A stretch of DNA of 64,000 nucleotides, from positions 620,001-684,000 of the forward strand of contig NZ_AP025018.1 in the NCBI RefSeq assembly GCF_019977735.1. The letters run 5' to 3'. Shown one piece after another: positions 1 through 64,000 of the stretch. This DNA comes from Calothrix sp. PCC 7716 (GTDB taxonomy: Bacteria; Cyanobacteriota; Cyanobacteriia; Cyanobacteriales; Nostocaceae). Each line of letters starts with the position of its first letter. The first letter of the stretch is position 1. The position numbers were made by a program, and so were the translations under genes. A model generated the notes under the pieces. The model worked only from the letters and a program-made list of their open reading frames with translations. It had not been told where the DNA came from and searched no databases.

Positions 1-1329
1 CAGTTGAGCTATTGCTTCTTGTTGTTTTTCAACTTGAACGATAATTATTCTTGTTTCTATTTCGGTACGATAAGCTAAATATGCCACTGTACCAATACCT
101 GTCATTAGTAACGCAATTGCGGGTGGTACTACTGGTACCCATCCTGCTTGTAAAAATAAGAAATAGCATATTCCTAACAAGGCGCCTAAACTAGTCCCAC
201 CTGCAACTAAAAACATTAACGGGTTACGGAAACGCCAACCTACTGCCCCTCCCACAAGTGCCCAAAGCCACACCCAGCCAATTTCTGCAAAATCTGTAAA
301 GTACCAAATCAACGGTTTCTTATCGAGTACTGTACTGAGAATATTGCTTACTGTCTGTGCTTGAATAAACACAGGTTGTGTACCAAGTGGCTGTTTTGAT
401 AAGGCGCCGTATGGTGTTGAAACTCCTCTATCAATACTGGGGGCGATGTTACCAATAATAACTAACTTATCTTTTACTAAATCTGGATTAACTTGATTGG
501 TAAGAACTTGCGTTAGGGTTACTTGTCGCGCTAAATAATCAGGGTGACGATAGTTTAGCAAGATTTGATAACCGCGTGAGTCCCAATCTTCGTAACTACC
601 GGGTTTACCTTTTAAGCGGGGTATAACCTTGCCACCTAAAACCCAGTTTTCATCTTTGTTGAACTTGAAGTGAATATTTTGTTTCTCTAAGTAAGCTATT
701 GAGACTAATGCTGCAAATGAATATTTCGTATTACAGTTCTTATCGCGCGAATCAGCAAATAGTAAAGCGCGACGAACTGTACGGTCGTTTTGGTCGGGTA
801 CCAGGTCATTAAAACCGATATTGTCTCTAGAAAAATCTAATGGTGGGGCAATCTCAGAGTTTTTATGACTACTTAACTTACAGGCGACTATTAGTTTACT
901 TTTATCTTTAAGTCCGGCGCCTATACCCAAGTCATTAGGGCGATAAATATTTAAACCAATTACACGCGCTTGATAAGACTCTAAGATAGTAAACAACTTG
1001 TTAAGCGTTGTAACTGGTAACGGATGTCCAAATTTTTGTTTATCTGGTTCGTCTACTGTCACTACTAGCAAACGATTATCAATATCATTTACAGGACGTG
1101 AACGCAACATTTGGTCATATGCCGATATTTCTAACGGTTGCAACCAAGTTAAATGACGGGCACCTGTTATTAAAGCTGTAACTCCTACACTTGTAGCAAT
1201 TACCACCATTAACTTATTGATGGGGTTACTGCCCTGCGCTGCTAAATTTTTCGGCTTTGAGTCAACCGTAATAGCACTATGCTTATCTTTAACAAGCGTT
1301 GCACGGATTTTTCTAAAAAGTCCATTCAT
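1..1329 (-). CDS. CHASE2-domain sensor protein (3' truncated by window edge)
   Basis: Reading the minus strand from ATG at 1329 gives an open frame of 443 codons that runs off the left edge, so the C-terminal output domain is not visible. After a short cytoplasmic N-terminus there is a membrane segment (about residues 37-57), then a CHASE2 extracellular sensor domain recognisable from 'YDQMLRSRP', 'DNRLLVVTVDE' and 'VIIGNIAPSIDRGVSTPYG', then the closely spaced C-terminal membrane helices typical of CHASE2 ('WVWLWALVGGAVGW' and two further hydrophobic stretches). CHASE2 proteins in cyanobacteria are usually fused to a kinase or cyclase; which one applies here cannot be seen. The ligand is unknown for the family. 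The gene stands alone, with a palindrome pair upstream of its start. Confidence 0.85.
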   Translation of the reverse strand, partial: MNGLFRKIRATLVKDKHSAITVDSKPKNLAAQGSNPINKLMVVIATSVGVTALITGARHLTWLQPLEISAYDQMLRSRPVNDIDNRLLVVTVDEPDKQKFGHPLPVTTLNKLFTILESYQARVIGLNIYRPNDLGIGAGLKDKSKLIVACKLSSHKNSEIAPPLDFSRDNIGFNDLVPDQNDRTVRRALLFADSRDKNCNTKYSFAALVSIAYLEKQNIHFKFNKDENWVLGGKVIPRLKGKPGSYEDWDSRGYQILLNYRHPDYLARQVTLTQVLTNQVNPDLVKDKLVIIGNIAPSIDRGVSTPYGALSKQPLGTQPVFIQAQTVSNILSTVLDKKPLIWYFTDFAEIGWVWLWALVGGAVGWRFRNPLMFLVAGGTSLGALLGICYFLFLQAGWVPVVPPAIALLMTGIGTVAYLAYRTEIETRIIIVQVEKQQEAIAQL

Positions 1330-1449
1330 CACGGCGTTGCAATACGTTCCTAAAAGTGGTAGATGTTGCAGACTGGGCAGTTGCAGTTACATAGCCCTAG
1401 ATATTTAATGTAGCAATTTATTTACTGTATTGGAATATTTCTACGCTAA

Positions 1450-1515
1450 AGAAACCGGGTTTCTACGCCACATCATCATTTTTATCACAGATTTCAATGA
1501 AGAAACCCGGTTTCT
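1450..1515. repeat. Pair of 15-bp palindromes AGAAACCSGGTTTCT
   Basis: Copies at 1450-1464 (centre G) and 1501-1515 (centre C), 51 bp start to start, in the intergenic space between the CHASE2 gene and the FkbM gene. Each unit is a 7+1+7 perfect palindrome and the pair is in inverted orientation as judged by the central base. The same arrangement recurs at 4727, 27769, 33392 and 58441. A single, partly degraded unit follows the FkbM stop codon at about 2379-2393. Confidence 0.9.
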
Positions 1516-1597
1516 GAGATTTTATTTATTCCTTTAGTTAGTGGTTTAATAAACTCAGACATATAAACTTTATAGAATATATTAATAAAATCTCAAT

Positions 1598-2380
1598 ATG
1601 GAACAAACTTTAAGATGGGTTATATCTAGACCTTGGCTACAACCTTTTTGGGAAAAAACATTAAAGCTTTGCCATGCGGGTATGAATGTTGGAGGTGGCT
1701 ATGCAATCAAAAACAGTGGTGAAAAGCAGGCTCTACACTGGTATTTTACAAAAGTTAATGTTAAAGATAATTATTGCGTGTTTGATGTTGGCGCCAATGA
1801 GGGAAAATTTACAAACGATGTTATAGAAATACTTGGTGATAAGAGCCAAATATATTGCTTTGAGCCGCAAACTAAATGTTATGATGTTTTGCTAAATCAA
1901 TTTTCACATCAAAATAATGTTTCGATTTTAGATTGTGCTTTAAGTAAAGAAAATACAACAGGTAATATTTATTTTTCGAGTGAAGGTGAGGCAATAGCAT
2001 CTTTAACACCAAATATTTTGATTCAAAATGCTGGTGATGTGCGGCAAACTGAAATAGCGATTAAAACGCTTGATTCATTTTGTGCTGATAAAGGTATTTT
2101 AGAAATAGATTTATTAAAAATTGATGTAGAAGGACATGAAATAGATGTGCTTTTGGGTAGCGAGAAAATGATTGAAAATGGCGCTATCAAATGCATACAA
2201 TTTGAATTTGGTCAAACATGTTTGTCCACAAGAATATTCATGCTTGACTTTTTTGAGTTATTAAGTAATAAATATGACTTTTATCGTGTATTAAGAAATG
2301 GGGTGCATAAAATCAAAGATTATAACTATGGTTTAGAGATTTTTAAAATTACCAACTTTTTAGCTATTCAGAAACTTTAG
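1598..2380 (+). CDS. FkbM family methyltransferase
   Basis: This 260-residue protein has the SAM-binding motif I 'VFDVGANEG' (residues 61-69), an acidic 'FEPQ' at the end of the second strand (about 88-91) and the FkbM signature 'KIDVEGHE' (174-181). The family transfers methyl groups to hydroxyls of sugars or polyketides, commonly in surface polysaccharide or natural product pathways; the substrate here is not evident. It is a stand-alone gene with no glycosyltransferase or PKS neighbour, and it is more AT-rich than most genes around it, which could indicate acquisition. The ATG at 1598 follows a long AT-rich leader. No signal peptide or membrane segment is seen, so a cytosolic enzyme is expected. 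Confidence 0.85.
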   Translation: MEQTLRWVISRPWLQPFWEKTLKLCHAGMNVGGGYAIKNSGEKQALHWYFTKVNVKDNYCVFDVGANEGKFTNDVIEILGDKSQIYCFEPQTKCYDVLLNQFSHQNNVSILDCALSKENTTGNIYFSSEGEAIASLTPNILIQNAGDVRQTEIAIKTLDSFCADKGILEIDLLKIDVEGHEIDVLLGSEKMIENGAIKCIQFEFGQTCLSTRIFMLDFFELLSNKYDFYRVLRNGVHKIKDYNYGLEIFKITNFLAIQKL

Positions 2381-2547
2381 AAACCGGGTTTATTTGTAAT
2401 TAAAACTCGGTACCTTATTTTTTGCTCTTGTGGGGTGGAGAGAACTTGCCCGCCGTTCTAATATATCTTTACCCTTTGCTTGACTATATGTAAGGGGCGG
2501 GTTTAGATGGATGTGGGTTTGGTTGTAGATTATGGGTTAACCCGCCC

Positions 2548-3216
2548 CTACGGTATCAACATCCACTCTAAAATTATGCCTGCGCGGCTTTCTTTTTGGC
2601 GTCCATTTTGTTGTTCTATGTCTGTAGAAATTCTTAATTTGCGTGTGACTGCGTAGCCAAGGGATAATTTTGTTAATCCTATTTCTTCGTTTGATGCTGG
2701 CGCCACCCAAGTTTGTGTTAAGGAAATATCTCCACCCCCTCCGCGTGATAATACTAGTAATAGTTTGGCGCCTACGTTGACTCCGTTTGTAGAATCTTTT
2801 TCTGTGGATATGTGACGATAACCTAATACTGGCGCCACGTTTACATAACTGCCTAAAGGACGTAAATAATAATTTATATCTCCACCATAATTGGTGTTTT
2901 TACCGTTGAACGTTGTGTAGTATTCACCGCTAAATGTAAATCTTGTTTTATCTATTTGTATATCTTCGGCGCCAACTTTCACCCCGACCGTTGGAAAATA
3001 ACCAAAACGTAATCTGCTACGAAAACTAGGGTCGTTTTTTATATCTTCTAAGACGTTGGGCACTTTGCGGCGCCATCTTTGTAATAGTGGACTATTGTTA
3101 ATTATCTCTGGACTTAAATCTAAATCTTGGGCGCCAGGTGATGGTGTTTGACTATAAGCTGATTTTGCATTTATACATAAGCATAAAAAAACTAGTACGG
3201 ATACATACTTATTCAT
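2548..3216 (-). CDS. Exported beta-strand-rich protein of unknown function
   Basis: The 222-residue protein begins with a clear signal peptide (KYVSVLVFLCLCINAKSAYSQ, about residues 3-23, likely cleaved after 'SAYS'). The mature part has a short helical N-terminal stretch ('NNSPLLQRWRRKVPNVLEDI') followed by alternating hydrophobic/polar segments ending in a hydrophobic strand ('GIILEWMLIP'), which suggests a small outer-membrane beta-barrel or a periplasmic beta protein. I do not recognise a named family. It is monocistronic, lies between the FkbM gene and acsF, and contains several GGCGCC sites. Confidence 0.6.
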   Translation of the reverse strand: MNKYVSVLVFLCLCINAKSAYSQTPSPGAQDLDLSPEIINNSPLLQRWRRKVPNVLEDIKNDPSFRSRLRFGYFPTVGVKVGAEDIQIDKTRFTFSGEYYTTFNGKNTNYGGDINYYLRPLGSYVNVAPVLGYRHISTEKDSTNGVNVGAKLLLVLSRGGGGDISLTQTWVAPASNEEIGLTKLSLGYAVTRKLRISTDIEQQNGRQKESRAGIILEWMLIP

Positions 3217-3298
3217 AGTTTGTTTATATACATTAAAAAAGTGGCTCCCCGAAGTGGCGCCACTCTAACTTATAGCAAATTAAACTATAACTTTAGAA

Positions 3299-3377
3299 AT
3301 CCCCCCAACCCCCCTTGATAAGGGGGGCTTAAAGCACTCTTGTCCCCCCCTTATTAAGGGGGGGGGTTAGGGGATTA
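3299..3377. repeat. C/G-run inverted repeat (CCCCCTTATTAAGGGGGG type)
   Basis: Two facing copies of a C-rich/G-rich palindromic repeat (CCCCCCTTGATAAGGGGGG and CCCCCCTTATTAAGGGGGG cores) lie just downstream of acsF. The right end reaches the acsF stop, so the acsF transcript probably ends in this strong hairpin. The same family appears at 20013-20140. Confidence 0.8.
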
Positions 3378-3378
3378 T

Positions 3379-4455
3379 TTAACGGACTACACCGTGATTT
3401 GATGCAGCATCTATTGGTTTAATTAGATACAATCTGAGAATTTGCCAAGCACTAGAGACGTAGTAAGGCAATTTTTGGATGAATTGCAATGGCTTAGGAG
3501 TGCTGGAATTAGTGATTTCTCCCAGTTTCTCATTGTTTTTGACGCAAACTTCTAACCGTTTGTAAAAGTCAGGATGGTCTGTATTCAACATTACGGGGAA
3601 TACACGTCCTGCGGTTTTGTTGGTTTTGTCGATGACCTCGTACTCAAACTCACGAGTGTTTAAACCGAGTGATTCGTAAAAACCACTGCGCTGAATATCA
3701 TTAAGATACATCGTCGCAAATACCGACAGTAAGAAGAAGCGACACCATAAACGCGCTCTCCAGTCATTGAGGGTTTGAGGTTGTGCGCGCATTACCGCAT
3801 CAAAGAAGTCACCGTGACGGTTTTCGTCTTGGCACCAGTTTTCAAACCAGCGGAATATTGGATAAATCTGATGGTTTGGATTCGCTTCGAGGTTACGGTA
3901 AATTGTGATGTAACGCCAGTAGCCTATCTTTTCTGATAGATAAGTAGCGTAGAAGATAAATTTGGGTTTAAAGAATGTATAACTGCGGCTTTTTGTCAAG
4001 AAACCCAAATCGAGCGATAAGTTGAAGTCAGACAGCGCTTTATTCAAAAAGCCAGCGTGACGTGCTTCATCGCGCGACATCAAATTAAACCCTTCAGCGA
4101 GTAAAGGATTTTTATCTTTTAAACGACGACCGAGTTCTTTGTAAAGCAAAAAGCCAGAGAACTCAGCGGTACAAGAACGCTCTAAAAATTCAACGAACAA
4201 CTTACGAGTTTCTCCATCAATGTGGTCCCAGGATTGTTCAAATTGGGCATCCCGAACAAAGTGATGGCGGTTATAATCAGCGCGAAACTCTTGCACAATA
4301 GCTCGTAGCTCATCTTCGTTGACCGAAAGATCCATACGAGCCATTTCATCAAAGTCGGTGGTATAAAATCGGGGAGTCAGCAGAGTTTCCTTCGCTGGAA
4401 CCTTAGTCCCCGCACGCATTTCTTCAATACCTGGTTTTTTGAGGGAATCTACCAT
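3379..4455 (-). CDS. acsF: Mg-protoporphyrin IX monomethyl ester oxidative cyclase
   Basis: This is the aerobic, diiron cyclase that forms the fifth (E) ring of chlorophyll, converting Mg-protoporphyrin IX monomethyl ester to divinyl protochlorophyllide at the thylakoid membrane. The 358 residues match the AcsF/ChlE/CHL27 length, with two diiron ligand motifs: E98 and 'DEARH' (129-133), then 'DENRH' (210-214). Hydrophobic stretches near '[12 protein letters not shown]' fit membrane association. The family needs O2 and, in cyanobacteria, a small Ycf54 partner that is not in this window. The gene is monocistronic, with about 380 bp of upstream DNA that probably carries its promoter. Identification is firm. 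Confidence 0.97.
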
Positions 4456-4836
4456 GTTTAAAATTGCTCTTGTCTTTAGTGGTATCTTTTAAAGCGGGAC
4501 TGGCAACGCCAAAAGCGCGCCAAAATCACGAATAACAAGTATAAAACTAAGTCTACCAAGCCTTGGGTGCAAAGCAGCAGGGTCAAAACATTAAGAGTTG
4601 CAACAAAACTTCTTTTTACTTTAAAAATCGTGCGTTTATTCTCAAAAATCACCCGGTTGGGTGAGTCGCATGGGTGAAGTAAAGTTGCGCTATTTCAACT
4701 CATTATTATATTCATAGGCGCCTTCTAGAAACCGGGTTTCTTATCGATAACTTGTAATAACACGAAGATTTGGCTTAGAAACCCGGTTTCTTCAATATAT
4801 TAAAAAATTAAATCGTAACCATATAGGCAAATCAAT
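4456..4836. other. Intergenic: divergent promoter region of acsF and the TM2 gene
   Basis: 381 bp between two divergently transcribed genes. The acsF-proximal half has no repeat I recognise apart from a short imperfect palindrome (CACCCGGTTGGGTG near 4650). The TM2-proximal half carries the palindrome pair at 4727-4791. No ORF of substance was seen. Confidence 0.7.
4727..4791. repeat. Pair of 15-bp palindromes AGAAACCSGGTTTCT
   Basis: Copies at 4727-4741 (centre G) and 4777-4791 (centre C), 50 bp start to start. The spacer sequence is unlike the spacer at 1465-1500, but its length is nearly the same. It lies about 45 bp upstream of the TM2 gene start, so it is probably part of that gene's leader. 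Confidence 0.9.
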
Positions 4837-5340
4837 ATGAATGCTGAAACTATACAAGGAAAATCCAAAGACCGCTTATTTATGTCCTACGTTTTTGCCG
4901 CAGGAATGCTACTAGGTTTTGGTGGACTACACCGACTCTATAACGGCAAAATTGGTAGTGGTATTTTGTGGCTAATTACCGGAGGATTATTTGGAGTTGG
5001 GCAAGTAGTTGATTTGTTCTTAATGCCAGATATGGTAGCAGAGCGTGAAATGCAAATGCGACTCAAGGCAGGTTTATCTCCTTATGGAGTACCTATGAAT
5101 CAGTCGGTTGTAGCATCCCAAGTTTACCAAGTACCTCAACAACAACTAATGGTAAAACTTATTGATGCAGCAGAGAAGAATGAAGGTAAAGTTACTGTTA
5201 CCCAAGCAGTAAAAGCTACCGGGTTAGGATTTGCAGAAATTGAAGCAGTGTTAAAAGAAATGCTTAAATCTGGTTACGTCAGAATTGATAACGACCATCA
5301 TACAGGCGCCGTCACCTACCACTTTCATGAAATCGCCTAA
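4837..5340 (+). CDS. TM2-domain membrane protein with C-terminal winged-helix-like segment
   Basis: The 167-residue protein starts with a TM2 domain: two membrane helices ('SYVFAAGMLLGFGGLHRLY' and 'SGILWLITGGLFGVGQVV') separated by the typical 'LHRLYNGK' turn and ending in 'DLFLMP'. The rest (about 105-167) is soluble, and 'TVTQAVKATGLGFAEIEAVLKEMLKSGYVRIDN' reads like a small helix-turn-helix or winged-helix fold. TM2 proteins have no agreed biochemical role in bacteria. The gene is followed by a palindrome that probably terminates both it and the converging DUF2996 gene. Confidence 0.85.
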   Translation: MNAETIQGKSKDRLFMSYVFAAGMLLGFGGLHRLYNGKIGSGILWLITGGLFGVGQVVDLFLMPDMVAEREMQMRLKAGLSPYGVPMNQSVVASQVYQVPQQQLMVKLIDAAEKNEGKVTVTQAVKATGLGFAEIEAVLKEMLKSGYVRIDNDHHTGAVTYHFHEIA

Positions 5341-5365
5341 CAGATCGAAATGCACCTTCGATGGT

Positions 5366-5390
5366 GTAAGGTGGGCAGTGCCCACCCTAC
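5366..5390. terminator. Shared palindrome GTGGGCAGTGCCCAC between convergent genes
   Basis: A perfect GTGGGCAGTGCCCAC palindrome, flanked by GTAAG and CCTAC, lies in the 52 bp between two converging genes. It is one of a family (36972-36996, 46428-46452, and the MITE target at 62303-62516). It can form a strong hairpin on either strand; there is no clear U-tract, so a terminator role is inferred from position. Confidence 0.55.
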
Positions 5391-5392
5391 GA

Positions 5393-5965
5393 TTAATTTC
5401 TACCTAACCATTTTTGCCCGTTTAAACGGTAAACCAATCTTGATACCAACATATCAAGAGTAACTTTACGTTCATCGATTAAAAATGATTCAAGTGTACT
5501 TGGCGCCTTACCTTCGTTACAAGAAAAAGCCTTTTTACCTTGAATATTTTCTTCAGGGAAATATAAATTGAACTGACGATAACCATTTTGCCAGCTACCA
5601 GTAACTTGCCAGCAGTCACCTAACTGTACACCCTTGAGTGGAATTGGTTGCTTGGCAAACTTGAGCGATAAATCACGTACTCCCTCGGTTGCAATAGCTT
5701 TTTGTAACGCAGGAACATAATCTTGTTCCATAAATTCCAAAAATGGCTTATCTTCAACTGCTGGAGCTTTTTCTTTTTTAGCAGCAGGTTTCTTTTCTCC
5801 TGCTTCAGCAGCTTTTTTAGCAGCAGGGGGTTTTGCCGCATTTGGGTTATCTCCACTTACAGCTTCAGGGTCAGGAGCATTAGCTGTAGGGATATTAGTC
5901 GTTTCGGGTGAGTCAAGACCAGGAACCTTGTCCTCTGGTTGGTTTTGATTATTTTCTTCTGCCAT
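5393..5965 (-). CDS. DUF2996 family protein
   Basis: This 190-residue cyanobacterial protein has a low-complexity N-terminus rich in P, A, K and E (about 1-70, including 'AAKPPAAKKAAEAGEKK') and a conserved C-terminal domain (about 72-190) starting 'KPFLEFMEQDYVPALQKAI' and containing 'GDCWQVTGSWQNGYRQFNLYF' and 'LVSRLVYRLNGQKWLGRN', which is the DUF2996 signature as I remember it. The function is unknown; the family is restricted to oxygenic phototrophs. The disordered N-terminus varies between species. No signal peptide is seen. Monocistronic. Confidence 0.85.
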   Translation of the reverse strand: MAEENNQNQPEDKVPGLDSPETTNIPTANAPDPEAVSGDNPNAAKPPAAKKAAEAGEKKPAAKKEKAPAVEDKPFLEFMEQDYVPALQKAIATEGVRDLSLKFAKQPIPLKGVQLGDCWQVTGSWQNGYRQFNLYFPEENIQGKKAFSCNEGKAPSTLESFLIDERKVTLDMLVSRLVYRLNGQKWLGRN

Positions 5966-6125
5966 AGCTCGCAGTTAATCCTTATATATATAGAAGATTC
6001 GAGCAATTCTCTTACGAAGACAAGAGCTAGCTCACCTTGAAGTCATCATCCTTATTTTGACATAGCATAGAGAAACCGATTGATTACAATCAACAACGGG
6101 ATTAAGTTAAATCTATCGATGATAA

Positions 6126-6674
6126 TTAAGCAACTTTAAACAGTTCTGTTACAGAAATTTTGATATCCGGGAACATTAAAGGTGATATATCCCCACTATT
6201 AAGTTCTTGTTGCGAAAGATAGTTATTATTTTGAGGATTGCGAAATACTATCAATAGTGAGTTGACTAAATCGACAACCCAGTACTCAGGAATACCTGCT
6301 GCTGCGTAAACAGGTTTCTTTGTTTCTAAATCCTTTACTAAAGTTGATTGTGATATCTCTACGATTAAAAATACTTCTTCAGCACTTGGATGACGCAAGC
6401 GGTAGTCTAACCATTGTCCCCGAACTAGCGCTATATCCGGTTCTGGTTCCGAGTTTGCAAGTGTAATTGGATGCGCTTCTCTAACTAACGCGCGGTTCCC
6501 TAAACATCCCCTAAAAAAATCAGCCATGCTTCCACCATAGAAGGTGTGTGGTGGTGTTTCCGGCGCCATCTCGTGAATTTCCCCTGCTAAAAGTTCAACG
6601 TGGCGGTCTTTTAATATACCCGCCTCAATCATCATGTGGTAATCATGAACCGTCCATTTGACTAAAGTATCCAT
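6126..6674 (-). CDS. Uma2 family (DUF820) putative endonuclease
   Basis: The 182-residue protein has the full Uma2/DUF820 layout: 'MIEAGILKDRHVELLAGEIHEM' at the N-terminus, 'PEPDIALVRG' in the middle, and the core 'VFLIVEISQSTLVKDLETKK' followed by 'YAAAGIPEYWVVDL'. The fold is PD-(D/E)XK nuclease-like and the acidic/Lys residues (D in PEPD, E in VEIS, K in ETKK) are kept. Uma2 genes are strongly expanded in cyanobacteria and their biological role is unclear; mobile-element or defence-related roles have been suggested. Decayed fragments of a very similar gene lie at 8874-8962, 9747-9796 and 10907-11194. Confidence 0.9.
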   Translation of the reverse strand: MDTLVKWTVHDYHMMIEAGILKDRHVELLAGEIHEMAPETPPHTFYGGSMADFFRGCLGNRALVREAHPITLANSEPEPDIALVRGQWLDYRLRHPSAEEVFLIVEISQSTLVKDLETKKPVYAAAGIPEYWVVDLVNSLLIVFRNPQNNNYLSQQELNSGDISPLMFPDIKISVTELFKVA

Positions 6675-6801
6675 TGGTTGTGTAAAACAGCGATTAAATA
6701 CCTGTTGTTACATTATTGCTTACCTACAACCGAAATGGGGTATACTTGTATTCAGGGTAAATGTATCTTAAGAAAAGCGTATAATAACTCAAGAAACAGC
6801 C

Positions 6802-7041
6802 ATGAATGCTTACAAAAAACTTATCACCATAGAAGACCCGAATAATCTAGTTTTATCAGGTTTACCTTTTCAACCAGGACAACGGGTAGAAATAACTATT
6901 TCGGCAGAGGAGAATTCCAGAGCCGAAATTAGTCAAAAATTCAGAAGTTTATTTGATAAAACGCAAGAAATTCCGGGAGTACAAGAAATTACAGAAGAAG
7001 AAATTGCAGCAGAAATTGAGGCTTACCGTCGCGGCGAATGA
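6802..7041 (+). CDS. Antitoxin-like small protein
   Basis: The 79-residue acidic protein has a short beta-rich N-terminus ('LVLSGLPFQPGQRVEITISA', AbrB-like in spacing) and an acidic C-terminal helix ending 'ITEEEIAAEIEAYRRGE'. That C-terminal tail is typical of cyanobacterial antitoxins encoded directly before PIN-domain toxins. Here the next gene, 12 bp downstream, is an Mrr-type nuclease rather than a PIN toxin. Either the antitoxin has lost its original partner or it controls the nuclease. The ATG at 6802 is the only sensible start. The family call rests on remembered resemblance; the pairing is inference. Confidence 0.65.
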   Translation: MNAYKKLITIEDPNNLVLSGLPFQPGQRVEITISAEENSRAEISQKFRSLFDKTQEIPGVQEITEEEIAAEIEAYRRGE

Positions 7042-7053
7042 AAAGGTAAATTT

Positions 7054-7821
7054 GTGTCACAAGTAGTTACAAAGTCTATCAATGGTGAATCGATTCTTTT
7101 CGGTCACGACCACGCAATAGGCTTTTTCTTCGATAAGTACAACCCAGACAATCATCTATTTCCAGAGATTGAACTGTCTACATTTCAGGACGATCTGAGC
7201 AGAGAGGGATTGCTTGAACAGATAGATAAGTGGCTTGAGGCTTCTGAGAAGACGCGAATAAAGCAAGACATTGAGAATATACTGAACGATGGAGTATTAG
7301 TTGAATACCTCATTCCAAGGCGTAAAAACTATTACAGTCAGCCAGAATTAATATTACCCGAAACTAAACGGGAGATTATTCAACTATCACCTAGCTTTAA
7401 TATTCTTGAGAAGTTAATTGAAGGGGGAATAAATTTGTCATCTTTGCACTGGCGCGAATTTGAGGAGTTAGTAGCAGAGCTATTAGAGAAAGATGGATAT
7501 TCAGTTGAGTTAGGCTCAGGGCGTAGTGATGGAGGCAAAGATCTGATTGCGATTAAGGATTTGGGTGAGAATGGGTTCTATAAAGCTGTTTGGCAAGCTA
7601 AACATAAAACATCAGGGAAAGGTGTAGGTGTGGAGGTAATACGAGAACTGGCAGATACCCGTAATGAACACAAAGCAAGTAAAGGGATTTTAGTAACATC
7701 AACGTATCTTACAAAAGGTGCTCTTGAACGAGTTCAAAGAGATACTTATGTCCTTGGCAAAGTTGACAGAAATGACTTATTAAATTGGATTGACAGAATC
7801 ATTCGAGAAAGACGAAAATAA
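7054..7821 (+). CDS. Mrr-type restriction endonuclease-like protein
   Basis: 255 residues, GTG start at 7054 with an AAAAGG ribosome site 7 bases upstream. The C-terminal half (about 130-255) is an Mrr catalytic domain: 'LHWREFEELVAELLEKDGYSV', then 'SDGGKDLIAIKD' (D163) and 'QAKH' (Q181-K183), the D-QxK pattern of PD-(D/E)XK nucleases, then 'ASKGILVTSTYLTKGALE'. The N-terminal 120 residues ('FGHDHAIGFFFDKYNPDN...') are a separate domain I do not recognise, possibly a sensor or specificity domain. Mrr enzymes cut methylated or foreign DNA. It forms a probable two-gene unit with the antitoxin-like gene before it; no methyltransferase is nearby. Confidence 0.8.
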   Translation: MSQVVTKSINGESILFGHDHAIGFFFDKYNPDNHLFPEIELSTFQDDLSREGLLEQIDKWLEASEKTRIKQDIENILNDGVLVEYLIPRRKNYYSQPELILPETKREIIQLSPSFNILEKLIEGGINLSSLHWREFEELVAELLEKDGYSVELGSGRSDGGKDLIAIKDLGENGFYKAVWQAKHKTSGKGVGVEVIRELADTRNEHKASKGILVTSTYLTKGALERVQRDTYVLGKVDRNDLLNWIDRIIRERRK

Positions 7822-7836
7822 AAAGCGATTGCGGCA

Positions 7837-7887
7837 CCCACCTAACAATCCGCTTGCACACCAACCGTATCAAGATAGTTAGTTGGG
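7837..7887. other. attC-like inverted repeat (possible integron-cassette site)
   Basis: CCCACCTAAC (7837-7846) and GTTAGTTGGG (7878-7887) are inverted repeats with one mismatch, separated by 31 bp that begin AATCCGCTTGCAC. The outer ends resemble the RYYYAAC/GTTRRRY simple sites of integron attC elements, and CTAACAATCCGCTTGCAC is close to the left half of many attC sites. It is shorter than a typical attC and the inner right half is missing, so it may be decayed or coincidental. It lies between the Mrr gene and the GNAT pair, where a cassette boundary would be expected. Confidence 0.35.
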
Positions 7888-7952
7888 AACAAAAGGTTAG
7901 TAGCGGCGGCTTCATTGATCCGCTTTGCCACCCAGAAGATATGAAGGCTTGC

Positions 7953-7976
7953 TATACTTGGAATGTATCTAGGTGA
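7953..7976 (+). promoter_or_regulatory. Extended -10 promoter and RBS for the small ORF/GNAT pair
   Basis: TGCTATACT contains a TG-N-TATACT extended -10 box (TATACT at 7953-7958), and AGGTGA (7971-7976) is a good ribosome site 9 bases before ATG 7986. No convincing -35 box is seen at standard spacing, which is consistent with an extended -10 promoter. Confidence 0.45.
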
Positions 7977-7985
7977 ATCATTAAC

Positions 7986-8156
7986 ATGAAGTACCCTTTT
8001 CATACCGAATCGAAGCCAGTTGTTGGGGAAGAAGCTAAAAAGCTGATCGAAGCAATCGAAGCAGGTCAAGCCGTTACCAACGAGCGCGCCCTTGCATTAG
8101 CCAAACGTATCGCAGATCGTCGTAACCAAGCTCAAGCCAATGCCCAGTCAAAGTAA
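7986..8156 (+). CDS. 56-residue helical protein overlapping GNAT gene (possible antitoxin)
   Basis: ATG at 7986, with an AGGTGA ribosome site, opens a 56-residue frame beginning 'MKYPFHTESKPVVGEEAK' and ending 'ADRRNQAQANAQSK'. Its last 17 bases overlap the start of the GNAT gene (ATG 8140) in another frame, a layout typical of translationally coupled toxin-antitoxin pairs. The body is predicted helical with alternating Ala and charged residues ('KKLIEAIEAGQAVTNERALA'). It does not look like the ribbon-helix-helix (DUF1778) antitoxins that normally accompany GNAT toxins. I do not recognise the family. That it is a real gene is supported by the ribosome site, the promoter and the overlap; its role is inferred. 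Confidence 0.65.
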   Translation: MKYPFHTESKPVVGEEAKKLIEAIEAGQAVTNERALALAKRIADRRNQAQANAQSK

Positions 8157-8721
8157 ATTTGAAGGGATCGACTTTTCCCAAATTCCAGTCGAACGCCTTA
8201 CCCCTGACATCCTCAACTTAGGACAGGGGTTTCGTTGTCTTCGAGGAGAATTTGTCACCTACTGGAAACAAGGCAGAATTAAGCGAGAAGCGGATGCTCA
8301 TATTTGCCACTGCTGGGCGATTCGCAGTGGGGATTCCCTCGCTGGCTACATCACTCTTCTAGCCGACAAGTTACAAGTTGAAAATCCAATTCTGGTAGAA
8401 GAAGGCGTAAAATATCAAACTTTTCCTGCCATCAAAATTGGTTTACTAGCTGTTGATCGACGTGCAAAAGGAGCAGGTCGTCACCTAGTGGAGTGGGCGA
8501 TTGAATATGTGGTGTCTGAGATTGTTCCAGTTGTTGGGGTGCGCTTTGTGACAGTAGATGCGTTATACGATCAAGATGTTGAACCAGCTTATGATGCGTC
8601 AGGATTTTATACCAAGCTGGGATTTGATTTTGCAGACCCTCATGAAAGCCTTCCCCCAGAAATGCCCTACCGCACGATGTACTTCGATCTGAAGCCTGTG
8701 ATTGAACTGTTTAATCCATAA
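8140..8721 (+). CDS. GNAT family N-acetyltransferase (possible TA toxin)
   Basis: 193 residues with a GNAT core: beta strand 'AIKIGLLAVDRRAKGAGRHLVEWAIEY' gives the acetyl-CoA pyrophosphate loop R-x-x-G-x-G (R108-G113), and 'YDASGFYTKLGFDF' is the conserved C-terminal tyrosine segment. GNAT enzymes acetylate small molecules or proteins; toxin members acetylate aminoacyl-tRNA and are encoded after a small antitoxin. The overlap with the upstream 56-residue gene and the accessory setting favour a toxin, but the length (193) is somewhat above that of TacT/AtaT-type toxins (about 160-175). A metabolic acetyltransferase or a resistance cassette remains possible. Confidence 0.8.
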   Translation: MPSQSKFEGIDFSQIPVERLTPDILNLGQGFRCLRGEFVTYWKQGRIKREADAHICHCWAIRSGDSLAGYITLLADKLQVENPILVEEGVKYQTFPAIKIGLLAVDRRAKGAGRHLVEWAIEYVVSEIVPVVGVRFVTVDALYDQDVEPAYDASGFYTKLGFDFADPHESLPPEMPYRTMYFDLKPVIELFNP

Positions 8722-9145
8722 TCTCCACAATAAATGTAATACGAAAAATTCTTTATAACCCTTGAGATTATCCAACTCTTTACTTTCATGGTGGTGGAAC
8801 TTCTCGGTTAGAGCCATTGTTATTGGGGAATGATGTTTTTACTTATTTTTAGTGCATACCATATTAATTTGGTCTCTACGAGCGCGCGGTTCCCCAAACA
8901 TCCACGAAAAAAATCAGCCATGCTTCCACCATAGAAGGTGTGTGGTGGTGTTTCCGGCGCCAACTATTTTCATCAGTCCATTTAAATGGACTTTTGCTAT
9001 CAGCCTATGTGTTTTAACCATAGGCGGGTATGAGCTTCGCAAAGATGTTGACTTACAAAATGTTGAGGAATAAAATTGTTATGACCGATTAGCTAAGTAA
9101 TTTTTCTGAGATACTTTGCTATATATGCTACTTGGGAGATTTCTA
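8722..9145. other. Intergenic with a Uma2 gene fragment
   Basis: About 420 bp. The central part (8874-8962) is a remnant of a Uma2 gene; the rest shows no repeat or ORF that I can support. The short frames on both strands here lack family features. Confidence 0.6.
8874..8962 (-). pseudogene. Uma2 gene fragment (N-terminal part)
   Basis: This stretch is nearly identical to 6480-6568 of the intact Uma2 gene (shared run from GCGCGCGGTTCC to TTTCCGGCGCCA), in the same minus orientation, and corresponds to roughly residues 36-65. It has no start or continuation into the rest of the gene, so it is a remnant. Confidence 0.85.
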
Positions 9146-9706
9146 ATGAGGTTTAAGCTTGTTAGCTGTTTATCTACTGCTTTCATATATTGCATCAGCA
9201 TTAATTCAGTTGCTGCGCTCGACATAATCTCTAAGCAAGGTTCTCAATCGACTCAAACGATCGTTTTTAATCCCTTGAGGATGGTTGAACGTGAGCGACG
9301 TAGACTGCAACGTGAGGAACGTAAAAGGGAACGTGAGCAACGCATTGAATTTCAACGACAACAACGCGAACTGCGACGGCTAAAACGTCAGCAAGAATTG
9401 GAGCGATTGGAGCAAAGGCAGAAAGAACTGGAAGCTGCTCGTCAGGCAGCGACTGAGGAACAGCGATTAGAGGCAGAGCGTCGTCGTCAGCATTTTGAAA
9501 GCTTATCTCCAGAAGATAAGAAAGCCTACGTAGCTGAACAGGAAGCTCGAAGAATTCAGGCTAATGATAAAGCCGCTGCACTTCTTCGACTGATGTTGAT
9601 GTTTGCAGGAGGATCAGGTTCTAGCCAGCAAAACGACTCGCAAATTCCTCCGTGTTACACATGGGACGATTACGCTAATTCTGCTGGTGGTAAAAACTGT
9701 CGTTAG
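9146..9706 (+). CDS. Secreted Arg/Glu-rich coiled-coil protein
   Basis: I place the start at ATG 9146, because GGGAG (9134-9138) precedes it at good spacing and it begins a clean signal peptide ('MRFKLVSCLSTAFIYCISIN', cleaved near 'SVAA'); an in-frame ATG at 9116 would add ten residues. The mature protein is dominated by a highly charged coiled coil (about residues 45-145, many R, E and Q, e.g. 'RERRRLQREERKREREQR'), then a Gly/Ser-rich hydrophobic patch ('LLRLMLMFAGGSGSS') and a C-terminal tail with two cysteines. I do not recognise the family. It is flanked by Uma2 remnants within the accessory patch. Confidence 0.6.
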   Translation: MRFKLVSCLSTAFIYCISINSVAALDIISKQGSQSTQTIVFNPLRMVERERRRLQREERKREREQRIEFQRQQRELRRLKRQQELERLEQRQKELEAARQAATEEQRLEAERRRQHFESLSPEDKKAYVAEQEARRIQANDKAAALLRLMLMFAGGSGSSQQNDSQIPPCYTWDDYANSAGGKNCR

Positions 9707-9746
9707 TTGTTTGAATTAGCTAGTTTTGATGAGCTAGCTAACATAC

Positions 9747-9796
9747 CTCTACAATTAAAAATACTTCTTCAAGACTTGGATGACGCGAACGGTAGT
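9747..9796 (-). pseudogene. Short Uma2 gene fragment (middle part)
   Basis: About 50 bp matching 6359-6408 of the intact Uma2 gene with a few substitutions (shared ATTAAAAATACTTCTTC and CTTGGATGACGC), minus orientation. It encodes only the region around 'SAEEVFLIVEI'. It lies between the coiled-coil gene and the toxin-like gene. Confidence 0.75.
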
Positions 9797-9948
9797 ATTT
9801 GATGACGAAAGTGAGGCAATTGTAGAATGGATACCCAGTTGAAATATAGAGAATTAAAACTTTATGAGACGAATAGAGTGCGAGTCAGGCTTTTTACCCG
9901 TTAAAATTCCTAAGCTGAGATAATATATAAACAAGCTAACTTATAAGT

Positions 9949-10356
9949 GTGGAAAAATCAGACCATAGTCCAGTAAATTCGTCTGAAGTAGCCGAACCAA
10001 TCATTTTACCGATAACTCTCTATGCATTTGGTAACAGAACATCTCCCCGTTCACCTCGACCCAATATAGATATTGCTGTGGATAAGGATTTCGTAAAACC
10101 AACTCAACCTCCAACGGGAGCTTCCACATTTGCAGATGTTGGGTTTGCCCCGATAACAGGGCATTATTATAAAATAAATAAAGGGGCGCTATTACCAATA
10201 GGTCTTGCTGTGATAGCAGATGGTATAGATGTTGGTGGAACTCACTCCCCTACTCATTACACTATCTACCCTGCCTTTGAAATGTATTTTTCAGAATTTG
10301 TAAAAAAATTTTTAGATTGTGGCTGGATTTACGTAGGCAAAAAAGAAATAGGATAA
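9949..10356 (+). CDS. Toxin-like protein (resembles Tse2-type ADP-ribosyltransferase fold)
   Basis: 135 residues from a GTG at 9949; an in-frame TAA at 9937 rules out a longer N-terminus. The first 45 residues are loop-like. The rest has a pattern I associate with Tse2-like toxins: 'GHYYKINKGALLPIGLAVIADGIDVGG', then 'THYTIYPAFEM' and 'FSEFVKKFLDCGWIYVGKK' (a PDGL-like turn, a basic/His-Tyr strand and a final helix ending in W). The resemblance is from memory, not a search, so the family is tentative. It is followed after 11 bp by a helical protein that could be its immunity partner. No secretion signal is seen. Codon use is AT-rich like its partner. Confidence 0.5.
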   Translation: MEKSDHSPVNSSEVAEPIILPITLYAFGNRTSPRSPRPNIDIAVDKDFVKPTQPPTGASTFADVGFAPITGHYYKINKGALLPIGLAVIADGIDVGGTHSPTHYTIYPAFEMYFSEFVKKFLDCGWIYVGKKEIG

Positions 10357-10367
10357 CCAATAAAGCT

Positions 10368-10862
10368 ATGCTTGAAACAAAATCTTACCAACCAGATACA
10401 GAAATTTGGTATCAATTGCTTGATAAAGAGAAAGCTTATACAGAAACTCGACAAACTTTCTTAAATTGCCATAATAGAGTAGATTTAATTAGAACAGCCT
10501 TGCAAAATCCCTCAGAAAGAGCTACAGCGCTAAAAATTTTAGAGTATTTAACTGATAAAGAAAGGCAGGGCTTATTTGATGAATTAATCCAATTAGCAAG
10601 TGTTGGTCATTCTGATATTGAATTAGTGCGCTCTGCTATTCTTTTATTTGAACAAGAATGGCTTTTAGCTAATATTGAAAATTACGCGGAGCCTGTATTA
10701 AAACATGGTACAGATGAAGAATATAGAAGATTATTAGAACTTTATTTTATTATTGACCGTCAACTGACCGAAAGACTTGTGGCAAAGGCATTAAAACACT
10801 CAGACCCTGAAATTCAGGAAGCAGGTGAAGATTTTAATAATTATCTTAAAACTCGGCAATAA
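10368..10862 (+). CDS. Helical-repeat protein, possible immunity or antitoxin partner
   Basis: I choose ATG 10368 (164 residues, 'MLETKSYQPDTEIWYQLL'), 11 bp after the preceding stop; an earlier in-frame ATG at 10317 would overlap the upstream gene by 40 bp and add 17 residues with no matching character. The protein is wholly helical with repeated amphipathic helices such as 'ALKILEYLTDKERQGLFDEL' and 'ELVRSAILLFEQEWLLANIE', HEAT-like in feel, with no catalytic motif. Because it is in a tight two-gene unit with the toxin-like gene, an immunity role is a reasonable inference. No family name is recognised. Confidence 0.6.
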   Translation: MLETKSYQPDTEIWYQLLDKEKAYTETRQTFLNCHNRVDLIRTALQNPSERATALKILEYLTDKERQGLFDELIQLASVGHSDIELVRSAILLFEQEWLLANIENYAEPVLKHGTDEEYRRLLELYFIIDRQLTERLVAKALKHSDPEIQEAGEDFNNYLKTRQ

Positions 10863-10906
10863 AATTTATCAGATATTGACAGTGCTATGATGATATTTGT
10901 GAAAAA

Positions 10907-11194
10907 GTTCTGTTACAGAAATTTTGATATCCGGGAACATTAAAGGTGATATATCCCCACTGTTAAGTTCTTGTTGCTCCCGATAGTTATTATTTTGAGG
11001 ATTGCGAAATACTATTAAGAGGGAGTTGACTAAATCTACAACCTAGTACTCAGGAATACCTGCTGCTGCGTAAACAGGTTTCTTTGTTTCTAAATCTTTT
11101 GTTAAGGTAGATTGTGATATCTCTACGATTAAAAATACTTCTTCAGGGCTTGGATGACGCGAGCGCTAGTCTAACCATTGTCTCCGTACTAGCC
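10907..11194 (-). pseudogene. Uma2 pseudogene (C-terminal half)
   Basis: This 288-bp stretch is closely similar to 6143-6430 of the intact Uma2 gene, in the same orientation. The conserved 'EYW' codon TGG has become TAG (the sequence reads CCTAGTACT instead of CCCAGTACT on the plus strand), and the 'LDYR' tyrosine codon is also TAG. With two in-frame stops and no N-terminal part it cannot be functional. Confidence 0.9.
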
Positions 11195-11322
11195 ACGCTT
11201 ACTATTACTATTTCTTCCTTTGCGTTCTTTGCGTCCTTTGCGGTTCGTTTTTTCTCTCTTCTCTGTGTCCTCTGCGTCTCTGTGGTAATAAATTCTACTT
11301 AAATGGGACGGGCAAGGATGCC

Positions 11323-11376
11323 CATCCCACAAGATAAAATAATCCCACAAGATAAAATAATCCCACAAGATAAAAT
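11323..11376. repeat. Three 18-bp tandem repeats AATCCCACAAGATAAAAT
   Basis: Three head-to-tail copies at 11323, 11341 and 11359 directly follow a GGGCAAGGATGCCC repeat. They look like an expansion of the tail of that repeat, as also seen with a 20-bp unit at 47201-47313. Confidence 0.9.
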
Positions 11377-11402
11377 AAATAGTAATGATTTTTTTGTGGT
11401 GT

Positions 11403-11678
11403 TCAACCACCAGCAACGGCAGGTACAATACTGACTTCATCGCCATCTTTTAATGGAGTTGAAACACCATCTAAAAAGCGAATATCTTCGCTATTCACGT
11501 AGAAGTTTAAAAAACGACGAGGTTGTCCTTTTTCATCACACAAACGTTCTTTAATACCAGGACAAGCTTGTTCGAGTGATTCCAAAAGTTCGCCAACACT
11601 GTTACCTCCACACTCCAGAACAGCTTGGTTATTGGTAAATTTCTGAAGTGGGGTAGGAACTAATACTTTTACTGTCAT
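11403..11678 (-). CDS. ThiS/MoaD-family sulfur carrier linked to thrC
   Basis: Ubiquitin-fold carrier of 91 residues from ATG 11678 ('[14 protein letters not shown]'); a longer frame would need a TTG start. It ends in '...[10 protein letters not shown]', the C-terminal Gly-Gly that is adenylated and thiocarboxylated in this family. The remembered cyanobacterial pattern of a ThiS/MoaD protein downstream of threonine synthase is reproduced here, with thrC 96 bp upstream and a heptamer-repeat hairpin in between. Whether it serves molybdopterin, thiamine or another sulfur-transfer pathway cannot be told from sequence; a second, more MoaD-like carrier is at 17089-17349. Confidence 0.85.
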
Positions 11679-11703
11679 ACAAATCAAAATCTAAAAAATA
11701 AGG

Positions 11704-11769
11704 AGTGCTGAGTGCTAAGTGCTGAGTGCTGAGTAAGAAGTTACTACTCAGCACTCAGCACTCATCACT
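11704..11769. repeat. Heptamer-repeat hairpin (GTGCTGA / TCAGCAC arms)
   Basis: Left arm of GTGCTGA-type heptamers, a short AT-rich loop and a right arm of ACTCAGC-type heptamers form a long inverted repeat between thrC and the sulfur-carrier gene. It is a member of the STRR-type family also found at 24543, 26550, 29460, 55467 and 63074, and inside three genes. Confidence 0.9.
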
Positions 11770-11774
11770 TTTAA

Positions 11775-13088
11775 CTAAACAAGTACTTGTTGCCATTCGA
11801 GACGGTCTAAAGTACGTGAGCGTTCGAGTGCTTGTTCAAAGCTATCAAGTTTCGCTTCGATTGTGAAGGGTTCGCCAATATAACCTTGAACTGCTTCTTG
11901 GGTCTTCAAACCGTTACCTGTGATGTAAACAACTGTAGTTTCATCCGGGTCAATTTTACCTGCTTCAACTAATTTCTTCAGCACGGCAACGGTTGTACCA
12001 CCAGCAGTTTCGGTAAATATACCTTCGGTTTCAGCTAATAACTTGATACCTTCGATAATTTCTGCGTCGGTGACAGATTCAATATTACCATTTGTTTTGT
12101 TCGCAATATCAACGGCGTATACACCATCCGCAGGGTTGCCAATAGCTATTGATTTTGCAATTGTGTTTGGTTTGACTGGTTTAATAAAGTCGCGTTTTTC
12201 TCTGAATGCTTCTGCTATTGGTGAACATCCTTCTGCTTGGGCGCCACTAAAACGAACGTTCTTATCTTCTACCAAACCGACTTCGACAAATTCTTTAAAT
12301 CCTTTATATATCTTAGTAAACAAAGAACCACTTGCAAGCGGCGCCACAATATGGTCCGGTAATTCCCATCCTAATTGTTCAGCAACTTCATAACCAAGAG
12401 TCTTAGAACCTTCTGAATAATAAGGACGTAAATTTATATTGACAAAACCCCAACCATGTGTATTTGCAACTTCTGAACACAAGCGGTTAACTTGGTCGTA
12501 GTTACCATGAACAGCCATTAAAGTTGGACTATATATTAAGCTACCCAGAACTTTACCTGCTTCCAAATCAGAAGGAATAAATACACAACAATCTAAACCT
12601 GCATGTGCGGCAATAGCTGCTGTAGAGTTTGCTAGATTTCCAGTGCTTGCACAAGATACTGTTGTAAAGCCTAATTCGCGTGCGCGTGACAGTGCTACCG
12701 ATACCACCCTGTCTTTGAAACTGAGGGTGGGCATATTTACAGCGTCATTTTTAATATAAAGTTTCTTTAAACCAAGGCGCCGCGCTAAACGTTGTGAACG
12801 AACTAGCGGGGTCATTCCTGTACCAACATCTATATAGTTATCTGTAGCAACGGGCAAGAACTGACGATAACGCCAAATTGAATTCGGGCCAGCTTGAATA
12901 CTTTCGCGAGTTACAGAGAAGCGCAAACTACTAAAGTCATATTTAACTTCCAAAGGTCCAAAACACAATTCGCATACGTGCTGCGCTTTCAATTCATACT
13001 CGGCGCCACACTCTTTACACTTTAAAGCTTTAGCTGTGGATGCTAACTGTGCTGTGGATGCTGCCTGTGCTGTTGATACCTGTGTCAT
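11775..13088 (-). CDS. thrC: Threonine synthase
   Basis: PLP enzyme converting O-phosphohomoserine to threonine. I choose ATG 13088 ('MTQVSTAQAAST') because AGGGAG sits just upstream; a frame opening at 13157 would add 23 residues before that ribosome site. After a repetitive Ala/Ser/Thr leader there is a zinc-ribbon-like segment ('CKECGAEYELKAQHVCELC'), then the PLP fold with the Schiff-base lysine in 'TLSFKDR' and the phosphate loop 'CASTGNLANSTAAIA'. About 437 residues, normal for the cyanobacterial type. The downstream sulfur carrier is probably co-transcribed. Confidence 0.95.
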   Translation of the reverse strand: MTQVSTAQAASTAQLASTAKALKCKECGAEYELKAQHVCELCFGPLEVKYDFSSLRFSVTRESIQAGPNSIWRYRQFLPVATDNYIDVGTGMTPLVRSQRLARRLGLKKLYIKNDAVNMPTLSFKDRVVSVALSRARELGFTTVSCASTGNLANSTAAIAAHAGLDCCVFIPSDLEAGKVLGSLIYSPTLMAVHGNYDQVNRLCSEVANTHGWGFVNINLRPYYSEGSKTLGYEVAEQLGWELPDHIVAPLASGSLFTKIYKGFKEFVEVGLVEDKNVRFSGAQAEGCSPIAEAFREKRDFIKPVKPNTIAKSIAIGNPADGVYAVDIANKTNGNIESVTDAEIIEGIKLLAETEGIFTETAGGTTVAVLKKLVEAGKIDPDETTVVYITGNGLKTQEAVQGYIGEPFTIEAKLDSFEQALERSRTLDRLEWQQVLV

Positions 13089-13314
13089 TCTGCTTCTCCC
13101 TAGTTCTTGCTTGCGTCGATTCCGTTCGATGGTATCACGAGTAAAAATACTCGTCAAACATACCCGACAAATTTTATCGGGTATAGATTACTTGAGAATG
13201 ATGATAAAAACAAGACTAGTGTAATTACGTATTTAAATTGCTCTATCCGGAGTAAAAAAAATATCAATGAAAAAGTTAAGTAGTGTTAAAGACTAATTAT
13301 GTGAAAGCATAAAT

Positions 13315-14811
13315 ATGATTGGCAGATTATTAGACCAGCGTTATCGAGTGGTAGAAGTCCTTGGTCAAGGGGGATTTGGACATACTTATATAGCCCTTGA
13401 CACTCGTCGTCCAGGAAATCCTAGCTGTGTAGTAAAGCAACTCAAGCCAGCAACTAGCGATTCAGATTTCTTGTTAACTGCTAGGCGCCTATTCAATAGT
13501 GAAGCGGAAACGCTGGAGAAACTAGGCAAGCACGACCAGATACCGCAGCTACTTGCTTACTTTGAGCAAGACGAAGAGTTCTTTCTGGTACAAGAATTTA
13601 TTGCTGGACATTCTCTTTCAAAAGAACTGACTCTCGGAAATCGTCTTGACGAGGCGACTGTGACTCAGATACTTGTTGAGGTTTTGTCAATTTTGGAATT
13701 TATCCACAGCAATGGAGTTATCCATCGAGACATTAAGCCAGATAACTTAATTCGTCGCAGTAGTGATAATAAGTTGGTTTTGGTTGACTTTGGCGCCGTC
13801 AAGCAAGTGAAGATGCATTCACTCATGACTCAAGAAGCATTTCAAAATGAAACTGTCGCCATTGGAACTCCGGGGTATATGCCAAGTGAGCAAGGACAAG
13901 GTAGACCAAGACCAAGCAGTGATATTTATGCTCTTGGAATAATTGCTATTCAAGCTTTAACTGGACTCAACCCAAATCAATTACCAGAAGACCCGCAAAC
14001 TGGAGAAATATTGTGGCGCCAATATACCCAAAGCAGTGAACAGCTAACATCCGTTTTAACCAAAATGGTGCGGCACTACTTTAAATATCGGTACCAAACT
14101 GCAAGTGATGCATTATCAGCACTATCTACATTTACTAATCCTGGAACACCAAAAGCTTTAGCCAATGCTTTGCAACTAAAAGGACATCACTATATCAAAC
14201 AAGTTTATGTACATACAATCTCGGTATTGCAATCGCTGCAAGAAAAAGCCAAAACAATTTATATTCCCACAATTAATACAAACCCAGATGCATCGAATCC
14301 AACTATTACGGCGCCTAAGCTTGAAAGTAATGCTCCAGCACAAAATACAGTTACAATTGCTCCTATAAATCGTGCTAATCAACCACCAGTAAAGCAAACA
14401 AGTCCAATTCTAACTATTAAAATTCCCTATAAATCCCCATTAATTATTATACCAAGCTGCGCGTTTATCTTAATTTGTGGCAGTTTACTTGCAGCGAATC
14501 GTCAACCGCAAGCAGCTTCTACTATAACTGCAAACCAAAATCAAACCCAAGCCAATATTAATAATATTGAACAAAATAAACCAAATCCAGCAAAAGAAAA
14601 AACAACAGAACAACCGAATAATTGTGTTGTTGTGACAAGCTCATCAAATATACGCGCAACCCCTGGACGCTCTCGAACTGGCAAAGTAATTAAAGCAGGT
14701 ACAAAAGCTACAATTACTGGACAAGAAAATGGTGGTTGGATAGAAATTAGTGCTCCTGAGCAGGGTTGGATATGGAAAAGTCGCACTAAAAATACTTGCC
14801 AGTCTGTGTGA
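13315..14811 (+). CDS. Membrane Ser/Thr protein kinase with C-terminal SH3b domain
   Basis: 498 residues. The kinase domain (about 9-270) has a glycine loop 'LGQGGFGHTY', the ATP lysine K41 in 'CVVKQL', the catalytic 'HRDIKPDN' (137-144) and 'DFGAVK' (158-163), so it should be active; it is of the PknB/SPKc cyanobacterial type. After a Pro/Asn-rich linker there is one membrane helix ('LIIIPSCAFILICGSLLAA', about 378-396), and outside the membrane a bacterial SH3 domain ('CVVVTSSSNIRATPGRSRTGKVI ... GWIWKS', about 433-495), which probably binds cell-wall material. ATG 13315 fits the start of the kinase fold. The substrate is unknown. Confidence 0.9.
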   Translation: MIGRLLDQRYRVVEVLGQGGFGHTYIALDTRRPGNPSCVVKQLKPATSDSDFLLTARRLFNSEAETLEKLGKHDQIPQLLAYFEQDEEFFLVQEFIAGHSLSKELTLGNRLDEATVTQILVEVLSILEFIHSNGVIHRDIKPDNLIRRSSDNKLVLVDFGAVKQVKMHSLMTQEAFQNETVAIGTPGYMPSEQGQGRPRPSSDIYALGIIAIQALTGLNPNQLPEDPQTGEILWRQYTQSSEQLTSVLTKMVRHYFKYRYQTASDALSALSTFTNPGTPKALANALQLKGHHYIKQVYVHTISVLQSLQEKAKTIYIPTINTNPDASNPTITAPKLESNAPAQNTVTIAPINRANQPPVKQTSPILTIKIPYKSPLIIIPSCAFILICGSLLAANRQPQAASTITANQNQTQANINNIEQNKPNPAKEKTTEQPNNCVVVTSSSNIRATPGRSRTGKVIKAGTKATITGQENGGWIEISAPEQGWIWKSRTKNTCQSV

Positions 14812-14835
14812 TTCTTAAAAACGTTGTCTGTCACT

Positions 14836-14863
14836 GTAGAGACGCGACATGTCGCGTCTCTAC
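14836..14863. terminator. 28-bp palindrome GTAGAGACG..CGTCTCTAC after the kinase gene
   Basis: A perfect 28-bp palindrome with inner part CGACATGTCG lies 25 bp after the kinase stop codon. Sister copies at 17056, 48889 and 55662 differ in the inner bases but remain paired, so the hairpin structure looks conserved. A role in ending or protecting transcripts is inferred from position. Confidence 0.6.
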
Positions 14864-14986
14864 AACAACGTCATGGAATCATCACTAAAAATTATTAACC
14901 GACCTATATCGAAATTCAAGCTTTATAATTCTCCGGAACTTATTAGTAAAAAAAAGAACAATTAATCAAAGAGCTTAAATAAAATT

Positions 14987-17050
14987 ATGCATAAATTTAT
15001 ACTAACTTTTAATCTTTCTTTTTTTCTCATTGTTACTGTAGCGTCAGTAGCTGTTGCTCAGTCTCAGTCAACCTCAACATCATTACGAGTAGTTGTAAAT
15101 AGTAACCAAGACGGCGCCATCCAACCAGACGACGCACTAACATTACGCGAAGCTATTCAAATCGTCAACGGCGCCTTACCTTTAGAAAAGCTATCACCAG
15201 CAGAGAAAACCCAAGTTTCACCCAGCACTATACCTAAAATAGATTTCAACCTACCTCCACAGCAAACGACTATTGCTTTACAAGATATTTTGCCACCATT
15301 AACGGCGCCTAATTTAATTATTGATGGCGCCACTCAACCAGGTTACAATGCCTCAAAGTCAGCAACTGCAGAAATTCATATACCAGTGCCAGTTATTTCA
15401 ATTCAACCTGAAGCAACACGTAATATTATACGTGGATTTACGATAGTAGCAAATAAAATAACAATACGCGGTTTAAGTATATACGGATTTACAAGTCAGC
15501 ATGAACGCACTGCTAGTATTCCTCCAGCAGATATTTTTATTTCTGATCAAGCTAAAAATGTAGTTATCGAAAATAACTGGTTGGGTATAAACAATAATGA
15601 AAAAATGCCAGAAACACCTTCGGCGTTTGGTGTGTCGGTATTTAATGCAGTGGGCGCCACAATTCGGCGCAACCGCATTTCGTACCATGAAGGTAGCGCC
15701 ATAATTACAGGAGCAACCGCTATTTCAACACAAATAAACCAAAATATCATTGTTGGTAATGGTTTAGCGGGAATGCCTGATGCTATACGCTTAGAAGGTT
15801 CCATCGATGGTTCGCAAATAAAAGAAAACTTGATATGCGCTAACGATGGCAGTGGAGCATTTTTATTCAAACCCCAAGGAAGCGTAGAAATTACCAATAA
15901 CCAAATCAAGTATAACGGGCGCCGTTTACGACGTGCAGCAGTGTACTTAATGGGAAGCGACAATAAAGTTACCAATAACGAAATTACTAACCAAGCTGGC
16001 CCAGGTGTAGTTGTCACTGCTTTTCCAAACGGTGGTTCGTTCCTAAATGGCGCCGCAGTTCGCAATGTAATTCAAAATAACCGTTTTGCTGACTTAGAAG
16101 GACTCAGCATTGATTTAAATACCAGAGCTAGTGCTGATATATCAGATTTTCAACAAGGAGACGGCTTGAACCCAGTTAGAACATCTTCAAATCGTCGTTT
16201 AGATACAGGAAACGCTGCTATCAACGCTCCAAAGTTTATATCCAAAGAATTTTTGCTTATCAATAATATAGTTACCATCGCAGGAACTGCCGACCCAAAT
16301 TCAGAAATTCAAATTTATCGCGTTGGTTCAGATGGCGCCTTAAGTCAAGCCATAACTACCATTAAAGCCAATGCCAAAGGACGCTTTGAAACAACATTAC
16401 AAAATTTACAACCACTGACTCGTCTTAGTGCTATTGCCACAGATTCAAACGGCACCTCCGAACCTGCATACAGTACTATAATTCTTTCCCCTTCACAAAA
16501 GGCGCCTCAAATAAAAGAATTAAACCAAGACAAACTAACTCAACATCAAGGTGAAATTCCCAAATGCACAACTACCCCAACTCCCCCTGCTCCCCCTACT
16601 CCACCGACTCTCCCACCTGCACCACCCGAACCACCTGCACGACCTGCACCCATTCGCTTACGAGTTCCAAATAACATTCATTACGCATTAGATAAAGACT
16701 TTATTAGCTCTGCAAGTGGCGAAGTTCTCGATAAAATAGCCGCAGTAATGCAGCAATACCCCACAATAGTCATCGAACTACAAGGTCACACCGACGCACG
16801 TGCATCCGATGCATACAACAAAGACCTTGCAAAAAGACGCGCGAGAAATGCCAGAAATTACTTAATCAAAAAAGGTATTGTACCCGAACGTATGACCATT
16901 CGTTCTTTTGGCGAACGTCAACTCAAAACTCCAGGTAGAAACGCATTGGAACACGCATTCAACCGTCGCGTTGAAGTTTTATTCTTCGATATCAGAGGAG
17001 TTGAAATTATTCTCGAATCTCAAAAAGACGATTTACAAATCGAACGTTAA
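14987..17050 (+). CDS. Exported beta-helix protein with C-terminal OmpA domain
   Basis: 687 residues beginning with a signal peptide ('FILTFNLSFFLIVTVASVAVAQ', cut near residue 25). 'LRVVVNSNQDGAIQPDDALTLREAIQIV' resembles the CSLREA start of secreted beta-helix proteins; residues about 130-400 are right-handed parallel beta-helix repeats ('NVVIENNWLGI', 'IRRNRISYHEGSAI', 'KVTNNEITNQAGPGV'). Then comes a possible Ig-like segment, a Pro-rich linker (about 520-550), and an OmpA peptidoglycan-binding domain (about 560-675) with 'IELQGHTDARASDAYNKDLA' and 'RRARNARNYLIKKGI'. It should sit on the outer side of the cell wall. It holds at least nine GGCGCC sites. Confidence 0.85.
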   Translation: MHKFILTFNLSFFLIVTVASVAVAQSQSTSTSLRVVVNSNQDGAIQPDDALTLREAIQIVNGALPLEKLSPAEKTQVSPSTIPKIDFNLPPQQTTIALQDILPPLTAPNLIIDGATQPGYNASKSATAEIHIPVPVISIQPEATRNIIRGFTIVANKITIRGLSIYGFTSQHERTASIPPADIFISDQAKNVVIENNWLGINNNEKMPETPSAFGVSVFNAVGATIRRNRISYHEGSAIITGATAISTQINQNIIVGNGLAGMPDAIRLEGSIDGSQIKENLICANDGSGAFLFKPQGSVEITNNQIKYNGRRLRRAAVYLMGSDNKVTNNEITNQAGPGVVVTAFPNGGSFLNGAAVRNVIQNNRFADLEGLSIDLNTRASADISDFQQGDGLNPVRTSSNRRLDTGNAAINAPKFISKEFLLINNIVTIAGTADPNSEIQIYRVGSDGALSQAITTIKANAKGRFETTLQNLQPLTRLSAIATDSNGTSEPAYSTIILSPSQKAPQIKELNQDKLTQHQGEIPKCTTTPTPPAPPTPPTLPPAPPEPPARPAPIRLRVPNNIHYALDKDFISSASGEVLDKIAAVMQQYPTIVIELQGHTDARASDAYNKDLAKRRARNARNYLIKKGIVPERMTIRSFGERQLKTPGRNALEHAFNRRVEVLFFDIRGVEIILESQKDDLQIER

Positions 17051-17055
17051 ATCTT

Positions 17056-17083
17056 GTAGAGACGTTACATGTAACGTCTCTAC
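17056..17083. terminator. 28-bp palindrome GTAGAGACG..CGTCTCTAC after the OmpA-domain gene
   Basis: Starts 6 bp after the stop codon at 17050 and ends 6 bp before the stop of the converging moaD gene, so it can act on both transcripts. The inner part TTACATGTAA differs from the other copies but pairs perfectly. Confidence 0.6.
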
Positions 17084-17088
17084 ACGCA

Positions 17089-17349
17089 TTAACCACCACT
17101 AACAGGAGGTACTAATACAACCTCATCGCCATTTTTAAGGGGAGTATCTGGTTCAACGAACAGTAAATTTACACCATAGCGTGTAACGTCCTGCCACTTC
17201 GCGAGTTCAGGACGTTCATCAATAATATGCTTACATACTGCTTTAACTGGGGTTCCTTGTGGAAACTCCAGCTTTAGCTCTGGAACCCCATATGCTTCTT
17301 GGTATGCAGCAAATAGCTTGACGGTTATTGAGACAAAAGAATTTGACAT
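17089..17349 (-). CDS. moaD: MoaD-like molybdopterin synthase small subunit
   Basis: 86-residue ubiquitin-fold protein starting 'MSNSFVSITVKLFAAYQEAYG' and ending 'GDEVVLVPPVSGG'. The 'VKLFAAYQE' opening, the length and the C-terminal Gly-Gly fit MoaD, which carries the thiocarboxylate sulfur used by MoaE to build molybdopterin. No moaE or other moa gene is in the window, so it may serve another sulfur transfer; confidence in the exact role is moderate. The gene converges with the beta-helix gene. Confidence 0.7.
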   Translation of the reverse strand: MSNSFVSITVKLFAAYQEAYGVPELKLEFPQGTPVKAVCKHIIDERPELAKWQDVTRYGVNLLFVEPDTPLKNGDEVVLVPPVSGG

Positions 17350-17624
17350 ATGTAACTTCAGGGAACTTTTATTAACTAGTGCTTTGTTTTTTAGCGTAGT
17401 CGCCTCAGAAACTTGTTTAATATAGATTTAGTCAGGGTTTAAATGAAACAGAACAGCTCTAAAGCCGACTAAAAATATTAGCTGGTATATTATACATTAA
17501 AATATCTAACTAAAATATATAATTAAAATACATAAATATTGTTAAATCAAGAAATGATAACTTTTGTAAGTGTATGCTGACTTGAACAATTTAAATTTTA
17601 TAAAATTTCATAACATAATTTTAT

Positions 17625-20012
17625 ATGAGTCAATGTCTCAATCCCAAGTGCCCGAACCCTACCGACCCAATTAATAAATATGGCATAATTTGCATTCACT
17701 GTGGTGAAAATTTGTTACTACAAAAGCAATATAGAGTTATAAGACTCATTGGAGCAGGTGGGTTTGCGAAGACGTTTGAGCTTGAATCGCAAGATGAAAC
17801 AAAAAGTATTAAAATTGTTAAAATTCTAAATTTATCGCGTTTTGATAGTCGTGATGGAAAAGAACGTGATAAAAAAGATAAAATTATTAAATTATTCAAG
17901 CGCGAAGCTGAAGTTTTAAGCCGTTTAAATCATCCGGGTATTCCAAAGGTGGATGATGGTTACTTTCAAGTTGAATTCAAAAATGGTAGTGAGCCATTAC
18001 ATTGTCTAATAATGGAAAAGATAGACGGTGTAAATTTACAGCAGTGGCTGAATGAGAGAAATAATAAACCAATTGATTTTGAATTAGCGCGCGAGTGGTT
18101 AAAACAGATAACTCTAATTTTAGAGCAAGTTCATGCACACGGTTTTTTCCATCGTGATATCAAACCTGCTAATATTATGCTACGACAGAATGGGCAGTTA
18201 GTTTTAATTGACTTCGGCGCCGTTCGCGACTTAGCAGAGACATTTTTACAAGAAGACTCAACATTAGCACACGGTACCTGTATCGGTTCTGTGGGATATG
18301 CACCACCCGAACAATATTTACATGGTCTTGCTGTTCGACAGTCAGATTTTTTTGCTTTAGGACGCACTTTTGTACATTTATTAACTGGTACACATCCGTG
18401 CGATTTTTCTGATATACAAAAATCTAGTCATTTCAACTGGCGCCAAAATTTACCTGCAAATAATTCAAGAATGGGTGTTATCTCTAAGTTTCGCACTAAA
18501 TTGGTGTGTGATTTGCTAGATAACATGATGGAACACGACTGGGAAAATAGACCACAAAACACACGTGCTATTATTGCTGCTTTAAATCGTAAAACCCCAG
18601 TTCCTCGCATTTATAAAAAAATTATCTACGCTGCTGCTGTTTGCTTAGTAGGATTCACTGGTAGTTACTGGTATGCTACTGGCGTAAACGGTTGCGAAAA
18701 AATTTGGATACGCCGCTTCAACTCAAATGATAAAATGAGTTGCGGTGAAGAAATTATGATGGTTAACTCTATAGATAAAATTAAACAAGATGGAGTAAAC
18801 GCCTTTGCTGCGGGTGAATATTCTGATTCTGTTAAACTATTAGAACAATCTTTTCAACAACGTCCAGACCCAGAAACATTAATTTACTTAAATAACGCAC
18901 GTCTCAAAGCCAATAATTATAAAACTAGAACTTTAACTATCGCCGTTGTTGCTCCTATTAGTGATAGTAATAATGACACAATAAATTCGAGTCAAGAAAT
19001 TTTACAAGGAGTTGCACAGGCACAAAACGAATTTAATCAAAAATACCAGAGTCAAAAAATTGGCTTATATGTATTAATTGCCAGCGATAATAATAAGCCT
19101 TCATCTGCTGTTAAAATTGCTCAAGCATTAGGTAAACAAAACGATGTTGTCGCAGTTATTGGTCATTTTCGTAGCGAGACGACTTTAGAAGCACTTCCAG
19201 CTTACCAAAGAGCAAAACTTTTACTAATTTCACCAACTGCTACTTTTGATGACCTGGCAAACAAATGCCAAGTAACCTATCCAAACTGCTTTTTTCGAGT
19301 TGTGTCGAGTAACAGTGTTACAGGTGATATTTTGGCAAATTATCTAATTGGCGCCAATAAACGTCGTGCAGCAGTATTCTATAACCCCAACAGTAAATAC
19401 AGTGAATCGTTACTTAAACAGTTACGCAATCATTTTACCAAACTAGGTGGTAAAATTGCCGCAGAAATTTCTTTATCCGATAATCTTGAATCAAATATCA
19501 ATCAAGTTAAACATAGGGGTGCCGATGCAATAGTTCTTTTCCCTACCACCGATGGTTTAACGTCAGATGCAGCAGTGCAAGTTATTGAATATGCGAACCA
19601 GTACAATTATTTAGTTGTAGGTGGAGATAGCCTTGATAGTTCCAAAATTATTAGAAAACTCGCTCAAAATAAAATGGGTAGCGCCATTGCATTACCTTGG
19701 TATTCTGGAATAATACCCTCTGATTTTAGTACAAAAGCTAACCAGCTTTGGAAAAAACGCATAAGTTGGCATACCGCTCTTACTTACGATGCAACCAAAG
19801 CATTAATTACTGCTTTGGATACACAAAATTTCAATACTAGCTATGTACGTAGTAATATATCTAACTATATAGCAAACCCTAACTTTAGCTTAATCGGCGC
19901 CACTGGAGAAATTAGCTTTACTCCAAACGGCAACCGCAAGCAACAAAGCGTTTATATGGTAAAAATTCGCAGTAATCCCGTCACTGGCGAAATTGAGCTT
20001 ATCAAGATTTAA
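17625..20012 (+). CDS. Ser/Thr kinase fused to a periplasmic ligand-binding domain
   Basis: 795 residues in a receptor-kinase layout. An N-terminal zinc ribbon (C4, C9, C23, C26) leads into a kinase domain (about 37-320) with 'IGAGGFAKTF', 'HRDIKPAN' (176-183) and 'IDFGAVRD' (195-202). One membrane helix follows (about 333-350), a short TPR-like stretch ('GVNAFAAGEYSDSVKLLEQSF'), and then a type I periplasmic binding fold (about 436-790) of the Leu/Ile/Val-receptor kind: 'TLTIAVVAPISDSNND', 'GVAQAQNEFNQKYQ', 'VVAVIGHFRSETTLEALP', 'LLISPTAT', 'DAIVLFPTTDG'. The outside domain probably binds an amino-acid-like ligand and controls the cytoplasmic kinase. This combination occurs in some Nostocales; ligand and target are unknown. 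Confidence 0.92.
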   Translation: MSQCLNPKCPNPTDPINKYGIICIHCGENLLLQKQYRVIRLIGAGGFAKTFELESQDETKSIKIVKILNLSRFDSRDGKERDKKDKIIKLFKREAEVLSRLNHPGIPKVDDGYFQVEFKNGSEPLHCLIMEKIDGVNLQQWLNERNNKPIDFELAREWLKQITLILEQVHAHGFFHRDIKPANIMLRQNGQLVLIDFGAVRDLAETFLQEDSTLAHGTCIGSVGYAPPEQYLHGLAVRQSDFFALGRTFVHLLTGTHPCDFSDIQKSSHFNWRQNLPANNSRMGVISKFRTKLVCDLLDNMMEHDWENRPQNTRAIIAALNRKTPVPRIYKKIIYAAAVCLVGFTGSYWYATGVNGCEKIWIRRFNSNDKMSCGEEIMMVNSIDKIKQDGVNAFAAGEYSDSVKLLEQSFQQRPDPETLIYLNNARLKANNYKTRTLTIAVVAPISDSNNDTINSSQEILQGVAQAQNEFNQKYQSQKIGLYVLIASDNNKPSSAVKIAQALGKQNDVVAVIGHFRSETTLEALPAYQRAKLLLISPTATFDDLANKCQVTYPNCFFRVVSSNSVTGDILANYLIGANKRRAAVFYNPNSKYSESLLKQLRNHFTKLGGKIAAEISLSDNLESNINQVKHRGADAIVLFPTTDGLTSDAAVQVIEYANQYNYLVVGGDSLDSSKIIRKLAQNKMGSAIALPWYSGIIPSDFSTKANQLWKKRISWHTALTYDATKALITALDTQNFNTSYVRSNISNYIANPNFSLIGATGEISFTPNGNRKQQSVYMVKIRSNPVTGEIELIKI

Positions 20013-20140
20013 TCCCCCCAACCCCCTTAATAAGGGGGCTTTAAATGAAATTAAATCTTATCCCCCCCCCTTAACAAGGGGGCTTTAAATGAAATTAAAT
20101 CTTATCCCCCCCTTATTAAGGGGGGCTAGGGGGGATTTAT
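20013..20140. repeat. C/G-run palindromic repeats, partly duplicated in tandem
   Basis: Three C-rich/G-rich palindromes (CCCCCTTAATAAGGGGG, CCCCCTTAACAAGGGGG, CCCCCTTATTAAGGGGGG) follow the kinase stop. The segment AAGGGGGCTTTAAATGAAAT with its following TTAAATCTTATCCCC is present twice in tandem. Same family as 3299-3377; probably terminates the kinase transcript. Confidence 0.85.
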
Positions 20141-20688
20141 TTCTAATTTCAATTTTCTCTGATTGTAAAATAAATAAAATTACTTAAGCTGCCAATTTGG
20201 CAGAATTAAACTTTGAAGCAATTTAAAAAACACGTAAAATTTGTGACGTTTGTTTTAAGGTTGACAATTTATGCTTGCGAATTCGCTGTATAAAAAGTTA
20301 GTATCTGCATGAACATTCCTCAAATAATCTTTTTTGCATTCCTTTAGGGATAAAAAGAGTTACAGGTAGTAATTAGTGCCATCTTCCATTCTAAAGGGTT
20401 ATCAGGATTTTCTTAATTTACAAGGTTTAGAGCGAAGTGTGCGCGCATGAAGCAGGCGCCACGCCAACTTTAAGGTATCTAACCCCCTAACTGCGAATGT
20501 AACGGTAGATTATGGGAATATTAAATAAGGTTTGACGTATATTATCACATTGCCATTCAAAATCAACCTAGTTAATTTTACGTAACTTTTAGCTAACTAA
20601 AAAGTGTCATATATATCAAGTATTTTCCTGATATATAAACAAATCTCCGTAGAAGATTGAAGTATAAAAAACGAAGGAAAACTAAGTT
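20141..20688. other. Intergenic: 550 bp without recognisable gene
   Basis: AT-rich sequence between the kinase gene and a small acidic ORF. A consensus -35 hexamer TTGACA (20261-20266) is present, but TATAAA (20289-20294) lies 22 bp away, too far for a normal promoter. No RNA gene, long ORF or strong repeat was seen. It may hold a regulatory RNA, but nothing proves it. Confidence 0.5.
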
Positions 20689-20865
20689 GTGATTATTTTA
20701 AACGACGAAGAAAACATGAATACTGTCTGGGAAGCTTACCCAGCAGACGATAGCAGCGACCCATACGATTGGGTACTCGACTCGATTATGGCGGCAAGTC
20801 CAATTGACCAACCTGCACCAATTGATATTGTTGTCGAGCCAGTCGCGCAGTCAGCAGATGATTAA
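20689..20865 (+). CDS. Small acidic protein of unknown function
   Basis: GTG at 20689 with an AAGGA ribosome site (20674-20678) opens a 58-residue frame; ATG 20716 is an internal alternative giving 49 residues ('MNTVWEAYPADDSSDPYDWV'). The peptide is very acidic, with many Asp and Glu and only one possible positive group, plus a Pro-rich tail ('QPAPIDIVVEP'). It does not match any family I know. It converges with menF, 52 bp away. Codon use looks protein-like and the ribosome site supports translation, but comparison with relatives would be needed to show conservation. Confidence 0.5.
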   Translation: MIILNDEENMNTVWEAYPADDSSDPYDWVLDSIMAASPIDQPAPIDIVVEPVAQSADD

Positions 20866-20917
20866 GTATTCACGATTAATGAGTTACTTGTTTTACTTAT
20901 ATTTTTGCATTTGTGAT

Positions 20918-22360
20918 TTAAACCAAAGCTTTTAGTAAAGCTTGAAATTTGAGTTGAATTTCAGCTAGTTCCTTCATAGGGTCAGAACCAGCAACAATAC
21001 CTGCGCCTGCATACAACCGTGCGCGGTTGCCATCAATTAATGCCGAACGAATACCAACAATGAATTCGCAGTTGCCATTAGTATCTACCCAACCAAGAGG
21101 CGCCGCATACAAACCTCGTTCAAAATTTTCATAACGTCGAATTTGCTGCATTGCGATATCCCGTGATTCACCGGCAACTGCTGGTGTGGGATGCAGATGG
21201 GCTATAATCTGCAACGGATGCACATTATTTGGAACAACAGCTGTTATAGGTGTCCATAAATGTTGAATATTTGATAACTGCCGTAAACGTGGCACCCCTT
21301 GAAATTTAACAAACTGTGGTCGTAAGCCCAGTTTTAATAATTGTTGTGTGATAAAGTCAATAACCAAGGAATGTTCGTGTCGTTCTTTCTCGCTTAATAG
21401 TAAACGATTGGCATTTGCTGCATCTTCTTCGGGTGTTTTACCACGCGGTGCGCTTCCTGCTAATGCATCAGTCACAAGAAAATGGTTATTTACATTAATT
21501 AACCGTTCCGGACTGGCGCCGATAAAACTTTGTCCCTTACCGTTACTTGTAGAAAATATGTAGCAGTTAGGATGCTGTTGTCGTAAGTTGCTTAATGACT
21601 TGAATATATTAAATGCCGTCCTTGAATATATATCAAGTGCTGAGGCTAAAACAATTTTACTAAAATCTCCGGCGCCAATAGCCTTGAGTGCAGAAGCCAC
21701 AGAAGCTTTGAATTTTTCTGGGTTTGCTACCAATCTTTGACTATATTTAGCAGGCGAATTGTTTAAATTAGGCGAATAATATGCTAAAGATTGAATAATT
21801 TCAATTTTTGTCCACACAACATGTAAAATAGTATCAATATTAGTACTCGCATCAATTGCCAAATTTACCATTGCCTGACAGCGATTGTTTTTAACAGAAA
21901 TTTGCCAGCGAGGTAAAAAAACAGTTCCAGACGAAAAAGGGTAATCTGACTCATCATTCTCGTCAAAAAAACTAAAGCTACAAAAAAAACGCGGTTGGAT
22001 GTTTTTAATGTCTGTATTATTTGGTTTATCTTGTTCAAAACATACAAGATTGCTTAAACTATCTTGAATAAATTCTTCTGAAGAACTAAATCTTGCTTCA
22101 CCTGTAATTTCTAGCTTTGCTACTGCATCAATTGCAACAATCGATTCTCCACTCTTCTTATTTTCCCAATAAAAAGTTACCTGTTTTTCTCGTGCTAATT
22201 TTGCCAGAACTACCAAAGGGTCAACCAAATTAATCTCAAACGAAATACTTGCAATTTTATTCTTGTTACTTCGGGCACATTGCGACCGAATAGTCAAGAG
22301 AAATTGGTATATTTCTTTATTATATACAAGAAAGTCAGAGCGACATGGAGAAACTGTCAT
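20918..22360 (-). CDS. menF: Isochorismate synthase
   Basis: 480-residue chorismate-utilising enzyme making isochorismate, the first committed step of phylloquinone (vitamin K1, the photosystem I A1 quinone) synthesis. Conserved signatures of the chorismate-binding fold are present in the C-terminal half: 'FSKIVLASA', 'FIGASPERLI', 'LAGSAPRGKTPEED', 'HPTPAVAGES' and 'FERGLYAAPLGWVD', ending with 'RLYAGAGIVAGSDP'. These fit MenF/EntC rather than anthranilate synthase. It is divergent from menA-menC across a 269-bp gap, so the quinone pathway genes are grouped here on both strands. Confidence 0.92.
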   Translation of the reverse strand: MTVSPCRSDFLVYNKEIYQFLLTIRSQCARSNKNKIASISFEINLVDPLVVLAKLAREKQVTFYWENKKSGESIVAIDAVAKLEITGEARFSSSEEFIQDSLSNLVCFEQDKPNNTDIKNIQPRFFCSFSFFDENDESDYPFSSGTVFLPRWQISVKNNRCQAMVNLAIDASTNIDTILHVVWTKIEIIQSLAYYSPNLNNSPAKYSQRLVANPEKFKASVASALKAIGAGDFSKIVLASALDIYSRTAFNIFKSLSNLRQQHPNCYIFSTSNGKGQSFIGASPERLINVNNHFLVTDALAGSAPRGKTPEEDAANANRLLLSEKERHEHSLVIDFITQQLLKLGLRPQFVKFQGVPRLRQLSNIQHLWTPITAVVPNNVHPLQIIAHLHPTPAVAGESRDIAMQQIRRYENFERGLYAAPLGWVDTNGNCEFIVGIRSALIDGNRARLYAGAGIVAGSDPMKELAEIQLKFQALLKALV

Positions 22361-22490
22361 GGTATTGAAGAAAAGTAAATTTTTTTGAAGTTATCTTCCT
22401 AAAGAGTCATGAATCGTGGTCGTATTTCTACAGGTAACATAAAGCGTCGCCTTCAGGCTAGACTTAATCGCTCCCAAAAAGACCGATAAG

Positions 22491-22658
22491 ATGATTCATA
22501 TGGGGATACATCCTTCGTTTGTCAACCTTGGGTCGTTTGTACTAGCTAGTGAGCGGTACGATGGTTATGTTACCAAGGTTGGTAATTCCAACTTTAAGAA
22601 GAAAGCTGGCAGTTTAGTAATCTTAAAAAATGACTACAAAGCTGATTTTATATCCTAA
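22491..22658 (+). CDS. Doubtful 55-residue ORF overlapping the menA start
   Basis: ATG at 22491 opens a 55-residue frame ('MIHMGIHPSFVNLGSFVLAS ...' ending 'YKADFIS') that overlaps the first 29 bases of menA in another frame. A 26-residue frame ('MNRGRISTGNIKRRLQARLN...') directly precedes it. The 55-residue peptide has a balanced composition unlike random AT-rich DNA, but no family is recognised, and it could be a gene remnant. Kept only as a candidate. Confidence 0.25.
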   Translation: MIHMGIHPSFVNLGSFVLASERYDGYVTKVGNSNFKKKAGSLVILKNDYKADFIS

Positions 22659-23532
22659 TAACAAATTGTGGATGGCAGCAATTAAGCCACCCATGTACAG
22701 TGTTGCGATTATGCCAATTTGGGTAGGAACCGCCGTTGCTTATGCACAAACACAACATCTTGACGCCATAATTTTCTCTACTTTTTTAGGCGCCGCAATA
22801 TTAATATTAGCTTGGGAAAATCTGAGCAACGATGTCTATGATTCAGAAACAGGAATTGATATAAACAAGCATCACTCGGTAGTAAACTTAACGGGTAACA
22901 AGCCATTAGTATTTTGGTTAGGAAACTTGTGTTTAATATTCGGATTGTTAGGAATATTTACAATTAGCTGGTGGCAACAAGACCCAACGGTAATTGGAAT
23001 TATTTTACTATGTTGTGGCTTAGGTTACATTTACCAAGGTCCCCCCTTTCGCCTTGGATACAAAGGGTTAGGCGAAATTTTATGCTTTTTTGCGTTTGGC
23101 CCATTGGCATGTTCAGCAGCATACTACAGTCAAACTCAAACTGCCTCGATTTCTAGCTTCGTTACCTCAATCGTAGTTGGAGTCGCCACAAGCTTAATTT
23201 TATTTTGCTCACACTTCCACCAAGTCAAAGATGACCTCGCAGCAGGAAAACTTTCACCCATCGTTAGACTCGGTACACTTCGAGGCGCCCAAGTTTTGAC
23301 TGTTTGTACTATTAGTATATACGCACTGACCGCGATATTTATAATTTTGGGTTTTTTCCCAATTTGGACTTTACTAAGTTGGCTTAGTTTACCATTTGCC
23401 GTCAAACTTTGCCGTCACGTTAACCTTAATCACGACAAACCAGAGTTAGTCAGCAACTGTAAATTTATCGCAGTCGCTCTCCACTTTTGGTGCTGCTCGC
23501 TATTCGGGTTAGGCTTCTTAATCGGTTTTTAA
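22630..23532 (+). CDS. menA: 1,4-dihydroxy-2-naphthoate phytyltransferase
   Basis: 300-residue UbiA-type membrane prenyltransferase that attaches the phytyl chain to 1,4-dihydroxy-2-naphthoate in phylloquinone synthesis. The first Asp-rich motif is 'NDVYDSETGID' (about residues 76-86), and eight or so membrane helices follow, with the second conserved loop 'HFHQVKDDLAAGK' (about 198-210) carrying the second Asp motif. 'MAAIKPPMYSVAIMPIWVGTA' is the usual MenA N-terminus. It is followed by menC on the same strand at about 90 bp, consistent with one transcript. Confidence 0.93.
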   Translation: MTTKLILYPNNKLWMAAIKPPMYSVAIMPIWVGTAVAYAQTQHLDAIIFSTFLGAAILILAWENLSNDVYDSETGIDINKHHSVVNLTGNKPLVFWLGNLCLIFGLLGIFTISWWQQDPTVIGIILLCCGLGYIYQGPPFRLGYKGLGEILCFFAFGPLACSAAYYSQTQTASISSFVTSIVVGVATSLILFCSHFHQVKDDLAAGKLSPIVRLGTLRGAQVLTVCTISIYALTAIFIILGFFPIWTLLSWLSLPFAVKLCRHVNLNHDKPELVSNCKFIAVALHFWCCSLFGLGFLIGF

Positions 23533-23540
23533 CTTTCTCT

Positions 23541-23616
23541 TGTGGAACAGGCATCCTTGCCTGTAAATTAGTATTTCTATTTTTTACCACAGAGGCACAG
23601 AGTACACAGAGGGAAG
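23541..23616. repeat. CTTGTGGAACAGGCA repeat plus ACCACAGAGGCACAGAG repeat
   Basis: CTTGTGGAACAGGCATCC with its inverted partner TGCCTG (about 23541-23568) and an ACCACAGAGGCACAGAG-type repeat (23587-23612) fill the menA-menC gap. Both are families seen elsewhere in the window (35279, 35695, 46757, 47161, 49456, 49512, 58904). Confidence 0.8.
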
Positions 23617-23623
23617 AGAAGAT

Positions 23624-24538
23624 GTGAAATATCAATTTACTTTTCAACCCTATAAAAGGCGATTTGTTCACCCCGTTCAAACTAACCACGGTGTATGGGA
23701 AATTCGTGAAGGCATTATTGTTTCCCTTAAGCAAGAAGATGGTCAGGTTGGACAGGGTGAAATTGCCCCTATTCCCTGGTTTGGTTCAGAAACCCTTGAG
23801 CAAGCTTTAGAATTTTGCTCATCTTTACCCAAAGAAATTGATAGTGAGTTAATTCTCTCTATCCCCAATACATTACCTGCATGTCAGTTCGGATTCGAGA
23901 CGGCACTGACAGAAACCCCAGAACCCCCCTCCCTACAATTCAGCGCTTTACTACCTGCCGGAAACAGCGCTATTGATGCTTCAATACCTTTATGGCAATC
24001 AGGATACCGTACCTTTAAATGGAAAATAGGTGTTAATCCAATTGATGAAGAACTCGCGATATTTGATTTACTTGTACAAAAAATAGTACAAAATCTACCC
24101 AACGGCGCCATTCGGTTAGACGCGAATACAGGACTAAGCTTAGATGAGTCAAAACTGTGGTTAGAGACTTGTGATAAATTCATGACAAATGGCGTAAACA
24201 TTGAATTTATCGAACAACCATTACCGCCATCTCAGTTTGAGCAAATGTTGGAACTGAGTGCTAGCTATAATACTCTTCTTGCTCTTGATGAGTCAGTTGC
24301 CACACTGCAAAATCTTGAAACTTGTTATTTAAAAGGATGGCGCCAGATTTTTGTAATAAAACCCTTAATTATTGGTTCACCAAGTAAACTACGTCAATTT
24401 TGTCAGCAAAATCAAATCGACGTAGTATTTTCATCAGTTTTTGAGACACACGTTGGTAGAACTGCAGCACTACAACTAGCAAGTGAACTATCACACCATA
24501 ACCGAGCAGTTGGTTTCGGCGTTAATCATTGGTTTTAA
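23624..24538 (+). CDS. menC: o-succinylbenzoate synthase
   Basis: 304-residue enolase-superfamily enzyme that dehydrates SHCHC to o-succinylbenzoate in phylloquinone synthesis. GTG start at 23624 with GGGAAGAG upstream. Catalytic features: 'TFKWKIG' (the K-x-K motif, about 127-132), metal ligands in 'RLDANTG' , 'IEFIEQPLPP' and 'LLALDESVA', and a late lysine in 'IFVIKPLIIGS'. Typical MenC length for cyanobacteria. Directly downstream of menA, so the two probably form an operon; menD, menB and menE are not in the window. Confidence 0.92.
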   Translation: MKYQFTFQPYKRRFVHPVQTNHGVWEIREGIIVSLKQEDGQVGQGEIAPIPWFGSETLEQALEFCSSLPKEIDSELILSIPNTLPACQFGFETALTETPEPPSLQFSALLPAGNSAIDASIPLWQSGYRTFKWKIGVNPIDEELAIFDLLVQKIVQNLPNGAIRLDANTGLSLDESKLWLETCDKFMTNGVNIEFIEQPLPPSQFEQMLELSASYNTLLALDESVATLQNLETCYLKGWRQIFVIKPLIIGSPSKLRQFCQQNQIDVVFSSVFETHVGRTAALQLASELSHHNRAVGFGVNHWF

Positions 24539-24542
24539 GAAT

Positions 24543-24605
24543 AGTGCTGAGTGCTGAGTAAAGAGGAGTTACTACTCAGCACTCAGCACTCAGCACTCAT
24601 CACTC
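24543..24605. repeat. Heptamer-repeat hairpin between menC and fabD
   Basis: GTGCTGAGTGCTGAG left arm, AT-rich loop and CTCAGCACTCAGCACTCAGC right arm. Lies between converging genes menC and fabD and could act as a bidirectional hairpin. Confidence 0.9.
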
Positions 24606-24609
24606 TTTA

Positions 24610-25485
24610 TTAATTTGGTAATTCAGAGCAAGAGCGAATATTTTGTAAAGTTAAATCAGAGCAAGTGCGCTTAATTAGACCAGTAAGTACATTACCTGGG
24701 CCTATCTCGATAACCTTTTCGATACCTAATTGTGGAAGTGCAAGCGAAATTTCTCGCCACCGAACACTACCTGTCATCTGTTTGAGTAAGCGCTGTTTTA
24801 ACTCGCTCTTATCGGTTGATGGTGTTGGTTCGACGTTAGAGAGTACTGGAATAAGAGCATTTTGGAATTCTACAGTTTCCAAAACTTCTCTATATTCATT
24901 ATCGGCTGCTTCCATTAACGGTGAGTGAAAGGCGCCGGAAACATTTAGAGGTATTGCTCGTTTTGCTTTTACCTTTGACATTACCGTTTGAACGGCATCA
25001 GGTGTACCAGAAATAACAACTTGTGCTGGACTATTATCGTTTGCTAGCACAACATCGGGGGTTTCAGCAATTACTTGAGAAAGCTGTTCACGGTCAAAGT
25101 TCATTAATGCTGCCATCATGCCACCAGATGCATTTTGCATTAGTTCCGCGCGTCGCTTAACCAAACGCAATCCATTTGACCATTCAAACACACCTGCTGC
25201 ATATAAAGCTATATACTCACCCAAGCTATGTCCTGCCACCAAATCAGGCTTTTGCTTTTCGCTTAATAAGTCACATAAAATACTCTCTACTAAGTATAAA
25301 CACGGTTGAGTGTAAATAGTACTAGCGAGCTTTTCTTCATCTTGACAAATATCAATTACTGACCAGCCCAAAATTTCTTCGGCTTGAGCAAATTTTTCCT
25401 TAGAATTAGGCAAGTCAAGAATATCGATTCCCATTCCTACAGATTGAGAACCTTGTCCTGGAAACACCCACGCAGTTTTAGTCAT
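24610..25485 (-). CDS. fabD: Malonyl-CoA:ACP transacylase
   Basis: 291-residue enzyme loading malonate from CoA onto acyl carrier protein for fatty acid synthesis. 'VFPGQGSQSVGMG' opens the fold; the nucleophile S87 is in 'GHSLGEYIAL'; the catalytic His is in 'SGAFHSPLM' (about 185-195); and the substrate-binding Gln of the GQGSQ loop is present. It is the last gene of plsX-fabH-fabD on the minus strand, 32 bp after fabH. Confidence is high; polyketide acyltransferases are excluded by the housekeeping context. Confidence 0.96.
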   Translation of the reverse strand: MTKTAWVFPGQGSQSVGMGIDILDLPNSKEKFAQAEEILGWSVIDICQDEEKLASTIYTQPCLYLVESILCDLLSEKQKPDLVAGHSLGEYIALYAAGVFEWSNGLRLVKRRAELMQNASGGMMAALMNFDREQLSQVIAETPDVVLANDNSPAQVVISGTPDAVQTVMSKVKAKRAIPLNVSGAFHSPLMEAADNEYREVLETVEFQNALIPVLSNVEPTPSTDKSELKQRLLKQMTGSVRWREISLALPQLGIEKVIEIGPGNVLTGLIKRTCSDLTLQNIRSCSELPN

Positions 25486-25517
25486 TTATCAAAAGTTATG
25501 AGTTGTGAGTGTGATTA

Positions 25518-26510
25518 TTATTTTCCCCATTTAAAAATAGCTGCTCCCCATGTTAAGCCGGCGCCAAATCCGGAGGCAGCAATAATGTGATTATTTTTGA
25601 TTTTGCCTGCACGCACAGCTTCATCAAGTGCTAGGGGGATAGAAGCGGCAGAGGTATTACCATAGTTGGCAAGATTGCTGATAACTTTATGGTCTGGTAT
25701 TCCTAAACGCTGGGCAACAGTATCAAGGATGCGTTGATTAGCTTGATGTAAAAGCAACCAATCAACGTTTTCAACACTTATATTGGCGCGAAATAAAGCT
25801 TTGTCTATTACTTCTGGAACTTTTTGAGCGGCAAAGCGATAAACTTCTTTACCGTTCATAGTTACATGTTGGTAATTTCCTTTGCCAACGGTAATGTCTT
25901 TGGTTAGTTGTTGACTCTCTTGCGTGTAACCAAGATTAAGATAATGATTCTGACTACCATCACTTCTTAATTCAAATCCTAGTAAATTATTACTCGAACT
26001 AGCTTGCATAACTACTGCACCTGCACCATCGCCAAATAGTACACAAGTGGTGCGGTCTTGCCAATTTACCCAACGTGAGTGTATGTCGGCGCCAATCACA
26101 AGTACGTTTTTAAACACACCTGTATTGACATACTGAGCCGCTGTCACCATACCAAAAATAAAACCAGAGCAAGCAGCAGTTAAGTCAAACGCGACAGCTC
26201 GGTTGGCGCCTAAAGCAGCTTGAACTTTACAAGCACTACCATACAAATCATCGGGTGTGGAAGTTGCAAGTAATATTAAATCTATATCTTGTGCGGTAAT
26301 TCCAGCCATTGCGATGGCTTGAAGACTTGCGACAGCAGCAAGACCACTCAAAGACTCTTTTTCTGATGCGATTCGTCGCTTTTTAATACCAGTTCGCGTT
26401 GTTATCCACTCGTCAGATGTATCAACAAGCGCAGTCATTGCACTATTTTCAAGGCAAGCTGCTGGCACTGCTGACCCACTTCCAGTAATTATAATTCCTG
26501 TGTTTTGCAC
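25518..26510 (-). CDS. fabH: Beta-ketoacyl-ACP synthase III
   Basis: 330-residue condensing enzyme that starts fatty acid chains from acetyl-CoA and malonyl-ACP. The Cys-His-Asn triad is visible: C114 in 'TAACSGF', H255 in 'LLHQANQRI' and N285 in 'NYGNTSAAS'. Length and the N-terminal 'GSGSAVPAACLENSAM' match cyanobacterial FabH. It follows plsX after a 112-bp gap filled with a heptamer-repeat hairpin, and precedes fabD closely, the standard cyanobacterial order. Confidence 0.97.
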   Translation of the reverse strand: MQNTGIIITGSGSAVPAACLENSAMTALVDTSDEWITTRTGIKKRRIASEKESLSGLAAVASLQAIAMAGITAQDIDLILLATSTPDDLYGSACKVQAALGANRAVAFDLTAACSGFIFGMVTAAQYVNTGVFKNVLVIGADIHSRWVNWQDRTTCVLFGDGAGAVVMQASSSNNLLGFELRSDGSQNHYLNLGYTQESQQLTKDITVGKGNYQHVTMNGKEVYRFAAQKVPEVIDKALFRANISVENVDWLLLHQANQRILDTVAQRLGIPDHKVISNLANYGNTSAASIPLALDEAVRAGKIKNNHIIAASGFGAGLTWGAAIFKWGK

Positions 26511-26549
26511 TCCTACTCTCCCACGCTTAAAAATAGTTCCGAGTAAAAA

Positions 26550-26621
26550 GTGCTGAGTGCTGAGTAGTATTCCTAACTCCTAACTCTTAACTCAGCACTC
26601 AGCACTCAGCACTCAACACTC
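26550..26621. repeat. Heptamer-repeat hairpin between plsX and fabH
   Basis: GTGCTGAGTGCTGAG arm, a CCTAACTCCTAACTCTTAAC centre and an ACTCAGCACTCAGCACTCAG arm. It interrupts the otherwise compact plsX-fabH-fabD transcript, so it is tolerated in an operon. Confidence 0.9.
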
Positions 26622-26622
26622 T

Positions 26623-27648
26623 TTAACTGCTTTCGCGCTGTAGGCTTTGATATTGAGATTGAATTCTATCTAACACTTGGTTGTCCACAGCTTCTTTTGC
26701 CATTCGCACAGCATTAAAAATAGAAGGCGCCTGTGAGCTACCGTGACTGATTATACAAATTCCGTCTACACCTAAAAGTAATGCACCACCGTGTTCGGCG
26801 TGGTCCATGCGCTGTTTAATTCGCCTTAAGTTAGGTTTCAAGATTGCAGTACCAATTTGACCGCGTATACCTTGTGGTAGTTCTTCACGGATAATTTGCA
26901 GCATCACTTCTCCAACGGCCTCGGCGAATTTGAGCAGCACGTTACCCACAAAACCGTCGCAGACAATTACATCAAAGTCACCAGATAGAACATCACGCCC
27001 TTCAGCATTACCGATAAAATCGATGTTTGGGTTTTCACGTAACATCTGATTTGCACGTACTGCTGCGTCATTGCCCTTGCAGTCTTCTTCGCCGATATTT
27101 AATAAACCTACCTTTGGTTCATTTACACCCAGCACATACTGACTATAAACCGAACCCATGATAGCGAACTGTTCAAGAAATTTCGGACGGCAGTCTACAT
27201 TGGCGCCAACGTCAAGTATGAGTACTTGCTTACTGGCTACCATTGTTGGAAATACAGCTCCAATCGCTGGACGGTCAATTCCTTTTAGCCTTCCCAAACG
27301 CAGCAAAGCCGATGCCATCGCTGCTCCAGAGTGACCAGCAGAAATAACCGCGTCCGCGCGTTTTTGCTTGACCAAATCCATTGCCACATTGATAGAGGAC
27401 TTCGGTTTGCGCCGGATAGCGCTTAAAGGCTCCTCCTCCATTTCGATTGCTCCCTCAGAAGGGACAATCTCAATCTGCGCTGTATTAGTTTTAGGTGGCA
27501 GCACAGCTTCAATTTGTTGGGGATCTCCCACCAATAATACTTCTACACCTAGTTCTTCTCGTGCCCGCAGTGCGCCAGTCACGATTTCACCAGGTGCGCG
27601 ATCCCCTCCCATTGCGTCAATTGCGATCCTCACGCAAGTCGATCCCAT
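26623..27648 (-). CDS. plsX: Phosphate acyltransferase PlsX
   Basis: 341-residue enzyme making acyl-phosphate from acyl-ACP, the first step of the PlsX/PlsY route to phosphatidic acid. 'RIAIDAMGGDRAPGEIVTGA' is the classic N-terminus; 'AVISAGHSGAAMASALLRLGRLKGI' and 'NIGEEDCKGND' and 'EGRDVLSGDFDVIVCDGFVGNV' are the conserved core. First gene of plsX-fabH-fabD. Upstream lies a palindrome pair and the probable promoter. Confidence 0.97.
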   Translation of the reverse strand: MGSTCVRIAIDAMGGDRAPGEIVTGALRAREELGVEVLLVGDPQQIEAVLPPKTNTAQIEIVPSEGAIEMEEEPLSAIRRKPKSSINVAMDLVKQKRADAVISAGHSGAAMASALLRLGRLKGIDRPAIGAVFPTMVASKQVLILDVGANVDCRPKFLEQFAIMGSVYSQYVLGVNEPKVGLLNIGEEDCKGNDAAVRANQMLRENPNIDFIGNAEGRDVLSGDFDVIVCDGFVGNVLLKFAEAVGEVMLQIIREELPQGIRGQIGTAILKPNLRRIKQRMDHAEHGGALLLGVDGICIISHGSSQAPSIFNAVRMAKEAVDNQVLDRIQSQYQSLQRESS

Positions 27649-28137
27649 TGCTTAAAGCTTCTAGAAACCTTACAAATTTTACCAGATGCCTTAACCCAAA
27701 CGAGCAAGCATCTTTCTTTCAAATCTTTTGTAACTACGTTAACAATTATTGACAATTCAAACAAGGGGAGAAACCGGGTTTCTATACAAAATGTTCTTTT
27801 TGTTACAATTTCCATAAAGAAACTCGGTTTCTAGCTATTCTTAAAGATAAGGTAAATTTTCCAGATTCAGGCGCCTAGCTTCAGAAAAAGGTAGAAAATT
27901 CACTCATTAAGCCTAAAAACTTATTATGTTAAGCGTATATATAATGATATTTTCCGCTTGCGCCTCAGAAATACTGCGCGACTAATGAGAAGTTCGCTTA
28001 AAGCTTGAATCAAATGTGTTCAGACGCACTACCGTAATAAAAAATCATTAGTTACTATAGTTACTCGATTCTCAAAATCGTAGAAACAGCATATTATCAC
28101 ATAAAGTTAAAAACTACATCCCTATTGAGGAGTAAAC
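27649..28137. other. Intergenic: divergent plsX / dacB region
   Basis: 489 bp between divergent genes. It holds the palindrome pair at 27769-27832 and otherwise AT-rich DNA; GAGGAG (28127-28132) before ATG 28138 is the ribosome site of the dacB gene. No other feature was recognised. Confidence 0.7.
27769..27832. repeat. Pair of 15-bp palindromes AGAAACCGGGTTTCT / AGAAACTCGGTTTCT
   Basis: Copies at 27769-27783 and 27818-27832, 49 bp start to start; the second has a C-to-T change that weakens its palindrome. Spacer ATACAAAATGTTCTTTTTGT... resembles that of the 33392 array. Confidence 0.9.
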
Positions 28138-29460
28138 ATGCTGGAATTAATTGGCTCAGGCTTGTTTTCACTGTGGCTGGAAATAGCAGGGTTACAAGTC
28201 AAGCCTTTAGATGCTTTAGAAGCATTGGCATGGCAAAGTAGCCCAGGTCTGGTTTTAGCCCCTGACCCTAATCCAGCAGGTACTACCACGGTTCAACAAT
28301 ATTTCAAAGACCTGGTGACAGCTAAATTAGTAGCTGGAAACATGATGCAGAGTCAGGGAATTTGGATACAGTCTGGTCCAATTTTAATGGCGAACCATGA
28401 AGGCACAACACCAATACCAGCAGCATCGCTGACAAAAATTGCAACTTCGCTTGTCTCTTTGACAACCTTGGGTGCCGACCATAAATTTCAGACATTGGTT
28501 AGCGCAACAGGACCAATTAAAAATGGGGTGTTAGAAGGAAACTTAGTCATAACAGGTGGTGGAGACCCATTATTTGTAATTCAAGAAGCAGTAACGCTTG
28601 GCAATATGCTTAACCAAATGGGTATTAAGCAAGTTAAGGGTAATTTAATTATTACTGGCAATTTTGCAATGAACTTCCAGCGAAACCCAACACTTGCTGG
28701 ACAATTTCTCAAACAAACACTCAACTCTGCCACTTGGTCGCGTGATATTAAGCTGTATTACTCGACCATGCCCAAGGGCACACCAAAACCCCAATTGACA
28801 ATTACTGGCAAAGTCGAACTAGCAACTCAAACCGTCCCCGAAAGTAATCTACTAATCAGACATTATTCATTACCCCTGGCGCAGCTCATCAATGAGATGA
28901 ACGTATTCAGCAACAATGAAATGGCTGAAATGTTAGCAGAAGCAGTAGGAGGAGCAACAGTAGTCCAGTCAAAAGCAGCCAAACTCGCGCGAGTTCCAGA
29001 ATCAGAAATTCAATTAATCAACGGTTCCGGACTAGGAGTTGAAAATCGTATTTCTCCCCGTGCCGCTTGTGCAATGTTGATGATACTGCAACGTGAAGCA
29101 GTCGCCAACAACATCACACTAGCTGATTTATTCCCTACATCAGGTTTTGACCATCGTGGTACAGTACACGCGCGTCATTTACCTAACGCTACAGTCATGA
29201 AAACAGGGACATTACGTGATGTCAGTGCATTAGCTGGTGTATTTCCAACACGTGACCGTGGTTTAGTTTGGTTTGCCATTATTAACAGAGGACCTTTTGT
29301 TGGCGCCTTTCGTACTGAGCAAGATAAACTTTTACAAAACCTAGTCAAACAACTTCAAGTTCCCGAGTCTGTTCCACCCGCTATTGCCCCCCACGCAGAA
29401 AACAAAGCTTTACCCCAGCTTGGTGAAGCCCAGAGAAACGAAGTAGTCTATAAAGGATAG
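28138..29460 (+). CDS. dacB: D-alanyl-D-alanine carboxypeptidase (PBP4/DacB type)
   Basis: 440-residue class C penicillin-binding protein that trims or cuts peptidoglycan peptides in the periplasm. Active-site motifs: S97-x-x-K100 in 'ASLTK', S258-N-N in 'VFSNNEMAEML' and K355-T-G in 'MKTGTLRD'. Between the first two motifs lies the extra domain usual for PBP4 ('LEGNLVITGGGDPLF'). The N-terminus is hydrophobic ('MLELIGSGLFSLWLEIAG') but is not a textbook signal peptide; a membrane-anchored form is possible. It stands alone, with a heptamer-repeat block after its stop. Confidence 0.88.
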   Translation: MLELIGSGLFSLWLEIAGLQVKPLDALEALAWQSSPGLVLAPDPNPAGTTTVQQYFKDLVTAKLVAGNMMQSQGIWIQSGPILMANHEGTTPIPAASLTKIATSLVSLTTLGADHKFQTLVSATGPIKNGVLEGNLVITGGGDPLFVIQEAVTLGNMLNQMGIKQVKGNLIITGNFAMNFQRNPTLAGQFLKQTLNSATWSRDIKLYYSTMPKGTPKPQLTITGKVELATQTVPESNLLIRHYSLPLAQLINEMNVFSNNEMAEMLAEAVGGATVVQSKAAKLARVPESEIQLINGSGLGVENRISPRAACAMLMILQREAVANNITLADLFPTSGFDHRGTVHARHLPNATVMKTGTLRDVSALAGVFPTRDRGLVWFAIINRGPFVGAFRTEQDKLLQNLVKQLQVPESVPPAIAPHAENKALPQLGEAQRNEVVYKG

Positions 29461-29588
29461 TGCTGAGTTGAAAGTGCTGAGTACTGAGTTGATGTTACTC
29501 AGCACTCAGCACTCAGCACTCAGCACTCAACACTCAACACTCAACACTCAGCACTCAACACTCAACACTCAGCACTCAACACTCATTA
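29460..29588. repeat. Long heptamer-repeat block between dacB and lptC
   Basis: Left arm GTGCTGAG, then an expanded right arm of CTCAGCA/CTCAACA heptamers filling nearly all of the 128-bp gap between the converging genes. The variant heptamer CTCAACA is interspersed. Confidence 0.9.
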
Positions 29589-30749
29589 CTAATTTGGTTC
29601 TTGGGGAATGATATTTGTAATTACTCGATTATTATTCTTATTACTGCTTCTAACGATAATATTTTGCTGCTGGATGTTACCAGATGCAGTATCACCTGTA
29701 AAACTTAACGATGGCTCAAATTGCTGATAAAATACATTCCCTTCGGCTTCTACCTGCTGGTTCTTTAAAAACCAAGTTAATTTATCTGATTTTATATTTT
29801 GGCGCCTTTGTCCAACGGCATTAACGTTACCCTGTAAATATACGGTCTCTTGGGGTATTCTAAGTTCGCCTTGATTTGCTGTGACTATAATATTATCTGT
29901 ACGATGAAGTACACGTACTGGTGTTTTAGTTGTAACAATTTCTTTGTTAAGGTTCCATGCCATTGAACTACTAGCAATTTGTATTGGTGGTTGTGCTAGC
30001 TCTGCTTGGGCGTTTTTAGTAATGGTGACAATTTTAGTATTTAAATCAACTTCTGCCGCGTCACCTCTACCTCTATCGGTGATTTGATTATTTTTAAATC
30101 GCTCGAACTGCAATGGTTTGTTACCAATTAGTTTTTGCTGTTTTAAGTTCCAAGTCAAATGCTCGGTTCGCACTCGTAATGGTGGGTCTACAGAAGTTGC
30201 AACTACACCCCCAAAAAAATCTACTTTTTGCTCACGAGTTTTCGCACGCGCTTCTTGTGCAACTGCAACAAGTTGCTTGTGAGTTCCATTTAATTGGTTA
30301 CGAACGATTAATAAGTCTTCTTGTGGGCGCCATTCTAATTCATTACCACGCAATACCACACCATTTTTGGGGTCTGTCGCGACTATTTTACCTTTGAGCA
30401 ATAACTGTTTTCCGTTTTGCTGAATGTCGGCTTTTTCGGCAGTTACCTGATAAACAACCTTACCATCTTGAAATAATTCACCGTAAGGACTTTCAAGTTG
30501 CCCTATTTCTTTCTCTTTTGTATACCTGCCTTTTTTAGCATTAACTCGCCAAATTAACCTTCCTGACTCGTCAGTTGCATCTAGCGAACCTTCAAACAAA
30601 GTTAACTGACTATCGTTTGGCTGGTTTGGTGGTTTATCTTTACTCGCTTGTGATTTTGGAGGAGGACTACTGCAAGCAAATAGTCCTACCACTAATACAA
30701 TTGTCATAGACAGACGAAACAAAACCGTTACGGCGCCTGCATTTTTCAT
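29589..30749 (-). CDS. lptC: LptC-like lipopolysaccharide export lipoprotein
   Basis: 386 residues with an N-terminal signal ending in a lipobox ('LVVGLFAC', Cys about 26), so it is a lipoprotein of the periplasmic face. The rest is a long beta-rich LptC/OstA-like repeat fold ('SLDATDESGRLIWRVNAKKGRYT', 'LKGKIVATDPKNGVVLRGNELEW', 'VNAVGQRRQNIKSDKLTW'), twice the length of enterobacterial LptC as is usual in cyanobacteria. It bridges the inner-membrane LptBFG pump and the LptA/LptD path for LPS. It is 18 bp downstream of the LabA-like gene on the same strand, indicating co-transcription. Confidence 0.85.
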   Translation of the reverse strand: MKNAGAVTVLFRLSMTIVLVVGLFACSSPPPKSQASKDKPPNQPNDSQLTLFEGSLDATDESGRLIWRVNAKKGRYTKEKEIGQLESPYGELFQDGKVVYQVTAEKADIQQNGKQLLLKGKIVATDPKNGVVLRGNELEWRPQEDLLIVRNQLNGTHKQLVAVAQEARAKTREQKVDFFGGVVATSVDPPLRVRTEHLTWNLKQQKLIGNKPLQFERFKNNQITDRGRGDAAEVDLNTKIVTITKNAQAELAQPPIQIASSSMAWNLNKEIVTTKTPVRVLHRTDNIIVTANQGELRIPQETVYLQGNVNAVGQRRQNIKSDKLTWFLKNQQVEAEGNVFYQQFEPSLSFTGDTASGNIQQQNIIVRSSNKNNNRVITNIIPQEPN

Positions 30750-30767
30750 TCCGCCCCTTGCCTCAAT

Positions 30768-31406
30768 TTAAGGTTCCGGTAATTCCAGATGACCATTCAT
30801 GTCAGGTTGTTCCAAAAAACCCACACCTGTTAGCGGTCGGTATGGATAACTTTGACGTGGGGTCTTTTGAATGTCTTCTTTAACCATCTCTAAATCAATA
30901 TAGCGGTCACTCACGTTGATTAAACTGTCGCTCGTCATCGACCGCAAGCTCACAACCTCAACGCGCACACCTCGGTAAGATACCGAATTTACCGCGTATG
31001 CTAAATCTCCATCGCCACTCACTAATACTGCTGTATCATACGAATCGACCAAAGCCATCATATCTACTGCAATTTCGACATCCAAATTCGCCTTTTTAGA
31101 ACCATCTGGTAACTGCACTAAATCTTTAGCGATGACACGATAACCATTGCGTCGCATCCACAACAGAAAACCCTGCTGCTTCTCGTTCGTCCTATCTACA
31201 CCTGTGTAAAAAAAAGCACGTAATAGTCGTGAACCACCAGTTAATCTACATAGCAACTTTGTATAGTCAATTTCTATACCTAATTGCAAAGCCGCATAAA
31301 ATAAATTCGAGCCATCTATAAATATAGCTACTCTACCTCGATTTTCTAAAACCTGCTCAGGCGTAAATATTGAGTCGGCTTCTAAATTACTTAACATTGT
31401 TGTCAT
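30768..31406 (-). CDS. LabA-like NYN-domain protein (putative RNase)
   Basis: 212 residues with a NYN (PIN-like) nuclease domain: 'RVAIFIDGSNLFYAAL' gives the first Asp, 'DVEIAVDMMALVD' the second and 'TAVLVSGDGDLAYAVNSV' the third acidic cluster. The family name comes from LabA, which modulates circadian output in Synechococcus; the close relatives are usually thought to act on RNA. The Pro-rich tail ('RQSYPYRPLTGVGFLEQPD') is not conserved. First gene of a pair with lptC. Whether it has the clock role is unknown, so no symbol is given. Confidence 0.88.
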   Translation of the reverse strand: MTTMLSNLEADSIFTPEQVLENRGRVAIFIDGSNLFYAALQLGIEIDYTKLLCRLTGGSRLLRAFFYTGVDRTNEKQQGFLLWMRRNGYRVIAKDLVQLPDGSKKANLDVEIAVDMMALVDSYDTAVLVSGDGDLAYAVNSVSYRGVRVEVVSLRSMTSDSLINVSDRYIDLEMVKEDIQKTPRQSYPYRPLTGVGFLEQPDMNGHLELPEP

Positions 31407-31580
31407 ACCTCGTTTGTTATCAATGTAATAAAGGATACTAAAATTTGCTGAAACACTGTTATTGAACGTTTTATGATAGTTACGGCTAGATTATATTCAT
31501 CCAGGGCTGTTAATATTAACAGCTATTTAGCTAGTAAAATATAGCCACTGGTGAATTTACCTTTAACAGAGATTAAAAAA

Positions 31581-33176
31581 CTAATCGTTTTTAGACAAAT
31601 CAATTCGTTTAAAAATGGGTTGGGGTGTGCCTAAGTTTTGTGTACTACTCAGCAATCCCCATTTAGAATGAATATCGAATGGCGCCACACTACTGGTTGG
31701 GTCATTAAAATTGACGGATAAACCTAGTTGTTGATATGCGGCAGTACTGATATTGGGAATGACTGGGGATAATAGATAAACTGCTAGCCTCACAGATTCC
31801 AGCACAGTATACAATACGCATTCTACTTCTTGCTGTTTGCCTTGTTTATACAAGCTCCAAGGCGCCTGGTCATCGATAAACTTGTTACTACCCTGTACAA
31901 GCGACAGAACTAAATTACAAGCTTGACTGAAGGCTAGCGCTTCATAGGCTGTTTTGACTTGTTCCCCTAGATGTAAACCTAGCCCCTTTAAAGGATTATC
32001 ATTATTGATATGTTCTGCTGTAACTACTGGAATTTTACCGCCACAGTATTTTTTCACCATGCCTAAAACTCGATTCAGTAAATTACCTAAATCATTCGCC
32101 AAATCTGCATTTACAACATCAATGAACCTTACTTCATTAAAATCGCCATCTTTACCAAATTCAATTTCCTTAAGGAAGTAATAACGAACTGCGTCGGCGC
32201 CATATTTATCAATCAACTCAATAGGGTCAATTGTATTACCAAGAGTTTTACCCATCTTTCTACCGTCTTTGGTTAAAAATCCATGTCCAAAGACTTTTTG
32301 TGGTAATGGCAACCCTGCCGACATTAACATTGCAGGCCAATACACGGCATGAAATCTTAAAATATCTTTTCCAATTAGATGTAAATCGAATGGATACCAA
32401 TTTTTTAAAGCATTTTCAAGTGTTGCCTCATCATCCGGTTCTAGTAATGCAGTTATATAACCCAATAGTGCATCGAACCAAACATAAAGTGTATGCTTTG
32501 GATTTTCAGGAACAGGAAAACCCCATTCTAAGTTGACGCGGGAAATCGAAAAATCTTGTAATCCTTGGTTTACAAAGTTTAATACTTCATTACGACGACT
32601 TTCTGGCTGAATAAAATCAGGTTTCGAGTCAAAATACGCCAATAATTTATCTTGATATTTTGATAAGCGGAAAAAATAGTTTTCTTCATCACGCCACTCA
32701 ACTTCTTTGGTTGGGTGAATTGGACAGCGATGTTTCTCTAAGAGTTCGCGTTCTTCTTTGAATTCTTCACACGATACGCAATACCAGCCTTTTTGCTGAC
32801 CTAAATATATATCGCCATTATCCCAAACGCGCTGAAAGAACTCTTGAACTATCGAAGCATGTTTTGGCGCCGTAGTTCTGCTAAAACGGTCGTATTGGAT
32901 GTTTAACAACTTCCATAATGAGATAAAGTTAGGTACAATCTCATCGCAGAACTGTTGCGGTTTCATGTCTTTGGCTTGGGCACTGCGCTCAATTTTTTGC
33001 CCATGTTCGTCAGTTCCGGTAACTAACAACACAGATTTTGATAACAATTTTTGAAATCTTGCTATCGTATCAGCAGCCATAGTTGTATAAGCGCTGCCTA
33101 TATGTGGTAAATCATTCACATAATATAACGGTGTTGTCAGCGCAAATGTATTTTTTGTTGTCGAGACTCGATTCAT
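31581..33176 (-). CDS. metG: Methionyl-tRNA synthetase
   Basis: 531-residue class I aminoacyl-tRNA synthetase charging tRNA-Met. The HIGH motif is 'PHIGSAYT' (about 24-31), the connective peptide carries cysteines ('CVSCEEFKEE', 'HRCPIH') and the KMSKS loop is 'GRKMGKTLGN'. The short form lacks the C-terminal tRNA-binding extension, normal for cyanobacteria. ATG 33176 is supported by the immediate 'NTFALTTPLYYVND' strand. It lies 174 bp upstream of the LabA-like gene on the same strand and may share transcription. Confidence 0.97.
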   Translation of the reverse strand: MNRVSTTKNTFALTTPLYYVNDLPHIGSAYTTMAADTIARFQKLLSKSVLLVTGTDEHGQKIERSAQAKDMKPQQFCDEIVPNFISLWKLLNIQYDRFSRTTAPKHASIVQEFFQRVWDNGDIYLGQQKGWYCVSCEEFKEERELLEKHRCPIHPTKEVEWRDEENYFFRLSKYQDKLLAYFDSKPDFIQPESRRNEVLNFVNQGLQDFSISRVNLEWGFPVPENPKHTLYVWFDALLGYITALLEPDDEATLENALKNWYPFDLHLIGKDILRFHAVYWPAMLMSAGLPLPQKVFGHGFLTKDGRKMGKTLGNTIDPIELIDKYGADAVRYYFLKEIEFGKDGDFNEVRFIDVVNADLANDLGNLLNRVLGMVKKYCGGKIPVVTAEHINNDNPLKGLGLHLGEQVKTAYEALAFSQACNLVLSLVQGSNKFIDDQAPWSLYKQGKQQEVECVLYTVLESVRLAVYLLSPVIPNISTAAYQQLGLSVNFNDPTSSVAPFDIHSKWGLLSSTQNLGTPQPIFKRIDLSKND

Positions 33177-33604
33177 GCAATATTAAAGAGAATTATAACA
33201 GTTTTTATCTTGTGTATGTAGCTAAAACCACGTAATTATAAAACATTTATCACGGATTTACAACCATAAGCTTTATATTAGCAAACTTTAGAGGCGCCTC
33301 TAAATTGATTAAGCAACAAGTTCATATTTGAGATTTATGTAAAAATTTCGCTTTATAGCTTATTTAACGTTTTATTGTTACTGGAGATACAAGAAACCGG
33401 GTTTCTATACGAAATTTTTGTTTTTATTACGATATCTCAACCAAGAAACCGGGTTTCTATACGAAATTTTTGTTTTTATTACAATATCTCAACCAAGAAA
33501 CCCGGTTTCTACAGGTTTCTATCTAAAGGCTATCTAATATTTAGTGAAGAAATGTAAAAATTCAATAACTAGACAGCAACTCGTGTTGATTTTAGTTTTG
33601 ACGC
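33177..33604. other. Intergenic: divergent metG / plsC-like region
   Basis: 428 bp. The metG side is AT-rich with one GGCGCC (about 33293); the middle carries the three-unit palindrome array at 33392-33510. No gene supported. Confidence 0.7.
33392..33510. repeat. Three-unit array of 15-bp palindromes with 37-bp near-identical spacers
   Basis: AGAAACCSGGTTTCT at 33392-33406 (centre G), 33444-33458 (G) and 33496-33510 (C), exactly 52 bp start to start. The two spacers differ at one position (GATATC against AATATC), so the first unit and spacer look like a recent tandem duplication. An extra partial AGGTTTCT follows. Confidence 0.92.
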
Positions 33605-34351
33605 ATGACACTAGCACCTAAGAGCATGAATATGAATAGCCCCCTAGAGATTTCTCGCGCGTTGTTGATGGCGTTATCAACGACTATGTTTCGCTACTAC
33701 GAAAATCGTATACCCCAAGATGCCAGCATAATAGTCACGAGTAATCATCGCAGTTTCATGGACGCACCACTATTAATGGCAGCATTGTCGCATCCAATTC
33801 GATTCGCTTGCCATCACTACATGGGACAAGTACCAGTCATGCGCGAGTTTGTCACCCACGCACTCGGATGCTTTCCATTAGAAGCAGAAAATCAAAGGTA
33901 TTCTAGTTTACTTGAGCAATCAGAAATTTTACTAAAATCAAGACAGATGGTAGGGTTGTTTCCCGAAGGCACCAAACCAATGGTAAACTTTACTCAACCC
34001 AACCAAGTAGCAGAGTTTCAGCGAGGTTTCGCGCATTTAGCGTTACGCTGTAAAGTTGATAACCTAGCGATTTTGCCAATTGCGATAGCATCTATTGAAG
34101 AAGTCAACACATCAGCAATACCATTGAAATTTCTGACTCTGTTCGACCCAAGCGAACCGTTATTTAACCAACCAGGTTGGCATCCTTTAGTAGTATACCG
34201 TCGAGTTGCAGTGCTTATCGGGCGCCCCTACTGGATAAAATCACAGCACAGAGAAATGTATCAAGGCAAAAAAGCTAGGACTGTAGTCACAGAAATTAGC
34301 AACTACTGCCGCTCTGAAATTACAGGTCTACTAAAGGAGGGAATTTATTAG
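33605..34351 (+). CDS. plsC: 1-acyl-glycerol-3-phosphate acyltransferase family protein
   Basis: 248-residue LPLAT-fold enzyme with the acyltransferase motif H48-x4-D53 in 'NHRSFMD' and the phosphate-binding 'FPEGTKP' (about 119-125). It transfers an acyl chain from ACP or CoA to lysophosphatidate or another alcohol at the membrane. ATG 33605 starts the frame; a later ATG at residue 8 is possible. The next gene is an alpha/beta hydrolase on the same strand; together they mirror the two halves of plant phytyl ester synthases, so the true acceptor could be phytol or a diacylglycerol rather than lysophosphatidate. Confidence 0.8.
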   Translation: MTLAPKSMNMNSPLEISRALLMALSTTMFRYYENRIPQDASIIVTSNHRSFMDAPLLMAALSHPIRFACHHYMGQVPVMREFVTHALGCFPLEAENQRYSSLLEQSEILLKSRQMVGLFPEGTKPMVNFTQPNQVAEFQRGFAHLALRCKVDNLAILPIAIASIEEVNTSAIPLKFLTLFDPSEPLFNQPGWHPLVVYRRVAVLIGRPYWIKSQHREMYQGKKARTVVTEISNYCRSEITGLLKEGIY

Positions 34352-34454
34352 TAGAGAGGGGTTTATTGAAATTTTTCATCATCAAGCAAGATATAGTTAA
34401 CAAAAAATAAGCGCGCATAGCATCAAAGAATTTATCATAATATAAGCATGGCTA

Positions 34455-35273
34455 ATGACTATCCCAAAAGTAGAATCAAAACCTTGTTTCCTAACCCCTA
34501 AAAGACTACAGCCTCAATGCCCTCTATTTATTTACTTACCTGGGATGGATGGCACAGGTCAATTACTGCGGTCACAAACTGCCGGACTTGAGGCAGCTTT
34601 TGACGTGCGGTGTTTAGCGATACCGCGTAGTGACATGACCAATTGGGAAGATATAACCAACAGTGTACTTAGTTTAATTCAAGTTGAACTCGAGCGAAAC
34701 TCCGAGCGCTCAGTTTATCTGTGTGGGGAGTCCTTTGGAGGTTGTTTAGCCCAAAAAGTTGCAGTTGCGGCGCCTTCTTTATTCAAACGTATTATATTAA
34801 TTAACCCAGCTTCGAGTTTTAAACTACGTCCTTGGTATGTTTGGGCATCTCCACTCATGAACTACGTTCCCGAATGGATGTTTGATGTAGGTGCCATTGG
34901 TTTACTACCTTTTCTTGCTTCATTATCTCGTATCACCGAACGCGACCGCACCGAACTTCTCGAAACCGTTCAGTCAGTCCCGTCACAAACAATTCGCTGG
35001 CGAGTTTCATTATTACGCGAATTTGAAATAGATAATAATAAACTAGCGCAACTTACACAACCAACATTAATAATAGCAAGTAGCGACGACCGACTTTTAC
35101 CATCATCAGAAGAAGGGCGCCGATTAGCTAATATTTTACCTAACTCCAAAATGGTAACACTACCCAACAGCGGACACGCCTGTCTACTAGAAGCCGATAT
35201 CAATCTCTATGAAATTCTCAAAACAAACAACTTTCTAGACAACCTAGCAGCACCCATACCATCAAAAACATAA
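34455..35273 (+). CDS. Alpha/beta hydrolase (ELT/phytyl ester synthase-like)
   Basis: 272 residues, alpha/beta hydrolase fold: oxyanion loop 'YLPGMDGTGQL', nucleophile S93 in 'GESFGG', an acid in 'IASSDDRLLPS' (about 210-215) and the catalytic His in 'NSGHACLLE'. The 'PLFIYLPGMDGTG' opening and 'FDVRCLAIPRSDMTNW' are features I associate with the esterase/lipase/thioesterase family that includes the N-terminal half of plant phytyl ester synthases. It follows the acyltransferase gene by 103 bp. An ATG slightly upstream (34448) is out of frame. Physiological substrate is inferred to be a lipid or phytol ester. Confidence 0.75.
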   Translation: MTIPKVESKPCFLTPKRLQPQCPLFIYLPGMDGTGQLLRSQTAGLEAAFDVRCLAIPRSDMTNWEDITNSVLSLIQVELERNSERSVYLCGESFGGCLAQKVAVAAPSLFKRIILINPASSFKLRPWYVWASPLMNYVPEWMFDVGAIGLLPFLASLSRITERDRTELLETVQSVPSQTIRWRVSLLREFEIDNNKLAQLTQPTLIIASSDDRLLPSSEEGRRLANILPNSKMVTLPNSGHACLLEADINLYEILKTNNFLDNLAAPIPSKT

Positions 35274-35903
35274 CAACTCTTGTGGAACAGGCATCCTGCC
35301 TGTCTCGCAATATTAAAATTACATTAACTTATCCGTTCAAACAGAATTCACAAAAATTTACATATAGACATATATATTTATAATAATCATCCGAAATTCA
35401 TTTGAATAAAAATAATCACCTAAGTTCATCTAAATAATTAACTCAAATAAATATTTACTCTGAAATTATGTTGTTTAATACTAAATACGAGTTTGGTTAT
35501 TACAAAAAAACATATGCGTAATTTATAAATTGGCAGGCGCCAGTTATTGTATACAAACGAACAGTAAGTACTTTCCGAATATTAATGTATCAGATATTAT
35601 CAAAGAATGTTTAGAAAAAGCGCATCAAATTAACATAAGTACAGCTATTCGCCAATTGCGTCAACAATTTTCAGCCAAGAACCTATAATAACTCTTGTGG
35701 AACAGGCATAGAAAGCCTGTTTGTTGATATGCATTTTTTCAAGGGCGGGCAAGGATGCCCGCTCCACAAGAAGAAGAATTATGCAAGCAGTAATGTTAAT
35801 CCTTAAGATAAGACACAATCTTCTTGCAGGAAGATGCATATTATAGGCTTTTGCTAAATAATTTATTTTAAAAGTCTTACAGTAAACTAAATATTATTGA
35901 GCC
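35274..35903. other. Intergenic: repeats and a possible gene remnant
   Basis: 630 bp. CTTGTGGAACAGGCA repeats at 35279-35302 and 35694-35722, and a GGGCGGGCAAGGATGCCCGCTCCACAAG-type copy at about 35741-35769. Between them, roughly 35487-35687 is open on the plus strand without a good start ('...FPNINVSDIIKECLEK' to 'LRQQFSAKNL'), which looks like the end of a decayed gene of unknown kind. Confidence 0.55.
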
Positions 35904-36968
35904 ATGTCAGACCAATCAGCAGCTAATCAAAATAAGAAATCACTAAATAAATTTGATAAATCATTAGTTCAATCATTAGCACAGCAAGTTAGTGGAGCAG
36001 GACTTGCTGCGGCAACTCAAGCGCGTAAATTATTTGAAGTTTCAACGCAGTTTACAGGAGTTGTTGCTGACGCTCTTGGTAATAACTGGTTTATTCGTAA
36101 ACTCGCTGGTGTCTTAAATCTTAGCTGGCTTATCGGCGCCTCAGATAACGTTAATCTAGATAAAGCCGCAGAGTCAGTAAAAAAACTTAAACAAACTTAC
36201 CCAAATGAAACACCTCAACAACTTGCCCACCGCATCATGGTGGAAAAAGCCACAAAAGCAGGTGGAATAGGTTTAGCAACAAGCGTTATACCAGGAGTTG
36301 CCGCAGCATTACTTGCTATTGACCTTGCTGCTACAACCGAACTGCAATCAGAAATGGTATATCAAATTGCCGCTTTATATGGTTTAGACTTAAAAGACCC
36401 TGCACGTAAAGGTGAAGTTGTAGCTATTTTTGGACTCGCTTTAGGTGGTGGTCGTTTACTCAAAGCTGCTGGTTTAAGTTTATTACGTAACGTTCCCTTC
36501 GCAGGTGCTGTAATAGGCGCCAGTTCCAATGCCACAATGGTTTACTCATTGGGATACGCTGCATGTAGATTTTACGAAGCTTCCTTAGATGATGCAACAG
36601 ACCTAAATTCAGAAGCAACAATAGATAAACTAAAACACGAAAGCGAAGAATATCTAGAAAAAGCTGTTTCTCAACAAGCTATCATGGATAGAATTCTCGT
36701 TCACATGATACTTAGTAGTCATCCAAATAAAACCTGGGAAGAAATATTACCAGAACTAAAAGCCATCAACCTTGGTTCACACTCACTCGAAGAAATAGGT
36801 AAAAGCATTCATTCTCCGCAACCAATAGAAGAATTACTCAACAAACTCGACCGTGACTACGCCATCACATTATTAGCACAATGTCAACGTATCGCCCAAA
36901 TCAACGGTAATATTTCACCCGAAGAACAAAAAATTATCGGCGCCATCCAATCCAAATTTAAATTATAA
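35904..36968 (+). CDS. EcsC family protein with C-terminal TerB-like segment
   Basis: 354 residues. The central part (about 60-250) is an EcsC domain with glycine-rich amphipathic helices ('GGIGLATSVIPGVAAALLAIDLAATTELQSEMVYQIAALYGLD', quoted here only as a landmark at residues 119-161). The C-terminus (about 305-354, 'DYAITLLAQCQRIAQINGNI' then 'SPEEQKIIGAIQSKF') resembles a TerB helical domain. EcsC proteins associate with membranes; the molecular role is unknown. Monocistronic, followed by a GTGGGCAGTGCCCAC palindrome at 36972. Confidence 0.8.
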   Translation: MSDQSAANQNKKSLNKFDKSLVQSLAQQVSGAGLAAATQARKLFEVSTQFTGVVADALGNNWFIRKLAGVLNLSWLIGASDNVNLDKAAESVKKLKQTYPNETPQQLAHRIMVEKATKAGGIGLATSVIPGVAAALLAIDLAATTELQSEMVYQIAALYGLDLKDPARKGEVVAIFGLALGGGRLLKAAGLSLLRNVPFAGAVIGASSNATMVYSLGYAACRFYEASLDDATDLNSEATIDKLKHESEEYLEKAVSQQAIMDRILVHMILSSHPNKTWEEILPELKAINLGSHSLEEIGKSIHSPQPIEELLNKLDRDYAITLLAQCQRIAQINGNISPEEQKIIGAIQSKFKL

Positions 36969-36971
36969 AAT

Positions 36972-36996
36972 GTAAGGTGGGCAGTGCCCACCCTAC
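36972..36996. terminator. Palindrome GTGGGCAGTGCCCAC after the EcsC gene
   Basis: Same 25-bp family sequence as at 5366-5390, starting three bases after the stop codon. Position fits a transcript-end hairpin. Confidence 0.55.
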
Positions 36997-37126
36997 GTTG
37001 CAGAGATTTACATAATCTAAATTTGTCAACCGTATAAAGATATATATATAAAGTATTAATTAGTCTATATCTAAAGGTACATCAATAAACCGCTTCAAAG
37101 CTTTAAGCTAGTTCTGATATACCTCT

Positions 37127-40100
37127 ATGGAGTTGCACGTAAATAAAGATTGTATTAATTTATATAGTAAATCAGTATACCAAGGTAGAATGGGTGTAAA
37201 CACTGCTATCAATTGGTTATTCATTAGCGCAGCACTATGGTTAGAAAAAAATAAAAAATATAGAGACGTTTTTATATGTCAGGTTTGTACATTTATTGCC
37301 CTTTTAATTTGTTTTCACGCTTTAATAGGCTATATCTATGGTATGAGGGTTTTCTACTTGTTCCGCGCTTATCATACTTATATGACGGTGCATACAGCGC
37401 TCACTTTTTTAATTTTGTGTCTAGGAATACTATCTAATAATCCATATCGCGGGCTTATGGCAACCGTTACTACTGAACTTAATGGTGGTGTAACTGCGCG
37501 ACGATTAATACTAGCAGCTATATTTCTGCCTACAATTTTAGGTTGGATAGTTATTCAAGGTGAAAAAGCAAATTATTATGATTTTGCTTTTGGTACGTCG
37601 CTGATGACCGTTTCGTTAATCGTAATATGTTTATTTACGATTTGGCGAAATAGTATTTATCTAAATAATTTAGATAAAAAACGTGGCATTGCTGAAGCTG
37701 CTGTTCGTGAAAGCGAAGAGCGCTTTCGTAATATTGCTGAAACTATCGAAGATGTTTTTTGGATATCTGAACCGCGAAATAATAATTTAATTTATGTTAG
37801 TCCTGCTTATGCCAAGATATGGGGGCGTAATATAGATTCTTTACATACAAATTATCATGAATGGGTAGATGGTATTCACCCCTTTGATAAACAAAGAGTT
37901 CAAAACGCTATAAATCAAGATTTATATCAAGGTACATATGATATAGAGTACCGCGTTGTTCGGGCTGATGGTACAGTTCGGTGGGTACATGATAGAGGTT
38001 TTCCAATAGATGGTAGTAGTAGTGGACGTTGCTGTGGTGTAGTAACGGATATTACAGAAACAAAGTTAGCACAACAAGAATTACAAGAACGCGAAGAACT
38101 GCTACGGCTTGCCTTAGAATTATCCAATGCTGGTGTATACGATTGGAGTGCAGCAAATAATAAAGTTAAGTGGTCGCCAGAATTTTATAGTTTATTTGGT
38201 ATTGATAAAAGCGTAGAGCCAAGTTATCAACACTGGCTTGAAAGCGTTTACTCTGAAGATAGAGACAGAATACAAGCAGAAATTCAAACCACGTTACAAC
38301 AAAATGGTAACTTAGATTTAGTTTACCGTATTAATCATCCTGACGGTGAGCTATGGATTAATGGACGCGGTAAAGCTTATTATGATGAATACGGCGAAGC
38401 TGTGCGAATAGTTGGTATTTGTTTGGATACTACGCAACGTAAACGCGCAGAGTTGGAGTTACAAACAAGTGAACAACGCTATCGAAGTTTAATTGAACTG
38501 GCGCCTGATGCTATATTTATAGCGAATCAACAAGGACAATTAAAAGACGTTAATAACAAAGCGTGCGAATTACTTGGGTACACACACGCTGAACTAAATA
38601 GCAAATCTATTACTGACATTATTCCCACTGAAGATATACCGCGTTGGAAATTAGAACGAGAATGTATACTAGCGGGAAATACTTATATCGGTGAATCTAC
38701 ATTAATACATCAAGATAATACAAGAATATTAGTAGAAATTAGTACTAAATTAGTTGCTGAAAATCAATGCGTTGCTTTCGTGCGTGATATAACCGACCGC
38801 AAAGCAATGGAAAACGATTTGCGACAAAATTTAGCTATTCTTAACGCGATTAATCAAAATACCCCTAATTTAATTTACGTCAAAGACCGTAACAGCAACT
38901 TCTTAATGGCAAACCCTGCTACGCTTTCTGTAATTGGTAAAAAAGAAGCAGAAGTTTTAGGTAAAAATGAAACTAGTTTTCTTCCATCCGAACAAGCTTT
39001 AGAAGTCTTACTACATGACCGTTTGGTAATGGAAAGTGGTAAAGTCTATGTATTTGAAGATACAGTAAAAATTCCCCAAGGAACCCGCACTTTCCTAACT
39101 ACAAAGTCAGCTTATTACGACTCAAACAATAATATTATTGGGTTAATAGGTATCTCTGTTGATATAACTAACCGCAAAGAGATGGAAAACCAATTGCGGC
39201 AGAGTTTAGCAATTTTAAATACCATAAGTCAAAGTACACCAACACTCATTTACATCAAAGACCGTGACGGCAAATTATTAATGGCAAACCCGGCTACACT
39301 AGAAGGTATTGGGTTGGGAGAAGCAGAAGTTATTGGAAAAACAGATTTAGAGTTTCTTGCTGACCGCAATCAAGCTTTAATGATAATGGAAAATGACCGT
39401 TCAGTAATGGAAAATGGTCAGATTCAGATACTCGAAGAAACATTGCAATTTCCAAAAGGAACTTGTACATATATTTCTTCAAAGTCTCCTTACTATGACG
39501 ACAACGGTAATATTACTGGGCTAATAGGTGTTTCAATTGACATTACTGAACGTAAACAAATTGAAGCGAAGCTTGCCGAAAGTGAAAATTTATATCGAAC
39601 TTTAGCCGAAGCTTCATCACAGTTCGTTTGGTTGGTTAACCTCGAAGGTTCTATGGAATATGCTAATTCCCAATGGCGCCAATATACAGGGTACCAAGCA
39701 GAAGATATTAAATATAATGATTGGAATAAAGTTATCCATCCCGATGATTTGTTTAATGTCATATCAGGATGGCAAGAACAACTTAGTACTGGTTCAAACC
39801 ACGAATTTGAATACCGCGCGCTAAGGAGCGATGGTACATATCGATGGTATCTCGCGCGCTCTGTACCTCTCTTAGATGCCCAAGGTCATATCATTAAATG
39901 GGTAGGTACTGCTACAGATATTCATGAGCGAAAAGTTACAGAACTAGCTTTGCGCGAAAGCCAAAATCTTCTGCAACGGGCGTTAGAAGTTACGAATACT
40001 TTCTTATGGGAACGTAATTTAAGCAATGACGAAATGACTTATGTCAATGCGATAGTTGACCCAGTGTTTACCTCGGTAATGTCATTTGAACAAGCTCTCG

Positions 40101-43100
40101 AAGCTGTCCACCCAGAAGACTTAGAATCTGTAAGAGCTACTTTTAATTGTGGAATTTCTACAGGTACAGTATTTGAAGTTGAACACCGTGTAAAGTTAGT
40201 CACTCCTGATACAAATATCGAGTCGGCGCCATATCGGTGGATGATGTTGCGTGGTCAAGTTAAATATGATGATAATGGCAAAGCTTCCCGTATAACAGGC
40301 GCCACGCTAGACATTCACGAACGTAAAATAGCCGAACTCGCGCGTACAGAAGCTGAACATGCATTGCAGCAAAGTTTAGTTATACTCAATGCCATAAATA
40401 ACGCCACAGGAACACTAATTTTTGTCAAAGACCTACAAGGAAAGTTTGTAGCAGCAAACGAGGCGACACTTCGCGCACTCGGAAAGTCAGAAGACGAAGT
40501 TATTGGTCGCACTAACTTTGATATCTTAACAAATTGTAACGATGCAGCAATGGCAGTCAGCAATGACCGCATCGTTATTCAAACTGGCGAAACTCATATA
40601 TTCGAGGAAACGGTATTATTTAACTCTGGTTCAAGAACTTATATAGCGACGAAATCGCCTTACCGCGATGAAACTGGTAATATCATTGGAATAATTGGCA
40701 TTTCGACAGATATCACCGAGCGTAAGGATATGGAAACCGCATTGGCAGAAAGTGACAAACGTTTCCGCTTTTTAGCAGAAGCAATACCTCATTTAGTTTG
40801 GCAAGCTGATGCCAACGGTAAACCATTATATTTCAACCACCAATGGCAAGAGTATTGTGGTGTAACATTAGATAATATCGAACAAACCATTGAGAATAAA
40901 TGGTCTTCGATAATACCAAGCGAAGATTTAGAAAAAACTAAGCAGCACTGGTTAGAATGTAAAGCCAAAGGTGATATTTACGAAGCTGAACTGCGAATTA
41001 AACGCTCCAAAGACGGTGAATATCGTTGGCATCTAGCGCGCGCTGTACCTGTTCATGATGACGCTGGAAATGTTACGGGTTGGATAGGTACAAATACAGA
41101 TGTACATGACAGTAAAACATACCAAGCTCAACTAATAGAGAGTGAAAATCGTTATCGTCAACTTGCCGAAAACGTACCCCAACTAGTTTGGGTATCAGAT
41201 TCAGATGGTAGTATTACATACTTCAACCAACGTTGGGTTAACTATACAGGATTAGAGTTAAATTTATACGCAGGTTGGGACTGGCGCCAAATAGTTCATC
41301 CCGACGACTTACCGCAAGCGATGCAAAAATGGACAACTGCCATTAGTACTGGTACACCCATGCGCGATGTGCAATACCGTTTAAGGCGCCATGATGGTAC
41401 ATTCCGTTATTTTCTCGCCCGTGCCGTACCAATGTACGATGCCGAAAATAATATTACAAAATGGTTAGGTACTTGCACTGATATAGATGATAAAGTAAAA
41501 GCCGAAGAAGCTTTACGGCGAAGCGAACAGCGGTTACGTTTGTTTGTAGACTCTGATGTAATTGGTATTGTTTATGCGGATTTTCAAGGCGAAATAAAAG
41601 AAGCAAATAACGCCTTTTTAAAGATGATAGGATATAAAAAAGAAGATATAGAAAATAAAACACTTGACTGGCGCCATTTAACACCAAAAGAATATTTGCC
41701 TGTAGATGAAGAGGGTATTGTCGAAGCAATAACAAAAGGTGTTTGTACTCCATATGAAAAAGAGTATATTCGTAAAGATGGTTCCCGTATTCCTGTACTC
41801 GTTGGTTTTAAATTAGTAGAAGAACAAGCTGCTGTAGCATTTATATTAGATATATCTTCTAGAAAACGCGCGGAAGAAGAACGTGATAAATTCTTTAATG
41901 TGTCTATAGACTTGCTTGGTATAACAGGTTTCGATGGATATTTCAAACGTATTAATCCTGCTTTTACAAGCATTCTTGGTTACAGCGAAACAGAAATACT
42001 AACAACGCCATTTATCAATTTCATCCACCCTAATGATATTGCCGAAACTGAACGCGAATTTGAAAAACTAAAGAATGGCACCACAACACTCCACTTTGAG
42101 AATCGTTATCGGTGTAAGAATGGTGAGTACAGGTGGTTAATGTGGAACGTAGTTCCTGATGTTGAAAGCGGCTTAATGTATTCTGTGGCACATGATTTAA
42201 CCAAACGTAAGCAAGCAGAAGTTGAGCGTGACAAGTTCTTTAATGTATCAATAGATTTACTTTGTATTGCTGGCTTTGATGGTTATTTTAAACGTATAAA
42301 CCCAGCTTTTGTAAATACACTTGGTTATAGCGAAGCAGAATTAGTTTCCACTCCATTATTAGATTTCATCCACAAAGATGATATTGCTGAAACTTTAGGC
42401 GAACTCAAAAATTTAAAAGATGGCGCCACTATACTAAAATTCGAGAACCGCTATCGTTGTAAAAACGGTGAGTATAAATGGTTAGTGTGGAACTCAGTAC
42501 CAGATGTTGAAGCAGGCTTAATATACGCCGTAGCTCATGATATTACCGAACGTAAAAAAACAGAAGAGGCTTTACGGCAAAGCGAAGAAAGGCTACGCTT
42601 ATTCGCCGAATCTGATGTTATCGGCATGTTATACGGTGATACGATAGGTAGTGTATTCCAAGCGAACAATGCTTTCTTAGATATTATTGGTTATAGCCGC
42701 GAAGATTTAGAAGCTCTTCGAGTTAGCTGGGTTGATATTACTCCACCTGAATATTTACCTTTAGATGATGCAGGTATTGCAGAAGCAAGAACGCGCGGAA
42801 GCTGTACACCTTATGAAAAACAATACATTCGTAAAGATGGAACGCGCGTTGATGTATTAGTCGGTTATATACTTTACGGTGAAGACCGCACTCAGTCAGT
42901 AGCATTTATATTAGATATTACTGACAGAAAACGTGCGGATGCTGAAGTACGGCGCCTTAACGAAACGCTCGAAGAACGGGTAAAACAGCGCACCGCTCAA
43001 CTTGAAGCTGCCAATAAAGAATTAGAATCATTCTCGTATTCAGTATCTCATGACTTACGGGCGCCTTTACGTCACATAGCTGGGTTCGTAGACTTATTAA

Positions 43101-43873
43101 AAAAACGGCTAGAAAAACAAGAAATAGACGAAACAAACAAGCGATACATAAATACTATAGTTGACGCAACAGCCCAAGCAGGTAGACTGATTGATGACTT
43201 GTTAGCATTTTCACGCATGGGACGCGCGTCTATGCTATATACAACATTAGATATGAATTTACTCGTGGAAGAAGTCAAGCGAGACTGCCACGATGTAGTA
43301 AAAGATCGCCAGGTTATATGGCATATAGAAACTCTTCCCCAGGTACAAGGCGACCCTTCCATGCTGCGCCTAGTTTTGCGGAATTTGGTAGAAAACGCTT
43401 TAAAATACAGCAAAACTCGTGAAGTGGCATCTGTTACAATTGGCACTCTCAAAGAAGTAGAAAGTGCTGAGTGCTTAGTGCTTAGTGAAAAAGCAGGAAC
43501 TACGGAAGAAAAAGTAAAAAAACAAACTACTACTCTTACTCCATACTCCCTACTCAGCACTCAAAACTCAGCACTCAGCACTCAAAACTCAGCACAGAGT
43601 ACTCAAGAAATAGTATTCTACGTCAAAGATAATGGCATAGGTTTTGACATGCGTTACATACATAAATTATTCGGTGTATTTCAACGCCTGCACACAGACC
43701 CTCGGTTTGAAGGTACAGGAGTTGGGCTAGCAAACGTTCAACGCATTATTCACCGTCATGGTGGACGTGTATGGGCTATTGGCGAAGTTGATATTGGTGC
43801 AACATTTTACTTTTCATTACCTAAGAATAGTGAAGCGTTGCAACCATTAGAAGGGGTCAGGAGTGGAGATTAA
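37127..43873 (+). CDS. Giant membrane histidine kinase with 14 PAS domains
   Basis: 2248 residues. About five membrane helices (residues 25-185) precede an unbroken chain of 14 PAS/PAC units, each ending in a linker such as 'VVTDITETK', 'FVRDITDRK' or 'ILDITDRK'. I count units starting near residues 195, 320, 450, 570, 695, 820, 945, 1075, 1205, 1330, 1460, 1590, 1710 and 1825. Several are recent duplicates: 12 and 13 ('FNVSIDLL..GFDGYFKRINPAF'), 11 and 14, and 4, 5 and 8. A dimerisation helix leads to the phospho-accepting His (about 1975, 'SVSHDLRAPLRH'), then an ATPase domain with the N-box 'RNLVENALKYS', 'DNGIGFD' and 'EGTGVGLANVQRI'. A heptamer-repeat insertion (43463-43605) separates the N-box from DNGIGFD. 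No receiver domain; the partner regulator is the next gene. Signal unknown. Confidence 0.93.
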   Translation: MELHVNKDCINLYSKSVYQGRMGVNTAINWLFISAALWLEKNKKYRDVFICQVCTFIALLICFHALIGYIYGMRVFYLFRAYHTYMTVHTALTFLILCLGILSNNPYRGLMATVTTELNGGVTARRLILAAIFLPTILGWIVIQGEKANYYDFAFGTSLMTVSLIVICLFTIWRNSIYLNNLDKKRGIAEAAVRESEERFRNIAETIEDVFWISEPRNNNLIYVSPAYAKIWGRNIDSLHTNYHEWVDGIHPFDKQRVQNAINQDLYQGTYDIEYRVVRADGTVRWVHDRGFPIDGSSSGRCCGVVTDITETKLAQQELQEREELLRLALELSNAGVYDWSAANNKVKWSPEFYSLFGIDKSVEPSYQHWLESVYSEDRDRIQAEIQTTLQQNGNLDLVYRINHPDGELWINGRGKAYYDEYGEAVRIVGICLDTTQRKRAELELQTSEQRYRSLIELAPDAIFIANQQGQLKDVNNKACELLGYTHAELNSKSITDIIPTEDIPRWKLERECILAGNTYIGESTLIHQDNTRILVEISTKLVAENQCVAFVRDITDRKAMENDLRQNLAILNAINQNTPNLIYVKDRNSNFLMANPATLSVIGKKEAEVLGKNETSFLPSEQALEVLLHDRLVMESGKVYVFEDTVKIPQGTRTFLTTKSAYYDSNNNIIGLIGISVDITNRKEMENQLRQSLAILNTISQSTPTLIYIKDRDGKLLMANPATLEGIGLGEAEVIGKTDLEFLADRNQALMIMENDRSVMENGQIQILEETLQFPKGTCTYISSKSPYYDDNGNITGLIGVSIDITERKQIEAKLAESENLYRTLAEASSQFVWLVNLEGSMEYANSQWRQYTGYQAEDIKYNDWNKVIHPDDLFNVISGWQEQLSTGSNHEFEYRALRSDGTYRWYLARSVPLLDAQGHIIKWVGTATDIHERKVTELALRESQNLLQRALEVTNTFLWERNLSNDEMTYVNAIVDPVFTSVMSFEQALEAVHPEDLESVRATFNCGISTGTVFEVEHRVKLVTPDTNIESAPYRWMMLRGQVKYDDNGKASRITGATLDIHERKIAELARTEAEHALQQSLVILNAINNATGTLIFVKDLQGKFVAANEATLRALGKSEDEVIGRTNFDILTNCNDAAMAVSNDRIVIQTGETHIFEETVLFNSGSRTYIATKSPYRDETGNIIGIIGISTDITERKDMETALAESDKRFRFLAEAIPHLVWQADANGKPLYFNHQWQEYCGVTLDNIEQTIENKWSSIIPSEDLEKTKQHWLECKAKGDIYEAELRIKRSKDGEYRWHLARAVPVHDDAGNVTGWIGTNTDVHDSKTYQAQLIESENRYRQLAENVPQLVWVSDSDGSITYFNQRWVNYTGLELNLYAGWDWRQIVHPDDLPQAMQKWTTAISTGTPMRDVQYRLRRHDGTFRYFLARAVPMYDAENNITKWLGTCTDIDDKVKAEEALRRSEQRLRLFVDSDVIGIVYADFQGEIKEANNAFLKMIGYKKEDIENKTLDWRHLTPKEYLPVDEEGIVEAITKGVCTPYEKEYIRKDGSRIPVLVGFKLVEEQAAVAFILDISSRKRAEEERDKFFNVSIDLLGITGFDGYFKRINPAFTSILGYSETEILTTPFINFIHPNDIAETEREFEKLKNGTTTLHFENRYRCKNGEYRWLMWNVVPDVESGLMYSVAHDLTKRKQAEVERDKFFNVSIDLLCIAGFDGYFKRINPAFVNTLGYSEAELVSTPLLDFIHKDDIAETLGELKNLKDGATILKFENRYRCKNGEYKWLVWNSVPDVEAGLIYAVAHDITERKKTEEALRQSEERLRLFAESDVIGMLYGDTIGSVFQANNAFLDIIGYSREDLEALRVSWVDITPPEYLPLDDAGIAEARTRGSCTPYEKQYIRKDGTRVDVLVGYILYGEDRTQSVAFILDITDRKRADAEVRRLNETLEERVKQRTAQLEAANKELESFSYSVSHDLRAPLRHIAGFVDLLKKRLEKQEIDETNKRYINTIVDATAQAGRLIDDLLAFSRMGRASMLYTTLDMNLLVEEVKRDCHDVVKDRQVIWHIETLPQVQGDPSMLRLVLRNLVENALKYSKTREVASVTIGTLKEVESAECLVLSEKAGTTEEKVKKQTTTLTPYSLLSTQNSALSTQNSAQSTQEIVFYVKDNGIGFDMRYIHKLFGVFQRLHTDPRFEGTGVGLANVQRIIHRHGGRVWAIGEVDIGATFYFSLPKNSEALQPLEGVRSGD
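43463..43605 (+). repeat. Heptamer-repeat hairpin inserted in frame in the kinase ATPase domain
   Basis: The element reads AAAGTGCTGAGTGCTTAGTG (left arm), a unique centre, then CTCAGCACTCAAAACTCAGC (right arm). It adds about 48 residues ('ESAECLVLSEK' to 'LSTQNSALSTQNSAQSTQ') between the N-box and the DNGIGFD loop. Both arms of the intergenic hairpin family are present and stay open because the stop-prone left arm carries substitutions. Confidence 0.92.
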
Positions 43874-43883
43874 AGAAAGGTCA

Positions 43884-44357
43884 ATGGAACTGAAGCGTAT
43901 ACTCCTGGTCGAAGACAGCATTAATGATGTAGAGTTAATCCTGACTTCGCTGGCTGAAAATCATCTTGGTAATGAAGTTGTCGTCGTCCGAGATGGTGAG
44001 GAAGCCTTAGATTATTTATACCGTAGAGGTATGTACCGCTTGCGCCGTGAGGGCAACCCGGTAGTAGTTCTACTCGACTTAAAGTTACCTAAAGTAGATG
44101 GAATTGAGGTATTGTCAGAACTAAAAGCTAACAACTCGCTACGGACTGTTCCGGTAGTGGTTTTGACTAGTTCGCGTGAAGAACATGACTTAGCGCGGTG
44201 CTATGAGTTGGGAACAAATGCCTATGTCGTTAAGCCTATAGATTTTCACGAATTTGTGGATGTTATTAAAGGGCTAGGATTATTTTGGGCAATAATAAAT
44301 GAACCACCACCAGGTTCAATACCTCCCGCACGTAGTAATGCTCAAGGAATTAGATAG
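43884..44357 (+). CDS. Rcp1-like single-domain response regulator
   Basis: I choose ATG 43884 (157 residues, 'MELKRILLVEDSINDVELIL'), preceded by GAAAGG; a GTG at 43863 would overlap the kinase by 11 bp and add seven residues. It is a CheY-type receiver domain with the acidic pair 'EDS', the phospho-acceptor Asp in 'VVLLDLKLPKVDG', 'VVLTSS' and the 'VVKPID' lysine. The 'ILLVEDSINDVELIL' start and 'LDYLYRRG' segment are Rcp1-like, the class paired with cyanobacterial phytochrome-type kinases. Without an output domain it probably relays phosphate from the upstream 14-PAS kinase to the next gene's product. Confidence 0.9.
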   Translation: MELKRILLVEDSINDVELILTSLAENHLGNEVVVVRDGEEALDYLYRRGMYRLRREGNPVVVLLDLKLPKVDGIEVLSELKANNSLRTVPVVVLTSSREEHDLARCYELGTNAYVVKPIDFHEFVDVIKGLGLFWAIINEPPPGSIPPARSNAQGIR

Positions 44358-44370
44358 GAGTTAAAATGAT

Positions 44371-46410
44371 ATGTCACAGCTAGTGTTTCTCTTGCTTGAA
44401 GATAGCTTGTTAGATGCAGAATTAATCCAAGCGACGCTCGCCGAGGGAGGCATTACCTGCGAACTCATTCAGGTGCAAACAGGTGAGGAGTTTCAAGATA
44501 AACTTAATTCGTCCTGTTATGACTTAATACTTTCTGACTACACAATTCCTGGGTTTGATGGTTTCGCCGCTTTAGAAATAGCACAGCAGCAATGTCCAGA
44601 AGTGCCGTTTATTTTTGTAACGGCGACAATGGGTGAAGAAGTTGCTATCGAAACGCTAAAAAGCGGCGCCACAGATTATGTACTTAAACAGCGTCTAGAT
44701 AGGTTAGTACCATCGATCCGACGTGCCTTGCGCGAAGCAGAAGAAATAAAAGCACGTCAAAAAGCAGAAGCTGAATTACACCGTCGTGAACAAGAATTTC
44801 GCGCGTTAGTAGAAAATTCCCCAGATATCATTGCTCGCTTCGATACAAATTTTCGCACTTTATATATCAGCCCTGCAATCACCCAAATTACAGATTTACT
44901 TCCAGAAAATTTTCTTAATAAAACACCCGAAGAACATAATCTTCCTGAACAACTTTGTCAGCAATGGGTCGAAGAAATTCAAAGTGTCGTTGACTCCTCA
45001 CAAGCAAGGTTTTTTGAAATAGAATATCCTTCAAAAAGTGGTACACGATACCTCGATGTGCGAATGGTACCTGAGTATGGAACTGATGGTTCCATCGAAA
45101 CTATACTAAGTGTTGGTCGTGATATTACTGTAATCAAGCGTGCCGAAATTAAACTACGCGAACAAAAAGCAGAGCTAGAAGAACTCAACCGCGTTAAAGA
45201 TGAATTTTTAGCAGTACTTTCTCACGAACTGCGAAGCCCCCTCAACGCTATTTTAGGATGGTCAAAAATATTACGTGGACGCAGCGTAGATAAAGCAACA
45301 TTAGAGCGCGCGTTAGAAACCATCGAACGCAACGCCAAATTACAAACCCAACTAATCGAAGACTTGCTTGATGTGTCACGCATCATTCGAGGAAAATTAA
45401 GCTTAAAAGCTCATAAAACTAACTTAGTACCAGCTATAGAAGCTGCAATAGATACGATGCGTCTCGCAGCACAAGCAAAATCGATCGATTTTCGATTTTC
45501 GATTTTGGATTTTGCTTCGCACATGAATAAGTTAAGTGGTGAAAATCCAAAATTTGAAGTACTTGGAGACCCCAACCGTTTACAGCAAATAGTTTGGAAT
45601 TTATTATCAAACGCGATTAAATTTACTCCTAACACAGGACGAGTTGAGATCATACTCGAACGAGTTGAACGAACAGACACAACAGATTCAAAAGTTTTGA
45701 CAAACTTTGCCCAAATAACTGTAAAAGATACAGGTATGGGTATTCGCAGTGACTTTATACCTTATGTGTTTGACTCATTTCGACAAGCTGACGGTTCCTC
45801 AACACGAAGATTTGGCGGTTTAGGTTTAGGACTAGCTATTGTGCGTCACCTCGTCGAACTCCACGGTGGTAATGTTTCCGCACAAAGTCCCGGAGAAGGA
45901 AAAGGCGCCACCTTTATTGTACGTATACCGATGGTAGAAAGTAATGAGTTAAAAGTGCTGAGTTCTGAGTTGAAAGAAGTACAAGACCTACTCAGCACGA
46001 CTCACTCAGAACTCAGCACTGAAAACCTAGCTCTTTCAGGAATACGTGTATTAGTAGTAGATGATGATATAGACTCGCGTGACTTTTTAGCATTTGCACT
46101 AGAAGCATCAGGCGCCGAAATAGCATCAGCATCATCAGCAACAGAGGCACTAAATATATTACCAACATTCAACCCAATGGTATTAGTTAGTGACATTGGA
46201 ATGCCAGACCAAGATGGTTATAGTTTAATGCGGCAAATACGCGAACTGCCATATGAAAAAGGAGGCGCCGTTCCAGCAATAGCACTAACAGCATACGCAG
46301 GAGACGCAGACAAAAAAGCAGCACTTGCCGCCGGTTTCCAAACCCATCTACCCAAACCAGTGGCGCCAGACGATATCGTCAACGCAGTATCCGAACTAGT
46401 AAAAACCTAG
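44371..46410 (+). CDS. Hybrid histidine kinase REC-PAS-HisKA-HATPase-REC
   Basis: 679 residues starting 13 bp after the Rcp1-like gene. Domains: receiver 1-125 (phospho-Asp in 'LILSDYTIPGFDG'), PAS about 140-262, phospho-acceptor His in 'LSHELRSPLNAILGW' (about 285-300), ATPase to about 525 with 'WNLLSNAIKFTP', 'DTGMGI' and 'GLGLGLAIVRHLV', then a second receiver (about 555-679, Asp in 'VLVSDIGMPDQDG', 'LPKPVAP'). No DNA-binding output. Two oddities: a GATTTTCGATTTT repeat-derived insertion at about residues 371-393, and a heptamer-repeat insertion in the linker before the final receiver (45954-46020). It completes a three-gene phosphorelay unit with the 14-PAS kinase and the small regulator. 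Confidence 0.93.
   Translation: MSQLVFLLLEDSLLDAELIQATLAEGGITCELIQVQTGEEFQDKLNSSCYDLILSDYTIPGFDGFAALEIAQQQCPEVPFIFVTATMGEEVAIETLKSGATDYVLKQRLDRLVPSIRRALREAEEIKARQKAEAELHRREQEFRALVENSPDIIARFDTNFRTLYISPAITQITDLLPENFLNKTPEEHNLPEQLCQQWVEEIQSVVDSSQARFFEIEYPSKSGTRYLDVRMVPEYGTDGSIETILSVGRDITVIKRAEIKLREQKAELEELNRVKDEFLAVLSHELRSPLNAILGWSKILRGRSVDKATLERALETIERNAKLQTQLIEDLLDVSRIIRGKLSLKAHKTNLVPAIEAAIDTMRLAAQAKSIDFRFSILDFASHMNKLSGENPKFEVLGDPNRLQQIVWNLLSNAIKFTPNTGRVEIILERVERTDTTDSKVLTNFAQITVKDTGMGIRSDFIPYVFDSFRQADGSSTRRFGGLGLGLAIVRHLVELHGGNVSAQSPGEGKGATFIVRIPMVESNELKVLSSELKEVQDLLSTTHSELSTENLALSGIRVLVVDDDIDSRDFLAFALEASGAEIASASSATEALNILPTFNPMVLVSDIGMPDQDGYSLMRQIRELPYEKGGAVPAIALTAYAGDADKKAALAAGFQTHLPKPVAPDDIVNAVSELVKT
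45481..45560 (+). repeat. GATTTTCGATTTTGGATTTT repeat-derived insertion inside the hybrid kinase
   Basis: Tandem CGATTTT units (45481-45512) followed by the inverted AAAATCCAAAATTTG (45541-45555) encode 'RFSILDFASHMNKLSGENPKFEV', an extra loop between the kinase residues 'AQAKSIDF' and 'LGDPNRLQQI' that are adjacent in ordinary relatives. The unit resembles the AGATTTTAGATTTT repeat after the DUF3038 gene (56624-56648). Confidence 0.6.
45954..46020 (+). repeat. Heptamer-repeat hairpin inserted in frame in the hybrid kinase linker
   Basis: AGTGCTGAGTTCTGAG left arm and CTCAGCACGACTCACTCAG with AACTCAGCACT right arm, encoding 'ELKVLSSELKEVQDLLSTTH' and 'SELSTEN' between the ATPase domain and the last receiver domain. 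The position in a flexible linker explains tolerance. Confidence 0.88.
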
Positions 46411-46427
46411 TTTTAAAGATATTAATT

Positions 46428-46452
46428 GTATGGTGGGCAATGCCCACCTTAC
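46428..46452. terminator. Palindrome GTGGGCAATGCCCAC after the hybrid kinase gene
   Basis: Family member of the 5366 palindrome, with the centre pair changed (CAAT), lying between the convergent hybrid kinase gene and the HEPN-like fragment. A terminator role is inferred. Confidence 0.5.
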
Positions 46453-46472
46453 TATCGGTCATTATCTTGTGA

Positions 46473-46742
46473 TTACTCTTGAGATTGTCCAGTAATTTCA
46501 GTGGGCATAGCATCTATAAAATTTTGATAAACTTCAAATGCTAGTCTGTAAGCTTTTTTTAGTTCTCCAGGGCTAGGATTAAAATCATCACTTGCTTCGC
46601 TTGGGTATCGATACGTCAAATTATACTGGCTAAGATATGCCGCTTCTCTTAATGTTGTGGCTAATTCTGGATTAATGCTGGAAGCTAATTTTACTAAAGT
46701 ACTTAAAATATATAAAATTATGCTATGGCGGTTTCTATTCAA
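46473..46742 (-). pseudogene. HEPN-domain-like fragment (5' truncated)
   Basis: 89 codons open from a TTG at 46742. 'LREAAYLSQYNLTYRYP' and 'ELKKAYRLAFEVYQNFIDAMP' match the C-terminal half of HEPN domains (the conserved L-x2-Y-x2-xRYP and the following A-x-E-x helix), while the N-terminal half with the usual R-x4-6-H region is missing. A CCCGTTCCACAAG repeat starts just upstream, so the 5' part has probably been lost. HEPN proteins are RNases or antitoxin partners; no nucleotidyltransferase partner is present. Expression is doubtful. Confidence 0.5.
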
Positions 46743-46854
46743 ATGAAGTACACAATGACGGGCAGGGATGCCCGTTCCACAAGAGTTTTACTAACTTAAT
46801 TTGTACCTTACTTGGTTAAAAAATGCTATATCAGATTTAGACACTTGTGTTGTA

Positions 46855-47142
46855 ATGCCGATTTACTACCAAGTCGCTCGGCGCCAAGGTAAAAAGTGGG
46901 CTTTTATACATGGAGATACATTCTACAACCATTACAACTTACCGCGCTTCTCTATTGAGGATACCTTTACAGGGTTTGGAACTTCGCTTTCTTTTGTTGC
47001 AAGAGAGTTGTTTAGAATCAATGGTGGTAAAGAGGGATATTATTTAGCTAATATTCTGGAAAAAAAATACTATTACTGTGGCGAAAATCCTTATGATGTC
47101 AAAGCTAAGTTAAGCGAGTTAGGAATTATCAGACCTGAGTGA
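46855..47142 (+). CDS. Small protein of unknown function
   Basis: I prefer ATG 46855 (95 residues, 'MPIYYQVARRQGKKWAFIHG'), since the frame upstream begins only with a TTG beside a repeat. The protein is rich in aromatic residues ('FYNHYNLPRF', 'KKYYYCGENPYDV') and ends 'KLSELGIIRPE'. No membrane segment, signal or known motif is visible and no family is recognised. It lies between repeat blocks, divergent from the HEPN-like fragment, so it could be the end of a larger gene whose start was lost. Confidence 0.45.
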   Translation: MPIYYQVARRQGKKWAFIHGDTFYNHYNLPRFSIEDTFTGFGTSLSFVARELFRINGGKEGYYLANILEKKYYYCGENPYDVKAKLSELGIIRPE

Positions 47143-47160
47143 TTAAATAATGAACCACTT

Positions 47161-47313
47161 CTTGTGGGGTGGGCATCCCTACTAGAACGGGCAAGGATGC
47201 CCATTCCACAAGATAAAAGCTCATTCCACAAGATAAAAGCTCATTCCACAAGATAAAAGCTCATTCCACAAGATAAAAGCTCATTCCACAAGATAAAAGC
47301 TCATTCCACAAAG
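47161..47313. repeat. CTTGTGGGGTGGGCA repeat followed by 20-bp tandem repeats
   Basis: An inverted CTTGTGG / CCACAAG repeat is followed by the 20-bp unit TCATTCCACAAGATAAAAGC at 47201 (variant), 47221, 47241, 47261 and 47281, with a partial sixth copy at 47301. Four consecutive units are identical. It lies about 90 bp upstream of pepA and looks like a slippage expansion; copy number may vary between strains. Confidence 0.95.
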
Positions 47314-47402
47314 AAAAAAACGTTATAACCTCCCCAGGTACAAGCATAAAACCGAAATTTTGAGCAATACTGGTACATGAAAGTTTAAGTTGAGTCCTAA
47401 AA

Positions 47403-48878
47403 ATGGAAGTTCGAGCAACGAATACGCCACTATTGGAGTGGACGGGGGATGGTTTAGCTGTCGGATTATTTGAAGAAGCTACAGAATTAACAGGCGACTT
47501 AGCGGCATTAGACGAAAAGTTCGCTGGTGTATTAAAAGAATTAATAAGCGAAGAAGATTTTAAGGGTAAACTTGGAAGCACTGCCGTAACGCGCGTTGGT
47601 GCAGGTAGTCCAGTACGTAAAATTATACTAGTTGGTTTAGGTAAACCCGATACTTTAAAGGCTGAAACGCTACGACGTGCAGCAGCAGCTATTGCGCGTT
47701 TAGCGAAAAAACAAAAGTGTAAAACTCTTGGTATTAGTTTACCTATTGTAGATAGTTCCCCAGCTATCAGCGCTCAAGCTATCACCGAAGGTGTACAATT
47801 AGCGCTTTACCAAGACATTCGTTTCAAGTCGGAGCCTGAAGAAAAAGGGCCACAACTCGAAACAGTAGATTTACTAGGGTTAAGTGGACAAGAAGCAGCG
47901 ATAGAACGTGCAAATCATATAGCTTCTGGAGTGTTTTTAGCTCGGCAACTAGTAGCGGCGCCTGCGAATGCAGTAACACCAATTACAATGGCAGAAACAG
48001 CGCAAACCATAGCTAACGACCACGGGTTACAATTACAAATTCTCGAACAAGAAGATTGTGAAAAGCTTGGTATGGGCGCCTTCTTAGGAGTTGCACAGGC
48101 ATCTGAAATACCACCAAAGTTTATTCATCTAACTTACAAACCAGAGGGAACACCCAAGCGTAAAGTCGCAATAATAGGTAAAGGTTTGACATTTGACTCA
48201 GGTGGTTTAAATATTAAAGGTGCAGGTAGCGGTATCGAAACGATGAAAATCGATATGGGTGGCGCCGCAGCAACATTAGGCGCCGCAAAAGCTATCGGAC
48301 AACTAAAACCCGACGTAGAAGTTCACTTTATTTCCGCAGTCACCGAAAACATGATTAGTGGACGCGCGATGCACCCAGGTGATATTCTTACAGCATCGAA
48401 CGGTAAAACAATCGAAGTCAATAATACCGACGCTGAAGGACGTTTAACCCTTGCCGATGCATTAGTTTATACTGATAAGCTTGGAGTTGACGCAATAGTA
48501 GACTTAGCAACACTAACAGGCGCCTGTGTAATAGCTTTAGGTGATGATATAGCAGGGTTATTCACACCCGATGATAACTTAGCCAAACAATTAGAAGAAG
48601 CTTCTACCTCAGCAGGTGAAAAATTATGGCGAATGCCAATGGAAGAAAAGTACTTTGAAGGTTTAAAATCTGGTATAGCCGACATGAAAAATACAGGCCC
48701 CAGACCAGGTGGTTCCATAACCGCAGCTTTATTCCTCAAACAATTTGTCAAAGAAACCCCCTCTTGGGCACACTTAGATATAGCAGGGCCAGTTTGGGCA
48801 GATAAAGAAAACGGTTACAACCCCGGTGGCGCCACAGGTTTTGGTGTCCGCACCCTAGTAAACTGGGTATTAAGCTAA
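47403..48878 (+). CDS. pepA: Leucyl aminopeptidase
   Basis: 491-residue M17 cytosolic aminopeptidase removing N-terminal amino acids from peptides. The metal-binding and catalytic C-terminal half is intact: '[15 protein letters not shown]' (Lys and first Asp), '[14 protein letters not shown]' and the family signature '[14 protein letters not shown]' (about 341-354), with 'GDDIAGLF' and '[11 protein letters not shown]' near the end. The N-terminal domain ('[20 protein letters not shown]') is normal for cyanobacteria. It is followed by a 28-bp palindrome at 48889. Confidence 0.97.
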
Positions 48879-48888
48879 ACCCCATAAT

Positions 48889-48916
48889 GTAGAGACGTGA
48901 CATGTCACGTCTCCAC
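48889..48916. terminator. 28-bp palindrome GTAGAGACG..CGTCTCCAC after pepA
   Basis: Begins 11 bp after the pepA stop. Inner part TGACATGTCA is paired; the last arm has a single change (CTCCAC for CTCTAC) that leaves one G-T type mismatch. Member of the same family as 14836, 17056 and 55662. Confidence 0.55.
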
Positions 48917-48953
48917 ACAACATTACAAACAATAAACGGAATGCGAGGGCGCC

Positions 48954-49448
48954 GTGACAGAAGAAAGCAAATATCAACCACTTCAGAAACATCTAGAAAA
49001 AAGCAAAGCTGCCGAAATTACCCTCACCTTTACAGAAATTGAAGAAATAATGGGTGATACTCTTCCCGACTCAGCACATACCAAACGTCAATGGTGGGGA
49101 AATCGTAACAAAGGCGCCTTGCAATCCACATCTTGGATGCAAGCGGGCTATACTGTCACAAAAATTGACTTAGATGAAAAAAAAATCACATTTAGTAAAT
49201 CAAATGGCGCCTACAAAGTAAAACCAGCAAAAGTAGAACCTGTAGGAAATGAAGTGAAATGGAACAGCGAATCAATAAAAGCCTTGCGTCAAAAAATGGG
49301 ACTTACACAAACAGAATTCGCAATGGAATTAGGTGTTCGTCAGCAAACAATTAGCGAATGGGAAAACGGTGTATATGAGCCAAGACGCATGGCATCTAAG
49401 TACTTGAGCAAAGTAGCCGAAAATATTAAGTCCAACTATAACAAATAA
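48954..49448 (+). CDS. DUF7662-like N-domain fused to XRE helix-turn-helix
   Basis: 164 residues from GTG 48954. The N-terminal part (about 6-75, 'KYQPLQKHLEKSKAAEITLT' then 'FTEIEEIMGDTLPDSAHTKRQWWGN') is a domain often found alone or fused in regulators, with the conserved 'WW-N' signature. The C-terminal part (about 105-160, 'IKALRQKMGLTQTEFAMELG' then 'VRQQTISEWENGVYEP') is a clear XRE-type helix-turn-helix. It is probably a transcription regulator. It is alone on its strand, and a repeat (CTCTGTGTCTCTGTGG, 49470-49488) follows it. Target genes are not evident. Confidence 0.75.
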   Translation: MTEESKYQPLQKHLEKSKAAEITLTFTEIEEIMGDTLPDSAHTKRQWWGNRNKGALQSTSWMQAGYTVTKIDLDEKKITFSKSNGAYKVKPAKVEPVGNEVKWNSESIKALRQKMGLTQTEFAMELGVRQQTISEWENGVYEPRRMASKYLSKVAENIKSNYNK

Positions 49449-49571
49449 CTCTCTTAACTCTTCGCTCTGTGAACTCTGTGTCTCTGTGGTAAAAAAAAAT
49501 TATATATAATATGCACAGGCAGGGATGCCTGTGCCACAAGCTATGAAAATGAGTGATTATGAATCAGTAGA

Positions 49572-50642
49572 TTATTTAAGCTCTGGATGCGCTTTATCTT
49601 CGGCAGAAGGTCTACCCATTTTGTTGATAGCAGCAATCATTTGATAGAGTCTTCCTAGGTCTCGTTGATTAAAATCTAATATTAACCTAGGTAAATCTGC
49701 TGTGTCGTCTTGTCCCTCTTGAGGCAATGGTTGTGTTCTTTCGATTTTGCCTTGAACCAGAATGTCGCTATAGTTGGTGTTGAGTTGGTCGAGTGCTTCG
49801 TCAGATAAATCTGATTTGAGCCGAATTATTAACCTGTTACTTACATAACGACTTGAATGGTAAACCTGATAAAACTGGGTAATTGCATCACAGGCTACAT
49901 CTAGATTATCAGTAATCGTATACAAACTTGAATCATCTGGACTTACCAAGCCAGTTTGTAAAAGGTGTTTTTCAATATACTCGCTCCAGCATCGCCAATA
50001 ATCACCACCTGGATGGTCTATTAGTACTAAAGGAACAGGGCCAAATTTACCCGTTTGACTCAAAGTCATGCATTCAAATGCTTCATCTTGAGTGCCAAAA
50101 CCACCGGCAAATAATGCGACTGCGTCACTTTCTTTGAGTAAGAATAGCTTGCGGGTAAAGAAATATTTGAAATGAATTAATTTGTGGTCTCCCTCAATGT
50201 AGGGGTTTGCTTGCTGTTCAAAAGGAAGTTGGATGTTTAAGCCAAATGAATTTTCGCGTCCTGCTCCTTCGTGACCGGCTTGCATAATGCCACCACCACC
50301 ACCAGTCATCACCATAAAATTTAAATCTGTGACGCGCTGGGCAAATTCTTTTGCCATCTTATATTCAGGAGTTTCAGGCGCCAAGCGTGCGGAACCAAAA
50401 ATAGTAACTTTACGAACATGTCGATAGTCGTAAAATAACTGAAATCCTCGTTCCATATCAGTTAAAGCTGAGGATAAAATTTTCCAATCAAGGCGCTCAA
50501 TTTCAGTATCAGCTAAACTTAAAATCGTGTTTAGTGCTTGCTGAATAAATTGTCGATTTTTTAAAGTAGGTAAACGCTCAATCATGAGAGCGATATCCGC
50601 TTTCAGAGTGTCTAGTGTGTCAAATGAAGCTTTGGAGGTCAT
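49572..50642 (-). CDS. LOG family protein
   Basis: 356 residues, the long cyanobacterial form of the LOG/TIGR00730 family (Rossmann-like lysine decarboxylase fold). Key motifs: 'IFGSARLAPETPEY' (about 80-93), 'VMTGGGGGIMQAGHEGAG' (about 114-131) and 'FAGGFGTQDEAFECM' (about 178-192), the last corresponding to PGGxGTxxE with Ala for Pro. Short LOG enzymes release cytokinin bases from nucleotide forms; the long form may have another nucleotide substrate. The extra C-terminal domain (about 250-356) has no known name. A separate promoter region lies between it and trxA. Confidence 0.85.
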   Translation of the reverse strand: MTSKASFDTLDTLKADIALMIERLPTLKNRQFIQQALNTILSLADTEIERLDWKILSSALTDMERGFQLFYDYRHVRKVTIFGSARLAPETPEYKMAKEFAQRVTDLNFMVMTGGGGGIMQAGHEGAGRENSFGLNIQLPFEQQANPYIEGDHKLIHFKYFFTRKLFLLKESDAVALFAGGFGTQDEAFECMTLSQTGKFGPVPLVLIDHPGGDYWRCWSEYIEKHLLQTGLVSPDDSSLYTITDNLDVACDAITQFYQVYHSSRYVSNRLIIRLKSDLSDEALDQLNTNYSDILVQGKIERTQPLPQEGQDDTADLPRLILDFNQRDLGRLYQMIAAINKMGRPSAEDKAHPELK

Positions 50643-50946
50643 GTTCCACTGCTGCTTTTCAGCTTTATATTTACGTAAAATTAGATGTAGGCTTTAGTTC
50701 TGTGAGTCTTAAACTTAACTCAATCAATGTACCTGCTGCAAGAGGCACCGTTTCTGACATTGGTAAAACCACCCTTACAGGTGTAAGGGTGGGAGAATTT
50801 TTAAACCACAGTTTGTGGGCAAATTATTCAATTTACCTCAAAAATCAACAGAGATTTAAATCAAAACGCCATGCCACTAAAGGCGTAAAAAATTTGATTG
50901 AGAGGCAAAGTCACTCTTCTTTACCTCCCTTAAATATTTTACAAAT
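50643..50946. other. Intergenic: LOG gene leader and trxA terminator
   Basis: 304 bp. It carries the hairpin at 50763-50792 and otherwise unremarkable sequence. An open frame across this space (50615-50950, plus strand) has no family feature and is treated as spurious. Confidence 0.65.
50763..50792 (-). terminator. Rho-independent-like terminator for trxA
   Basis: Perfect 11-bp stem CCACCCTTACA / TGTAAGGGTGG (50769-50779 and 50782-50792) with a 2-base loop; on the minus strand it is followed by TTTTACC. It lies about 155 bases beyond the trxA stop codon. Confidence 0.6.
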
Positions 50947-51270
50947 CTAAAGATATTTTTCGAGAGTGTTAGCTAATGTAGTTTTCGGAACGGCGCCGAC
51001 AACCATATCAACTTTTTGCCCACCTTTAAAAATCATTAAAGTAGGAATGCTGCGAATGCCATATTGACTAGCAACGTTTGGATTCTCATCAGTATTAACT
51101 TTTACTACCTTGAGTTGTCCATCGTACTGAGCGGCAATTTCATCCACAACTGGTCCAACCATGCGGCAAGGACCGCACCAGGGTGCCCAAAAATCAACCA
51201 GAACAGGAACTTCACTGTCGAGAACTTCCTGTTTAAAACTAGAGTCTGTAACTTGTGCGGCTGCTGACAT
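50947..51270 (-). CDS. trxA: Thioredoxin
   Basis: 107-residue classical thioredoxin with the active site C32-G-P-C35 in '[11 protein letters not shown]' and the cis-Pro segment '[13 protein letters not shown]'. It reduces disulfides of many cytosolic targets, including photosynthesis enzymes, using electrons from thioredoxin reductase. Placed downstream of guaB3 with the Yfr1 RNA gene between them, the conserved cyanobacterial order. It ends '[11 protein letters not shown]' as in m-type thioredoxins. Confidence 0.97.
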
Positions 51271-51417
51271 GCCTTCAACCTTTGCCTACTACATTGTTTT
51301 CATTTTTGTGAAAATTCTACCACAGCAAGCACGCGCCGGTTCGGAGTCATGAATATACATTTACAATCACATCAAAGAATTTCTTTATATATTTACCCTT
51401 TTTTTTAACCATACCCT

Positions 51418-51491
51418 AAAAAAGGAACCGCCCGAACATATAGTCCGGGCGGAGTGTGGTGTGAGGAGTGAACGGAAACATGCGTCTCCGC
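51418..51491 (-). ncRNA. yfr1: Yfr1 small regulatory RNA
   Basis: On the minus strand the sequence contains the Yfr1 signature ACTCCTCACAC, unpaired between a 5' stem (CGGAGA pairing with TTTCCG) and a 3' terminator hairpin (CCGCCCG ... CGGGCGG) followed by a U-run at 51423-51418. A TACAAT -10 box lies at 51504-51499, placing the start near 51491 and giving about 74 nt, close to the known size. The location between guaB3 and trxA is the family's known position. Yfr1 is a conserved cyanobacterial sRNA that blocks translation of outer-membrane protein mRNAs through the CU-rich motif. No -35 box was clear. Confidence 0.93.
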
Positions 51492-51562
51492 TTCCTCCAT
51501 TGTAAGCGAGATATGTGATTTTTCCAGCAATTGTTGCAAATGCCAGAAAAATTTTATTAACG

Positions 51563-52726
51563 TTACTTGCCCATACCTAATTGCTGTGCTTTTTGGTAAA
51601 CTTTTCCTTCCGTGAGCAATGACGGTGCGATTACGACTTCAACTTGTTGCATTTCTTTAATATTTTTGGCGCCTAAAGTACCCATACTAGTTTTTAAAGC
51701 ACCCAACAAGTTATGTGTTCCATCATCAAGTCCAGCAGGACCAATGAGGATTTGCTCTAAAGTACCAGTGGTAGCCACCTTAATGCGTGTACCACGAGGT
51801 AGAACAGGACTCGGTGTCGCCATTCCCCAATGATAACCTCGTCCCGGCGCCTCGGAAGCCCGCGCAAACGGTGAACCTATCATTACACCATCTGCACCAC
51901 AAGCAATACACTTACAAATGTCACCACCCGTAATTAAGCCCCCATCCGCAATAACTGGTATATATTTACCAGTTTCTTGAAAAAAGTCATCACGTGCAGC
52001 AGCGCAGTCAGCAATAGCGGTAGCTTGAGGCACACCAACACCCAAAACACCTCGCGATGTACAAGCGGCGCCAGGGCCAATACCAACTAGTACACCTGCG
52101 GCGCCAGCTTTCATCAGGTTAAGGGTAACTTCGTAAGTTACACAGTTTCCAAGTAAAACAGGCATTGGCATGTCTTGACAAAAAGTTGCCAAATCAAGTG
52201 GTACTATTGACTCTGGCGATAAGTGAGCGGTTGATACCACCGTTGCTTGTACAAAAAATAAATCGGCGCCAGCTTCTGCCGTGACTTTACCAAACTTACT
52301 GGCGCCTGCTGGAGTAGCACTAACAGCAGCAATACCACCAAGCTGTTTAATTTCCTTAATTCTTTGCGTAATTAATTCAGGTTTTATAGGTTCAGCATAA
52401 AGTTCCTGCATTAGCCCTACAAATTCCGAATTACCAACAGACGCGATGCGGTCTAGAATTGGCTCTGGGTTTTCATAGCGAGTTTGAATACCTTCGAGGT
52501 TAATAACCCCCAAAGCACCCAACTTAGATAAACCAACAGCCATACGCACATCGACAACACCATCCATAGCGCTGGCAATAATGGGAATTTCCCGCTCGAT
52601 ATTACCAATTCGCCACTTGGTATCCGCTAAACTTGGGTCGAGTGTTCGATTGCCTGGGGCTAGAGCAATTTCATCGATGCCATATGCTCTACGAGCTGTT
52701 TTACCCCGCCCTATTTGAATGTCCAC
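51563..52726 (-). CDS. guaB3: GuaB3-type IMP dehydrogenase family protein
   Basis: 387-residue member of the IMPDH/GMP reductase superfamily, the cyanobacterial GuaB3 branch that lacks the CBS domains. Core motifs: 'IIASAMDGVVDV' near the N-terminus, nucleotide and Cys-loop 'GIGPGAACTSRGVLGVG' with the catalytic Cys, then 'VIADGGLITGGDICKCIACG' and 'GADGVMIGSPFA'. GuaB3 proteins have been reported to oxidise IMP to XMP in guanine nucleotide synthesis. It starts the minus-strand group followed by Yfr1 and trxA, and is divergent from mutS2. Confidence 0.93.
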   Translation of the reverse strand: MDIQIGRGKTARRAYGIDEIALAPGNRTLDPSLADTKWRIGNIEREIPIIASAMDGVVDVRMAVGLSKLGALGVINLEGIQTRYENPEPILDRIASVGNSEFVGLMQELYAEPIKPELITQRIKEIKQLGGIAAVSATPAGASKFGKVTAEAGADLFFVQATVVSTAHLSPESIVPLDLATFCQDMPMPVLLGNCVTYEVTLNLMKAGAAGVLVGIGPGAACTSRGVLGVGVPQATAIADCAAARDDFFQETGKYIPVIADGGLITGGDICKCIACGADGVMIGSPFARASEAPGRGYHWGMATPSPVLPRGTRIKVATTGTLEQILIGPAGLDDGTHNLLGALKTSMGTLGAKNIKEMQQVEVVIAPSLLTEGKVYQKAQQLGMGK

Positions 52727-52896
52727 GCCTTTTATGTTCTCAATTCTGTTTAAGCTAGGTTAGCAAATTGTGGGGTACTTCTACCTAATTTTCATTCACG
52801 ACTTTAGATAAAATAATCGGCACACGCGAGCTATAGCGCTGTAAAATCGCTAAAATTATTAATATAACTTAAAATTTTTTTCATCCTGAGATTCCC

Positions 52897-55455
52897 TTGA
52901 TTCAGTCTGAAACCCTAGAACTACTCGAATGGTCACGCTTGTGTCAGCATTTGTCAACCTTTGCTGCCACTAAGTTGGGTGCTATTGCATCGCGACATTT
53001 AACAATTCCCACTTCAAAGAACCTGAGCGAAGAACTACTCGCGCAAACCAAAGAAGTTTACGAACTCGAAAGCCGTCTGAATAGTGGATTATCGTTCGAG
53101 GGTATTCAAGATATTGGGGATTCTCTCGAACGCGCACAACTGCAAGGTATTTTAGCTGGTGATGAGTTGCTAGCCATTGCCACAACCCTAAGCGGGGCAC
53201 GTAATTTACGACGTGCTATTGATAACCATGAGGATTTAGCTGTACTAACTAGTTTAGTATCTGAGTTACGAACTTACCCTGAAGTCGAGCAAGAGATTCA
53301 TCGCTGTGTAGATGAACGCGGACAAATTGCCGACCGCGCGAGCCAGAAACTCGGTGATATTCGTGCCGATGTGCGGAAAACACGTAGTCAAATTACTCAA
53401 AAGTTACATAATATTATTCAAGTTAAATCAAGTGCTATTCAAGAAAATATTATTACTCAGCGTGGTGATAGATTTGTAATTCCTGTAAAAGCAACCCATA
53501 AAGACGCAATACCAGGTATCGTACATGACACATCGACGAGTGGTTTAACGTTGTACGTTGAGCCAAACTCAGTTGTGCCAATGGGTAATCAACTGCGTCA
53601 ACTCACCCGTAAAGAAGAAATAGAGGAAGAAGCAATAAGGCGCCAATTAAGCGAGCAAGTAGCAGCTATTTGTCCAGATTTAGAAAAATTGCTGTTAATA
53701 GTCACGACTTTAGATTTAGCAACAGCAAAAGCGCGTTATGGTTATTGGCTCAAAGCAAACCCACCTCGCTTTATCAATACTCAAGCCAACGAAAAAATAA
53801 CCCTCAGACAATTACGGCACCCTTTATTAGAATGGCAGCACCATCACGAACAAGGACATGCTGTAATTCCGGTAGATTTATTGGTACAACCAGAAACTCG
53901 CGTTGTCACCATTACAGGCCCCAACACAGGTGGAAAAACAGTCACCTTAAAAACTCTGGCACTAGCAGCGTTAATGGCAAAAGCTGGAATGTTTGTACCT
54001 GCACGTGAACCTGTAGAGTTACCTTGGTTCGACATGATATTAGCTGATATTGGTGACGAGCAATCATTACAGCAAAGCTTATCAACGTTTTCAGGACACA
54101 TTCGCCGCATTAGTCGAATTTTAAACGAACTCAATAAGAATAGTGCTGAGTTGAAAGTGCTGAGTGCTGAGAATAGTGCTGAGGAAAAAGTGCTAAGTGC
54201 TGAGAATGAAGAAAACTCCTCACTCTTAACTCCTCACTCCTCACTCCTAACTCCTCACTCCTCACTCAGCACTCAGCACTCATCACTCAGCACTCAGCAC
54301 TCATCACTCAGCACTCAGCACTCATCACTTATTCTTTTAGATGAAGTTGGCGCCGGAACTGACCCAGCAGAAGGAAGTGCTTTAGCGATAGCATTACTAA
54401 AGTATCTTGCCGACCATGCATTACTAACAATGGCAAGCACACACTTTGGTGAACTCAAAGCATTAAAGTATCAAGATGAACGTTTTGAAAATGCTTCTGT
54501 AGAATTTGATGATGCCACACTGTCACCTACATATCGTTTATTATGGGGAATTCCTGGACGTTCTAACGCACTTGCGATTGCGCGTCGTTTAGGCTTAAAC
54601 CCTGAAGTTGTAGAAGCAGCAAAGCAAGAAATGGGAGGTGCGAACGACGAAGTGAACTCAGTAATTGCTGGGTTAGAAGCACAACGTCGGCGCCAAGAAA
54701 CTAAAGCTGCTGAAGCTCAAAAGTTATTACAACAAGCAGAGGTTTTATACAAACAAGTATCCGAAAAAGCCACATCTTTAGAAGAACGTGAACAATCATT
54801 AAAAGAAAAGCAAGAAGTAGCAGTACAACAAGCTATAGCGAGCGCAAAAGGTGAAATTGCTACCGTTATTAGGCGCCTGCAAAAAGGAACAGCAACCGCA
54901 CAAGAAGCGCAAATTGCTACAAATAATTTAAATCAAATTGCTGAGAAATTTACAACACCCCAACAGCAAAAACCAAAAGTTGGGTTTATGCCAAAAGTTG
55001 GCGACCGCATTCGTATATCCAAATTAGGACAAACAGCCGAAGTCATAACGGCGCCCGACTCAGACGGCGAATTAAACGTCCGCTTTGGCATTATGAAAAT
55101 GAACGTCAAACTAACAGATATCGAGTCTCTCGACGGTCAAAAAGTCGAACCACCACCTTTAAAACAAACCCGTAACACACCACAAAACAACGTCACCCCA
55201 CCCCCAGAAGCTCCAAATATCCGCACCTCCAAAAATACCTTTGACATACGTGGTAAAAGGGTAGCTGATGCTGAAATAGTTTTAGATAAAGCAATTTCAG
55301 AAGCATCAGGACCAATATGGATTATCCACGGACACGGTACAGGTAAACTTCGTGAAGGAGTTCATGCATACCTAAAACAACACTCAAGAGTTAAACGTAT
55401 GGAACCCGCAGCACAAGCGGATGGTGGTAGCGGTGTAACTATTGCCTATGTTTAG
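52897..55455 (+). CDS. mutS2: Endonuclease MutS2 with heptamer-repeat insertion
   Basis: 852 residues from a TTG at 52897 ('MIQSETLELLEWSRLCQHLS', the usual MutS2 beginning). Clamp and lever region follow, then the ATPase: Walker A 'TGPNTGGKTVTLKTLAL' (about 340-355), 'STFSGHIRRISRIL' and Walker B 'LILLDEVGAGTDPAEGSAL' (about 478-496). A coiled region and the C-terminal Smr nuclease domain ('FDIRGKRVADAEIVLDKAIS', 'IIHGHGTGKLREGV') complete it. About 63 residues (414-477) between the conserved 'LNEL' helix and Walker B come from a repeat insertion. MutS2 acts on branched DNA and stalled ribosomes. Otherwise intact. Confidence 0.95.
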   Translation: MIQSETLELLEWSRLCQHLSTFAATKLGAIASRHLTIPTSKNLSEELLAQTKEVYELESRLNSGLSFEGIQDIGDSLERAQLQGILAGDELLAIATTLSGARNLRRAIDNHEDLAVLTSLVSELRTYPEVEQEIHRCVDERGQIADRASQKLGDIRADVRKTRSQITQKLHNIIQVKSSAIQENIITQRGDRFVIPVKATHKDAIPGIVHDTSTSGLTLYVEPNSVVPMGNQLRQLTRKEEIEEEAIRRQLSEQVAAICPDLEKLLLIVTTLDLATAKARYGYWLKANPPRFINTQANEKITLRQLRHPLLEWQHHHEQGHAVIPVDLLVQPETRVVTITGPNTGGKTVTLKTLALAALMAKAGMFVPAREPVELPWFDMILADIGDEQSLQQSLSTFSGHIRRISRILNELNKNSAELKVLSAENSAEEKVLSAENEENSSLLTPHSSLLTPHSSLSTQHSSLSTQHSSLSTQHSSLILLDEVGAGTDPAEGSALAIALLKYLADHALLTMASTHFGELKALKYQDERFENASVEFDDATLSPTYRLLWGIPGRSNALAIARRLGLNPEVVEAAKQEMGGANDEVNSVIAGLEAQRRRQETKAAEAQKLLQQAEVLYKQVSEKATSLEEREQSLKEKQEVAVQQAIASAKGEIATVIRRLQKGTATAQEAQIATNNLNQIAEKFTTPQQQKPKVGFMPKVGDRIRISKLGQTAEVITAPDSDGELNVRFGIMKMNVKLTDIESLDGQKVEPPPLKQTRNTPQNNVTPPPEAPNIRTSKNTFDIRGKRVADAEIVLDKAISEASGPIWIIHGHGTGKLREGVHAYLKQHSRVKRMEPAAQADGGSGVTIAYV
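54142..54330 (+). repeat. Heptamer-repeat hairpin inserted in frame in mutS2
   Basis: Left arm AGTGCTGAGTTGAAAGTGCT repeated with variants, a CTCACTCCTAACTCCTCACT centre, then a right arm with CTCAGCACTCAGCACTCATC units. The centre and right arm encode a seven-residue periodic peptide ('SSLSTQH' repeated). The element is 189 bp, a multiple of three, and sits just before the Walker B strand. Confidence 0.93.
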
Positions 55456-55466
55456 AAGAGTAAAAA

Positions 55467-55593
55467 GTGCTGAGTGCTGAGTATTAACTCCTAACTCCTA
55501 ACTCCTAACTCCTAACTCCTAACTCCTAACTCCTAACTCCTAACTCCTAACTCCTAACTTTACTCAGCACTCAGCACTTTCCACTAAGCACTC
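55467..55593. repeat. Heptamer-repeat hairpin with CCTAACT tandem core after mutS2
   Basis: GTGCTGAGTGCTGAG arm, then about ten CCTAACT heptamers (55484-55559) and a CTCAGCACTCAGCAC arm. The same element type as the insertion inside the mutS2 gene just upstream, so this gene has one copy inside and one after its end. Confidence 0.93.
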
Positions 55594-56020
55594 TTTTGAG
55601 GGTTTGATGACAAAAAATATTTCCGAAAGGGATTGTCAAAAGTAACATTTTTTGCATACTTGTAGAGACGCGACATGTCGCGTCTCTACATATGTTCAAC
55701 AATAAAAAAATCTTGGCTGTTCGTTGCTAACACATTAAAATCAGGCGTTAAGGTAGTAGGTAATTTGATACCTACGTGGCGGCATTTGCTTATACTAAGC
55801 ATAGGGTCTTACCTATTCCACTTTCTGTAAAGACAGGATAAATATTTTCTTCGTTTGCTTTTACAGACTCGCTTGTTCGTCTTAGAGTTAAGACATTCAT
55901 ATAAACGCTGTTGTCCTCGAAGTCCCGGCGACACATTATAGTAAAGGAAACCAATCCTTCGGCTATCAAGTCTGGTTTCAAAATGGGTAACAGCAATAGT
56001 TCCATAAAGCCCGATCACCT
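55594..56020. other. Intergenic between mutS2 and the DUF3038 gene
   Basis: About 430 bp. It contains the 28-bp palindrome (55662-55689) and a short inverted repeat GTAGGTA/TACCTAC (about 55755-55775). Minus-strand open frames here are short and featureless. The rest probably holds the DUF3038/DUF4335 promoter. Confidence 0.6.
55662..55689. repeat. 28-bp palindrome GTAGAGACG..CGTCTCTAC
   Basis: Identical to the copy at 14836-14863 with inner part CGACATGTCG, 207 bp after mutS2. Fourth member of the family in the window. Confidence 0.85.
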
Positions 56021-56626
56021 ATGCTAAAAGTTATGCAACCTGCCGCCAATTCCCCAAACCCGACTTCACAGTGGGAGGACTTAACCCAAATAGGTGCCCC
56101 CAACTCTGCCGAGTGGGACAATATCAAAGCCCAATTGGATTTGGTGTTGTTGGCGCTAGAAACGTTAACTGGTATTGGCTCTGAAGCAATGCTCACTGCT
56201 GCCATTGATTTAGGCTTAGAGTCAAAAGTTCCAGACCGTGTAGCATTATGGCGCCTGCGTCAGTCAAACCCGATACGTAAAGGTCAGGGAGGACGGAAAA
56301 AACTTGATGTCGAAGAAGCACGTTCGCTAGTTTTGATTATTTGTCATCTGGCGAAACAGCACCAAGAATTAATTCGTCGTGCTGTTAGCTTACTCGAACA
56401 AATGGCGGAAACAAATCGTGAACCGCATACTTCCGCTCTGTTGGGAGATTACATTGATGCCTTTTGTAATACTTACCAAGAGCGGATGGAGGAAGACGAG
56501 GCAATATCTACGGATTTGCTCACCCGCTTGGCGCTGAAATTACTAGTTGATTTACTGTTTTACAGCGGTCCTGGTGGACATCGCCGTCTTTGGCTTACAC
56601 TTATCGACCGTTCAACAAAATTTTAG
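56021..56626 (+). CDS. DUF3038 family protein
   Basis: 201-residue soluble protein with the conserved body 'LDLVLLALETLTGIGSEAML', 'VALWRLRQSNP', 'LDVEEARSLVLIICHLAKQHQELIRRAV' and 'LLVDLLFYSGPGGHRRLWLTLID', which I recognise as the cyanobacterial DUF3038 family. Function unknown. ATG 56021 and an internal ATG at 56033 are both possible; neither has a strong ribosome site. It is followed 42 bp later by the DUF4335 gene, its usual neighbour in cyanobacteria, so the two are probably co-transcribed and may form one complex. Confidence 0.85.
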   Translation: MLKVMQPAANSPNPTSQWEDLTQIGAPNSAEWDNIKAQLDLVLLALETLTGIGSEAMLTAAIDLGLESKVPDRVALWRLRQSNPIRKGQGGRKKLDVEEARSLVLIICHLAKQHQELIRRAVSLLEQMAETNREPHTSALLGDYIDAFCNTYQERMEEDEAISTDLLTRLALKLLVDLLFYSGPGGHRRLWLTLIDRSTKF

Positions 56627-56668
56627 ATTTTAGATTGCGAGATTTTAGTCCCCATTGCATTTTTTGCC

Positions 56669-58417
56669 ATGCCTCTATCAAATTCTGTCATCCGTCGCTA
56701 TACACCACCGACTTGCACTCTTGAAGTAAGCGCGCAAAACTCGCCATTATCACAGTGGATGGGTAAATCAGTCCTTAAACAACTGAGCTTTTCGCTTCGT
56801 TTGGATGACCCGCGACTACCAGAAGACCAGAGGATTGCAATTCGAGGCAATCGCGACCAACTGGAAGCTTTGTGTGCAGCAGTGACAGCTTATGTCCAGC
56901 AGTTTTTACACACCCAACCAGATAAGTTTTGGGAAAGCTACAACAATAGTGGTGATGCGACTCAGGTATTAAACGCTATTGAGGCGCCACGAGATATTCA
57001 TAATACAGATACTAGGCTTTCGACTTTAGGAAAACCTTACAACACCAATAATAACCAATTTACTCAATCTGAGATATATATAGAACCCAGCGGTTATTTA
57101 TCACATAATTTACATCTTGGAAATCTTGCTTCTTCAACTACAGGAGTTGTTAAATTAAGCCTTTTACAATTATTTGATTTAGCATCTGCCTTAGATGAGT
57201 ATTCAGCCGATGTTTTGGCATTACCCAACCTTAACAATACACGTCGTCGTACTTCTGCAATTCCCAATTGGGCGCCCATAGCAGCAGTATTTGCCCTAGC
57301 GTTAGGGTTAACACCCTTTACATTACAGTACGCAAACCGCGCACGTCAAAATCAACAATCTCAACAAACTGCTGCTAATACTACTAGTGAAGCGCTACAA
57401 ACTCCATTGCCAACAGTCGCAGCAACACCCGGACTTCTACCGACACCACTCGACACTTTACCACCAATTGCAGCAGGATTACCTACCCCTCCCCCCGGAG
57501 CAGCCAGTACTAATTTACCCATACCTGGTGCAATTCCAACACCAGGCGCCAATATAAATACAAGCACGCTGCCAACAACAAATTTACCTCCAGGTAGTAT
57601 TGCTGGTAATCTTCCAATTCCAAGCTCTACACAACGTCCAAATTTAGGGGTGCCAACATCGCAGCCCGGTGCAAACTTTACTTTTCCTGACCGCATCCCA
57701 TCAGGAAACACACTTACTATTCCTGAGCTAACAAATCCAAGATTACCCACAACACCAACGGGTAAAACATCGCCTATTTTAACCTCACCAGGTTCAATTG
57801 CCCTGCAACCAAATATTACTCAACAAGCACGGAGCAGTACTCAACCCAGAAATAATACTTCTGCAAGAGGAAATATCGCTACCAATAAACCACCTTCAAC
57901 AATACCTCCAATCTCTTCAATATCACCAATATCTCCAACAACTGGGCTACCCTCTCTCGATGCCCTAGAAACACCATATAATGAACCGCGTCCCGCTACC
58001 CCACGTGCAAACCGAACGGCGCCAGGTGGAACAGATGGTTCTCTATTAACCCGTTTGCGTGAAGCTCGTGATAGCTCTGGAAGAATTGCCACAGCTAGTA
58101 ATAGAAGTACTACCACAGCTACTAATACAATTTTTGATACACCTCAGATATCAGAAGCAAGAAACGTATTGCGTGCTAGCTGGAAACCCCCACAAGGTTT
58201 AAAGCAAACTTTAGAATACAGCTTATTAGTTGGTGTTGATGGTTCCATCGAGCGAATTTTACCATTAGGCAAAGCAGCGCGTGATTTCGTTGACCGCACA
58301 GGAATGCCATTAATAGGCGAACAGTTTGTATCACCCAACCGTAACGGACAGTCAGTTCGTATCCGCGCAGTATTTAGTCCAGACGGCAAAGTACAAACCT
58401 TTCCTGAAAAAGATTAA
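56669..58417 (+). CDS. DUF4335 family membrane protein with Pro/Thr-rich linker
   Basis: 582 residues. The N-terminal DUF4335 domain (about 1-200) opens 'NSVIRRYTPPTCTLEVSAQN' and contains 'LKQLSFSLRLDDPRLPEDQRI' as landmarks at residues 35-55. A single hydrophobic helix ('WAPIAAVFALALGLTPFTL', about 201-219) is followed by a long Pro/Thr/Asn-rich linker (about 225-470) and a compact C-terminal domain ('ARNVLRASWKPPQGLKQTLE', 'YSLLVGVDGSIERILPLGKA') reminiscent of TonB-like periplasmic domains. It probably spans the inner membrane with the C-terminus outside. Function unknown; partner of DUF3038 by conserved adjacency. Confidence 0.85.
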   Translation: MPLSNSVIRRYTPPTCTLEVSAQNSPLSQWMGKSVLKQLSFSLRLDDPRLPEDQRIAIRGNRDQLEALCAAVTAYVQQFLHTQPDKFWESYNNSGDATQVLNAIEAPRDIHNTDTRLSTLGKPYNTNNNQFTQSEIYIEPSGYLSHNLHLGNLASSTTGVVKLSLLQLFDLASALDEYSADVLALPNLNNTRRRTSAIPNWAPIAAVFALALGLTPFTLQYANRARQNQQSQQTAANTTSEALQTPLPTVAATPGLLPTPLDTLPPIAAGLPTPPPGAASTNLPIPGAIPTPGANINTSTLPTTNLPPGSIAGNLPIPSSTQRPNLGVPTSQPGANFTFPDRIPSGNTLTIPELTNPRLPTTPTGKTSPILTSPGSIALQPNITQQARSSTQPRNNTSARGNIATNKPPSTIPPISSISPISPTTGLPSLDALETPYNEPRPATPRANRTAPGGTDGSLLTRLREARDSSGRIATASNRSTTTATNTIFDTPQISEARNVLRASWKPPQGLKQTLEYSLLVGVDGSIERILPLGKAARDFVDRTGMPLIGEQFVSPNRNGQSVRIRAVFSPDGKVQTFPEKD

Positions 58418-58440
58418 ATATTTAATCAAATATTTATTTC

Positions 58441-58473
58441 AGAAACCCGGTTTTTTGAAGAAACCGGGTTTCT
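58441..58473. repeat. Close pair of AAACCSGGTTT palindromes
   Basis: AGAAACCCGGTTTTT (58441-58455) and AGAAACCGGGTTTCT (58459-58473) are almost back to back, centre C before centre G, the reverse order of the other pairs. It follows the DUF4335 gene by 24 bp and could act as its terminator (CCGGTTTTTT run). Confidence 0.85.
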
Positions 58474-58487
58474 AGATTTTGGCTATT

Positions 58488-58506
58488 TGTGAACCAATGG
58501 TTCACA
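58488..58506. repeat. 19-bp perfect palindrome TGTGAACCAATGGTTCACA
   Basis: 9+1+9 palindrome with central A, about 100 bp upstream of the YiaA-type gene. The only other copy in the window is at 59376-59394 with central T. Could be an operator or a mobile-repeat arm. Confidence 0.85.
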
Positions 58507-58609
58507 TTTCACATAGCCACTTTTAAAACTGTCCACTACTCCACTTGTTCCCGATAGTAAATAAAACTACAATGGAATCAAATTAAAAAATAACTATAAA
58601 ACCGAAAAT

Positions 58610-58894
58610 ATGCAACAAAATAATCCCCAAAAGGATAGTAACGCATGGATTTTTCAAACCTGGGCTGCATTCGCTCTTTCAATTTCCATGACCACCATAG
58701 GTATAGTAAACTTGCCTGTAACCAATTGGGTCAAAGGATTTATGGGCATGGGTTTAGCGTTCTCGATTGGTTCTAGTATCTCCCTCTCTAAAACCATGCG
58801 TGACGTTCACGAATCCAACAAAATAACAGCCCGAATCGATGAAGCAAAAGTAGAACGTTTACTCTCACAACATGACTCTTTGAATAAGCTTTAA
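58610..58894 (+). CDS. YiaA/YiaB-type two-helix membrane protein
   Basis: 94 residues with two membrane helices: 'AWIFQTWAAFALSISMTTIG' (about 13-32) and 'GFMGMGLAFSIGSSISLSKT' (about 43-62), the YiaAB layout, then a charged tail starting 'MRDVHESNKITARIDEAKVE'. Family function is unknown. The gene stands alone between two copies of a 19-bp palindrome, followed by a CTTGTGGGGTGGGCTTTC repeat that may end its transcript. Confidence 0.85.
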   Translation: MQQNNPQKDSNAWIFQTWAAFALSISMTTIGIVNLPVTNWVKGFMGMGLAFSIGSSISLSKTMRDVHESNKITARIDEAKVERLLSQHDSLNKL

Positions 58895-59375
58895 ATAAAA
58901 TTCTTGTGGGGTGGGCTTTCTCTTGCCCCGCCCTGTATTTTATAAATGAAAATTTATAACAGTTCTTTTGAAGTTTAAGCAATGTCATAATTTATATACC
59001 TAGAATACCTTTGTGCGTTTCAACTAATATCAATATTGAGTAAATATATCCACTTTGCATTTATATAATAAAGATTTTTAGAGTTTTCGTATGTTCCTGT
59101 AGCTACAATGACTGGCATTTTAATTTCAGTTGATAAACACCAGGAAAAAAACCCATAGAAGTATTTTAAATTTAGCCGTCAGATAAATTACCTCAGCGGG
59201 AGTATATTACGAGCATTCAATAAGGTAGTGGCTTATAAGCTTTACTAAACGAAAATTTGCCTTATCCTGTATGGTGTTGGCGCCTTAGCTTGTCCTGCTT
59301 GGTTTCAAATCAGGCTACATAGCATACAAATGGCAGTTTGGCAACCAATAGTTCCTATTTAAGAAAACAGTAGTT

Positions 59376-59394
59376 TGTGAACCATTGGTTCACA
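59376..59394. repeat. 19-bp perfect palindrome TGTGAACCATTGGTTCACA
   Basis: Second copy, central T, 888 bp from the first. Confidence 0.85.
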
Positions 59395-59491
59395 TTTTAC
59401 GGATTTCCATCAGCAAAAATTTGTTTGTAACAAAAAACCATCCGTTACATCCGTTGTATCCGTTGCAAACTAACACATTATATTAACGTAG

Positions 59492-59581
59492 TGGTTCGTG
59501 TCACAAGTTTTGGGTGTAGGCGCCAACAGTAGGTGCGGCAAAAGCCACCTTACAACAACCCAAACTTTATGACACGAACCA
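59492..59581. mobile_element. 90-bp MITE-like inverted-repeat element
   Basis: TGGTTCGTGTCA (59492-59503) and TGACACGAACCA (59570-59581) are perfect 12-bp terminal inverted repeats, extended inward by TTTTGGGT/ACCCAAA with a few mismatches. GTAG stands directly outside each end and could be a 4-bp target duplication. The inner part holds a GGCGCC and no coding capacity. Confidence 0.5.
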
Positions 59582-59623
59582 GTAGGACAGGCGATACTCC
59601 TATCCCACGGACGGATAACCGCC

Positions 59624-59652
59624 AAAAAAGGGGGCTGCTACCACAACCCCCT
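59624..59652 (-). terminator. Rho-independent terminator of the ferredoxin operon
   Basis: On the minus strand AGGGGG (59652-59647), a 12-base loop and CCCCC (59634-59630) are followed by TTTTTT (59629-59624). It is about 23 bases after the ferredoxin stop codon. Confidence 0.8.
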
Positions 59653-59674
59653 ACAGATAGATTTATGTTATTGT

Positions 59675-60139
59675 TTAATAACGTGATTTTTTGGTATTTT
59701 TCAATTTTGCCTTTCTACGGCGCCGTTCCGCAGCTACAACAGCTCCTTCAACTGGATAGCCAATTAAAGGAATAACTTGGAATTTACGCTCGTCTTCTAA
59801 CTTTCTAAGTTCGGTGTAATCAACCCAGTGAATGCAGTCAACGGGACATGTGTCAATCGCTTCTTGAATGACTTCCTCAGCATCTGCATCTTGACGAACA
59901 ACGCGCGAGCGCCCATAATCGGGTTCAATATAGAAAGTGTTACGAGCAACATGCGCGCAATGCTTACAGCCAATACAGGTAATTTCATCGACGTAAACAC
60001 CCTTTTGACGCAGCATTCCCCCTAACTCTGGCTCAAAACCAGACCGTTCGGGCGCCGAGCGTAAAAAACCACCCAACTCCGGCTCAAAACCAGACCGTCC
60101 GTCTTCATTGTCTTCAGGTGACGGCATAAAATCAGCCAT
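59675..60139 (-). CDS. Ferredoxin of the ycf35 operon
   Basis: 154 residues. A single Fe-S domain with 'CIGCKHCAHVARNTFYIEP' and a later 'DTCPVDCIHWVDYTEL' supplies cysteines for one [4Fe-4S] or [3Fe-4S] cluster. The N-terminal region carries a duplicated segment 'RSGFEPELGG' (about 16-25 and 32-41), and the C-terminus is a basic tail ('ERRRRKAKLKNTKKSRY'). Its start ATG overlaps the ycf35 stop by one base, so the two are translationally coupled. The electron partner is unknown; the fixed context with DUF1257 and DUF2997 suggests a joint role in phototrophs. Confidence 0.88.
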   Translation of the reverse strand: MADFMPSPEDNEDGRSGFEPELGGFLRSAPERSGFEPELGGMLRQKGVYVDEITCIGCKHCAHVARNTFYIEPDYGRSRVVRQDADAEEVIQEAIDTCPVDCIHWVDYTELRKLEDERKFQVIPLIGYPVEGAVVAAERRRRKAKLKNTKKSRY

Positions 60140-60525
60140 TACGCACTCCAGCGCTGTACTACTAAACGAATAGAACCATCTTCATTTTTTTGTTGTTCAG
60201 CAATTTGGAAACCAGCACGTGCCGTTTCTTTCATTACTGTTTGGAATGCATAACGTTGGGTTACTTTACGTAAAAAACCTTCAACTGATAAATCTTGTTG
60301 CCAATACTGTAAATCGGCTACCAGTTCGTATTCGTTGCCATTCCATTTAAAACCAACATCGTAGCCATTATCTTGCTCTATAGTAATTTCTGCATCGTGA
60401 GTTTGACCACGATAACCACGTACAGGACGCGGACCCTGTTTCCAATCAATATTTAATTCTGTGAGCGCTTCCTTCAATGATTCAACGTTACGGATTTGAG
60501 TCTTAATTTGGCTAAAGTGTGACAT
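60139..60525 (-). CDS. ycf35: DUF1257 protein Ycf35
   Basis: 128-residue protein 'MSHFSQIKTQIRNVESLKEA' with 'GYRGQTHDAEITIEQDNGYDVGF' as a landmark and 'LQYWQQDLSVEGFLRKV', conserved in cyanobacteria and in red-algal plastids as Ycf35. Function is not established. Middle gene of DUF2997-ycf35-ferredoxin on the minus strand, with 38 bp to DUF2997 and a one-base overlap with the ferredoxin. Confidence 0.93.
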   Translation of the reverse strand: MSHFSQIKTQIRNVESLKEALTELNIDWKQGPRPVRGYRGQTHDAEITIEQDNGYDVGFKWNGNEYELVADLQYWQQDLSVEGFLRKVTQRYAFQTVMKETARAGFQIAEQQKNEDGSIRLVVQRWSA

Positions 60526-60563
60526 GGTGTTTGTGAGATAACGAAACTAAAAGGTTAAAAAAG

Positions 60564-60776
60564 CTACCAATCGCTGAAACTGGTCTGTGTATTCGCCACA
60601 CCTGATTGTTGAACAACAGGTTGGGTGAAAAACTCTGAGGTTGGCTCATGATTAAGTACTATTCCTAGCTGTGCTTCTATCGCTGCTGTAACCTCAGCGC
60701 ACGAAGTACCTACTATGCCAGTGACTTTTTCTAGTACCCGACCATCTGGATAAATAATGAACTCTAATGTTTCCAT
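60564..60776 (-). CDS. DUF2997 family protein
   Basis: 70 residues: 'METLEFIIYPDGRVLEKVTG' followed by 'CAEVTAAIEAQLGIVL' is the DUF2997 core, a short beta-hairpin and helix with one conserved Cys. The C-terminal part ('VVQQSGVANTQTSF') is variable. First gene of the operon with ycf35 and the ferredoxin; function unknown. Confidence 0.88.
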   Translation of the reverse strand: METLEFIIYPDGRVLEKVTGIVGTSCAEVTAAIEAQLGIVLNHEPTSEFFTQPVVQQSGVANTQTSFSDW

Positions 60777-61238
60777 AATTTACTGTGCCAACCAAAGATA
60801 AGTACGTTTGGACTGTACTGCTCTATTTAGAGAACTATATATATAGCCCTCCGGAACATACCCCTAGTTACAAACTTGTCATTTGTTAACTAATGTTCCA
60901 TCTCTCAAAATATATATCTCAGAAAATTTACAAAACTTATTAAATTGTTTAGTCAGTACGTTCACTATATGTAAGTTTCCCTTAACCTAAAGAATTAGTC
61001 AAGCTTCACTCATGTATACGTAACTTAAGTATAAAAAAGTTGAAATATATACACCATCAGCTTTTCCATCCAATTGTATAGAGCAATCTATACAAAAATT
61101 ATTGAGAAATTTTATTATTATTACCGATTTCAGATTAAAGTTGCGATTATATATTACAAAGGTGCCACAGTCTACTTATCTTTACAACATGACGAAAAAT
61201 CTACAATTTAAAATCCTGAATCAAAAATATTGTAAGCT
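60777..61238. other. Intergenic: divergent promoter region, AT-rich
   Basis: About 460 bp between the DUF2997 operon and the oxidoreductase gene. Very AT-rich with several TATATA stretches; no repeat family, RNA gene or ORF recognised. Promoters for both directions must lie here. Confidence 0.65.
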
Positions 61239-61262
61239 TTGAGTCAATTCGGAATTGTAATT

Positions 61263-62282
61263 ATGAGTCATCAGCAAGTAACAGGTTCTTCTAATTTACC
61301 AGTAGCGCGCGTCGGGGTACTAGGTTTTGGTGGACTAGGGCAAGCAGCGGCAAAAGTATTGGCGCCTAAACGGGAAATGATACTAGTAGCAGCAGCAGAT
61401 AAACACGGTTATGTTTATCGTCCAGATGGTATAGATGCTTCGGGATGTATTAGTACTTATCAATCTTTAGGTTCAGTTGGATACTTAGAGCCATTTGGCA
61501 AATTAACTACCGAAAGCGTTGAGGAACTAATTAGTGTGGGTTCCTCTGTCGATGGTTATTTTTTGGCATTACCCAATTTACCCAATAATTTTATACCAAA
61601 TGTAGTTAAGCAATTTATTAAGTTGGGTTGGCGTGGAGTGCTTGTTGATGCTATTAAGCGTACAAGTGCTGTTGAACAACTTTTAGAAATGCGCGGTGAA
61701 CTCACACAAGCTGGTATAACTTATATGACAGGATGTGGCGCCACTCCAGGGTTATTAACCGCAGCAGCATCACTAGCAGCACAAAGTTTTGCTGACGTTC
61801 ATAAAGTAGAGATTACTTTTGGTGTAGGTATTGCTAACTGGGAAGCTTACCGTGCGACAATTCGTGAAGATATTGGTCATATGCCTGGTTATAGTGTAGA
61901 GAAAGCAAATTCTATGACTGACGCCGAAGTTGAAGCATTATTAGATAAAACCAACGGTATTCTCACATTAGAGAATATGGAACATGCAGATGACATAATG
62001 CTTGAGCTTGCTGGAATTTGCGCGCGTAACCGCGTTACTGTAGGTGGTGTCGTCGATACTCGTAACCCCAAAAAGCCACTAAGTACGAATGTTCAAATTA
62101 CTGGACGTACTTTTGAAGGTAAAATTTCTACTCACACTTTTACACTAGGTGATGAAACTAGTATGGCTGCTAATGTGTGTGGACCTGCTTTTGGTTACTT
62201 GAAAGCTGGTATGCAATTACATAAGCGCGGTATGCATGGTATATTCACCGCTGCTGAAATTATGCCACAGTTTGTTAAATAA
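61263..62282 (+). CDS. Saccharopine dehydrogenase-like oxidoreductase
   Basis: I prefer ATG 61263 ('[20 protein letters not shown]', 339 residues) to a TTG at 61239. The N-terminal Rossmann segment '[18 protein letters not shown]' (about 18-35) binds NAD(P); further blocks are '[15 protein letters not shown]', '[20 protein letters not shown]' and '[19 protein letters not shown]'. The protein is one of a conserved cyanobacterial group annotated as saccharopine dehydrogenase-like; true substrate unknown, and lysine metabolism is not implied. Monocistronic; no membrane segment. Confidence 0.8.
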
Positions 62283-62310
62283 TCCTTTGTTCATTCTTAG
62301 TGTACGGTGG

Positions 62311-62511
62311 GCACTGCCCACCTAGCCCTGTCAAGGTGTACCAATACAGTACTAGATAAAAGCCTTATTCTTACGTTGTACCCCCAACTCTGGAATATAA
62401 AATTGAGCGCAAATATTATTTTTTGCTTTCAAATTTTAATCAGTGAAAGGCTAAAACCCTTATAAATGGTTAGTACCCATGCTCACCTTGACAGGGCTAG
62501 CACTGCCCACC
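62311..62511. mobile_element. 177-bp MITE-like element inside a palindromic repeat, with 12-bp direct repeats
   Basis: TAGCCCTGTCAAGGTG (62323-62338) and CACCTTGACAGGGCTA (62484-62499) are perfect 16-bp terminal inverted repeats of a 177-bp AT-rich element without an ORF. It is flanked by the direct repeat GCACTGCCCACC (62311-62322 and 62500-62511). Removing the element and one direct repeat restores TACGGTGGGCACTGCCCACC followed by TTACG, the palindrome family seen at 5366 and 36972, so the duplication looks like a true target-site duplication. 12-bp duplications occur with IS4-type transposases, none of which is encoded here. Confidence 0.8.
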
Positions 62512-62517
62512 TTACGA

Positions 62518-63057
62518 TTAAGACAAACTTTCAACTGGGTTTTCATCAAGCAAAAGTTCGTGTGTTTGAATAACGAATGGAAGTTCGGCGCCTATTAAAC
62601 CGCGTTTAATGCGTTCGGATGTTTCAGGAAACACAACAAACAGTGGGTATTTAGTATTTGCACCCTCGCTTAATATATGACTGTGACGTTCTGGCATTAA
62701 CCACTCGTAGTCTTTATCAAGTAAAACTTGGGTTTGGCGCCAACGCATTAATAAATCAGAAAAATCTTCTTCTGGACGGTGGACATAAATAAAAATTTCG
62801 GCACCTGTTTTAATTTTCCATTCAGGGTCACACATTAAAATAGCAACATCGCACGGTAACGTCATTGCTTCTGATAATGAACCCGCTTTGCGAATGCGGA
62901 TAATTGGTAAAGGTATAGTGATAACGCTTTCAGATGGGCGCCGTAAGCTTGGTATCATTTCCAAATAAGGACGGTGCTGTTTGAACAGTTCTATGGCGCC
63001 GAGATGATGGCTATATTCTGCCAAACATGCTTCATAATTAGATTTGTGTACAGGCAT
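62518..63057 (-). CDS. Conserved hypothetical protein
   Basis: 179 residues, mixed alpha/beta, no signal peptide or membrane segment. Landmarks are 'SESVITIPLPIIRIRKAGSL', 'LPCDVAILMCDPEWKIKTGA', 'EIFIYVHRPEEDFSDLLMRW' and 'KYPLFVVFPETSERIKRGLI'. I do not recognise the family. It is on the same strand as pilC, 92 bp downstream of it and separated by a heptamer-type repeat, so it may be read through from the pilus gene; a role in pili is only a guess. Confidence 0.55.
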   Translation of the reverse strand: MPVHKSNYEACLAEYSHHLGAIELFKQHRPYLEMIPSLRRPSESVITIPLPIIRIRKAGSLSEAMTLPCDVAILMCDPEWKIKTGAEIFIYVHRPEEDFSDLLMRWRQTQVLLDKDYEWLMPERHSHILSEGANTKYPLFVVFPETSERIKRGLIGAELPFVIQTHELLLDENPVESLS

Positions 63058-63073
63058 AAATAATAATAATAAA

Positions 63074-63139
63074 GAGTTAGGAGTGAGGAGTTAGGAGTGA
63101 GGAGTTAAGAGTTAAAACTCAGCACTCAGCACTCATAAC
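63074..63139. repeat. Heptamer-repeat hairpin between pilC and the hypothetical gene
   Basis: GAGTTAGGAGTGAGGAGTTA units (AGGAGTT-type heptamers) followed by CTCAGCACTCAGCACTC. A mixed member of the family. Confidence 0.85.
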
Positions 63140-63149
63140 TTTTACTTGG

Positions 63150-64000
63150 TTATCCCAATTTCTCGAATACAGCGAACATGGGCAAATACATTGATAACAA
63201 AATTGTGCCAACCATTCCCCCAAGTACCACAATCATAATTGGTTCCAAAATACTCGTTAGAGCTTTTACAGCTTGTTCAACTTCATCTTCATAAAAGTCA
63301 GCGACTTTCATTAACATCGCATCAATTTCCCCTGTTTCTTCACCAATACTAATCATTTGAATAGCCATTGCAGGGAAAACTTTCTCTTTTTGCAGTGCCA
63401 TACTTATCATGCCACCTTGCTGCACTTCTGCACGTGCGGCATCAATAGCATTAGAAATAACTTGATTTCCTGCGGTATCACGCACAATTTCTAGAGAAGT
63501 TAAAATTGGAACACCTGAACGAGTCAAAGAACCAAATGTACGACTAAATTTAGCAACGGCTGATTTTTGTATCAAGTCACCAAATAAAGGCATTTTCAAA
63601 GAAAGACGGTCAATAGTTTGTCTACCAACGGCTGTTTTATAATATTGTTGATAAGCAATCCACAAACCAATCACAGCAGCAATTACTACAAATAATCGCC
63701 AACTTCGCAAAATTTCACTGACATCAAGCATGAATTGTGTCAATGGAGGTAATGTAGTTCCCAAATCTTTGAAGATATTAGCAAAAATTGGAATCAAGAA
63801 AACCGTCATCCCAATAAAAATTGCAACCGCTAAAAAACCAACCACAACAGGATACGAAAGCGCTGCTTTAATTTGGTTCTGTAAGCGTGCAACGTCTTCT
63901 AATAATTTTGCGAGTCGGTTAAGTACTTCGTCGAGTACACCACCAACCTCACCCGCTTGTATCATACTCACATACAACCCATCAAAACATTTTGGGTGTT
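63150..64000 (-). CDS. pilC: Type IV pilus inner-membrane protein PilC (5' truncated by window edge)
   Basis: The minus-strand frame is open to the right edge, giving the last 283 residues or so of a T2SSF protein; the start lies beyond 64000. Visible are the first cytoplasmic domain end ('KCFDGLYVSMIQAGEVGGVL' as a landmark), 'LLEDVARLQNQIKAALSYPV', two membrane helices ('VVGFLAVAIFIGMTVFLIPI' and 'WRLFVVIAAVIGLWIAY'), the second domain ('KSAVAKFSRTFGSLTRSGVP', 'MISIGEETGEIDAMLMKVA') and a final helix ('IMIVVLGGMVGTILLSMYLP'). PilC organises the pilus assembly platform needed for motility and DNA uptake. pilB and pilT are expected upstream, outside the window. Confidence 0.95.
   Translation of the reverse strand, partial: HPKCFDGLYVSMIQAGEVGGVLDEVLNRLAKLLEDVARLQNQIKAALSYPVVVGFLAVAIFIGMTVFLIPIFANIFKDLGTTLPPLTQFMLDVSEILRSWRLFVVIAAVIGLWIAYQQYYKTAVGRQTIDRLSLKMPLFGDLIQKSAVAKFSRTFGSLTRSGVPILTSLEIVRDTAGNQVISNAIDAARAEVQQGGMISMALQKEKVFPAMAIQMISIGEETGEIDAMLMKVADFYEDEVEQAVKALTSILEPIMIVVLGGMVGTILLSMYLPMFAVFEKLG

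Follow-up and report, generated by a model that had tools for sequence, protein, structure and literature searches.

In-frame hairpin repeats at a variable loop beside the Walker B motif of cyanobacterial MutS2

How does a repeat of the kind that multiplies between genes come to be read as protein next to the ATPase motif of a conserved enzyme, and is such a case an oddity of one strain or a property of the site? The question is raised by the mutS2 gene of Calothrix sp. PCC 7716, in a 64,000-nucleotide stretch of its 12.4-Mb genome (G000) that we refer to as the window. The ORF at 52897..55455 (+; 852 aa, TTG start as listed) belongs to the endonuclease MutS2 family: it scores 888 bits against TIGR01069, above the curated cut-off of 400, and carries MutS_V, Smr, and MSSS domains. 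The sequence ITGPNTGGKT at 53911..53940 (+; invariant columns I339–T348) is Walker A, and LILLDE at 54328..54345 (+) is Walker B. Directly 5′ of the latter, at 54142..54330 (+), lies an element that an earlier note had described as a heptamer hairpin in frame within mutS2, and the description stands: the frame is open throughout, with no stop.

The element has three parts, all read on the forward strand. The left arm (54142..54207) consists of two 33-nt units of the form AGTGCTGAG-NNN-AAAGTGCTRAGTGCTGAG-AAT, encoding the peptide SAExKVLSAEN; the centre (54208..54264) is made of heptamers of the TCCTCAC/TCCTAAC type; and the right arm (54265..54330) of CTCAGCA/CTCATCA heptamers, which pair with the left arm and encode SSLSTQH. 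The whole is translated as NSAELKVLSAENSAEEKVLSAENEENSSLLTPH...SSLSTQHSS, immediately ahead of LILLDEVGAGTDP. With arms that are 87% complementary over 30 nt, it is a long imperfect hairpin with a computed RNA fold of −79.5 kcal/mol (z −8.0 versus shuffles); for the window's MutS2 loop, comparison with recodings that preserve the protein gives z −9.1. This loop has 68 residues versus 7 in the shortest cyanobacterial loops, or about 61 extra, slightly below the figure of about 63 first given. A scan limited to hairpin loops of 3–8 nt found no transcription terminator within the insert. The insert matches no known RNA at gathering scores (sub-threshold matches only), and nothing in plasmid and phage collections.

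The arithmetic proposed for a 7-bp unit is right on both strands. Whichever of the three frames is used, the TCAGCAC strand gives a single stop-free peptide of seven residues, and the GTGCTGA strand runs into TGA every 21 nt. The left arm avoids these stops in that no heptamer run in it exceeds two units and the linkers between runs are in phase; the surviving MutS2 copies consist of one- or two-heptamer blocks connected in this way. That nine of nine in-gene elements are open is uninformative alone, because a position inside an ORF already implies an open frame. The extragenic copies are the informative ones: of the 15 that have both arms, 14 lack an open frame in any of the six, so random insertion would nearly always truncate a protein. 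The sole open-frame copy among the 15, at 29458..29586, runs from the 3′ end of ORF 28138–29460. A hairpin just 3′ of mutS2 (55464..55595) is closed in six frames, and others lie between listed ORFs at 11703..11763, 24543..24606, and 26549..26622.

Among the matches listed, the best other copy in the genome is 83% identical over 189 nt (G000:C1:5097500), which bears out the likeness in design to the intergenic hairpins; a repeat of intergenic type is indeed read as protein in a conserved enzyme. The seven genomes of the genus (G000 to G006, with mates of G000 that include Dulcicalothrix desertica PCC 7102, Calothrix PCC 7103, and Calothrix NIES-4105) each hold from at least 39 to at least 112 matches to the heptamer element. 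Counts of GTGCTGAG-(5-35)-CTCAGCAC, overlapping matches included, are 238 in G000, 160 in G002, 120 in G003, 66 in G004, 31 in G006, 10 in G005, and 0 in G001, from which the strict short-centre hairpin pattern is absent. The reverse order at 5–35 spacing occurs 0 times in the seven genomes, and spacings up to 250 nt add a single reverse-order step (in L162). This near-absolute, genus-wide polarity of the hairpin (GTGCTGAG left, CTCAGCAC right) is not explained by simple tandem slippage.

MutS2 is one of at least ten G000 proteins that carry the heptamer repeat in frame, so the insert is not the isolated event that it had seemed: at least nine other proteins share the repeat. Three of the ten are in the window, the other two being kinases. 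A 2248-aa PAS histidine kinase has its element at 43464..43606 (+), adjoining the HATPase_c match, and a 679-aa hybrid kinase at 45954..46020 (+), in the linker between HATPase_c and receiver. Among 11 further G000 loci, chosen for long open frames, seven have the repeat inside the protein: an M16 peptidase, a P-type ATPase, three kinase/receiver proteins, CheB, and a protein with a Pfam match to SMC_N that we take to be RecF-like. At the other four (L142, L147, L148, and L150) the repeat sits at the very N-terminus, perhaps beyond the limits of the gene.

The window holds several other repeats and features. Direct repeats at 47199–47318 (20 bp, about 5.5 copies) and 11324–11378 (18 bp, 3 copies) have the common core CCACAAGATAAAA, and one of these two arrays, upstream of ORF 47403, is possibly regulatory or iteron-like. 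A 52-bp unit that includes AGAAACCGGGTTTCT is repeated 2.4 times at 33389–33511. The cyanobacterial sRNA Yfr1 (Rfam RF01116, 61 bits) is found at 51426–51491 (−), between ORFs 50947–51270 and 51563–52726.

Within the genus, the MutS2 loop is occupied by different repeats. G000, with its heptamer hairpin, is sister to G003 (support 95/99), whose loop holds the 28-bp palindrome GTAGAGACG...CGTCTCTAC. The same palindrome occupies the loop of G006, and a copy split by an insertion that of G004. The window itself has a perfect copy 3′ of mutS2 (55662..55689) and further copies at 14836..14863 and 17056..17083. Sites for the palindrome number 19–241 in each of the seven genomes (reversed control, 0); both families are found in all seven and are multicopy in G000 and G003 alike. 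With its GTAG end, its 28-bp palindrome, and 128–241 pattern sites per genome, the occupant of G003, G004, and G006 has the make-up of a GTAG-tagged REP; the window's element, which begins AGTGCTGAG and spans 189 bp, does not. G002 has its own in-frame heptamer hairpin, and the other five genomes have other in-frame occupants. G001 has degraded stretches that recall each of the two families (matches at 22/29 and 22/30 positions; the best elsewhere in the locus is 16). A by-eye comparison of the G003 and G006 palindromes finds six positions, or three complete base pairs, that differ, with both still perfect; on the face of these sequences, the paired changes suggest replacement by another copy and not constraint at the protein level.

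G000 has 16 matches to PF01797 (Y1). In nine stretches holding ten of these, none of the Y1 transposases was flanked by a pair of palindromes, and two had one copy each, about 0.8 and 1.3 kb off; a transposase with the repeats at its ends was thus not seen there.

We then define the loop as the segment from the STFxxH helix to Walker B across a wider set of 139 loci, of which 13 are duplicates and one (L138, from a genome, G040, with an 827-aa open frame) has no match to the motif, leaving 125 distinct loops. The sample is non-random (60 relatives plus the best 80 named matches), and its named loci are without Gloeobacter, Prochlorococcus, or named Synechococcus, so it speaks for many cyanobacterial lineages and not for the whole phylum. 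Loop length ranges from 7 to 122 residues, and all 125 loops are free of stops. The 95 full-length MutS2 proteins (30 of the 125 are cut by locus ends and were excluded) place the greatest variability at this one site, where added length has a standard deviation of 20.4 and a maximum of 92 aa, against a standard deviation of 5.2 at the second most variable site. Smaller inserts occur at residues 298 and 757–766. The loop is free of any insert in the four structurally solved MutS2 chains that were aligned. The insert is therefore no one-strain oddity, as it had been treated: the site is hypervariable, and relatives hold unrelated repeats there. The earlier note had set the presence of one insert in most cyanobacterial MutS2 proteins against its reading; this holds by half, in that most of the loops sampled are extended here but with sequences that differ. 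Splicing, bypass, or intein-like removal of the loop is not favoured, given that the frame is kept stop-free in every case. Genome size was considered as a driver of loop length, and the correlation is weak (rho 0.29, p 0.03, 58 genomes; rho 0.27, p 0.055 when the genus is left out). One MutS2 match, at G012:C1:3153041-3154220, is broken into two segments, with an in-frame TAG in the final one, and may be a pseudogene or a sequence error.

Longer loops (60 nt or more; n = 79) were compared with 237 control windows. Period-7 arrays are present in 24 of the 79 versus none of the 237, and lag-7 identity is 0.42 versus 0.226. The heptamers vary by lineage (ACTCAGC, AATCCCC, AATTCCC, AATGCCC, and others). 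The remaining 55 longer loops have no period-7 array, and they, like the 56 of 79 in which no hairpin is strong (z above −2), may be ordinary low-complexity sequence. On a FastTree phylogeny of the 95 MutS2 proteins with the loop removed, which has some long branches and some open forks, the minimum number of changes is 14 for period-7 arrays (17 of 95 rows) and 17 for a loop length of at least 25 aa (62 of 95); these are raw counts, which do not separate gain from loss.

The paralogue MutS1 behaves differently. A search of 60 genomes gave a match in 58 (none in G007 or G013), and 58 of 58 have no net length change over the homologous loop, at exactly three nucleotides per residue: 55 spans are of 549 nt/183 residues, and the others are 546/182 (G047), 531/177 with one stop (G045), and 351/117, cut after the loop (G057). 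Other proteins of the genus do behave as MutS2 does. The M16 peptidase loop, seen in four of the seven genomes, has heptamer arms in G000 and G004; in G003 and G005 the GTAG palindrome comes after a left arm of heptamers. The P-type ATPase loop, seen in all seven, has heptamers in G000, G005, and G006, the palindrome in G003 and G004, and neither in G001 and G002. These two loops exchange the heptamer and palindrome families just as the MutS2 loop does; the RecF-like loop (three of seven) has heptamers in varying number.

The reading that best accounts for these observations, to which we give a probability of roughly 77%, is that a permissive loop of MutS2 repeatedly takes in hairpin repeats that are filtered for frame. 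The permissive site would be the segment of cyanobacterial MutS2 that joins the helix following STFSGH to the strand bearing Walker B, a loop that we infer to be surface-exposed and flexible. Small hairpin-forming repeats that multiply between genes would land in this loop or be copied into it; those that leave the reading frame intact and bring in no stop would survive and be translated as a low-complexity loop, Glu/Gly/Asp-rich in its first half and Pro/Ser/Leu-rich in its second, with the peptide presumably made and harmless. Such copies could later shift in unit number, decay, or give way to another repeat family, and the window's heptamer hairpin would simply be the present occupant. The route of entry is likewise conjectural: viewed as a possible MITE, the element has inverted arms, no target-site duplication is evident by eye, and insertion as a mobile element is accordingly not proven.

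The strongest competitor, to which we assign perhaps one chance in five, is that no intergenic element is inserted and the repeats are generated on the spot, as slippage and template switching act on a skewed loop. In its favour, near-identical MutS2 proteins of Moorena differ partly by in-frame 15-nt units, and the number of 33-nt units is unequal between the loops of G000 and G002. It has difficulty, however, with the genus palindrome and the heptamer design, both of which have multicopy counterparts at other places in the genomes concerned, and with the loop of G016. Own-genome searches of longer loops outside the genus covered two, those of G016 and G021. Part of the former has about 40 other matches in its own genome, including copies of a 54-bp stretch that are 98%–100% identical, and part of the latter has fifteen. 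More broadly, the 358 kb of flanking DNA contains 4.5% of loop 14-mers versus 0.47% of control 14-mers, about a tenfold difference to which two Moorena loops supply 202 of the 448 shared 14-mers; counted by loop, 39 of 79 share at least one versus 76 of 237 controls, a modest contrast. In-place slippage and recombination could account for part of the variation. The four Moorena loci (L064, L069, L105, and L109) have loops of 50–108 aa, and their number of 15-nt units offers a possible strain marker.

It is less likely still, at long odds, that the loop is adaptive, an acidic and then Ser/Pro segment that tunes the ATPase rate or partner binding, with the repeats as raw material. The existence of one dominant variable site in MutS2 and the two-part composition of the loop would fit: the first half is purine-richer in 71 of the 79 longer loops, and in 49 of the 55 without period-7 arrays. 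Hairpins with a purine-rich left arm would give the same polarity, however, and the genus heptamers and extragenic hairpins lean this way. Among hairpins outside mutS2, G exceeds C in the left arm in 59 of 97 and C exceeds G in 19; of ten with a 7-nt tandem, six are purine-left and four are not. The purine-left, pyrimidine-right polarity matches the genus elements and the extragenic lean, and so does not need selection on the protein. The sequence and length of the loop are, moreover, unconserved even among nearest relatives.

Two further proposals we consider improbable. In the first, the Walker B loop is a long-lived harbour whose hairpin, or whose acidic/Ser-Pro peptide, tunes the amount or activity of MutS2, so that the repeats are kept; if this were true, genomic repeat load would act back on a protein engaged with recombination intermediates and with stalled ribosomes. 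In the second, marginally the weaker, a hairpin in the mutS2 message delays ribosomes immediately ahead of the Walker B codons, which lets MutS2 sense its own synthesis or hold it down. MutS2 of B. subtilis splits stalled ribosomes, for which Walker B is required, according to the portion of PMC10897456 available. Strong hairpins do lie at this one mRNA position, with z of −2 or below versus synonymous recodings in 23 of 79 longer loops, versus 4.6% of 1,002 control windows, and different sequences have a similar arm-centre-arm design. Against this, many loops are too short for a sizeable hairpin and 56 of the 79 longer ones have z above −2, and the short hairpin-free loops argue against autoregulation as a general function; the heptamer repeats also occur in kinases, CheB, a P-type ATPase, and a peptidase, where the logic fails. 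Under repeated uptake into a permissive loop, a minority with hairpin strength beyond coding is what recent insertion would leave. Tandem repeats are error-prone in sequencing and assembly, and yet an artefact is very improbable, given the open frame, the comparable in-frame hairpin of G002, and the other in-frame occupants of five other genomes. Any function of the loop beyond that of a tolerated sink is hypothetical.

STRR are heptanucleotide tandem repeats of heterocyst-forming cyanobacteria. The window's element, a period-7 tandem whose nearest named relatives are Calothrix and Dulcicalothrix (Nostocales, which we assume to form heterocysts), fits this class in its 7-nt unit, its many copies, and its mostly intergenic location. 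It differs from STRR and from the Nostoc heptamers in that its arms are opposed around a centre with near-strict polarity and are translated as protein. The accessible part of PMC4692102 describes GGGGATT heptamer repeats of Nostoc, with few paired repeats in Nostoc PCC 7120.

The element also has the features of protein-coding palindromic repeats, being multicopy, hairpin-forming, and found both between genes and in frame in conserved proteins. In this it resembles the RPE of Rickettsia, multicopy palindromic repeats that, in the available part of PMC3733652 (Di Nocera 2013), are in frame in likely functional proteins; phylum and sequence families differ, and here several unrelated families re-occupy one loop in many lineages. 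The same source, to the extent available, reports intragenic GTAG/CGTC REPs, many in replication and repair genes, notably UvrABCD and RecBCD, and proposes that they could alter repair; it does not there describe re-occupation of one site, and its main text has no word beginning with "muts". The occupant of G003, G004, and G006 is like these REPs in its GTAG start, palindromic form, and multiple copies, whereas the window's heptamer element lacks the GTAG start; the repair proteins affected by repeats in our case are MutS2 and a RecF-like protein. The enterobacterial RU-1 to RU-3, as described in part of PMC2759123, are intergenic, MITE-like repeats that some annotated genes retain as peptide; compared by that description, they share this fate with ours but belong to other organisms and to several different proteins. 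Coding repeats of other systems appear in an excerpt of PMC6649704. The available portions of PMC12292046 and PMC5101192 treat MutS2 or mutS2 with no mention of the Walker B loop, and the partial lists from our literature search held no title on repeats in MutS2, from which we claim no absence from print. In-frame palindromes are therefore already known, as RPE and intragenic REPs, and a re-occupied MutS2 site was not found in the partial literature examined.

If the preferred reading is right, the loop is a natural repeated experiment in the conversion of non-coding repeats into protein, run at one position in many lineages with several repeat families, and with nearest relatives that hold different occupants and a MutS1 paralogue of unchanged length as a control. 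It marks a probably permissive site beside an ATPase motif and provides a fast strain marker. MutS2 and the RecF-like protein join the repair proteins known to carry such repeats, and whether coding repeats are harmful, neutral, or of use becomes directly testable.
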